Assembly (NCBI GenBank): GCA_902786365.1
Contig: CADACD010000025.1
Coordinates: 1 to 35,419, forward strand
From: an uncultured Lachnospiraceae bacterium
GTDB taxonomy: Bacteria > Bacillota > Clostridia > Lachnospirales > Lachnospiraceae
Direction of reading: 5' to 3'
Length of the DNA: 35,419 nt
Shown: positions 1 to 35,419 of the stretch, one piece after another
Layout: every line of letters begins with the position of its first letter
How positions within the stretch are numbered: the first letter of the stretch is position 1
The notes under the pieces: generated by a model
What the model was told of the DNA's origin: nothing
Databases searched by the model: none
Seen by the model: the letters and a program-made list of their open reading frames with translations, nothing else
Program-made: the position numbers and the translations under genes

Positions 1-34
1 AGAGGAGTCTTAATTTTCCACAAAAAGAAATGAG

Positions 35-259
35 ATGTACAGACGAGGACGGATTAAACGTCCTCGCGTTTGTTATACTACTAAATTACTCTTACCGACA
101 GGCGCGCTGGATAGCAAGACGGGTGATGACATCATGAAGGTCTTAAAATCTCTCCATCAGATGGGAAAAACCATCATCATTGTGACACACAATATGGAAA
201 TCGCTCATCAGGCTGACAGAATCCTCAAAATGGAAGATGGCAAAATCACAGAATATTAG
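35..259 (+). pseudogene. 3' remnant of an ABC transporter ATPase (MacB/LolD type)
   Basis: Only the last third of an ABC ATPase is present. From about base 86 the reading frame gives LLL-PTGALDSKTGDD, then the H-loop IIIVTHNMEIA and a short C-terminal end. This resembles MacB/LolD/FtsE-type export ATPases. The Walker B Asp-Glu that should precede PTGALD is absent, and the first 17 or so residues do not look like an ABC protein. An 8-bp inverted repeat (44-51 with 59-66, 7-nt loop) sits at the junction. Walker A, Q-loop and signature motifs are missing, so the product cannot be an active ATPase. The window begins just upstream, so whether the rest lies elsewhere cannot be seen. Confidence 0.7.
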
Positions 260-322
260 AAAATTATTACGAAAACAATACAAATTGGCACACATAAATT
301 GATATATCTGAAATGGTTCTTG

Positions 323-374
323 ATGGCTGCTATATTAGGAAGATTTGCTGTTTCCTAATATGGCAGCTATTTTT
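323..374 (+). terminator. Rho-independent terminator
   Basis: A stem of about 19 bp (323-341 pairs with 352-370, two or three G-U pairs) closes a 10-nt loop and is followed by TTTTT at 370-374. It would end transcription coming from the ABC-ATPase remnant. Confidence 0.8.
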
Positions 375-415
375 GTCAATCAAGTCGTATTTGGTTTGTT
401 AAAGTAGAAATATAT

Positions 416-444
416 TTGACTAATGAATAAAATAAAGTTAAAAT
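416..444 (+). promoter_or_regulatory. Sigma-A promoter for tcdA
   Basis: TTGACT (416-421), a 17-nt spacer and TAAAAT (439-444). It lies 60 bases before the tcdA start and after the terminator at 323-374, so tcdA probably starts its own transcript. Confidence 0.7.
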
Positions 445-504
445 ACATGAAAACATAAGAAGTGAACAAGATTCAAAAATCAGAAAAGTTAGGAAGAGGA
501 AAAA

Positions 505-1266
505 ATGCTTAATCAGTTTTCAAGAACAGAATTATTATTTGGAAAAGAGGCAATGGAAAAACTTGAAAATTCCAGAGTTGCTGTATTTGGAGTAGGAGGT
601 GTAGGTGGTTACACTGTTGAGGCACTTGCAAGAAGTGGAATTGGAGCAATTGATATCATAGATGATGATAAAGTCTGCCTTACAAATTTGAACAGGCAGA
701 TAATAGCGACCAGAAAGACGGTTGGCAAATACAAAGTGGATGTGATGGAAGAGAGGATTCATGATATTAATCCCAATTGCAAAGTGGAGAAATTTAAATG
801 TTTTTATTTGCCACAGACCAAGGATGAATTTGATTTTTCACAGTACACATATGTTGTTGATGCGGTTGATACGGTTACTGCAAAGATACAGCTTGTCATG
901 GAGGCAAGGGAAAAAAATGTGCCTATCATAAGCAGTATGGGTGCAGGAAACAAATTGAATCCTGCAGAATTTGAGGTGGCAGACATTTATCAGACATCTG
1001 TCTGCCCTCTTGCAAAGGTGATGCGAAGAGAACTTAAGAAACGTGGTGTTGAAAGGTTAAAGGTTGTCTATTCTAAAGAAAAGCCGATAAGACCGATAGA
1101 AGACATGGCCATCAGCTGCAGGACAAACTGCATCTGCCCACCGGGAGCAGAGCATAAATGTACAGAAAGAAGGGACATTCCCGGCTCAACCGCATTTGTG
1201 CCGTCAGTGGTAGGGTTGATTATTGCATCAGAGATTATCAAGGATATTGCAGGAAAAAACGGATGA
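505..1266 (+). CDS. tcdA: tRNA threonylcarbamoyladenosine dehydratase (TcdA/CsdL, E1-like)
   Basis: This is a 253-residue ThiF/MoeB/HesA-fold adenylating enzyme. The TcdA branch activates the carboxylate of t6A37 in ANN-decoding tRNAs with ATP and cyclises it to ct6A. Visible motifs are the nucleotide-binding GVGGVGG at residues 29-35, acidic residues at the strand end (DDD at 53-55), and NLNRQ at 61-65. A cysteine-bearing segment (CRTNCICPPG) follows residue 205. Length matches YgdL/TcdA. The start has AGAGGAAAA upstream and its own promoter at 416-444. The next gene, a rhodanese-TtcA fusion, also belongs to tRNA modification, so the pair may form a functional neighbourhood, although a 170-base gap separates them. 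Confidence 0.9.
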   Translation: MLNQFSRTELLFGKEAMEKLENSRVAVFGVGGVGGYTVEALARSGIGAIDIIDDDKVCLTNLNRQIIATRKTVGKYKVDVMEERIHDINPNCKVEKFKCFYLPQTKDEFDFSQYTYVVDAVDTVTAKIQLVMEAREKNVPIISSMGAGNKLNPAEFEVADIYQTSVCPLAKVMRRELKKRGVERLKVVYSKEKPIRPIEDMAISCRTNCICPPGAEHKCTERRDIPGSTAFVPSVVGLIIASEIIKDIAGKNG

Positions 1267-1436
1267 AACAGTCAGTTGCAGAGACGCAGCCGGATAGAGG
1301 CAAAGCTGAATGGCAGAAATATAATTAGTGGCAGGAAAGTTAAAGAAAAATGAGTGAATTAAGAAAAATCTATACTGCTAAATTATAAAAGTGAAAGTAT
1401 AATCAATAAAAAACAGAATAAGGATAGAATTACAAA

Positions 1437-2609
1437 ATGTATAAGAAAACAGTTGAAGAATTAAATAGTGATACCAGAGAAAAACTGGTAATAGATATCA
1501 GGGAAAAAGCAGATTTTGATAAGGAAACATATGATGGTGCAATAAATATCTACTGGGAAGAATTTGAAAAAGAGATAGAAAATGATACTGTAGATGAGCA
1601 TCTGAATTTGCCAAAAGACAAACCGGTATATCTCCTATGTTATACGGGACAGAAAAGTGATGATATCGCAGATGAGCTTAATGAGAATGGGTATGAAGTA
1701 TACAGTATTGATGGCGGGTTCAGATCATATCTCAGGTTTAAATTAAAGAATTTTATGGCTGATGAGAAAGCAGCAAATGAGAAATATAAGGATGTGGAGA
1801 GAAGTATTGTCAAACGCTTCAGAAAAGAAATCTGGAGAAAATTTACAAAGGCGATTAACGAGTATGAGCTGATTAAGGATGGAGACAAGATAGCTGTCTG
1901 TATTTCAGGTGGGAAAGACTCTATGCTGATGGCGAAACTTTTTCAGGAATTGTACAGACATGGAAAGCAGAATTTTGAGGTCGTCTATCTTGTAATGAAT
2001 CCGGGCTATAATGATATCAATTATCAGACAATACTTGATAATGCTAAATTGTTGCAGGTTCCGATTACCGTATTTAAGTCGGAGATATTTGATATTGTGG
2101 CAGACGGACTCGATTCACCGTGTTATCTCTGTGCGAGAATGAGGAGAGGACATTTATACAGCAAGGCAAAAGAGCTTGGCTGTAACAAGATAGCACTTGG
2201 ACATCATTTTGATGATGTGATTGAGACGATACTTATGGGAATGTTATATGGTGCACAGGTGCAGACGATGATGCCAAAACTTCACAGTACCAATTTTGAG
2301 GGAATGGAGTTAATCAGACCGCTTTATCTTGTCAGAGAAAAAGATATTATTCATTGGAGAGAATACAACAATCTTAACTTTATACAATGTGCATGCAGAT
2401 TTACGGAAAGCTGTGCGTCATGCGGTGGAACTGAAAAAGGTTCAAAGAGGGCAGAAATCAAGGCATTGATAAAACAGCTCAGCGAAAAAGATCCTGTTAT
2501 TGAAAAGAATATTTTCAGAAGTGTGGAAAATGTTAATTTAAGCACAGTGATTGCTTATAAGCAAGATGGTAAAAAACATCACTTTTTGGATGATTATGAT
2601 GAAGTATAA
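1437..2609 (+). CDS. Rhodanese domain fused to a TtcA-like PP-loop tRNA thiolase
   Basis: A 390-residue two-domain protein. Residues 1-105 form a rhodanese domain with the active-site loop CYTGQKS (Cys68), which could carry a persulfide. Residues 120-390 form a PP-loop ATPase with SGGKDS at 157-162, a CxxC pair at 229-232, GHHFDD at 255-260, and further cysteines near 318-329. That pattern fits the TtcA/TtuA family, which thiolates tRNA bases using an adenylated intermediate and often a 4Fe-4S cluster. The fusion suggests that the sulfur donor and the thiolase work in one chain. The exact tRNA position is not established by sequence. A TATAAT hexamer at 1398-1403 lacks a convincing -35. The ATG at 1437 starts directly before the rhodanese fold. 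Confidence 0.85.
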   Translation: MYKKTVEELNSDTREKLVIDIREKADFDKETYDGAINIYWEEFEKEIENDTVDEHLNLPKDKPVYLLCYTGQKSDDIADELNENGYEVYSIDGGFRSYLRFKLKNFMADEKAANEKYKDVERSIVKRFRKEIWRKFTKAINEYELIKDGDKIAVCISGGKDSMLMAKLFQELYRHGKQNFEVVYLVMNPGYNDINYQTILDNAKLLQVPITVFKSEIFDIVADGLDSPCYLCARMRRGHLYSKAKELGCNKIALGHHFDDVIETILMGMLYGAQVQTMMPKLHSTNFEGMELIRPLYLVREKDIIHWREYNNLNFIQCACRFTESCASCGGTEKGSKRAEIKALIKQLSEKDPVIEKNIFRSVENVNLSTVIAYKQDGKKHHFLDDYDEV

Positions 2610-2646
2610 AGTGATTTGTATATTATCATTATTTTTGAATATTGGA

Positions 2647-2675
2647 TTGACAAGAGCAGATAGACATTTTATAAT
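2647..2675 (+). promoter_or_regulatory. Consensus sigma-A promoter for gshA
   Basis: TTGACA (2647-2652), exactly 17 nt, then TATAAT (2670-2675). Both hexamers are perfect consensus. The predicted start near 2682 gives an 80-nt leader before the glutamate-cysteine ligase gene. Confidence 0.85.
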
Positions 2676-2761
2676 ATATAATATTAATCATAGTGGTTTG
2701 ATATGAAATGGAAAATGCATTTAAAAAGTAAATGTGAGGAAAGGCTAAAGGGTGATTAAGT

Positions 2762-4132
2762 ATGCTGCATGCGGATAATGAGCAAATAAGGAAATTGCTT
2801 TTAAAGGGGAATTTTGGTTTGGAGAAGGAGAGCTTAAGAGTGTGCGAGGACGGATTCTTTTCGCATACAGCCCACCCATTTCCGAATGATAACAATATCG
2901 TGAGAGACTTTTGTGAAAATCAGACGGAGATTAATACACCGGTGTTAAGCACTGCAAAAGAGGCTTTGGAATGTCTTGATACATATAATAGGAAAATTCA
3001 GAAAAAATTGAGTGAGCTTCCTATCAGAGAATATCTTTGGCCATTTTCAAATCCTCCTTATATCAGAAATGAAGAGGATATTCCGATTGCACAATTTTAT
3101 GGAAGCGACGCCTCAAAGACAAAGTACAGAGAGTATCTTTCTGACAGGTATGGAAGATATAAGATGACATTTTCGGGAATACATGTCAATTATTCTTTTG
3201 ACGATGAATTGTTAAAAGAAGATTTTAAATTGAGTGGACAGACAGATTTTGTGGAATACAAGAACAAATTGTATGTAGAACTTGCCAAAAAAGCTATCAT
3301 TTATGGATGGATACTGGTTTCTGTTACCGCTGCAAGTCCGTTGATGGATGGCTCATTTGTAGAGAAAAAGATGTATGATATTGATAATTTCAATGGAATG
3401 GCTTCGACCAGATGTAGTGAGCTTGGTTATTGGAATTGCTTTGCACCTACCTTTGATTATACTGATATCAGAAGTTATGCGGATAGTATCAAACAATATG
3501 AAACGGATGGCTGGATTAGCTATGCGTCAGAACTATATTATCCAATACGTTTAAAACCGGCAGGAGAAAACAATATTGATAATTTAAAGAGCAATGGAGT
3601 AAGCCATATTGAACTTAGAATGTTTGATTTAAACCCATTAGTGCAGGAGGGATTGGAATTAAAAGATGTCATTTTTGCACAGTTATTTCTTGTATGGCTT
3701 GCATCAATTGATACACCGGAAGTTACGACTAAAGACCAGATACATGCTGTACAGAACTTTAAAAATGCTGCACATTACGATTTGAAGACAGTAAAGATTG
3801 TACTTCCAAATGAAGAAGTGAATCCAGCAGCAGATGCAGCACTGAATATTCTGTCTCTAATGAAAGATTTTTATAAAGATTTTTCGGATGAGATAAAGGA
3901 AGTTCTTAAGTTTCAGGAGGATAAATTTATCAATCATGAAAACAGATACGCATGGAAGATAAGGCAGAAGTATAGTAATGGTTTTGTGAAGAAAGGCATG
4001 CAACTTGCAAAAGAAAGACAGAAGAATGCACTTGAACAATTGAATGAAAGAATGAAAAATCAAAAAGAATATGAAGAAGAAACAGGAAATAATTCAGCAG
4101 AATGCAGCACAAAACAGCAGATAACAGCATAG
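2762..4132 (+). CDS. gshA: Glutamate-cysteine ligase (stand-alone GshA)
   Basis: The 456-residue product resembles the E. coli-type glutamate-cysteine ligase, the N-terminal part of bifunctional GshF/GshAB. It makes gamma-glutamylcysteine from Glu, Cys and ATP. Family features seen are FGLEKESLRV near residue 19 (metal/glutamate-binding acidic residues), the FSGIHVNYSF strand near residue 139, and HIELRMFDLNP near residue 280. No ATP-grasp glutathione synthetase domain follows: the chain ends in a charged Lys/Glu/Gln tail. The product may therefore be gamma-glutamylcysteine itself, or a separate synthetase may exist elsewhere. Translation starts at ATG 2762 after AAAGGGTG. The gene has its own consensus promoter. 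Confidence 0.88.
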   Translation: MLHADNEQIRKLLLKGNFGLEKESLRVCEDGFFSHTAHPFPNDNNIVRDFCENQTEINTPVLSTAKEALECLDTYNRKIQKKLSELPIREYLWPFSNPPYIRNEEDIPIAQFYGSDASKTKYREYLSDRYGRYKMTFSGIHVNYSFDDELLKEDFKLSGQTDFVEYKNKLYVELAKKAIIYGWILVSVTAASPLMDGSFVEKKMYDIDNFNGMASTRCSELGYWNCFAPTFDYTDIRSYADSIKQYETDGWISYASELYYPIRLKPAGENNIDNLKSNGVSHIELRMFDLNPLVQEGLELKDVIFAQLFLVWLASIDTPEVTTKDQIHAVQNFKNAAHYDLKTVKIVLPNEEVNPAADAALNILSLMKDFYKDFSDEIKEVLKFQEDKFINHENRYAWKIRQKYSNGFVKKGMQLAKERQKNALEQLNERMKNQKEYEEETGNNSAECSTKQQITA

Positions 4133-4169
4133 AAAAAGTTGAATGAAATTTGCAAAAATTATTTCTCTA

Positions 4170-4198
4170 TTGAAAGAAATTTAAATCTATTGTATAGT
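4170..4198 (+). promoter_or_regulatory. Sigma-A promoter for the lipoprotein gene
   Basis: TTGAAA (4170-4175), 17 nt, TATAGT (4193-4198), followed by a leader of about 70 nt to the ATG at 4277. Confidence 0.65.
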
Positions 4199-4276
4199 GT
4201 TAGTGCTTTTAAATGACAGGCAGTAAAAAGACACTAGTGATAATACAATTGAGAGTTTGAATGAAGGAGAAACAAT

Positions 4277-5800
4277 ATGAAGAGAAAATTTGCGTACTTA
4301 TTGGTAGCAGCATTATCAGTTTCAATGTTAGCAGGTTGCGGAAGCAAGAGTTCATCATCTAAGATTGAGCTGACAAAAGGTTCAAAAGTAGAAGTAACAA
4401 TGGCAGATGTGCTTGAAAATGTTGCTGAGGCAGCAACAGGCATCGAGGCTGTAAAGATTGATGTGAGTGGTGCATTGGACGTTGAAGCTGAATCTGATGA
4501 TGGTGAAACACTTACAGCGGAAGGCGATGTAAGCTTTAAAGGAAATATGGTAAAAGATGAACCGGCATTCAATTTTGGAGGTTCGGCTAGTTACGAATTA
4601 GATATTGCAGGAGAAAAAGAAAAAGACGATTTTACATTTGCGGCATATGGCGAGACAGATGGCGAAGAGATGAATGTATATGCACAGTACAATGATTCGG
4701 ATTGGGAAGTGAGTACACTTGAAAAATCAGAATTTGAGGAATCTTTTGAGCAGATTGAAGAAATGCTTGAAGAGATTCAGAGTGGTCTTGCAGATTTATC
4801 AGAAGATGATTTGAAAGATATCGAAAAATTTGTAAAATTGGAAGATAACACACAGAAAGTAAGTGGTACAGAATGTTACGTTCTGACAATGGCAATAGAT
4901 GCTGATATATTTGAAGAGATGTTGCAATATAGTGAGGATTATATTGACACAGATTTAGTGGATGAGGCAGAAACATATTTAGATGTGCTTAAGGAACTGG
5001 ATGTATTTGAAGTGACAACTTCATTGTATTTTGATAAAGATACATATCTTCCGGCAAAGGTAAGCTTAAATGTTAATGTGGATGGAGACGTAGAAGGCGT
5101 TTCCGTTAAGGTAAACAAATGTAATCTTGAAATTAGTCTTCAGGTTAATGGTGATGTAGAGGTTGAAGAAGTTCCTGATAAGGTAAGGGAAAATGCTGTT
5201 GAAATTGATGACGATTATGATTATGACTTTGATTTTGATTTTGATGATGATGATGATGACGATGAAGAAGAGACAATAACATCAAAGAAAGATAAGGATA
5301 AAGAAGATGCTGATTACACAACAGAGACAACAGCTTTGCCAAAGTCAATCAAAATAGAGGGAACAGAAATTTCAATGCCGGGTAAGTATGCAGCAGTAGA
5401 AAAGCTTGGACTTGTGATTAATGAAGAATATTCAGATGTGGAAATCCCATCAGAGTCTCAAGGTTCATTAATACTTGAAGATAAAGATGACACACTTAAA
5501 TATGTAATAATATTAATGTATAATCCGGGAAAAAATACAGCAGATTATAAGGATTGCGAAGTAGTTGGGATTACAATTGATGATAGTTTTGAATGGGAAC
5601 TCGATAATGGAATAAAAATCGGTGATGATTTAGAAGCAGTGAAGAAAAAGTATGAGGGGGTAAAACCTTCTTATGAATATGAGAGCAGTTTGAGTTTAAG
5701 GTATTCCTATGAAGATGAAAAAGGCAATGAAATTACATACAGTTTTGATACAGAAACAAATGCATTGTATGAAGTAGAAATATCATGGTATGAATATTAA
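4277..5800 (+). CDS. Secreted lipoprotein with an Asp-rich linker, function unknown
   Basis: A 507-residue predicted lipoprotein. It starts with a short positive N-terminus, a hydrophobic stretch and a lipobox LAGC with the lipidated Cys at residue 21, followed by a Ser-rich tether. The N-terminal part (about 30-300) is beta-rich and acidic, and may resemble the LolA/LppX-like fold seen in clostridial lipoproteins such as those labelled DUF6612. A very acidic Asp/Tyr/Phe repeat (about 310-333, including seven Asp in a row) then links to a C-terminal domain (about 345-507) with repeated Tyr/Glu strands. It is expected on the outer face of the membrane. The acidic tract may bind cations, but nothing proves this. 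It is a single-gene transcript with its own promoter and terminator. Confidence 0.8.
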   Translation: MKRKFAYLLVAALSVSMLAGCGSKSSSSKIELTKGSKVEVTMADVLENVAEAATGIEAVKIDVSGALDVEAESDDGETLTAEGDVSFKGNMVKDEPAFNFGGSASYELDIAGEKEKDDFTFAAYGETDGEEMNVYAQYNDSDWEVSTLEKSEFEESFEQIEEMLEEIQSGLADLSEDDLKDIEKFVKLEDNTQKVSGTECYVLTMAIDADIFEEMLQYSEDYIDTDLVDEAETYLDVLKELDVFEVTTSLYFDKDTYLPAKVSLNVNVDGDVEGVSVKVNKCNLEISLQVNGDVEVEEVPDKVRENAVEIDDDYDYDFDFDFDDDDDDDEEETITSKKDKDKEDADYTTETTALPKSIKIEGTEISMPGKYAAVEKLGLVINEEYSDVEIPSESQGSLILEDKDDTLKYVIILMYNPGKNTADYKDCEVVGITIDDSFEWELDNGIKIGDDLEAVKKKYEGVKPSYEYESSLSLRYSYEDEKGNEITYSFDTETNALYEVEISWYEY

Positions 5801-5889
5801 TTTTAGTGTATAATGGTAAAAATGAGAGTAATTGATACTGATATAATATTCATACAAAAAGACCATTAAAACAATTGTAAAATAGTAGG

Positions 5890-5943
5890 AAGTCACACGA
5901 ATTACAGTATGAGATTAAAAAACTGTAAAAAGTGTGACTTTTT
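5890..5943 (+). terminator. Rho-independent terminator after the lipoprotein gene
   Basis: AAGTCACAC (5890-5898) pairs with GTGTGACTT (5932-5940), followed by TTT. A second inner stem (TTACAG with CTGTAA) extends the hairpin. The rest of the 313-base gap to serS holds only the serS promoter. Confidence 0.7.
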
Positions 5944-6018
5944 ATATATTGATAGGTTTTGTTGAAACGGGCAAATAATATAATAGCAATGTTTTATGAG
6001 AACTGTTTTAGAATAAAC

Positions 6019-6047
6019 TTGAAAAATATACTGAAATAGTCTAAAAT
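6019..6047 (+). promoter_or_regulatory. Sigma-A promoter for serS
   Basis: TTGAAA (6019-6024), 17 nt, TAAAAT (6042-6047). The start point would lie about 60 bases before serS. I see no T-box consensus in this leader, so tRNA-sensing control is not indicated. Confidence 0.6.
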
Positions 6048-6113
6048 AAATAGATAAATGGTAAATGCTCAATTGATGAAATAATAAAATGATGAAAAGA
6101 GGAAATAAGAAAA

Positions 6114-7394
6114 ATGTTAGATTTAAAATTTTTAAGAGAAAATCCTGATGTTGTAAAGCAGAATATCAAAAATAAATTTCAGGACAGAAAATTACCTCTG
6201 GTAGATGAAGTGATAGAATTGGATGCGCAGGCACGTGCAACAAAGCAGGAAGCAGACAATTTAAGAGCAGAGAGAAATAAGATATCAAAGCAGATTGGTG
6301 CTCTTATGGCTCAGGGAAAGAAAGAGGAAGCACAAGAGACAAAGAAGCTTGTAACAGAGAAGTCAGATTATCTTGCAAAATTGGAAGAAAAAGAAGCCGA
6401 ACTCAATGAAAAAGTGAAGAATATCATGATGACAATTCCAAATATCATTGATCCTAGTGTACCAATAGGAAAAGATGATTCTGAAAATGTTGAGATACAG
6501 AAATACGGCGAGCCACTCGTACCGGAGTTCGATATTCCATACCACACAGATATTATGGAAAAATTAAATGGAATAGACCTTGATAGTGCAAGAAAGGTTG
6601 CCGGAAACGGATTCTACTATCTTATGGGAGATATAGCGAGATTACATTCCGCAGTTATTTCATATGCAAGAGATTTTATGATAGACAGAGGATTCACATA
6701 CTGTATCCCTCCGTTTATGATTAGAAGTGATGTTGTCACAGGAGTGATGAGTTTTGATGAGATGGATGCGATGATGTACAAGATTGAGGGTGAAGATTTA
6801 TATCTGATTGGTACAAGTGAACATTCCATGATAGGTAAATTTATTGATACAATTACACCGGAGGCAGAACTTCCAAAAACACTGACAAGCTATTCACCAT
6901 GTTTCAGAAAAGAGAAAGGTGCGCATGGTCTTGAGGAAAGAGGCGTGTATAGAATACATCAATTTGAAAAGCAGGAGATGATAGTTGTATGTAAGCCGGA
7001 AGAAAGTAAGATGTGGTTTGAAAAATTGTGGCAGAACACAGTTGATTTATTCAGAAGTCTTGATATTCCGGTGAGAACACTTGAATGCTGTTCAGGAGAT
7101 TTGGCTGACTTGAAGGTGAAGTCGATTGATGTGGAAGCATGGTCGCCTCGTCAGAAAAAATATTTCGAGGTTGGAAGCTGTTCGAACTTAGGCGATGCCC
7201 AGGCACGCAGACTCAAGATAAGAGTAAAAGATGCAGACGGAAATAAGTATTTTGCACATACGCTCAATAACACAGTTGTAGCACCACCTAGAATGTTGAT
7301 TGCTTTTCTTGAGAATAATTTAAATGAAGATGGAAGCGTAAGAATACCTGAAAAGTTAAGACCATATATGGGTGGAAAAGAAGTGATAAAGTAA
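6114..7394 (+). CDS. serS: Seryl-tRNA synthetase
   Basis: A 426-residue class II aminoacyl-tRNA synthetase that charges tRNA-Ser (and tRNA-Sec if present). The N-terminal 110 residues form the usual antiparallel coiled coil, rich in Glu, Lys and Gln, that contacts the tRNA long variable arm. The catalytic domain shows GTSEHSMIG, motif 2 (PCFRKEKGAHG then RIHQFEKQEM), and motif 3 near HTLNNTVVAPPRMLIAFLEN. Length is normal. The motif 2 loop reads FRKEKGAHG, not the E. coli-like FRSEAGSAG. The start ATG follows AGAGGAAA and its own promoter. Confidence 0.97.
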   Translation: MLDLKFLRENPDVVKQNIKNKFQDRKLPLVDEVIELDAQARATKQEADNLRAERNKISKQIGALMAQGKKEEAQETKKLVTEKSDYLAKLEEKEAELNEKVKNIMMTIPNIIDPSVPIGKDDSENVEIQKYGEPLVPEFDIPYHTDIMEKLNGIDLDSARKVAGNGFYYLMGDIARLHSAVISYARDFMIDRGFTYCIPPFMIRSDVVTGVMSFDEMDAMMYKIEGEDLYLIGTSEHSMIGKFIDTITPEAELPKTLTSYSPCFRKEKGAHGLEERGVYRIHQFEKQEMIVVCKPEESKMWFEKLWQNTVDLFRSLDIPVRTLECCSGDLADLKVKSIDVEAWSPRQKKYFEVGSCSNLGDAQARRLKIRVKDADGNKYFAHTLNNTVVAPPRMLIAFLENNLNEDGSVRIPEKLRPYMGGKEVIK

Positions 7395-7492
7395 TGAAAT
7401 CTGTTATTATAAAATGAATGATTCATTATGAAATCAAATCAGTAAAAAATCAGTGATAGTCTGATGTGATAATTTTAAATATGAAATAAATT

Positions 7493-7532
7493 TTTGCTGG
7501 AAGGATTAAAAATAGATCTTTCTGGCAAATTT
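7493..7532 (+). terminator. Possible terminator hairpin after serS
   Basis: A 14-bp stem (7493-7506 with 7516-7529, three G-U pairs) closes a 9-nt loop and is followed by TTTATT. The U-run is weak, so this is a candidate only. Confidence 0.4.
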
Positions 7533-7605
7533 ATTAGGAAGGAACAGAAACCGGATTCAAAATGCAGCCTTGTGTACAGGTATATTTTTATAAGGAGAAG
7601 AAAAT

Positions 7606-7998
7606 ATGGTAGAAAATGATTATGTAATGAGACTGATTCATGAGATGGTAAAAGCGATTATCAAATTGATATTTGATATTGATGAGGAACAGCCACAGTT
7701 GGCGTTTTCTGACACAACAAATCGTGACAATTATAACAAATATATAGAGCTTGCTGATAGAGGAATGATCAATGAAGCTGAAAACCTATTATATAAGAAC
7801 AGGGATTTGGATAATCCTGAATGTTTAAAAGAAGCATTATTATTCTATATGTATATTAATGATTTTAGTGATGAAAAGCTAGAGCAGTCAGATTATTCAA
7901 GAGTGGAGATAAAAGATGGAATTGATAATGTATTGCAGGATTTTGGATATAATGGATTTGCCGGCATAGGGATGATAGATGAATTATTTAAGCAATAA
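7606..7998 (+). CDS. Small soluble protein of unknown function (DUF6483-like)
   Basis: A 130-residue acidic protein without a signal peptide or membrane segment. It begins with a hydrophobic amphipathic helix (MVENDYVMRLIHEMVKAIIKL) and continues with helices that resemble a short TPR-like repeat (ELADRGMINEAENLLY). It recalls small Firmicutes proteins labelled DUF6483, but I recognise this only loosely. No catalytic motif is visible. The start at 7606 has AAGGAGAAG upstream. It lies between serS and a convergent methyltransferase gene, and the sequence gives no clue to a partner. Confidence 0.75.
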   Translation: MVENDYVMRLIHEMVKAIIKLIFDIDEEQPQLAFSDTTNRDNYNKYIELADRGMINEAENLLYKNRDLDNPECLKEALLFYMYINDFSDEKLEQSDYSRVEIKDGIDNVLQDFGYNGFAGIGMIDELFKQ

Positions 7999-8001
7999 AT
8001 G

Positions 8002-8095
8002 AAAAAGGCTGTCATAATAAGTGTATTTGTCAGGATATAGTGATCAATTTATGGTTGAATTACTATATGCAAATATCGACTTAAGTGGCAGCCTT
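8002..8095 (-). terminator. Long hairpin terminator of the minus-strand methyltransferase gene
   Basis: AAGGCTGTCA (8005-8014) pairs with TGGCAGCCTT (8086-8095), and inner arms also pair (AAGT-GTATTTG with CAAATATC-GACTT; ATATAGTGATCAA with TTGAATTACTATAT). Read on the minus strand, the hairpin is followed by TTTTT, the complement of 8002-8006. It lies between convergent genes. Confidence 0.65.
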
Positions 8096-8137
8096 GGTGT
8101 TATTCTAGCTATTCTTACATATTCATTTTTGATGAAA

Positions 8138-9013
8138 TTAATATTTGTTTCTGCTCCATCTTCCACTTGCACCGCAAGGAAGCACTAGTCCGTTAGAAGA
8201 AACAGGTAGTCCGATTTCGTCCGATTTAACGGAACCGCCGAACTTTGAGCAAATCTCGGTCTCTATCATATAAGTAAGGACTGCAGGAGCGAGTCCGGTT
8301 GTATATGAATTGATGAGAAAGAAAATCGCATCATCCGAAAGAATCTGTGCACATAATTTAATAAACGGATGAATGGAATCCTCAATTTTCCAGATCTCTC
8401 CTTTTGGTCCTCTTCCGTAAGACGGAGGATCCATGATAATTGCATCATATTTGTTTCCACGCCTTATCTCTCGTTCCACAAATTTGACACAGTCATCAAC
8501 GAGCCAGCGGATAGGAGCTTGCGCAAGTCCGGATGAAACTGCATTTTCCTTCGCCCAGTTAACCATACCTTTTGAGGCATCAACATGAGTAACATTGGCA
8601 CCGGCATGTGCAGCAGCCAATGTGGCTCCACCTGTATAGGCGAAAAGATTAAGTACTTTTACAGGACGTTTTGTATTTTTTATTATTTCAGAAAACCAGT
8701 CCCAGTTCGTCGCCTGCTCTGGAAAAAGACCGGTATGTTTAAAACTAAAAGGTTTTAAGTTGAATTTTAGTTCAAGTTTGTCGTATGATATCGTCCATTG
8801 TTTTGGGAGACTGAAAAACTCCCATTCGCCGCCTCCTTTGCTGCTTCTATGGTAATGACCGTTCATATTTTTCCAACCTTTAATTTTTTTGGGCGTGTCC
8901 CATATTACCTGAGGATCAGGTCTTACTAAAATATAGTCTCCCCAGCGTTCAAGCTTTTCTCCTTTTGAACAGTCTATTACTTCATAATCTTTCCAATTAT
9001 CTGCAATCCACAT
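8138..9013 (-). CDS. Class I SAM-dependent methyltransferase (RlmI/RlmK-like)
   Basis: A 291-residue protein matching the C-terminal catalytic region of the RlmI/RlmK family, which methylates 23S rRNA bases. The SAM site is NLFAYTGG (122-129) followed by VDASKGM; MDPPSYGRG (194-202) is the catalytic loop. No PUA RNA-binding domain or TRAM domain precedes it, so it is shorter than E. coli RlmI. A distinctive N-terminal beta region (residues 1-90) replaces them. The substrate is therefore inferred to be rRNA, but it is not certain. On the minus strand AAAGGAAC precedes the ATG, with a promoter at 9051-9079 and a terminator at 8002-8095, so it is monocistronic. Confidence 0.85.
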   Translation of the reverse strand: MWIADNWKDYEVIDCSKGEKLERWGDYILVRPDPQVIWDTPKKIKGWKNMNGHYHRSSKGGGEWEFFSLPKQWTISYDKLELKFNLKPFSFKHTGLFPEQATNWDWFSEIIKNTKRPVKVLNLFAYTGGATLAAAHAGANVTHVDASKGMVNWAKENAVSSGLAQAPIRWLVDDCVKFVEREIRRGNKYDAIIMDPPSYGRGPKGEIWKIEDSIHPFIKLCAQILSDDAIFFLINSYTTGLAPAVLTYMIETEICSKFGGSVKSDEIGLPVSSNGLVLPCGASGRWSRNKY

Positions 9014-9050
9014 AATAATGTTCCTTTACTTTGTTTTATTCTTAAAGTAT

Positions 9051-9079
9051 ACTATATATGTTTTAACATAAAATGTAAA
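9051..9079 (-). promoter_or_regulatory. Sigma-A promoter of the methyltransferase gene
   Basis: On the minus strand TTTACA (9074-9079), 17 nt, TATAGT (9051-9056), about 40 bases before the start codon. Between here and 9294 the plus strand shows only AT-rich sequence in which I recognise no gene. Confidence 0.65.
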
Positions 9080-9294
9080 GAAAATTCAAATGTCTTTTTT
9101 GAATTGCAAAGGAATATATTTTCTGCTTTCACAGTGATATGAAGGATAGCGTTAGAGATAAGTGTCATGATATTTAGGATATGCCGAATGTGCACTTGTC
9201 AATGAAAATGATTATTATTTTGGAGGATACGTTATTAAAATACTACCATAGCAGGATTGTATTTGAAAAAAATACAAAAAAAATAAAAAAATGC

Positions 9295-9323
9295 TTGCAA
9301 TTTATGGAATTATCATTTATATT
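9295..9323 (+). promoter_or_regulatory. Main promoter of the S10 operon
   Basis: TTGCAA (9295-9300), 17 nt, TATATT (9318-9323), preceded by an A-rich tract that could serve as an UP element. The predicted start near 9330 gives a leader of about 245 nt before rpsJ. Confidence 0.65.
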
Positions 9324-9329
9324 TATATT

Positions 9330-9574
9330 TGCTGTGACATTGATAGCGATGAAACGTGAGGTTGCTGCATGAAATTGCAGGTTTTCCGCGGAGCGAATGT
9401 CAAGTTAGGAAACTGACGACAAGTCACTGTACAAAGTAAATGTCCATCAGAGAATGGAAACAACGTGCTGATGAAGCTCTTTTTTAAATAGACAGGAGCG
9501 ACACGCACGGGAGTGTGTACAGTCACCGCTTGTCGTACTGATTTTCAAAGTACGAAAAGGAGGCGACTTTTTTT
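9330..9574 (+). promoter_or_regulatory. Structured leader of the S10 operon
   Basis: The leader can fold into several hairpins: CTGCA/TGCAG (9365-9380); GTC-A-AGTT/AACT-GAC (9399-9417); alternative TCCAT/ATGGA (9443-9458) or CATCAG/CTGATG (9445-9473), which share bases and precede a T-run (9480-9485); a compound helix 9491-9534 with ACGCAC-GGGA-GTGTGT at its tip; and CGTACT/AGTACG (9534-9554) just before AAGGAGG (9557-9563). In E. coli the S10 leader is bound by L4, and Firmicutes also have an S10 leader RNA. The helix at 9491-9534 is the best candidate for the conserved part. The regulator here is inferred. Confidence 0.6.
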
Positions 9575-9892
9575 ATGGCAAGTCAAGTAATGAGAATCAC
9601 ATTAAAGGCTTATGATCACAAGTTAATCGATCAGTCAGCTGGAAAAATTATCGAAACTGTTAAGAAAACAGGTGACCAGGTCAGCGGTCCGGTACCTCTT
9701 CCAACAAAGAAGGAAGTTGTTACAATTCTTAGAGCAGTACACAAGTACAAAGACTCAAGAGAACAGTTCGAGCAGAGAACTCATAAGAGACTTATCGATA
9801 TCATCTCACCATCACCTAAGACTGTTGATGCGTTGACAAGATTAGAGATGCCGGCAGGTGTTTATATCGATGTTAAGATGAAGACTAAATAA
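9575..9892 (+). CDS. rpsJ: 30S ribosomal protein S10
   Basis: 105 residues, full length. The conserved [15 protein letters not shown] near the N-terminus, the [17 protein letters not shown] loop and THKRLIDI identify S10 (also NusE, the partner of NusB in antitermination). It is the first gene of the S10 operon. AAGGAGG lies 11 bases before the ATG, directly after the last leader hairpin, so leader folding could control its translation. The str operon genes (rpsG, fusA, tuf) that often sit upstream are absent here. Confidence 0.98.
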
Positions 9893-9940
9893 TTCATCAA
9901 TTAATGAATTTATAATCCTGAAGGGTTTCAATATAGAAGC

Positions 9941-10007
9941 AACACTCCTACAATATAGTGTTCCACTTATATTAGGCTGTTCTAGGATGTTTTCGGTAAA
10001 ACGAAAA
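9941..10007 (+). other. Hairpins in the rpsJ-rplC gap
   Basis: The 146-base gap holds AACACT/AGTGTT (9941-9962) and TTTTCG/CGAAAA (9990-10007), ahead of the rplC ribosome binding site (CAGGAGG). No promoter or T-run is evident. These may be processing or regulatory structures. Confidence 0.35.
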
Positions 10008-10038
10008 CCGCTGTAGATTAAACCAGGAGGTAGAAAAA

Positions 10039-10674
10039 ATGAAGAAGGCTATTTTAGCAACAAAAGTCGGAATGACTCAAATCTTCAATGAAGATGGTGT
10101 GTTAACACCGGTTACTGTATTGCAGGCCGGACCATGTGTAGTTACACAGGTTAAGACAGTTGAAAAAGACGGTTACAGTGCAGTGCAGGTTGGTTTTGTT
10201 GACAAGAGAGAAAAGTTAGTTAACAAACCATTAAAGGGTATGTTTGATAAAGCTGGCGTATCTTACAAGAGATTTGTAAGAGAGTTCAGATTTGAGAATG
10301 CTGAAGAATACTCAGTAAAAGATGAAATCAAGGCTGACGTATTTACAGCAGGTGATAAGATTGATGCTACTGCAATCTCAAAAGGTAAAGGATTCCAGGG
10401 CGCAATCAAGAGACATGGTCAGTCAAGAGGACCTATGGCACATGGTTCTAAGTACCACAGACATGCAGGTTCAAACGGTGCTTGTTCAGATCCTAGTAAA
10501 GTATTCAAGGGTAAGAAAATGGCAGGTCATATGGGTGCAAAACAGATTACAATTCAGAATCTTGAAGTTGTAAGAGTTGATGTTGAGAATAATTTACTTT
10601 TAGTAAAAGGCTCAGTACCTGGACCTAAGAAAGCATTAATAACAATCAAAGAGACAGTTAAGTCTGCGAAATAG
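10039..10674 (+). CDS. rplC: 50S ribosomal protein L3
   Basis: 211 residues, full length. The N-terminus [16 protein letters not shown], the central [12 protein letters not shown] and the extended loop [11 protein letters not shown] that reaches the peptidyl transferase centre are all present. L3 initiates 50S assembly. The start follows AGGAGG. It ends with TAG, a normal stop in this genome. A 27-base gap separates it from rplD, so the two are co-transcribed. Confidence 0.98.
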
Positions 10675-10701
10675 GTTTTGTGAGAAAGGAGGAACACACA
10701 G

Positions 10702-11322
10702 ATGGCAAAGGTATCTGTTTACAATATGGAAGGTAATCAGGTTGGCGATATCGAACTTAGCGATGCTGTATTCGGTGTAGAGGTTAATGAACATTTAGTA
10801 CACATGGCAGTTGTTAGTCAGCTTGCAAATAATCGTCAGGGTACACAGAGTGCAAAGACACGTTCTGAAGTAAGCGGCGGTGGAAGAAAACCATGGAGAC
10901 AGAAAGGAACAGGTCATGCAAGACAGGGTTCTACAAGATCTCCACAGTGGACAGGCGGTGGCGTAGTATTCGCTCCAAAGCCAAGAGATTATTCATTTAA
11001 GTTAAATAAGAAAGAAAGAAGACTTGCGCTTAAGTCAGCATTAACATCAAGAGTACAGGAGAACAAATTCATCGTTGTTGATGAACTCAAGATGGATGAG
11101 ATTAAGACAAAGAACTTCGCAAATGCATTATCTAACTTAAAGGTTAATAAAGCATTAGTAGTATTAAGTGATGACAGTGAAAATGTTGTTTTATCAGCAA
11201 GAAATATTCCTACAGTTAAGACAACATATACAAATACAATCAATGTTTATGATATATTAAAATATGACACAGTAGTAATTGATAAGGCTGCTGTAGCTAC
11301 AATCGAGGAGGTGTACGCATAA
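10702..11322 (+). CDS. rplD: 50S ribosomal protein L4
   Basis: 206 residues, full length. The conserved extended loop [17 protein letters not shown] followed by [13 protein letters not shown] lines the exit tunnel and is intact. L4 binds 23S rRNA and in enteric bacteria represses the S10 operon; that role here is only inferred from the structured leader. Its stop overlaps the rplW start (TAATG), which implies translational coupling. Confidence 0.98.
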
Positions 11323-11621
11323 TGGCAAATGTACAGTACTATGATGTAATCCTCAAACCGGTTATTTCAGAAAAAAGTATGAATGAAATGGCAGATAAGA
11401 AATATACTTTCTTAGTTCACACAGATGCAAACAAGACAATGATTAAAGAAGCAGTTGAGAAGATGTTTGAAGGAACTAAGGTAAAGAGTGTTAACACAAT
11501 GAACTTAGAAGGCAAGAAACGCAGACGTGGAACAACAGTTGGTAAGACAGCAAAGAGAAAGAAAGCTATTGTTCAGTTGACAGAGGACAGCAAAGATATT
11601 GAAATCTTTGAAGGTTTATAA
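11322..11621 (+). CDS. rplW: 50S ribosomal protein L23
   Basis: 99 residues. The family start [15 protein letters not shown] and the basic loop [23 protein letters not shown] are present. L23 sits at the tunnel exit and docks trigger factor and SRP. Its ATG overlaps the rplD stop by one base. The gene is followed, unusually, by a 283-base gap filled mostly with tandem repeats before rplB. Confidence 0.98.
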
Positions 11622-11636
11622 GATATAAATAAGACT

Positions 11637-11859
11637 CTCGCACATAAATTTGCTTCGCAAATGGTGCATGAGTAGGTCATATCCGCTTTGCGAATATGAC
11701 AATAAAAGGAAACTCGCACATAAAAATTTGCTTCGCAATGGTGCTCGAGTAGGTCATATTTGCTTTGCGAATATGACAATAAAAGGAAACTCGCACATAA
11801 AAATTTGCTTCGCAAATGGTGCTCGAGTAGGTCATATTTGCTTTGCAAATATGACAATA
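11637..11859 (+). repeat. Tandem array of three 76-77-bp hairpin repeats between rplW and rplB
   Basis: Three units start at 11637, 11713 and 11790 with the core CTCGCACATAAA. Each contains two hairpins. The first is ATTTGC-TTC-GCAAAT, partly flanked by an outer stem CTCG-CAC/GTG-CGAG. The second is GTCATATTTGC-TTT-GCGAATATGAC. Units differ by a few substitutions, some of them compensatory or wobble changes in stems (for example TTTGC/GCGAA against TTTGC/GCAAA). The third unit lacks the AAAAGGAAA tail. There is no T-run after the stems, so they are not simple terminators. A degenerate relative lies at 14931-15000. Confidence 0.9.
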
Positions 11860-11904
11860 TACGCAGGAAAGCGTGATAATAAACAATCTGAAAGGAGAAC
11901 AACG

Positions 11905-12747
11905 ATGGGAATTAAGACATTTAACCCATATACACCTTCTAGAAGAAATATGACAACTCTCGACAATGCAGAGATTACAAAGTCAATACCTGAGAAGTCA
12001 TTAACAGTTTCTTTAAAGAAGAACGCTGGTCGTAACAACCAGGGTAAGATTACTGTCAGACATCATGGCGGTGGATCAAGAAGAAAATATAGAATAATCG
12101 ATTTTAAGAGAAAAAAGGATGGTATTCCAGCAAAAGTTGTTTCTATTGAATACGATCCAAACAGAACAGCAAATATCGCTTTAATCTGCTACGCAGATGG
12201 AGAGAAAGCATATATCCTTGCACCTAATGGATTAAAGGTTGGCATGACTGTAGAAAGCGGTGCACAGGCAGAAGTTAAAGTTGGTAACTGCTTACCACTT
12301 TCAGATATTCCTGTAGGTACAGAAGTACACAACATCGAGTTATATCCTGGAAAGGGTGGACAGCTCGTTCGTGCAGCAGGTAATTCAGCACAGTTGATGG
12401 CTAAGGAAGGCAAATACGCAACACTCAGATTACCATCAGGTGAGATGAGAATGGTACCAATCATCTGTAGAGCAACAATTGGTACAGTTGGAAATATAGA
12501 GCATGACCTTGTTAAGATTGGTAAAGCAGGTCGTAAGAGAAATATGGGTATCAGACCTACAGTTCGTGGTTCTGTTATGAACCCTAATGACCATCCACAT
12601 GGTGGTGGTGAAGGTAAGACAGGAATCGGTCGTCCGGGTCCATGTACACCTTGGGGTAAACCAGCTCTTGGATTAAAGACAAGAAAGAAGAACAAGGCGT
12701 CTAACAAACTTATTGTAAGAAGAAGAGACGGTAAAAACATGAAATAA
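11905..12747 (+). CDS. rplB: 50S ribosomal protein L2
   Basis: 280 residues. [14 protein letters not shown] is the normal L2 start and is preceded by AAAGGAG, so ATG 11905 is chosen, although the frame stays open upstream through the repeat array to about 11650. Conserved parts include [25 protein letters not shown] and [20 protein letters not shown] with the His essential for peptidyl transferase function. It is followed by rpsS after 15 bases. Confidence 0.98.
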
Positions 12748-12762
12748 AGGAGGTCAATACCT

Positions 12763-13041
12763 ATGGCTCGTTCATTAAAAAAAGGACCATTTGCAGATGA
12801 GAGTTTACTTAAGAAAGTAGACGCTATGAACGCTTCAGGTGAGAAGTCAGTAATTAAGACTTGGTCAAGACGTTCTACAATATTCCCACAGATGGTTGGA
12901 CATACAATTGCAGTTCATGATGGCAGAAAGCATGTTCCGGTATATGTTACAGAAGATATGGTTGGACATAAACTTGGTGAATTTGTTGCTACAAGAACTT
13001 ACAGAGGACATGGAAAAGACGAGAAGAAGAGCAGACGTTAA
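12763..13041 (+). CDS. rpsS: 30S ribosomal protein S19
   Basis: 92 residues. [40 protein letters not shown] and the C-terminal [14 protein letters not shown] are diagnostic. S19 forms the head of the small subunit with S13. AAAGGAGG precedes the ATG, and the spacing to both neighbours is operonic. Confidence 0.98.
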
Positions 13042-13070
13042 TCCATATAGATTGAAAGGAGGTCAAATCA

Positions 13071-13460
13071 ATGGCTAAAGGACATAGATCCCAGATTAAG
13101 AGAGCAAGAAATGCTGAGAAAGATACTAGACCATCAGCTAAGTTATCTTACGCAAGAGTATCTGTTCAGAAAGCATGTTTCGTATTAGATGCCATTAGAG
13201 GAAAAGATGTAGAAACCGCACTTGGTATTTTAGCATACAATCCTAGATATGCATCATCAGTTATAGAAAAATTATTAAAGTCAGCAATCGCTAACGCTGA
13301 GAACAATAACGGTATGAGCGCTGATAACCTTTACATTGAGGAGTGTTATGCGAATAAAGGACCTACAATGAAGAGAATCAGACCTAGAGCACAGGGAAGA
13401 GCATACAGAATTGAGAAGAGAATGAGTCACATCACAATCGTTCTCAATGAGAGAGCTTAA
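13071..13460 (+). CDS. rplV: 50S ribosomal protein L22
   Basis: 129 residues, slightly longer than the 110 of E. coli because of an N-terminal basic extension (MAKGHRSQIKRARNAEKDTR). The core SAKLSYARVSVQKACFVLDAIRGKDVETAL and the beta hairpin that lines the exit tunnel (GPTMKRIRPRAQGRAYRIEKR) are normal. The ribosome binding site is AAAGGAGG. It is followed by an unusually long 170-base gap before rpsC. Confidence 0.97.
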   Translation: MAKGHRSQIKRARNAEKDTRPSAKLSYARVSVQKACFVLDAIRGKDVETALGILAYNPRYASSVIEKLLKSAIANAENNNGMSADNLYIEECYANKGPTMKRIRPRAQGRAYRIEKRMSHITIVLNERA

Positions 13461-13504
13461 TTTTGATGAAAGTCAAAGCTAGCCTGGATACTTGATTATT
13501 GAAC

Positions 13505-13529
13505 ATCACAGGCACTTTGTGCCGGTGAT
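13505..13529 (+). other. Hairpin in the rplV-rpsC gap
   Basis: ATCAC-A-GGCAC (13505-13515), loop TTT, GTGCC-G-GTGAT (13519-13529): a 10-bp stem with one A-G mismatch and no T-run. It is the strongest structure in the 170-base gap, where no gene or clear promoter is seen. Confidence 0.5.
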
Positions 13530-13630
13530 AGGAATAAGGAGTATGTGATATTAGAAATGCTTCATATCAGGCATATACAAGCATCATCAATACTCGATAT
13601 TGGTGGTATGAATTGGAAAGGAGATATAAC

Positions 13631-14287
13631 ATGGGACAGAAAGTTAATCCTCATGGCTTAAGAGTCGGAGTTATTAAAGACTGGGACTCAAAATGGTATG
13701 CAGAAGCTGATTTTGCTGACAACTTAGTTGAAGATTACAAGATCAGAACATATCTTAAGGATAAGTTATATAGTTCAGGTGTTGCTAAGATTGAAATTGA
13801 GCGTGCATCTGACAGATTAAAAGTAATAGTTCACACAGCGAAACCGGGTATTGTAATCGGTAAGGGCGGTGCTGAAATAGAGAAATTAAAAGCAGAAGTT
13901 CAGAAGCTTACAAATAAGAAATTAGTAATAGATATCAAAGAAGTAAAGAAACCGGACAGAGATGCACAGCTTGTTGCAGAGAATATCGCACTTCAGCTTG
14001 AAAACCGTGTATCATTCAGAAGAGCTATGAAGTCTACAATGTCAAGAGCAATGAAGGCTGATGCAAAAGGTATTAAGACAGCGGTTTCAGGACGTCTTGG
14101 TGGAGCAGATATGGCTCGTACAGAATTTTATAGTGAAGGAACTATTCCTCTTCAGACATTACGTGCAGACATAGATTATGGATTTGCTGAAGCAGATACA
14201 ACATATGGTAAAGTCGGCGTTAAAGTTTGGATTTACAAAGGTGAAGTTCTTCCGACAAAAGAAGTTAAGGAAGGGAGCGATAAATAA
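13631..14287 (+). CDS. rpsC: 30S ribosomal protein S3
   Basis: 218 residues from [20 protein letters not shown], the invariant S3 start, preceded by AAAGGAG at proper spacing; an in-frame codon six triplets earlier is unlikely. The type II KH domain shows VIGKGG (GKGG at 77-80). Basic residues at the mRNA entry ([20 protein letters not shown]) are present. The stop overlaps the rplP ATG by one base. Confidence 0.97.
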
Positions 14288-14724
14288 TGTTAATGCCTAA
14301 GAGAGTAAAGCGTCGTAAACAGTTCCGTGGTTCCATGAAAGGTAAAGCCTTAAGAGGAAACAGAATCACAAACGGTGAATTTGGTCTCGTCGCTTTAGAA
14401 CCAGCATGGATTAGATCAAACCAGATAGAAGCTGCCCGTATTGCTATGACACGTTATATCAAGCGTGGTGGTAAAGTTTGGATTAAGATATTCCCTGATA
14501 AACCAGTAACAGCAAAACCAGCTGAAACACGTATGGGTTCCGGAAAAGGATCATTAGAGTACTGGGTAGCAGTAGTGAAACCAGGACGCGTAATGTTCGA
14601 AATTGCAGGAGTACCAGAGGAAACAGCTAGAGAAGCATTACGTCTTGCTATGCACAAGTTACCAGTTAAATGTAAGATAGTTTCTCGCGCAGATTTAGAA
14701 GGCGGTGATAACAGTGAAAATTAA
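14287..14724 (+). CDS. rplP: 50S ribosomal protein L16
   Basis: 145 residues. [42 protein letters not shown] and [20 protein letters not shown] are signature L16 segments near the A-site tRNA. It is coupled to rpsC by a TAATG overlap, and its own end overlaps rpmC by 11 bases. Confidence 0.98.
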
Positions 14725-14914
14725 TAAATATGTAGAAGATTTACAGGCAAAATCAGCTACAGAGTTAAATGATGAATTAGTAGCTGCTAAAAAGGAACTT
14801 TTTAATTTAAGATTTCAAAACGCAACAAACCAGTTAGAGAACACAAGCAGAATCAAAGAAGTTAGAAGAAACATTGCAAGAATTCAGACAGTAATTGCAC
14901 AGAAGGCTAACTAA
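14714..14914 (+). CDS. rpmC: 50S ribosomal protein L29
   Basis: 66 residues, reading [18 protein letters not shown] from GTG 14714. This start is preferred over the GTG at 14705 because AAGGCGG ends 8 bases before it and L29 proteins begin this way. [22 protein letters not shown] is the classic helix-turn. L29 lies beside L23 at the tunnel exit. Confidence 0.95.
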
Positions 14915-14930
14915 GAGTTATTTTTTGAAG

Positions 14931-15000
14931 CTCGTATATTACAAATCGCATTGCGGTAATGCTCGTGTGGGTCATATCTGATGAATGGTATGGCAATAAC
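14931..15000 (+). repeat. Degenerate copy of the S10-operon hairpin repeat
   Basis: This stretch between rpmC and rpsQ aligns end to end with the units at 11637-11859: CTCG at the start, a GCATTGC centre, the strongly kept block TGCTCGTGTGGGTCATAT (compare TGCTCGAGTAGGTCATAT), and CAATAAC at the end. The second hairpin has decayed (ATCTGATGAATGGTATGGC), so it is an older or diverged member. Confidence 0.65.
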
Positions 15001-15027
15001 ATGAATCTATGAAAGGAGGAATTTGTT

Positions 15028-15285
15028 GTGGCAGAAAGAAACTTGAGAAAGACAAGAGTCGGAAGAGTTATTAGTGATAAAATGGATAAGACAATCGTTG
15101 TAGCTGTAGAAGATCATGTAAAGCATCCTTTATATAAGAAAATTGTGAAGAGAACTTACAAATTAAAGGCACATGATGAGAACAACGAGTGTGGCATTGG
15201 AGATACAGTTAAAGTAATGGAGACAAGACCTTTATCAAAGGATAAGAGATGGAGACTTGTTGAAATCATCGAGAAGGCAAGATAG
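15028..15285 (+). CDS. rpsQ: 30S ribosomal protein S17
   Basis: 85 residues from a GTG start, with AAAGGAGG 8 bases upstream. [27 protein letters not shown] and the [18 protein letters not shown] end match S17, an OB-fold protein needed early in 30S assembly. rplN follows after 17 bases. Confidence 0.98.
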
Positions 15286-15302
15286 TAGAAAGGAGTATTA
15301 TT

Positions 15303-15671
15303 ATGATCCAACAGGAAAGTAGACTTAAAGTTGCTGACAATACAGGCGCTAAGGAATTACTTTGTATCAGAGTAATGGGCGGTTCTACTAGAAGATATGC
15401 TAATATCGGCGATGTTATCGTTGCTACAGTTAAAGATGCAACACCAGGCGGTGTTGTAAAAAAAGGTGACGTTGTGAAAGCCGTAGTAGTTCGTTCCGTA
15501 AAAGGCGCACGTCGTAAAGACGGTTCTTATATAAAATTTGACGAAAATGCTGCTGTTATCATCAAAGATGATAAAACACCAAGAGGAACTCGTATATTTG
15601 GACCAGTAGCCAGAGAGCTAAGAGAGAAACAGTTCATGAAAATTGTCTCTTTAGCACCTGAAGTATTATAG
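15303..15671 (+). CDS. rplN: 50S ribosomal protein L14
   Basis: 122 residues, the standard length. [28 protein letters not shown] and [14 protein letters not shown] are invariant L14 blocks. L14 forms an intersubunit bridge and is the binding site of RsfS. It sits 12 bases before rplX. Confidence 0.99.
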
Positions 15672-15683
15672 GGAGGTGTAGGC

Positions 15684-15995
15684 ATGGCAACAACTAAGAT
15701 TAAGAAAGGCGATACAGTTAGAGTAATCGCTGGTAAAGATAAAGACAAAGAAGGCAAAGTTCTTTCAGTAGACAGAAAGAACGGCAGAGTTATCGTTGAA
15801 GGTATCAACATGATTACAAAGCACACAAAACCAAGTGCAGCAAATCAGCAGGGTGGTATCATCAACCAGGAAGGTCCTATTGATATATCAAACGTTATGT
15901 ATGTTGTTAATGGAAAAGTTACAAGAATCGGTTTTACAGAGAAAGATGGTAAAAAAGTTCGTGTAGCTAAGGCAACAGGCGAAGTGATTGATTAA
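15684..15995 (+). CDS. rplX: 50S ribosomal protein L24
   Basis: 103 residues. The N-terminal KOW motif ([20 protein letters not shown]) and [12 protein letters not shown] are typical. L24 is an assembly initiator that binds the 5' domain of 23S rRNA. GGGAGGTG precedes the start. Confidence 0.98.
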
Positions 15996-16017
15996 TTGAG
16001 AAAGGAGGTACTAGAAG

Positions 16018-16557
16018 TTGAGTAGATTGAAAGAGATATACAACAACGAAATCGTTGATGCATTGATAAAGAAATTCGGATATAAAAATATCATGGAAGT
16101 ACCTAAACTTGACAAGGTCGTAATCAATATGGGTGTTGGTGAAGCAAAAGACAATGCTAAGATATTAGATTCAGCAGTAAAAGACCTTGAAACAATATCA
16201 GGTCAGAAGGCAGTTCTTACAAGAGCTAAGAATTCAGTAGCTAACTTCAAGATTAGAGAAGGTCAGGCTATCGGATGTAAAGTTACTTTAAGAGGAGAGA
16301 AAATGTATGAGTTCGTTGATCGTTTAATTAACCTTGCATTACCTCGTGTACGTGACTTTAGAGGTGTTAATCCTAACGCTTTTGATGGCAGAGGAAATTA
16401 TGCACTTGGTATCAAAGAGCAGTTAATCTTCCCTGAGATTGAATATGATAAAGTAGACAAAGTCAGAGGTATGGATGTAATTTTCGTTACAACAGCTAAT
16501 ACTGATGAAGAAGCACGCGAATTATTGACATTATTTAATATGCCATTTCAAAAATAG
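16018..16557 (+). CDS. rplE: 50S ribosomal protein L5
   Basis: 179 residues from a TTG start; AAAGGAGG lies at proper distance and the text [21 protein letters not shown] is the usual beginning. [24 protein letters not shown] is diagnostic. L5 belongs to the 5S rRNA complex with L18 and contacts P-site tRNA. Confidence 0.98.
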
Positions 16558-16572
16558 TTAGGAGGTAATCCC

Positions 16573-16758
16573 ATGGCTAAGACTGCTATGAAAGTTAAAC
16601 AGCAGCGCAAAGCGAAATTCTCTACACAGGAGTATTCACGCTGCAGAATTTGTGGTCGTCCACATGCATATTTAAGAAAATACGGAATTTGCAGAATCTG
16701 TTTCCGTGAGTTAGCATATAAAGGCCAGATACCTGGTGTTAAGAAATCAAGCTGGTAG
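16573..16758 (+). CDS. rpsZ: 30S ribosomal protein S14, zinc type
   Basis: 61 residues, the short C+ form. The zinc ligands are Cys24, Cys27, Cys40 and Cys43 (CRIC...CRIC). Many Firmicutes also hold a zinc-free S14 elsewhere for zinc starvation; none is visible here. AGGAGG precedes the ATG, and 27 bases follow before rpsH. Confidence 0.98.
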
Positions 16759-16785
16759 GATAAATCGGAAAGGAGGCAACTTTAA

Positions 16786-17187
16786 ATGACAACAAACGAT
16801 CCAATCGCAGATATGCTTACAAGAATACGTAATGCAAATACTGCTAAACATGATACAGTTGATGTACCATCATCAAAGATGAAATTATCTATTGCTGAAA
16901 TCCTCTTAAATGAAGGTTATATCAAGAGTTATGAAGTTGTAGAAGATGGTAAATTTAAAACAATCCGTATCACATTAAAATACGGTGCAGATAAAAATGA
17001 AAAAATCATTACAGGACTTAAGAGAATCTCAAAACCTGGTCTTCGTGTATACGCAGGTAAAGATGAGCTTCCTAGAGTTCTTGGTGGTTTAGGAATCGCT
17101 ATTATTTCAACAAATAATGGTGTAGTAACAGATAAGGAAGCTAGAAAACTCGGCGTAGGCGGAGAAGTTTTAGCATTCGTATGGTAA
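16786..17187 (+). CDS. rpsH: 30S ribosomal protein S8
   Basis: 133 residues. [20 protein letters not shown] and the C-terminal block [27 protein letters not shown] identify S8. S8 binds 16S helix 21 and in E. coli represses the spc operon by binding near rplE. I did not identify such a site here. Confidence 0.98.
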
Positions 17188-17222
17188 TATACAAAAATAC
17201 TCAATTTTAGGAGGTGCACGGC

Positions 17223-17765
17223 ATGTCACGTATAGGAAGAATGCCTATCGCCATTCCTGCAGGTGTTACTGTAGAAGTGGCAGAAAATAATAAAGTGACT
17301 GTAAAGGGACCAAAGGGAACACTCGAGAGAGTTCTTCCTGGAGAGATGGAAATCGAAGTAGAAGGTGCTGAAGTAACAGTTACAAGACCTAACGACTTAA
17401 AGAAGATGAAATCACTTCATGGTCTTACAAGAACATTGATTGCCAATATGGTAAAAGGTGTTACTGATGGATATGAGAAAGTTCTTGAAATCAACGGTGT
17501 TGGTTATAGAGCTCAGAAGCAGGGTAAGAAGTTAGTATTATCCCTTGGATATTCACATTCTGTAGAGATGGAAGATCCGGAAGGACTTGAGACAGTAGTC
17601 GAAGGAACAGACAAAATCATTGTTAAAGGTATTGATAAAGAAAAAGTTGGCCAGTTCGCTGCTGAAATCAGAGACAAGAGAAGACCTGAACCTTATAAAG
17701 GAAAAGGTATCAAGTATGCTGATGAAGTTATTAGACGTAAAGTTGGTAAGACTGGTAAGAAATAA
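17223..17765 (+). CDS. rplF: 50S ribosomal protein L6
   Basis: 180 residues from ATG 17223 ([19 protein letters not shown]); TAGGAGG ends 8 bases upstream, so the in-frame GTG three codons earlier overlaps the ribosome binding site and is rejected. Two L6 repeats are present, and the C-terminal [21 protein letters not shown] block contacts 23S rRNA near the sarcin-ricin loop. Confidence 0.97.
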
Positions 17766-17782
17766 TTAAAGGAGTGACAGAC

Positions 17783-18151
17783 ATGGTTAGTAAAAAATCA
17801 AGAACAGAAGTTCGTATCAAAAAACATAGAAGAATACGTAATCGTTTGGCCGGTACTGCCGAAACACCACGTTTAGCTGTGTTTAGAAGTAATAATCATA
17901 TGTATGCTCAAATTATTGACGATACAGTTGGAAATACTTTAGTAGCAGCTTCAACACTTGAGAAGAGTGTGAAGGCTGAGCTTGAGAAAACTAATAACGT
18001 TGATGCTGCAGCATACTTAGGTACAGTAATTGCTAAGAAAGCATTGGAAAAAGGTATAACAAAGGTTGTTTTTGATAGAGGCGGCTTTATATATCAAGGA
18101 AAAATCGCTGCATTAGCAGATGCTGCCAGAGAGGCAGGATTAGAATTCTAA
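17783..18151 (+). CDS. rplR: 50S ribosomal protein L18
   Basis: 122 residues from ATG 17783 ([22 protein letters not shown]); AAAGGAG lies 8 bases before it, which excludes the GTG three codons upstream. [18 protein letters not shown] and [26 protein letters not shown] are L18 hallmarks. It binds 5S rRNA with L5. Confidence 0.97.
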
Positions 18152-18203
18152 TTCGTAAAATATTATATATCTATATATCGATTCCATATAAGGAGGAAAA
18201 CAC

Positions 18204-18713
18204 ATGAAACGTACAATCGTTGATGCTAGTCAGTTAGAATTGGAAGAAAAAGTAGTATCAATTAAGCGTGTTACAAAGGTTGTAAAAGGTGGACGTAACA
18301 TGAGATTTGCAGCATTAGTTGTTGTTGGTGACGGCAATGGTCATGTTGGTGCAGGTCTTGGTAAAGCGACAGAAATTCCTGAAGCAATTCGTAAAGGTAA
18401 AGAAGATGCCATGAAGAAGCTTGTAACAGTTGCAGTTGATGAGAACTTAAGTATTCCTCATGATACAATCGGAAAATTTGGCAGCGCTTCAGTATTGCTT
18501 AAGAAGGCTAAAGAAGGTACCGGTGTTATCGCTGGTGGTCCTGCACGTACAGTTCTTGAACTTGCAGGAATCAAGAATATCCGTACAAAGTCATTAGGTT
18601 CAAATAATAAGCAGAATGTTGTTCTTGCAACAATTGCAGGATTAGCTGAATTAAAGACTCCGGAAGAAGTAGCCAGACTTCGTGGTAAATCTGTAGAAGA
18701 AATCTTAGGCTAA
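18204..18713 (+). CDS. rpsE: 30S ribosomal protein S5
   Basis: 169 residues. The double-stranded RNA-binding-like N-terminal domain ([23 protein letters not shown]) and the C-terminal [19 protein letters not shown] are normal. S5 takes part in decoding accuracy and mRNA unwinding. AAGGAGG precedes the start. Confidence 0.98.
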
Positions 18714-18728
18714 GAGGAGGAAATAAAA

Positions 18729-18911
18729 ATGGCAGATAAGTTAAAGATTACACTTGTGAAATCAACAATCGGTGCTATTCCAAAGCATAAAAAGACTGTA
18801 GAAGCATTAGGATTAAGAAAGTTAAACAAGTCAGTTGAAATGCCAGACAATGCTGCAGTAAGAGGAATGGTTGATCAGGTAAAACATTTAGTTAAAGTAG
18901 AAGAAATATAA
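18729..18911 (+). CDS. rpmD: 50S ribosomal protein L30
   Basis: 60 residues. [32 protein letters not shown] and the conserved [14 protein letters not shown] end fit bacterial L30. GAGGAGG lies just upstream. It sits between rpsE and rplO as in the standard spc order. Confidence 0.98.
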
Positions 18912-18933
18912 TCTTAGAGAAGGAGGTGCGACA

Positions 18934-19374
18934 ATGGAATTATCAAACTTAAGACCTGCTGATGGTTCAAAACATAGTGATAATTTTAGAAGAGGTCGTG
19001 GTCACGGATCTGGAAACGGCAAAACAGCCGGAAAGGGACACAAAGGACAGAAAGCTCGTTCAGGTGCTCCAAGACCAGGTTTTGAAGGTGGTCAGATGCC
19101 TTTATACAGAAGAATTCCTAAGAGAGGATTCACTAACAGAAATACTAAGGAAATCATTGGTATTAATGTAAGCGCTCTTGAGAGATTTGAAGATGGAGCA
19201 GAAGTTACAGTTGAAACATTAATCGAAAGCGGAATCGTTAAAAATCCAAGAGATGGTGTTAAGATTCTTGGAAATGGAGAAATTACTAAGAAACTCAATG
19301 TGAAAGCCAATGCATTCAGTGAAGGTGCAAAGCAGAAAATTGAAGCTCTTGGTGGAACATGTGAGGTGATCTAA
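18934..19374 (+). CDS. rplO: 50S ribosomal protein L15
   Basis: 146 residues. The Gly/Arg/Lys-rich N-terminus ([24 protein letters not shown]) and [18 protein letters not shown] are typical. L15 is a late assembly protein of the 50S subunit. The gene ends in TAATG, overlapping the secY start, so the two are probably translationally coupled. Confidence 0.98.
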
Positions 19375-20705
19375 TGTTCAAAACGGTTAGAGACGCATTT
19401 AGAATTAAAGAAATCAGACAAAGACTTTTCTATACATTCATAATGCTCATTGTTGTCAGGATAGGTTGTCAGCTTCCTATGCCTGGCACTACACCGGAAA
19501 CTATCAAAGCGACGACTGGAGCTTTAAGAGATGGAGCATTTGGTTTCTTTGATGCGATGACAGGTGGTTCATTCGAAAGAATGTCAATCTTTGCATTAAA
19601 TATAACGCCATATATCACTTCTTCAATCATTATGCAGCTTCTCACAATTGCAATACCTAAGTTAGAAGAAATGCAAAAAGATGGTGAGGAAGGACGTAAG
19701 AAGATTCAGGAGATTACACGTTATGTAACAGTTGCATTAGCATTAATTCAGGCAACAGCAACTGCAATCAGCTTTGGTAATCAGGGACTTTTTGGCAGTG
19801 TTAATTCAATGTCAAAAGGTGAATATGCTTTGACAATTATTGTTGCTGTAGCAGCAATGACAGGTGGTTCAGCATTCCTTATGTGGATGGGCGAAAATAT
19901 TACTGAGAAAGGTGTTGGAAATGGTATTTCAATCATCTTATTAATTAATATCATAGCAAGAATGCCTAGTGATATGTCAGCTTTGTTCAACCAGTTTGTA
20001 AAGAGTGCAACATCTGTCGGAGGTTCATTACTTGCAGCTGTTGTTATCATCGCAGTAATCATTGTTATAGTAGCTTTTGTAGTTATTTTGCAGGATGGAG
20101 AACGCAGAATACCGGTACAGTATTCTAAGAAAATGCAGGGTAGAAAACTAGTCGGTGGTTCCGGTTCTCATATTCCACTCAAAGTTAATACAGCAGGTGT
20201 TATTCCAATTATCTTTGCACAGTCATTACTCATGTTCCCAGTGGTAATATGTCAGTTTATAAAATCCGGCAAACCATCATGGACACATTATCTTGATCAG
20301 TCATACTGGTGGAGATTTACAAGAGTAAATGCAAAATATTCAATTGGATATCTGGTATACGTGCTGTTAGTTATTGCGTTTGCATATTTCTATACATCAA
20401 TTACATTTAATCCAATAGAAGTGGCAGACAATATGAAAAAGCAGGGTGGATTTATACCTGGTATCAGACCTGGAAAGCCAACACAGGATTACCTGAATGG
20501 CATATTAAATTATATTGTATTCATTGGTGTTATCGGATTGCTCATTGTTGCAACTATTCCAATTGCATTTGAAGGTATCTTCAAAGCAAATGTAGCAACA
20601 GGTGGTACATCACTTATCATTATTGTAGGTGTTATCCTTGAGACATTAAAGAATATTGAATCCAAGATGGTAGTTCGAAATTATAAAGGCTTTTTAGTAG
20701 ATTAA
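19374..20705 (+). CDS. secY: Preprotein translocase subunit SecY
   Basis: 443 residues, an integral membrane protein with about ten hydrophobic segments that forms the Sec channel with SecE and SecG. Recognisable parts are RIGCQLPMPGTTPE near TM1, GITPYI-like NITPYITSSIIMQLL, the cytoplasmic loop DGERRIPVQYSKKMQGRK that binds SecA or the ribosome, and FNPIEVADNMKKQGGFIPGIRPGKPT. It overlaps rplO by one base. A 121-base gap with a hairpin separates it from adk. Confidence 0.98.
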   Translation: MFKTVRDAFRIKEIRQRLFYTFIMLIVVRIGCQLPMPGTTPETIKATTGALRDGAFGFFDAMTGGSFERMSIFALNITPYITSSIIMQLLTIAIPKLEEMQKDGEEGRKKIQEITRYVTVALALIQATATAISFGNQGLFGSVNSMSKGEYALTIIVAVAAMTGGSAFLMWMGENITEKGVGNGISIILLINIIARMPSDMSALFNQFVKSATSVGGSLLAAVVIIAVIIVIVAFVVILQDGERRIPVQYSKKMQGRKLVGGSGSHIPLKVNTAGVIPIIFAQSLLMFPVVICQFIKSGKPSWTHYLDQSYWWRFTRVNAKYSIGYLVYVLLVIAFAYFYTSITFNPIEVADNMKKQGGFIPGIRPGKPTQDYLNGILNYIVFIGVIGLLIVATIPIAFEGIFKANVATGGTSLIIIVGVILETLKNIESKMVVRNYKGFLVD

Positions 20706-20754
20706 TATATAGAAAATTATATGACAATATAATTTTATGGAACTTGAAGACTAA

Positions 20755-20786
20755 GCAATGGGACGCGGCAGATGCCTCGTTCCATT
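20755..20786 (+). other. Hairpin in the secY-adk gap
   Basis: CAATGGGACG (20755-20764) pairs with CGTTCCATTG (20777-20786), 10 bp with one G-U, loop of 12 nt. No T-run follows. It could stabilise or attenuate the message at the membrane-protein/adk boundary. Confidence 0.5.
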
Positions 20787-20826
20787 GTTGAAGTTTATAA
20801 AAAAATATAATGTAAAGGAGAAAAGC

Positions 20827-21471
20827 ATGAAAATAATAATGTTAGGTGCTCCGGGAGCAGGAAAAGGAACACAGGCAAAGATGATTGCGGACAAATATTC
20901 TATTCCACATATTTCAACCGGCGATATCTTCAGAGCAAACATTAAAAATGGAACAGAGCTTGGAAAGAAAGCAAAAGAATATATGGATAAAGGCCTGTTA
21001 GTTCCAGATGAGCTCACAGTTGATTTGGTAATTGACAGAGTTGCACAGGATGATTGTGCAAACGGATATGTACTTGATGGATTCCCAAGAACAATTCCAC
21101 AGGCAGAGAGTCTTGATAAAGCGTTGACAGAGCGCAATGAAAAAATTGATTATGCTATCAACGTAGAAGTTCCGGATGAAAATATCATCAACAGAATGTC
21201 AGGAAGAAGAGCATGCCTTTCGTGTGGAGCAACATATCATATCGTTCACATCCCTACAAAGGTAGAAGGTATCTGTGACAGATGTGGAGCAGAACTTGTG
21301 TTAAGAGATGATGATAAACCTGAGACAGTGAAAAATCGTCTTGATGTTTACCATGACCAGACACAGCCTTTGATTGAATATTATTCAAATAAAGGTGCAT
21401 TGGTAGAAGTGGATGGAACAAAAGAGATGAGCGAAGTTTTTGCTGATATAGTGAATATATTAGGAGCATAA
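20827..21471 (+). CDS. adk: Adenylate kinase
   Basis: 214 residues from ATG 20827 ([16 protein letters not shown]), directly after AAAGGAGAAAAGC; the open frame upstream to 20758 runs through the hairpin and is not coding. The P-loop is GAPGAGKG (7-14), DGFPRT is at 84-89, and the lid carries four zinc-type cysteines C130, C133, C150 and C153, as in Gram-positive long-lid enzymes. It interconverts ATP, AMP and ADP. It ends 1 base before map. Confidence 0.98.
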
Positions 21472-21472
21472 A

Positions 21473-22231
21473 ATGGCAGTTACAATTAAGTCAAAAAGTG
21501 AAATAGAACTTATGCGTGAATCATGCAGATTGTTATCATTAGTTCATGAAGAAATGCGAAAAGCAATCAAACCGGGCATCACAACTTACCAGATTAATAA
21601 AATTGGTGAGGATATGATAAGAAGTTTTGGATGCATTCCAAACTTCAAAAATTATAATGGATTTCCGGCAGCAATATGTATTTCTGTTAATGACGAAGTG
21701 GTTCATGGTATTCCGAGTAAAAAACGTGTACTAAAAGAAGGAGATATAGTGAGTCTTGATGCAGGACTTATCTATAAAGGTTATCACTCAGATGCTGCAC
21801 GTACACATGCGGTTGGCAAAGTAAGTCGTGAAGCGGAAAAGCTGATGGAGGTAACAAAGCAGTCTTTCTTTGAAGGAATTAAATTTGCGAAAGCGGGATG
21901 CCATTTGTATGACATATCAGCTGCTATAGGTGATTATGCTGAAAGTTTTGGATATGGAGTTGTCACCGATTTGTGTGGACATGGTATAGGAACTGAATTG
22001 CATCAGGATCCTGAAATACCGAACTACAGACAGAAGAAAAAAGGCATAAGACTTCAGCCAGGAATGACATTAGCAATTGAACCTATGATAAATGCAGGAA
22101 CTCATGAAGTTAACTGGTCAGATGATGGATGGACTGTGACTACAAAGGATGGTTCATTATCAGCACACTATGAAAACACTGTATTGATAACAGATGGTGA
22201 ACCGGAAATATTAACTTTGGAAAGAAGTTGA
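21473..22231 (+). CDS. map: Type I methionine aminopeptidase
   Basis: 252 residues. The five metal ligands are all visible: D96, D107, H170, E203 and E234. It removes the initiator Met from nascent proteins in the cytoplasm. There is no N-terminal SEC-C extension. It follows adk by one base, so the pair is translated from one message; its ribosome binding site (TTAGGAGC) lies inside the adk end. Confidence 0.97.
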   Translation: MAVTIKSKSEIELMRESCRLLSLVHEEMRKAIKPGITTYQINKIGEDMIRSFGCIPNFKNYNGFPAAICISVNDEVVHGIPSKKRVLKEGDIVSLDAGLIYKGYHSDAARTHAVGKVSREAEKLMEVTKQSFFEGIKFAKAGCHLYDISAAIGDYAESFGYGVVTDLCGHGIGTELHQDPEIPNYRQKKKGIRLQPGMTLAIEPMINAGTHEVNWSDDGWTVTTKDGSLSAHYENTVLITDGEPEILTLERS

Positions 22232-22239
22232 TGAATAGC

Positions 22240-22369
22240 TGCTGTTATTGTTTAGAAGTACATTTCCGGCTTTAGTATGATAAGTTTGATAGAGTAATAA
22301 AGTCTGAATTAACCGATATGAAATAGATTGATTATTGCAGGAAACAATTTGTACTTAATAGTAACAGCA
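22240..22369 (+). repeat. Imperfect inverted repeat in the map-KOW gap
   Basis: TGCTGTTA...GAAGTAC (22240-22261) is imperfectly complementary to GTAC...TAACAGCA (22351-22369), leaving a loop of about 90 nt. No gene or good promoter is seen in the 228-base gap. It could be a relic of a small inserted element or a folded spacer. Confidence 0.35.
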
Positions 22370-22459
22370 ATGTGGAATATAGTCTGCATGTATTGATAAT
22401 ATCAAGAATAATTCTGTGTTATGCTATCATGTGCAGAGTAAGAAAGGCATGGTTAAAAT

Positions 22460-22738
22460 ATGGCAACATGTAAAGTTGGAGAATTTGCAAAATCAAAAGC
22501 AGGACATGACAAAGAACAAATTTTTATCATATTAAATATAGAAGATGAATATGTATATTTGGCTGATGGAAAATCAAGAAGTATTGATAAACCAAAAAAG
22601 AAAAAAATAAAACACATTCAGGTAATAAATATGATTGATGTTGAACTGCAAAAGAAACTGGAAGCGCATATTCCTATACATGATGAGGATATTAAAAGAG
22701 CCATCAAACTTTATGTTAAGGAACATAGCCAAGTATAG
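22460..22738 (+). CDS. KOW-domain RNA-binding protein (L14e-like)
   Basis: 92 residues. The N-terminus CKVGEFAKSKAGHDKEQIFIILNIEDEYVYLADGKSR is a KOW/SH3-like fold resembling archaeal L14e and annotated in Clostridia as a KOW domain-containing RNA-binding protein. A lysine cluster (KPKKKKIKH) follows and then a helical end. It lies between map and infA in the translation operon, so a role with ribosomal or other RNA is inferred. Its target is unknown. Confidence 0.85.
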   Translation: MATCKVGEFAKSKAGHDKEQIFIILNIEDEYVYLADGKSRSIDKPKKKKIKHIQVINMIDVELQKKLEAHIPIHDEDIKRAIKLYVKEHSQV

Positions 22739-22902
22739 AATTATTAAAAACGTTGCTATTCACAACTGAATGTAAAAAATTGATATATCACATAATGTAT
22801 TTGAGGCTGTGAAAAGTCTGACAGATAAAGTTAAGAAATTTGAGATACAATAGATATTTAAGAATTGTTGCATAAAATCATAGAATTCAGGAGGTTAGGA
22901 AA

Positions 22903-23121
22903 ATGTCAAAGACTGATGTAATTGAAATAGAAGGAACAGTATTAGAAAAATTGCCAAATGCAATGTTTAAGGTAGAACTTGAAAATGGTCATCAGGTATT
23001 AGCACATATCAGTGGCAAGTTGAGAATGAATTTTATTCGAATACTTCCTGGCGATAAGGTTACTATCGAATTATCACCATACGATTTATCAAAAGGAAGA
23101 ATCGTTTGGAGAGATAAATAA
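22903..23121 (+). CDS. infA: Translation initiation factor IF-1
   Basis: 72 residues, the standard length, a single OB fold. [39 protein letters not shown] and RIVWRDK at the end are diagnostic. IF-1 occupies the A site with IF-2 and IF-3 during initiation. AGGAGG precedes the ATG. About 210 bases follow before rpmJ, with a separate promoter inside. Confidence 0.98.
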
Positions 23122-23271
23122 AAAGAATATAAATTTTAAAATGACAATTAAAGAAGAGTGGAATCTTAAATTCCTGAATGATTGTTTAGTGTCAATATAC
23201 TTTTAAGAGTGATTTGATAAAACAGTCTAATAATAAGGTTCAATAATAACACAAAAATTAACAAAATTTAC

Positions 23272-23300
23272 TTGATTAATAAAAAAAGTTATGCTATATT
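23272..23300 (+). promoter_or_regulatory. Internal promoter before rpmJ
   Basis: TTGATT (23272-23277), 17 nt, TATATT (23295-23300). It would start a transcript covering rpmJ-rpsM-rpsK-rpsD-rpoA-rplQ independently of the main S10 promoter. Confidence 0.6.
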
Positions 23301-23334
23301 TATACATGGACTTTTTTTGAAAGGAGGATTTACT

Positions 23335-23448
23335 GTGAAAGTAAGATCATCAGTTAAGCCAATTTGCGAAAAATGCAAAGTAATTAAGAGAAAAGGAAGC
23401 ATCAGAATTATCTGTGAAAATCCGAAGCACAAGCAGAGACAGGGCTAA
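23335..23448 (+). CDS. rpmJ: 50S ribosomal protein L36
   Basis: 37 residues from a GTG start 8 bases after [28 protein letters not shown] and [12 protein letters not shown] are the L36 pattern, with zinc ligands C11, C14, C27 and H32, the C+ form. It lies at its usual place between infA and rpsM. A 234-base structured gap follows. Confidence 0.97.
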
Positions 23449-23590
23449 TTCGTGCTATGTCAGTTTGTGTAATGTGAGCATATTTTATAAAAGTATGCAA
23501 ATTTATCATGCGGCTGCAGTAATGAAACACTAGGATTAGTTGTTCATTGCTTAATAATAAAAATTTTAAAGAGAAAATAAGGATAGACTA

Positions 23591-23643
23591 CCTGCGTACT
23601 ACATTTCAGACGTTATTGTATAACGGGCTACGTAAGGTGCTGA
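23591..23643 (+). promoter_or_regulatory. Candidate pseudoknotted leader before rpsM
   Basis: The gap between rpmJ and rpsM holds CCT-GCGTA (23591-23598), which pairs with TACGTAAGG (23629-23637, one bulge), and an inner hairpin CGTTAT/ATAACG (23611-23625). TCAG at 23606-23609 inside the outer loop can pair with CTGA at 23640-23643, forming a pseudoknot. In E. coli the alpha operon leader before rpsM is a pseudoknot bound by S4, and rpsD here lies in the same operon. Binding by S4 is an inference. Confidence 0.45.
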
Positions 23644-23682
23644 CTTATGAAAAGATTTTAATGATGGAGGTGTAATACACAC

Positions 23683-24051
23683 ATGGCTCGTATTTCAGGT
23701 GTTGATTTACCAAGAGAAAAACGTGTAGAGATTGGATTAACATATATCTATGGTATAGGAAGAGTTAGTTCAAATCGTATTCTTGCTGAAGCTAAGGTTG
23801 ATCCTAATACTCGTGTAAGAGATTTAACAGATGACGAGGTTAAGAGAATTAGCGAAGTGATTGACAGAACTCAGGTTGTTGAAGGTGATTTAAGAAGAGA
23901 AATCGCTATGAACATAAAGAGATTACAGGAAATCGGTTGCTACAGAGGCAAACGTCACAGACAGGGACTTCCTGTAAGAGGTCAGAAGACAAAGACAAAT
24001 GCAAGAACACGTAAGGGTCCAAAGCGTACTGTTGCAAACAAGAAGAAATAA
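23683..24051 (+). CDS. rpsM: 30S ribosomal protein S13
   Basis: 122 residues. [26 protein letters not shown] and the basic tail [22 protein letters not shown] are S13 hallmarks; the tail contacts P-site tRNA. The ribosome binding site is ATGGAGGTG. A 134-base gap separates it from rpsK. Confidence 0.98.
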
Positions 24052-24185
24052 TTCAAGCAATAGTTGATTTGGCTTTTGAGACAGTTAATTTGATTAATAA
24101 AACATATTAACATGACAGAAACAAGGAATGATATTGTATTCCGGTAAAATTTATAGAAAGAACCCATAAGGGAGGTTAGTTTAAA

Positions 24186-24578
24186 ATGGCTAAAGTTACA
24201 AAAAAAGTGACAAAAAAGCGTGTAAAGAAAAACGTTGAACGCGGACAAGCGCACATCCAGTCTTCTTTTAATAATACAATCGTAACATTAACAGACAATG
24301 AAGGAAATGCTCTTTCATGGGCAAGTGCAGGCGGTCTAGGATTTAAAGGTTCAAGGAAATCTACTCCTTATGCAGCTCAGATGGCAGCGGAAACTGCTAC
24401 TAAAGCAGCTCTTGTACACGGTTTGAAGTCAGTAGATGTTATGGTAAAAGGTCCAGGTTCAGGACGTGAAGCAGCAATCCGTGCTCTTCAGGCATGTGGA
24501 CTTGAGGTTACAAGTATAAAGGACGTTACACCAGTTCCTCATAACGGATGTCGTCCACCAAAACGTAGAAGAGTCTAG
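24186..24578 (+). CDS. rpsK: 30S ribosomal protein S11
   Basis: 130 residues. The core [28 protein letters not shown] and the C-terminal [16 protein letters not shown] are invariant S11 features; S11 lines the E-site mRNA path. GGGAGG precedes the ATG. The stop is TAG, followed by the rpsD ribosome binding site. Confidence 0.98.
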
Positions 24579-24594
24579 TAGGAGGTGCAAATAG

Positions 24595-25188
24595 ATGGCA
24601 GTAAATAGAGTTCCTGTTCTTAAAAGATGTAGATCACTTGGTTTAGATCCAATTTATATAGGAATAGATAAAAAATCAAACAGAAAATTAAACAGAGCAA
24701 ATAAGAAGATGAGTGAATATGGTCTTCAGTTGAGAGAAAAACAGAAGGCAAAATTCATCTATGGTGTATTAGAGAAGCCTTTCAGAAACTACTATGCAAA
24801 GGCACAGAAAATGAACGGTATGACAGGTGAAAATCTTATGATTTTACTTGAGCTCAGACTTGACAATGTGTTATTCCGTTTAGGTTATGCCAGAACAAGA
24901 ATGGAAGCAAGACAGATTGTTGACCATAAGCATGTTTTAGTAAACGGCAAGCAGGTAAACATTCCTTCTTACTTAGTAAAAGCTGGCGATGTAATCGAAA
25001 TCAAAGAAAAGCATAAAGATTCTCAGAGATATAAAGACATACTTGAAGTAACAGGTGGAAGATTAGTACCTGAATGGTTAGAGGCTAATCCTGATAACCT
25101 TAGTGGAACTGTAAAAGAAATTCCGACAAGAGATATTATTGACGTACCAGTTGACGAGATGCTTATCGTCGAATTGTATTCGAAGTAA
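24595..25188 (+). CDS. rpsD: 30S ribosomal protein S4
   Basis: 197 residues. The S4 RNA-binding domain (MEARQIVDHKHVLVNGKQVNIPSYLVKAGDVIEI) is intact. The N-terminus (MAVNRVPVLKRCRSLGLD) has a single Cys, so this is the zinc-free C- form. S4 starts 30S assembly and is the usual autoregulator of its operon. In B. subtilis rpsD is separate; here it lies within the alpha operon, as in many Clostridia. Confidence 0.98.
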   Translation: MAVNRVPVLKRCRSLGLDPIYIGIDKKSNRKLNRANKKMSEYGLQLREKQKAKFIYGVLEKPFRNYYAKAQKMNGMTGENLMILLELRLDNVLFRLGYARTRMEARQIVDHKHVLVNGKQVNIPSYLVKAGDVIEIKEKHKDSQRYKDILEVTGGRLVPEWLEANPDNLSGTVKEIPTRDIIDVPVDEMLIVELYSK

Positions 25189-25229
25189 GCTTAGGCAATT
25201 CCTAAAATAGAAAAAGGAGGGGCTTTTTA

Positions 25230-26186
25230 GTGTTCGATTTTCAAGTACCAAATATTGAGATAGTAGAAATCTCAGAAGATAATAAATATGGCAAATTTGT
25301 TGTAGAACCTCTTGAAAGAGGTTACGGTACAACTCTTGGTAATTCATTAAGAAGAATTATGCTTTCTTCATTACCAGGAGCAGCTGTAAGTCAGGTTAAA
25401 TTTGATGGAGTTTTACATGAATTCAGTTCTATACCTGGTGTAAAAGAAGATGTTACAGAAATCATTATGAACATCAAAAGTCTTGCAATCAAGAACGACA
25501 GTGAGTCAGATACTCCTGTAGTCGGTTATATTGACAAGGTTGGAGATGGAATTGTAACAGCTGCTGATATTCAGGTAGATTCAGATGTTGAGATTCTTAA
25601 CAAAGATTTAGTTATCGCTACATTAAGTGGTGGTAAGGATAGCAGATTCTATGCTGAGTTGACAATAACAAAAGGCAGAGGATATGTCAGCTCTGACAAA
25701 AACAAGGATTCAGAACTTCCAATCGGTGTGATTGCAATTGATTCAATCTATACACCTGTTGAAAGAGTTAATATGCAGATAGAGAATACCCGTGTTGGTC
25801 AGATAACTGATTTTGATAAACTTACATTAGAAGTATTCACAAACGGAACACTTGCACCGGACGAGGCAGTTAGTCTGGCTGCTAAAGTTTTGAGCGAGCA
25901 CTTAAGCTATTTCATTAACCTTACAGAGAAGGCAAAGAATGTCGATATTATGGCAGAACCTGTTGTTAATGAGAAGGTGAAAGTGTTAGAGATGAACATT
26001 GACGAATTAGAGTTATCAGTTCGTTCTTACAATTGTTTGAAGAGAGCTGGTATCAACACAGTTCAGGAATTAACTAACAAAACAGCAGATGATATGATGA
26101 AAGTTAGAAATCTTGGACGCAAATCACTTGAAGAAGTTTATGCAAAGCTTAAGGAATTAGGCTTACACTTAAAAGATAGTGAATAA
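25230..26186 (+). CDS. rpoA: RNA polymerase subunit alpha
   Basis: 318 residues from GTG 25230, with AAAGGAGG upstream. The N-terminal domain carries the assembly motif [25 protein letters not shown]. The C-terminal domain (about 245-318) has the helix-hairpin-helix region [22 protein letters not shown] and [14 protein letters not shown], which binds UP elements and activators. Its location between rpsD and rplQ is standard. Confidence 0.98.
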
Positions 26187-26250
26187 AATCTAAACTAACA
26201 ATTTAAGATTAAAAGTTTAATGTTCTTAAGTAAAGGAGGTAAGATTAGAA

Positions 26251-26787
26251 ATGGCAGGATATAGAAAGCTTAGTAGAACTTCAGATCAGAGAAAAGCCAT
26301 GCTCAGAGGTCTTGTTACTGCTTTAATCCAGAATGGAAAGATTGAAACAACAGAAGCAAGAGCAAAAGAAGTTCGTAAGATTGCTGAAGGCTTAATCGCA
26401 TTAGCAGTAAAGGAAAAGGACAACTACGAAGAAGTTACAGTAAAAGCTAAAGTTTATGTAAAAGATAAAGACGGCAAGAGAGTGAAAGAAGTTATAGATG
26501 GAAAGAAAGTTGACAAGGTTGACTATGTTGATAAGACTATCAAGAAAGATAACCCTTCAAGACTTCATGCCAGAAGACAGATCAACAAAGTTCTTTATAC
26601 AGTTACAGAAGTTCCAACAGAAGCAGCTGGAAAGAAGAAACATACAAAGACTGTAGATTTGACACAGAAATTATTCGACGAAGTTGCTCCAAAGTATGCT
26701 GATAGAAATGGTGGATATACAAGAATCATTAAAATCGGTCAGCGTAAAGGTGATGCAGCAATGCAGGTTGTACTTGAGTTAGTATAA
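26251..26787 (+). CDS. rplQ: 50S ribosomal protein L17 with internal insertions
   Basis: 178 residues, against about 113-130 in most bacteria. The N-terminus ([24 protein letters not shown]) and C-terminus ([38 protein letters not shown]) are standard. Extra Lys/Val/Asp-rich sequence fills about residues 58-102 and 115-135. Such enlarged L17 proteins are familiar in Lachnospiraceae. It is the last gene of the superoperon, followed by a terminator. Confidence 0.96.
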
Positions 26788-26806
26788 TATATAGATTGAT
26801 TTTAGC

Positions 26807-26842
26807 AAGAGGAAGGAAAGTATATTTTCTTCCTCTTATTTG
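26807..26842 (+). terminator. Terminator of the S10-spc-alpha superoperon
   Basis: AAGAGGAAG (26807-26815) pairs perfectly with CTTCCTCTT (26829-26837), 13-nt loop, followed by ATTTGT. It sits 20 bases after rplQ. Confidence 0.7.
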
Positions 26843-26914
26843 TAATTAATTGGAAATTTGGTTTAATAATTATGAATATTAGGTGGTTATGTAAGTGAAA
26901 GATTTGGTGAAAAT

Positions 26915-28717
26915 ATGGGTATTATTAAAACAAAGAATTTAAATTATAGAGTAAAAATTAAAAATGATAATAACGAAGTTACCGGGTATAAAACGATACT
27001 TGATGACATTAATATAAATGTGAAAAATGGTGAGTTTATTGCCATTTTGGGACAAAATGGTTCAGGAAAGTCAACATTTGCAAAGCATTTGAATGCACTT
27101 CTTTTGCCGAATGAAGGAAGTGTATTTATCAATGGCGAAGATACTTCTTTGGTAGACGAATTGTGGAAGATTAGAAAGCAATGTGGAATGGTGTTCCAAA
27201 ATCCTGATAATCAGATAGTGGGAGTGACTGTTGAAGAGGATGTAGGATTTGGACCGGAGAATATTGGAATGCCAAGCAAAAAAATAGTAAAGACAGTAAA
27301 TCATGCATTAGAAAAAGTAGGAATGTCTGCTTTTAAAAAGAAATCTCCCAATCATTTATCAGGTGGACAAAAGCAGCGTGTTGCAATTGCCTCATCACTT
27401 GCCATGAAACCGGAATGTATTGTGCTAGATGAACCAACTGCAATGTTAGACCCTAAAGGAAGAAAAGATGTCTTGGATTTGGTAAAACAGTTAAATAAAG
27501 AAGAGAAAATGACAATTATTTTAATTACTCATCATATGGAAGAAGCGGTTTCAGCGGATAAAATTTTTATTTTGAATGATGGTAAGCCGGTCATCTGTGG
27601 AACACCAAGAGATGTTTTTCTAAAAATCGATGAAATCAGATCACTTAAATTGGAACTCCCGCAGATTATGGAGTTATCATACAGACTTTATCAAAAGGGA
27701 AAAATAAGCAGATACGATATGCTTGATGTGGATGAATTTGTCGCTCAGTATAAAGAATATGTAATTAAAAACAATATGGGGGATATAAAAAAAATAAGAC
27801 AATCTAAAAATGACAATATTAAGCCGGAAGGATTAATTGAAAAAACAATACAATTACAGTCAGAAGCAGAGAGAAGAGTAGAAACAGATGTACTCCAACT
27901 GAAAAATGTCTCCTATTCTTATGACATCGGAACTAGTATGGAAAATAAGGCAGTAATAGGTGCTGATTTATCAATAAAAGAAAAAGAGTTTATAGGAATT
28001 ATAGGGCATACAGGTTCAGGAAAATCAACATTAATACAATTAATGAATGGACTTATCAAACCATCAGAAGGTGAAATCTATTTTAGGGGTAAAAATATTG
28101 CTGAGAAAGACTTTAATAAAAGGCAGTTACATTTTTCGGTAGGACTTGTTTTTCAATATCCTGAAAGCCAGCTCTTTGAAGAAACCGTGTTATCAGATGT
28201 GATGTATGGTCCGTTAAATAAAGGATATGAAAAAGAACAAGCAGAAGAAATTGCAAAGAAAAGTCTTAAATCATTAGGAATTGATGAAGAATATTTTGAC
28301 AAATCGCCTTTTGATTTATCAGGTGGACAAAAGAGAAGGGTTGCAATAGCAGGTGTGATTGCGATGGAACCTGACATTATTATATTAGATGAGCCGACAG
28401 CAGGACTTGATCCATTGACAAAGGACAGACTGCTTGAATCGTTAAAATCTCTTAGACAGAACAAAGGAAAAACAATTATCATTGTTTCACATAGCATGGA
28501 AGATGTGGCTAATTATGTGGAACGTGTCATTGTGATTAATGAGGGAAGAATTGTTTTTGATGATGCGACAAAGCAAGTGTTTAAAAATATAGATGAATTG
28601 GAGAAAATGGGGCTTGCAGTTCCGACAGTTACATATGTGATGAGAAAGTTGAAAAATGAAGGATATACCGAATACGGTGATGTCATTACGATTGAAGAAG
28701 CAGTAAATGTGTTGTAG
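26915..28717 (+). CDS. Fused ECF transporter ATPase (EcfA1-EcfA2 in one chain)
   Basis: 600 residues with two complete ABC ATPase domains. Domain 1: Walker A GQNGSGKS (46-53), signature LSGGQ (148-152), Walker B CIVLDE (168-173), H-loop His206. Domain 2: Walker A GHTGSGKS (364-371), LSGGQ (468-472), IIILDE (488-493), His526. A charged linker (about 285-325) joins them. EcfA1 and EcfA2 are separate genes in most Firmicutes and form a heterodimer that drives vitamin or metal uptake with EcfT and exchangeable S components. Here both halves keep all catalytic motifs. The upstream ribosome binding site is weak (GGTG). ecfT follows 138 bases later; no S component is nearby. Confidence 0.92.
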   Translation: MGIIKTKNLNYRVKIKNDNNEVTGYKTILDDININVKNGEFIAILGQNGSGKSTFAKHLNALLLPNEGSVFINGEDTSLVDELWKIRKQCGMVFQNPDNQIVGVTVEEDVGFGPENIGMPSKKIVKTVNHALEKVGMSAFKKKSPNHLSGGQKQRVAIASSLAMKPECIVLDEPTAMLDPKGRKDVLDLVKQLNKEEKMTIILITHHMEEAVSADKIFILNDGKPVICGTPRDVFLKIDEIRSLKLELPQIMELSYRLYQKGKISRYDMLDVDEFVAQYKEYVIKNNMGDIKKIRQSKNDNIKPEGLIEKTIQLQSEAERRVETDVLQLKNVSYSYDIGTSMENKAVIGADLSIKEKEFIGIIGHTGSGKSTLIQLMNGLIKPSEGEIYFRGKNIAEKDFNKRQLHFSVGLVFQYPESQLFEETVLSDVMYGPLNKGYEKEQAEEIAKKSLKSLGIDEEYFDKSPFDLSGGQKRRVAIAGVIAMEPDIIILDEPTAGLDPLTKDRLLESLKSLRQNKGKTIIIVSHSMEDVANYVERVIVINEGRIVFDDATKQVFKNIDELEKMGLAVPTVTYVMRKLKNEGYTEYGDVITIEEAVNVL

Positions 28718-28855
28718 CAACAAAATCATTTTTAATATTATCAACTGTATAATATTAAGAATGATTAAGAACGTTGATTGGATTGGAAGAATAATAAATA
28801 AAACAAAATAGAAAATAGAACAAGAAATAGAGTAGAAAATGAAAGAGGATCAATT

Positions 28856-29659
28856 ATGCTTCGGGATATAACATTAGGACAATATTATCAAGCTGATTCA
28901 AAAATTCATAAACTTGATCCAAGAGTGAAAATTTTATCAGTATTTATATACATAGTGATGCTGTTTGTGTGTGATAGTTTTATCGCTTATGCATTCTCTG
29001 CCTTGGCACTGGCAATGGTGATTTGCATATCAAAAGTACCATTTAAATACATAATAAGAGGACTTAGGGCAGTTTTTGTTTTGATGATGATTAGTGCACT
29101 GTTCAATGCTTTTTTTACACCAGGGAAAATAGTATTTGAATTTTATTTTATAAAAATCACACAAGAAGGACTAATAAAAACAATACAGATAGGAATAAGA
29201 TTTGTGTTGATTATCATATCATCTTCAATGTTGACATTGACAACAACTCCGACAAATTTGACAGATGGACTTGAAAAGTCGTTGGGATTTTTGAATTGTA
29301 TTAAAATACCGGTTCATGAAATTGCAATGATGATGTCAATTGCGCTGAGATTTATTCCAATACTGATGGAAGAAACCAATAAGATTATCAAAGCACAGAC
29401 GGCAAGAGGTGCAGATTTTGAGACAGGTGGAATTATCAAAAAGGCAAAGTCAATGATTCCGATTCTGATACCTCTTTTCATATCAGCATTGAAAAGGGCA
29501 AATGATTTGGCAACTGCAATGGATGCAAGATGTTATTGTGGCGGAAAAGGAAGAACCAAAATGTATCCGCTGAAATATAAGAGTAGAGATTATGCAGCAT
29601 ATCTTTTGCTTGGACTGTTTATTGCGGTACTGATTGTGGAAAAGATTTTTGTAGGATAA
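28856..29659 (+). CDS. ecfT: ECF transporter transmembrane protein EcfT
   Basis: 267 residues. LGQYYQADSKIHKLDPRVKIL is the family N-terminus, followed by about five to six membrane segments. The two coupling-helix motifs that contact the ATPases are visible as ARGADF and MDARCY; the second reads ARC where ARG is common. It forms the energizing module with the fused ATPase just upstream, and S components encoded elsewhere supply substrate specificity. The start ATG follows AAAGAGG. Confidence 0.93.
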   Translation: MLRDITLGQYYQADSKIHKLDPRVKILSVFIYIVMLFVCDSFIAYAFSALALAMVICISKVPFKYIIRGLRAVFVLMMISALFNAFFTPGKIVFEFYFIKITQEGLIKTIQIGIRFVLIIISSSMLTLTTTPTNLTDGLEKSLGFLNCIKIPVHEIAMMMSIALRFIPILMEETNKIIKAQTARGADFETGGIIKKAKSMIPILIPLFISALKRANDLATAMDARCYCGGKGRTKMYPLKYKSRDYAAYLLLGLFIAVLIVEKIFVG

Positions 29660-29790
29660 GAGAGATTGAATTGTATAGGAGATAGTGTATATTGCATTAA
29701 AATTGCGAGTTGAATAAAATACGATTAAAATAAAATAGAAAGGACAAGTGCATAATAAGAAGCTGTTGCAATTAAAACCTTCGATATATT

Positions 29791-29815
29791 GATGTTGATT
29801 TATAAAATTAACATC
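29791..29815 (+). other. Perfect-length hairpin between ecfT and the small Cys protein
   Basis: GATGTTGATTT pairs with AAATTAACATC (11 bp, one G-U) around a 3-nt loop. There is no T-run after it, so it may be an RNA stability or processing element. Confidence 0.45.
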
Positions 29816-29876
29816 TAGTAGAAACTTGCTTAGTACGATAGCATCTTATTTTCAGGATATAAATGCACAGAAAGAA

Positions 29877-30053
29877 ATGAATACAGATTGTAATACATGT
29901 AATTTTTATGTATTTGATGAAGAATATGAGGATTATTATTGCCAGGTGAATATGGATGAGGATGATTATGTAAGATTAATGACAGACAGCAGGTACTCAT
30001 GCCCATATTATCAGTCAGATGATGAATATAAAGTTGTAAGAAAACAGATGTAG
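29877..30053 (+). CDS. Small four-cysteine protein (DUF6472-like)
   Basis: 58 residues from ATG 29877: MNTDCNTCNFYVFDEEYEDYYC and later YSCPYYQSDDEYKVVRKQM. Four cysteines (two in a CxxC, one after the acidic run, one in SCPYY) could hold a metal ion. It matches the short clostridial proteins labelled DUF6472, whose function is unknown. A longer frame from 29826 needs a TTG start and adds unconserved residues, so it is rejected. The ribosome binding site is weak. It lies just before truA. Confidence 0.75.
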   Translation: MNTDCNTCNFYVFDEEYEDYYCQVNMDEDDYVRLMTDSRYSCPYYQSDDEYKVVRKQM

Positions 30054-30124
30054 ATAAAGAGTGGGAAAAATAAGACGGATTATTGTATAGAGATGATTAC
30101 GTAGAGCGAGGCAGAGTGCAGAAT

Positions 30125-30919
30125 ATGAGTGAAGATTTAAGAAAAAAACGTATAAAATTAATAGTAACATATGATGGTACAAATTATTGTGGGTGGCAGA
30201 TACAGATAAATGGTATTACCGTTGAAGAGGTTTTAAATAGAGAAATATCAAAATTACTTAATGAAGATATTGCTGTGATAGGTGCAAGCAGGACTGATTC
30301 CGGTGTTCATTCGATGGGAAATGTCGCTGTGTTTGATACATATTCAAAGATTCCGGCAGAGAAAATGTGTTTTGCAATTAATCAGCGCCTTCCAAATGAT
30401 ATAAGAATTGAACATTCCTGCGAGGTTCCATTGGATTTTCATCCAAGATATTGTAGCAGTATCAAGACATACGAATACAAGATTTTAAATAGAAGATTTG
30501 ATGTACCTACACAAAGGTTGTATACACATTTTGTATACATGCCATTAGATGTTGAAAAGATGAAAGAAGCAGCAAAATATCTGATTGGAGAACATGATTT
30601 TAAGAGCTTCTGTTCTTCAAGAACGCAGGTTACAACAACAGTGCGAACAATTTATTCGTTAGATGTGACGAAAAATGGAGATATTATAAACATTAAAATA
30701 TCAGGAAATGGTTTTTTATATAATATGGTAAGGATTATTGTTGGAACTCTAATGAAAGTGGGACTTTCTGTTTATCCTCCGGAATATATTGAAGATATAC
30801 TAAAGGCGTGTGATAGAAAGACAGCCGGTCCCAAAGCTCCGGCAAAGGGATTAACCTTGATAGGGATAGAGTATTTAGATGAAAACAAAGAAAACAATGA
30901 AGAGGGGACAATTCAGTAG
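30125..30919 (+). CDS. truA: tRNA pseudouridine synthase A
   Basis: 264 residues from ATG 30125 (MSEDLRKKRIKLIVTYDGTNYCGWQ). The catalytic loop is GASRTDSGVHS with Asp58; FHPRYCSSIKTYEYKI, FKSFCSSR and GNGFLYNMVRIIVGTL are the usual TruA blocks. It makes pseudouridine at positions 38-40 of the tRNA anticodon arm. An in-frame TTG at 30083 is possible but has no ribosome binding site. Its place after ecfT and before rplM is the standard Firmicutes order. Confidence 0.95.
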   Translation: MSEDLRKKRIKLIVTYDGTNYCGWQIQINGITVEEVLNREISKLLNEDIAVIGASRTDSGVHSMGNVAVFDTYSKIPAEKMCFAINQRLPNDIRIEHSCEVPLDFHPRYCSSIKTYEYKILNRRFDVPTQRLYTHFVYMPLDVEKMKEAAKYLIGEHDFKSFCSSRTQVTTTVRTIYSLDVTKNGDIINIKISGNGFLYNMVRIIVGTLMKVGLSVYPPEYIEDILKACDRKTAGPKAPAKGLTLIGIEYLDENKENNEEGTIQ

Positions 30920-31106
30920 TGCGAGATGAGTAATTGACCAGTCCAGTACGTTAAATTACGAACTGTTTTATATTCCTAGAGTACCAAATGAATGTGTTCA
31001 ATAGGGAAATCAACAAGGATAAGTTCATTTAAATGTGGAAAAATAACAAAATTATCCTAATAAATTGTGCATAACTTTCAAAATTCCAAAAAAAAGAAAA
31101 ATTATG

Positions 31107-31135
31107 TTGACACTATTTTTTTACTGTAATATAAT
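31107..31135 (+). promoter_or_regulatory. Perfect consensus promoter for rplM-rpsI
   Basis: TTGACA (31107-31112), 17 nt, TATAAT (31130-31135). The start near 31142 gives a leader of about 190 nt. The stretch 30920-31106 between truA and this promoter holds nothing that I recognise. Confidence 0.85.
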
Positions 31136-31141
31136 AATTAA

Positions 31142-31333
31142 CTGTGACAGTGCTGTTTTTATGCAATAAAATAGGATGCGCTGCTCATAAATATCAAGAT
31201 TGATAAAATGTTATTAAATATTATCAATCAAATGGATTATCAGTAAAATTGCTATTAAATACTTTAACCATAGCCCCGGTGACGAAGTATTTAGATATAT
31301 AAAATTTAATCTATTATCATAGGAGGTAAACCA
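31142..31333 (+). promoter_or_regulatory. Candidate L13-type leader of rplM-rpsI
   Basis: Two strong hairpins occur: GATTGATAA/TTATCAATC (31198-31229) and AAATACTT/AAGTATTT (31257-31292), the latter with a G/C-rich loop TAACCATAGCCCCGGTGACG. Firmicutes rplM is known to carry an L13 leader RNA that represses translation when bound by L13. The position fits; identity with that motif is unproven. Confidence 0.5.
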
Positions 31334-31762
31334 ATGAAAAGTTACATGGCTAGTCCAGCAACTATTGAAAGAAAATGGTACGTAGTTGATGCTACAGGAT
31401 ATACATTAGGACGCTTATCATCAGAGATAGCAAAGATTTTAAGAGGAAAGAATAAACCTACATTTACACCACACATCGATACAGGTGATTATGTGATAGT
31501 TGTAAATGCTGAGAATATCAAAGTAACAGGTAAGAAATTAGATCAGAAGATTTACTACAGACATTCAGAATATGTTGGTGGTATGAAAGAGACAACTCTC
31601 AGAGAAATGCTTGATAAGAAACCAGAGAGAGTGATTGAGTTAGCTGTTAAGGGAATGCTTCCAAAGGGACCTTTAGGAAGAGAAATGATAAAGAAACTTC
31701 GTGTATATGCAGGTGCTGAGCATCCACATGCTGCACAGCAGCCAGAAGTTTTAACATTTTAA
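31334..31762 (+). CDS. rplM: 50S ribosomal protein L13
   Basis: 142 residues. [38 protein letters not shown] begins the family pattern, and [33 protein letters not shown] ends it. An early 50S assembly protein. AGGAGGT precedes the ATG. rpsI follows after 25 bases. Confidence 0.98.
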
Positions 31763-31787
31763 TTAGGATTGGAAGGAGGAAATTACA

Positions 31788-32183
31788 GTGGCTAAAACAG
31801 AAAAATTATACGGAACAGGTAGAAGAAAAAAGAGCGTTGCCAGAGTATATTTAGTACCTGGAAAAGGCGATATTAAAATAAATAAGAGATCATTAGATGA
31901 GTATTTCGGTCTTGAAACATTAAAGGTTATCGTTAAACAGCCTTTAGTAGCTACAGAGACAGAAGGTAAGTTCGATATTCTTGTAAATGTTCATGGTGGC
32001 GGATATACAGGACAGGCTGGAGCTATCAGACATGGTATTGCAAGAGCATTATTGAAAGTTGATGCTGAGTACAGACCAGTTCTTAAGAAAGCAGGTTATT
32101 TAACAAGAGATCCAAGAATGAAAGAAAGAAAGAAATATGGTCTCAAAGCTGCACGTCGTGCACCACAGTTCTCAAAGAGATAA
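31788..32183 (+). CDS. rpsI: 30S ribosomal protein S9
   Basis: 131 residues from a GTG start with GGAGGA upstream. [39 protein letters not shown] and the C-terminal [17 protein letters not shown], whose last Arg contacts P-site tRNA, are complete. The 3' end of rpsI is a known integration site for Firmicutes conjugative elements, and an integrase gene lies just beyond, so the final codons may be supplied by the element. Confidence 0.97.
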
Positions 32184-32200
32184 TTATTTGGAAAATCTTC

Positions 32201-32214
32201 GATTCGAAAGAATC
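32201..32214 (+). other. Small GNRA hairpin after rpsI
   Basis: GATTC-GAAA-GAATC, a perfect 5-bp stem with a GAAA tetraloop, 18 bases after the rpsI stop. It could mark part of the attachment region; no T-run follows. Confidence 0.4.
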
Positions 32215-32284
32215 AGGAAAAGCTCGATATTACAAGGGTTACAGAAGTTGTGGGTTGTTGTCAGATGTGCTTCGTTTCAAACGG

Positions 32285-32315
32285 TATGCAACACATATGC
32301 AACAAGTATGCAACA
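32285..32315 (+). repeat. Three 11-bp iterons near the element end
   Basis: TATGCAACA occurs at 32285-32293, 32296-32304 and 32307-32315, an exact 11-base period that puts the sites on one helix face. They lie between rpsI and the integrase gene. Arm-type binding sites for a tyrosine integrase or its excisionase are the most likely role. Confidence 0.7.
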
Positions 32316-32335
32316 CGAATATCAATGATATGTAT

Positions 32336-32372
32336 AGGACATTTTCAGAGAAATCTGGGAATGTCCTTTCTT
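32336..32372 (+). terminator. Terminator between rpsI and the integrase
   Basis: AGGACATT (32336-32343) pairs with AATGTCCT (32360-32367), with an inner CAGA-GAAA-TCTG stem, followed by TTCTT on the plus strand. It would stop rpsI transcription before the convergent integrase gene; the minus strand side has no U-run. Confidence 0.6.
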
Positions 32373-32373
32373 A

Positions 32374-33429
32374 TTAAATCTTGTTAATTGCATTTACAAG
32401 CTCCTTAACATCTAAGTGGGTATATACTTTCTCCGTTAATGTCATTGCTCCGGAGTGTCCCACAATCTTTTTGATTATTGTCTGATTAATACCCGCTTTT
32501 GCTAACATTGAAATGCAGGTATGCCTGCAGCAGTGAGGCGTACGATTAATATTTAACTGTTCCATTAAAGGTTTAAAATAGCTATCATAGTAATTTCGGT
32601 AAAGAAAATGTTTTCCGTCCTCTGTGTGAAGAAGATATTCACATTCTGGAGAGGATTTATACCATGATTTATAGTATGGTAATAGCTTATCAGCTATCGG
32701 AACTTTTCGAACACCATTTTCTGTTTTACTACAAATAACATCAAAATATTGTTCTTCCAGATGAACATTTTCTTTTTTCAAATCCAGCAATTCTGAAACT
32801 CGAACTCCACTGTATAGAAGCATTAACACTATCTGATAATATTTATCTTCCTTTTGTTCCCAGATAATATCAATTTCATTTTTCTCAAACTTGTTTCTAT
32901 CGTATTTGTTAGGATTACGATCCTTATACTGTGTGATGTCCACATAGTCGGAATAGTCCTTGTTGCAAATATCATTCTTCAAGGCATAGTCATATAGCTG
33001 ATTGAATAATACTTTGATTTTCTTTAGTGTGGGGAAATTCTTGCCACACGTATCAATGACAGTCTGTAAATCAACTAACTTAATATCCTTGAATACTTTG
33101 TTATAAAGGGATTCACACGCTTTATATGAAGCAGAGTATCCTTTTACATTGGATTCAGAAATAGTAGGAAACTTACGCTTTGACCATTCTTCATATACAT
33201 CGGAAAAGGTCATTTTAGCAGCCTTGGTATCGAATGGCTTATTATTGTATTCTGCAAGCATCTGTAAGGCGTCTGCCTTTGTAGCTGCATATCCAATCGT
33301 AATCATATCCTGAACCTGTTTGTCTTTTACCTTATCGTAGTTCCATCCTACAGTTTTTCGTACCTGATAAGGTATTCTTCTTTTTCCGGAAAGTTTTACA
33401 ACGCTTCCGTATCCGTTGGGTAACTTCAT
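32374..33429 (-). CDS. Tyrosine recombinase (integrase)
   Basis: 351 residues from ATG 33429 (MKLPNGYGSVVKLSGKRR); AAAGGA lies 8 bases before it, and the ATG three codons upstream overlaps that site. An arm-binding N-terminal domain is followed by a SAM-like core-binding region (about 95-170) and the catalytic domain. The active-site set is visible: Arg in YSGVRVSELL, Lys in SKTENGVRKVP, HCCRH, GHSG and Tyr in KVYTHLD. Tn916/ICE-type integrases look like this. The gene points towards rpsI, as expected at an element end. It lies downstream of the XRE gene on the same strand. Confidence 0.95.
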   Translation of the reverse strand: MKLPNGYGSVVKLSGKRRIPYQVRKTVGWNYDKVKDKQVQDMITIGYAATKADALQMLAEYNNKPFDTKAAKMTFSDVYEEWSKRKFPTISESNVKGYSASYKACESLYNKVFKDIKLVDLQTVIDTCGKNFPTLKKIKVLFNQLYDYALKNDICNKDYSDYVDITQYKDRNPNKYDRNKFEKNEIDIIWEQKEDKYYQIVLMLLYSGVRVSELLDLKKENVHLEEQYFDVICSKTENGVRKVPIADKLLPYYKSWYKSSPECEYLLHTEDGKHFLYRNYYDSYFKPLMEQLNINRTPHCCRHTCISMLAKAGINQTIIKKIVGHSGAMTLTEKVYTHLDVKELVNAINKI

Positions 33430-33487
33430 AAAAACCATCCTTTCACTATTTAGTCAGCAAGCTGATAGCAAAGGTCTAAAATGATTA

Positions 33488-33919
33488 TTATTCGTGGGTT
33501 ATCTTTGTTACACTTGGGCGAATTGTTTTCCAAATCTCATAGTTGTCTGGAGTCTGGCTGCCAGAAGCAAGTAATTCCTTCATTGCCTGCCAGTCTTTTA
33601 GAAACTGTATGAGACTTTTGTTGGAAAAGAATATTCCGGGTTCTCCATCAATGTCTTTAATAGACACATCAAACATTTCGTCAATTGCAAAAAGTAACGG
33701 TAATACGTCTCCATCAGCTTCAATATCAAATTCTACCAATGAATTCACATTAACATTCAGTGCTTCAGCAATTTTTCGGAGCTGTTCCGGTTTTGGAAGA
33801 TTTTTTCCTAGCTCATACTTGCGGATTGCCACTTCGTGTATTCCGCATGCTTCTCCCAGCTCTTTTTGGGTTAAACCACGAAAAGTTCGTATTAATTTAA
33901 TCTTTTTACCTGTATTCAT
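33488..33919 (-). CDS. XRE-family repressor
   Basis: 143 residues from ATG 33919 (MNTGKKIKLIRTFRGLTQKELGEACG), with AGGAGG 8 bases upstream; an earlier ATG at 33952 has none. The helix-turn-helix covers about residues 5-60 (LTQKELGEACGIHEVAIRKYELG). The C-terminal part is probably for oligomerisation. No peptidase motif is seen, so SOS self-cleavage is unlikely. It is transcribed away from the excisionase gene and towards the integrase, as in lysogeny-type control modules. Confidence 0.9.
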   Translation of the reverse strand: MNTGKKIKLIRTFRGLTQKELGEACGIHEVAIRKYELGKNLPKPEQLRKIAEALNVNVNSLVEFDIEADGDVLPLLFAIDEMFDVSIKDIDGEPGIFFSNKSLIQFLKDWQAMKELLASGSQTPDNYEIWKTIRPSVTKITHE

Positions 33920-33942
33920 TGCATCAACCTCCTGTAATAGTA

Positions 33943-33971
33943 AATTTAACATACCAATAAGTATTAGTCAA
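33943..33971 (-). promoter_or_regulatory. Promoter of the repressor-integrase pair
   Basis: On the minus strand TTGACT (33966-33971), 17 nt, TAAATT (33943-33948). The spacer contains ATAC-N6-GTAT (33951-33964), a possible operator. Confidence 0.65.
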
Positions 33972-33988
33972 CATTAAATTTTAAACTA

Positions 33989-34017
33989 TTGACAGAGTAA
34001 AAAAAGGTCTGTATAAT
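33989..34017 (+). promoter_or_regulatory. Perfect consensus promoter of the excisionase-repA operon
   Basis: TTGACA (33989-33994), 17 nt, TATAAT (34012-34017). The -10 region sits in the palindrome GTAT-A-ATAC (34011-34019). A 5' hairpin AGAGCA/TGCTCT (34030-34046) follows before the first gene. Confidence 0.8.
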
Positions 34018-34069
34018 ACAAAAACTAACAGAGCAAATAATGCTCTATTAAAACAAGGAGATGGTAGAT

Positions 34070-34306
34070 ATGCCGGAAGTTATTTACAAGGTTGATTTAC
34101 CAGCCTTTACAGGAAGAAATGTACCGATAAAGGAAATTGCAAGTGCAATAGGGAAGGATGCACAGTATGTAAGGCTGGGGTTACAACAAGGAATACTCAA
34201 ATTTGGAACAGCAATAAAAGTAGGAAACTCAAAAGAGTATAGCTATTATTGTCCGGATAAGCGAGTGTGGGAAGAAACAGGTTACTTTAATGAAAAAGCA
34301 GTTTGA
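34070..34306 (+). CDS. Excisionase-like small DNA-binding protein
   Basis: 78 residues from ATG 34070, 9 bases after AAGGAG; the ATG at 34061 abuts that site. The winged-helix type text VPIKEIASAIGKDAQYVRLGLQQGILKFGTAIKV resembles Xis-like or MerR-like proteins that open the early operon of clostridial integrative elements. It would direct the integrase to excision or bind the iterons. It lies 14 bases before the repA-like gene, so the two share a message. Confidence 0.75.
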   Translation: MPEVIYKVDLPAFTGRNVPIKEIASAIGKDAQYVRLGLQQGILKFGTAIKVGNSKEYSYYCPDKRVWEETGYFNEKAV

Positions 34307-34320
34307 CAAGGAGGAAGTTT

Positions 34321-35331
34321 ATGAATGAACAGCAGAATGTAGAATTGAAACTTATCCATATGGAGGATGTGGTTTCAAAAGAAGTGGAGTGGTTATGGTA
34401 TCCATATATACCTTATGGGAAGATAACCATAATTGAAGGAGATCCGGGAGAAGGAAAGACAACACTTGTATTGATGTTGGCGGCAGCTCTTAGTAGGGGC
34501 TTGCCACTTCCCTGTGATGATAATAAAGCATATGAGCCAATTCATATTATTTACTAGACAGCAGAAGATGGTATTGATGATACTGTAAAGCCTAGATTAG
34601 AAAAGGCAGGAGCAGACTGCTCCATGATACGTGTCATTGACGAAACGGAAAAAGAGCTCTGTATGACAGATGACCGGCTTGAGAAAGCAATCGTTGAAAC
34701 AGGAGCAAGATTGATTATTCTTGATCCAATACAGGCTTATATCGGAGCTAAGGTTGACATGCACAGAGCAAATGAAATAAGACCGGTGTTAAAACATCTG
34801 GGAATGATTGCAGAAAAATATAATTGTGCAGTTATTCTTATCGGGCATATGAATAAAGCATCTGGGAGCAAATCAACTTATAGAGGGTTAGGTTCTATTG
34901 ATATTCAGGCAACAGCTAGAAGTGTGCTGTTAGTAGCAAGGCTTCGGGATAAATCTAATATTCGTATCATGGCACATGACAAGTCATCTTTGGCACCGGC
35001 AGGAGATGCCATAGGGTTTGAAATGACAGAAGATAGAGGAATGGTTTGTATTGGTCCGTATGACATTACTATTGATGAATTATTGATGGGGAATGAAGGA
35101 CGAGGAAAGAAGAAGCTAGATATTGCTGAGAGTTTTATTAAAGAGTTCTTTGGCTTATCAAAGGAGATTGCATCTAATGATATTTTACAGGAAGCAGCGA
35201 AAAGGGGAATTAAAAGAAATACTCTTTTATCTGCTAAGAAGAAACTGGGAATTACTTCAGGAAAAAGTAAGTTAGATGATGGAACAAGTTTTTGGACATG
35301 GATTATGCCGGATGAAAGAGTTTTGTTGTAG
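34321..35331 (+). pseudogene. RepA-like AAA ATPase interrupted by an in-frame amber codon
   Basis: The frame from ATG 34321 (AAGGAGG upstream) encodes a hexameric RepA/DnaB-superfamily ATPase (AAA_25 type) of 336 codons. Walker A is GDPGEGKTT (40-48); Walker B LIILDP and the RGLGSIDIQATARS motif come later. Codon 79 (34555-34557) is TAG; the frame continues unchanged on both sides as HIIY-stop-TAEDG. Homologues usually have YQTAEDG or WQTAEDG, so a single CAG to TAG change explains it. The downstream part alone (from 34624) lacks Walker A. TAG also ends this gene and many host genes here, so general reassignment is unlikely; suppression or readthrough remains possible. Confidence 0.85.
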
Positions 35332-35361
35332 CCTGATTTTTTTGTCTGGGTTTGATTTGGG

Positions 35362-35390
35362 TTGCATGTCACGAAATGACCCATTATAAT
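35362..35390 (+). promoter_or_regulatory. Promoter with internal dyad before the next element gene
   Basis: TTGCAT (35362-35367), 17 nt, TATAAT (35385-35390). The spacer holds the inverted repeat GTCA-CGAAA-TGAC (35368-35380). AAAGGA at 35412-35417 is the ribosome binding site of a gene that begins beyond the window. Confidence 0.65.
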
Positions 35391-35419
35391 GTCAATAAAA
35401 CTATAAAAAAGAAAGGACC

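Follow-up and report, generated by a model that had tools for sequence, protein, structure and literature searches.

Why does the S10 operon of an uncultured Lachnospiraceae bacterium carry a tandem array of hairpins between rplW and rplB? The window that we analysed is the whole stretch of 35,419 nucleotides. TRF placed a tandem array at 11637-11859 (period 77, 2.9 copies, 93% matches), in agreement with the 76-77 bp units described in an earlier sequence-only reading. The stop codon of rplW ends at 11621 and the ATG of rplB stands at 11905; the gap is therefore 11622-11904, and the separation of 283 bases given in that reading is correct. In each unit, 3 nt link hairpin 1, of about 37 nt, to hairpin 2, of 25 nt. 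The features are listed below with the scores of the covariance model R1, which was built from the three array units and one unit of a congener.

11322 to 11621, plus strand: rplW (L23), the upstream gene
11637 to 11702, plus strand: unit 1, with hairpin 1 at about 11635-11672 and hairpin 2 at 11676-11700 (one C-A mismatch); R1 88.8 bits
11701 to 11712, plus strand: spacer AATAAAAGGAAA, which separates unit 1 from unit 2 and recurs at 11778-11789
11713 to 11779, plus strand: unit 2, with hairpin 1 at 11713-11749 (upper stem one base short) and hairpin 2 at 11753-11777; R1 91 bits
11790 to 11857, plus strand: unit 3, with hairpin 1 at 11790-11827 and hairpin 2 at 11831-11855; R1 99 bits
11905 to 12747, plus strand: rplB (L2), the downstream gene

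Two hairpins, as claimed earlier, were seen in every unit. Folding of the gap as RNA gave -77.1 kcal/mol; the 200 dinucleotide shuffles averaged -56.4, and all of them folded less well (z -4.41). The array also lacks U-runs after its hairpins, as had been described, and the only terminator-like match in 11300-12100 lies inside rplB on the minus strand, none being in the gap. Across the end of the array, 11851-11880 resembles a promoter (10 of 12 matches), but the two sites of this kind that were found compare with 2.3 in shuffles. The array does not have the unique spacers of a CRISPR, because both inter-unit spacers are the same 12-nt stretch. At the gathering score, Rfam gave no match on the array or on the copies in 20 loci, and below that score the matches on the elements were at chance level only. 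Elsewhere in the window, the S10-Clostridia ribosomal protein leader RF03136 is present at 9341-9422 (93 bits).

We compared the rplW-rplB gap with orthologous gaps. rplW was found in 52 of the 60 genomes searched, and 30 loci were fetched, namely that of the own genome and those of 29 relatives from the family and order. At the level of the genus, the comparison covers five of the other eight genomes; in G005, G007 and G008 the search did not find rplW. Measured from the last codon of rplW to the start of rplB, stop codon included, the distance is 286 nt in the own genome, and the 29 relatives have 14-165 nt (60-100 nt in 23 of them). Therefore, the earlier statement that this junction is normally only a few bases is wrong for the group. 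By inspection, none of the 29 orthologous gaps contains the array, and because all of these gaps are only 14-165 nt long, we conclude that the array is an insertion. The rplB leader is kept in close relatives (for example TAAGATAGAATAAGC-AGATATACGCAGTAAAGCGTGATAATAAAC...), and the array stands directly before its TATACGC part, at the following element.

11858 to 11886, plus strand: native conserved mini-hairpin (stem 11861-11864 / 11871-11874), directly 3' of the array and intact despite the insertion

This mini-hairpin upstream of rplB is native to the relatives and has 4 bp (ACGC-loop-GCGT), followed by GATAATAAA. Fourteen sequences of the 30 loci were selected by eye; in these, all 56 cells are paired and double changes occur in all four pairs. 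The covariation score of these 14 sequences is 0.604, compared with 0.271 in shuffled and at most 0.093 in slid alignments; pair types are no more numerous than in shuffles (4 versus 4.7). The mini-hairpin has no Rfam match and was not seen in G002. It is possibly an undescribed element of the S10 operon.

A second gap in the same window holds a further copy.

14931 to 14996, plus strand: decayed fourth copy in the rpmC-rpsQ gap; R1 E 0.005, modest score

The rpmC-rpsQ gap is 113 nt here, compared with 22-47 nt in seven of eight relatives and 100 nt in the eighth. In the congener (G008), a single unit stands before alaS and is missing at the equivalent site in the own genome (G000) and in G004; these three are the genomes, out of seven with a match, in which the alaS start was located. 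By eye, the G008 unit replaced the end of a small ORF, the stop codon of which is now within the unit.

Are the units confined to these sites? BLASTN of the array against the own genome gave no convincing further copy (next best E 0.056). Among 97 genomes, the one clear match besides the array itself was the G008 alaS unit, which has both-side changes in hairpin 2; two further matches were short (E 0.005-0.008). A search of the genome and its relatives with a covariance model, as the sequence-only reading had proposed, found further copies in the own genome, in G008 and in other Lachnospiraceae. In the own genome R1 matched at C12, C1 and C13, and in G008 at several places; at E ≤ 0.01 it matched in 14 of 299 Lachnospiraceae genomes, own included. 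A second model, R2, was built from 28 matches. At E ≤ 0.05 it gave 59 matches in G116, 47 in G321, 32 in G223 and 8 in G008, while G061 and G294 had 10 matches apiece; these were read individually in part. The 11 matches in G000 at this threshold include C28, which is part of another repeat family, and three that are not individually listed. Weak R2 matches were seen in G002 (E 0.011) and G003 (E 7e-4). With strict filters and a threshold of E ≤ 1e-4, the same architecture was recovered from 19 of the 397 Lachnospiraceae genomes sampled, own included. In a class-wide search at E ≤ 1e-3, seven of 391 genomes matched: two Lachnospiraceae (own included) and five weak matches in other families.

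Each genome has a few sequence subfamilies (two in G116, two in G000), and the three G281 copies shown differ from one another. Within its own genome, the subfamily of the window was found only in the S10 operon. Between genera, the repeats have mainly form and loop in common. Tandem arrays occur also in G061, G294, G223 and G116. Moreover, units are nested: G116 units stand inside another hairpin 1, and in G321 all 22 copies printed (of 47 matches) stand in the loop of a repeat that is longer and compound, of the kind TTCACTCCGTTCCAGTAAC...GTGAACAGTAAC. This compound repeat contains the same hairpin-1 module (CATGCAAAATTTGC/GCAAATGG) as the two-hairpin family, but it is longer and has other flanking hairpins. 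A GTDB pattern scan gave at least 119 stretches, of which 80 were listed (L126-L205), and L184 (Bacillus) and L199 (Peregrinibacteria) were dropped from these; 71 of the remaining 78 have the compound repeat, so that at least 71 loci in Lachnospiraceae and related records carry it.

Three other observations concern the surroundings of the copies and the own genome. Some copies adjoin, or lie within about 120 nt of, 6S RNA, tmRNA or tRNA genes (L083, L096, L082, L085). A second REP-like mosaic family with the core GAGGTGTC-GACGGAGTCC is found at C7, C8, C9, C28 and C34 of G000 (L056, L057, L059, L258, L063); the core pattern occurs 10 times in G000 and 6 times in G008, with some overlaps, and 0 times in the other seven genomes of the genus, and G000 and G008 are also the two genus genomes that clearly have the two-hairpin family. 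Finally, nine contig ends in the own genome carry the end of a multi-copy insertion sequence (CTCAAACTTCGCACATAAATTTTAGC and close variants; L009-L015, L017, L018).

The anatomy of the family was derived from 23 representatives. GGxA often precedes stem A, which has 3-9 bp and a free sequence. In well-parsed rows (hairpin 1 is misparsed in G008_alaS, G327 and G233), an asymmetric loop comes next; its 5' side is AT-R-AAA of 6-8 nt, and its 3' side has 0-2 nt and is often G. The upper part is stem B of 5-8 bp, often TTTGC/GCAAA, with a 3-nt loop. The linker to hairpin 2 is CTAC, TCTAC, GTAC, GTAG or GCAG. Hairpin 2 is without its usual form in L132, L194, L157 and L158, which were kept in the averages. 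Own arms pair better than arms crossed between representatives (stem A, 0.91 versus 0.40; hairpin 2, 0.91 versus 0.34), although these averages include misparsed rows and are biased toward pairing because the parse seeks pairing.

The stems covary. In alignment A7, 95.5% of 645 cells are paired, double changes occur in 23 of 24 pairs, and the covariation score is 0.689, compared with 0.176 in shuffled and at most 0.084 in slid alignments; A7 was fitted to the structure and these figures are inflated, but the margin is still large. It had been proposed that differences between the units keep the stems paired. Within the array this holds in part: unit 1 has the C-A mismatch in hairpin 2 and unit 2 lost one base from the upper stem of hairpin 1. 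Strong covariation emerges only when units of other genomes are compared. The counts of G-T cells (16) and A-C cells (12) in A7 are similar, so that no RNA-strand signature is visible. This argues weakly against selection on one RNA strand, because A7 is biased toward G-U and the decayed copy contributes 4 of the 16 G-T cells.

We examined orientation at 73 sites, with genes called simply as the longest ORFs and sites compiled by hand; these sites represent a subset of the R2 matches (for G321, 19 of the 22 printed copies). Between co-directional genes, the sense/antisense counts are 5/0 in the own genus (7 sites), 8/2 in G116a (16 sites), 6/4 in G116b (14 sites), 3/8 in G223 (17 sites) and 1/16 in G321 (19 sites). 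The array of the window is in the sense orientation. This bias of the subfamilies could fit lagging-strand insertion or RNA selection alike. In the flanks of 11 single G223 copies no target duplication was found: the longest common word had a mean of 4.09 nt for own and 4.10 nt for crossed flanks. This is expected for movement of the REP/IS200 type. At G116a copies, a TGATATAAT-like word of at least 8 nt is shared in 4 of 11 own pairs and 14 of 110 crossed pairs, and target duplication there is ambiguous. The G116 copies L304, L307, L308, L309 and L314 abut TGATATAAT-like sequences, which resemble a -10 box, on both sides.

How does the family compare with known repeats? REPs have been reported in eight phyla, mostly Proteobacteria, and GTAG-REPs are thought to be mobilised by a resident Y1 transposase, according to PMC3733652; in the main text of that 2013 survey of GTAG and CGTC REPs, Firmicutes, Clostridi* and Lachnospir* have 0 occurrences. 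GTAG-REPs and BIMEs with RAYT (TnpA_REP; E. coli REP; REPINs) resemble the two-hairpin family in several ways: both are short, imperfect, intergenic palindromes, in part with a GTAG-like foot, they form clustered mosaics, their stems vary between genomes while the form is kept, and target duplication is absent from the set tested. Several palindromic modules stand together in arrays, as in BIMEs. GTAG-REPs are intergenic and of high copy number; R2 matches number 59 in G116 and 32 in G223 but 11 in G000, C28 and the three not individually listed being among the 11. The two also differ. Most units of the two-hairpin family have a second hairpin; GTAG is found within 0-2 nt of the hairpin foot in only 7 of 23 representatives (hairpin 1 being misparsed in 3 of the 23); and the 6-8 nt side of the asymmetric loop, set against 0-2 nt, exceeds the 1-3 nt bulge that PMC6006769 gives, with a long hairpin, as the prediction rule for GTAG-REPs. 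Furthermore, neither G000 nor G008 has Y1_Tnp.

BOX elements of Streptococcus pneumoniae also have modular hairpins with internal tandem amplification in a low-GC host, as does the two-hairpin family; to our knowledge, their sequence and modules are unrelated to it.

The family could be a true GTAG-REP family that was formerly mobilised by a RAYT transposase since lost from the own genome. Its imperfect, intergenic and clustered hairpins and the G223 flanks are in line with this idea, and hairpin 1 resembles a GTAG-REP when read backwards: the linker at its foot then reads GTAG in 7 of the 23 representatives, GTAC in 3 and CTAC in 2, including the window unit. We nevertheless regard it as unlikely. 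PF01797 (Y1_Tnp) was present in 7 of 18 genomes searched but absent from 6 of the 11 element-bearing genomes among them (G000, G008, G281, G116, G223 and G327), including G116 with its 59 R2 matches; the search left out the element-bearing G321, G757 and G253. Near the Y1 loci scanned (15 of 18), R1 had no match at E ≤ 0.5, and the 11 of 18 loci that were read look by eye IS200-like or like the class-2.1 proteins of PMC6006769. Thus, the family works like REP/BIME, but membership in the GTAG-REPs fails on the enzyme and the size of the loop. Of the earlier proposal of a dispersed REP/MITE-like family, the REP part is supported by copies in the own genome, in G008 and in 19 of 397 genomes (own included), whereas the MITE part is not supported. 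A MITE reading would derive the units from the insertion sequence whose end CTCAAACTTCGCACATAAATTTTAGC stands at several contig ends of the own genome, on account of the 14-nt identity TCGCACATAAATTT with unit 1. This is very improbable: there is no inverted copy of TCGCACATAAATTT at the other unit end, the own-genome matches have E 0.7-8, and TCGCACATAAATTT is missing from the printed units of other genera. Inspection revealed no terminal inverted repeats, and the 11 single G223 copies show no target duplication, G116a being ambiguous.

The array might instead have a function as RNA within the S10 mRNA, in processing, stability or rplB translation, as the sequence-only reading had suggested in part. 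It lies in the mRNA directly upstream of the rplB leader and folds strongly, and the copies of the own genus, like the array, are sense at 5 of 5 co-directional sites. However, antisense copies dominate in two other subfamilies (16 of 17 co-directional sites in G321, 8 of 11 in G223). Beyond an orientation bias that allows two readings, we found no positive support for this proposal; the 29 orthologous gaps without the array, the similar G-T and A-C counts and the Rfam result all speak against it, and we consider it improbable. Local duplication of a meaningless sequence, or an assembly artefact, would agree with the lack of a close DNA copy of the window subfamily elsewhere in the own genome. 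The earlier reading had held that the array would be reduced to such a duplication if neither further copies nor covariation were found. Both were found: related units with covarying stems exist elsewhere, a single unit stands in G008, and the earlier proposal was not refuted by its own test. Accordingly, we rejected local duplication as the sole explanation, and an explanation of this kind is hardly credible.

The explanation that we favour, and consider likely, is that a bipartite palindromic repeat of about 70 nt, non-autonomous and similar to REP/BIME, was amplified locally in tandem to give the array; the repeat would belong to a superfamily that extends through Lachnospiraceae. The array is inserted relative to 29 orthologous gaps, its architecture is dispersed in the own genome, a congener and other genera, the stems covary, and units occur in tandem, in mosaics and nested in the hairpin loops of other repeats. 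Copies would have spread in trans via a single-stranded hairpin, by some mobilising enzyme, and the three units may have come from slippage or unequal recombination. Pairing might be maintained since the hairpin is the recognised form, or by template-switch correction between the arms, or both. Because the array contains no terminator and leaves the native rplB leader hairpin and the Shine-Dalgarno sequence untouched, the S10 mRNA probably tolerates it as a passenger, and it is unlikely to act as a switch for the two genes. Several points count against our explanation, namely that no mobilising enzyme was found, that the window subfamily is confined to the S10 operon in its own genome, the orientation bias of subfamilies, a possible duplication at G116a and the five weak matches in other families.

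The family is REP-like and non-autonomous, and it is present neither in Rfam nor in the literature searched, which left most subscription journals outside its coverage. A bolder and less likely reading is that it represents a mobile class of bipartite hairpins, largely of Lachnospiraceae, which would be moved by an enzyme that is neither Y1 nor RAYT and that would read the loop (AT-R-AAA opposite G) and not the stem sequence; frequent insertion into hairpin loops would then give the nested mosaics. Many Lachnospiraceae, including genomes in which no Y1 was found, carry a family comparable to REPs, the unpaired motif of which is constant whereas its stems change freely. This raises a testable question: what mobilises the two-hairpin repeats? 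It also calls for caution, because hairpins within essential operons may be non-regulatory.
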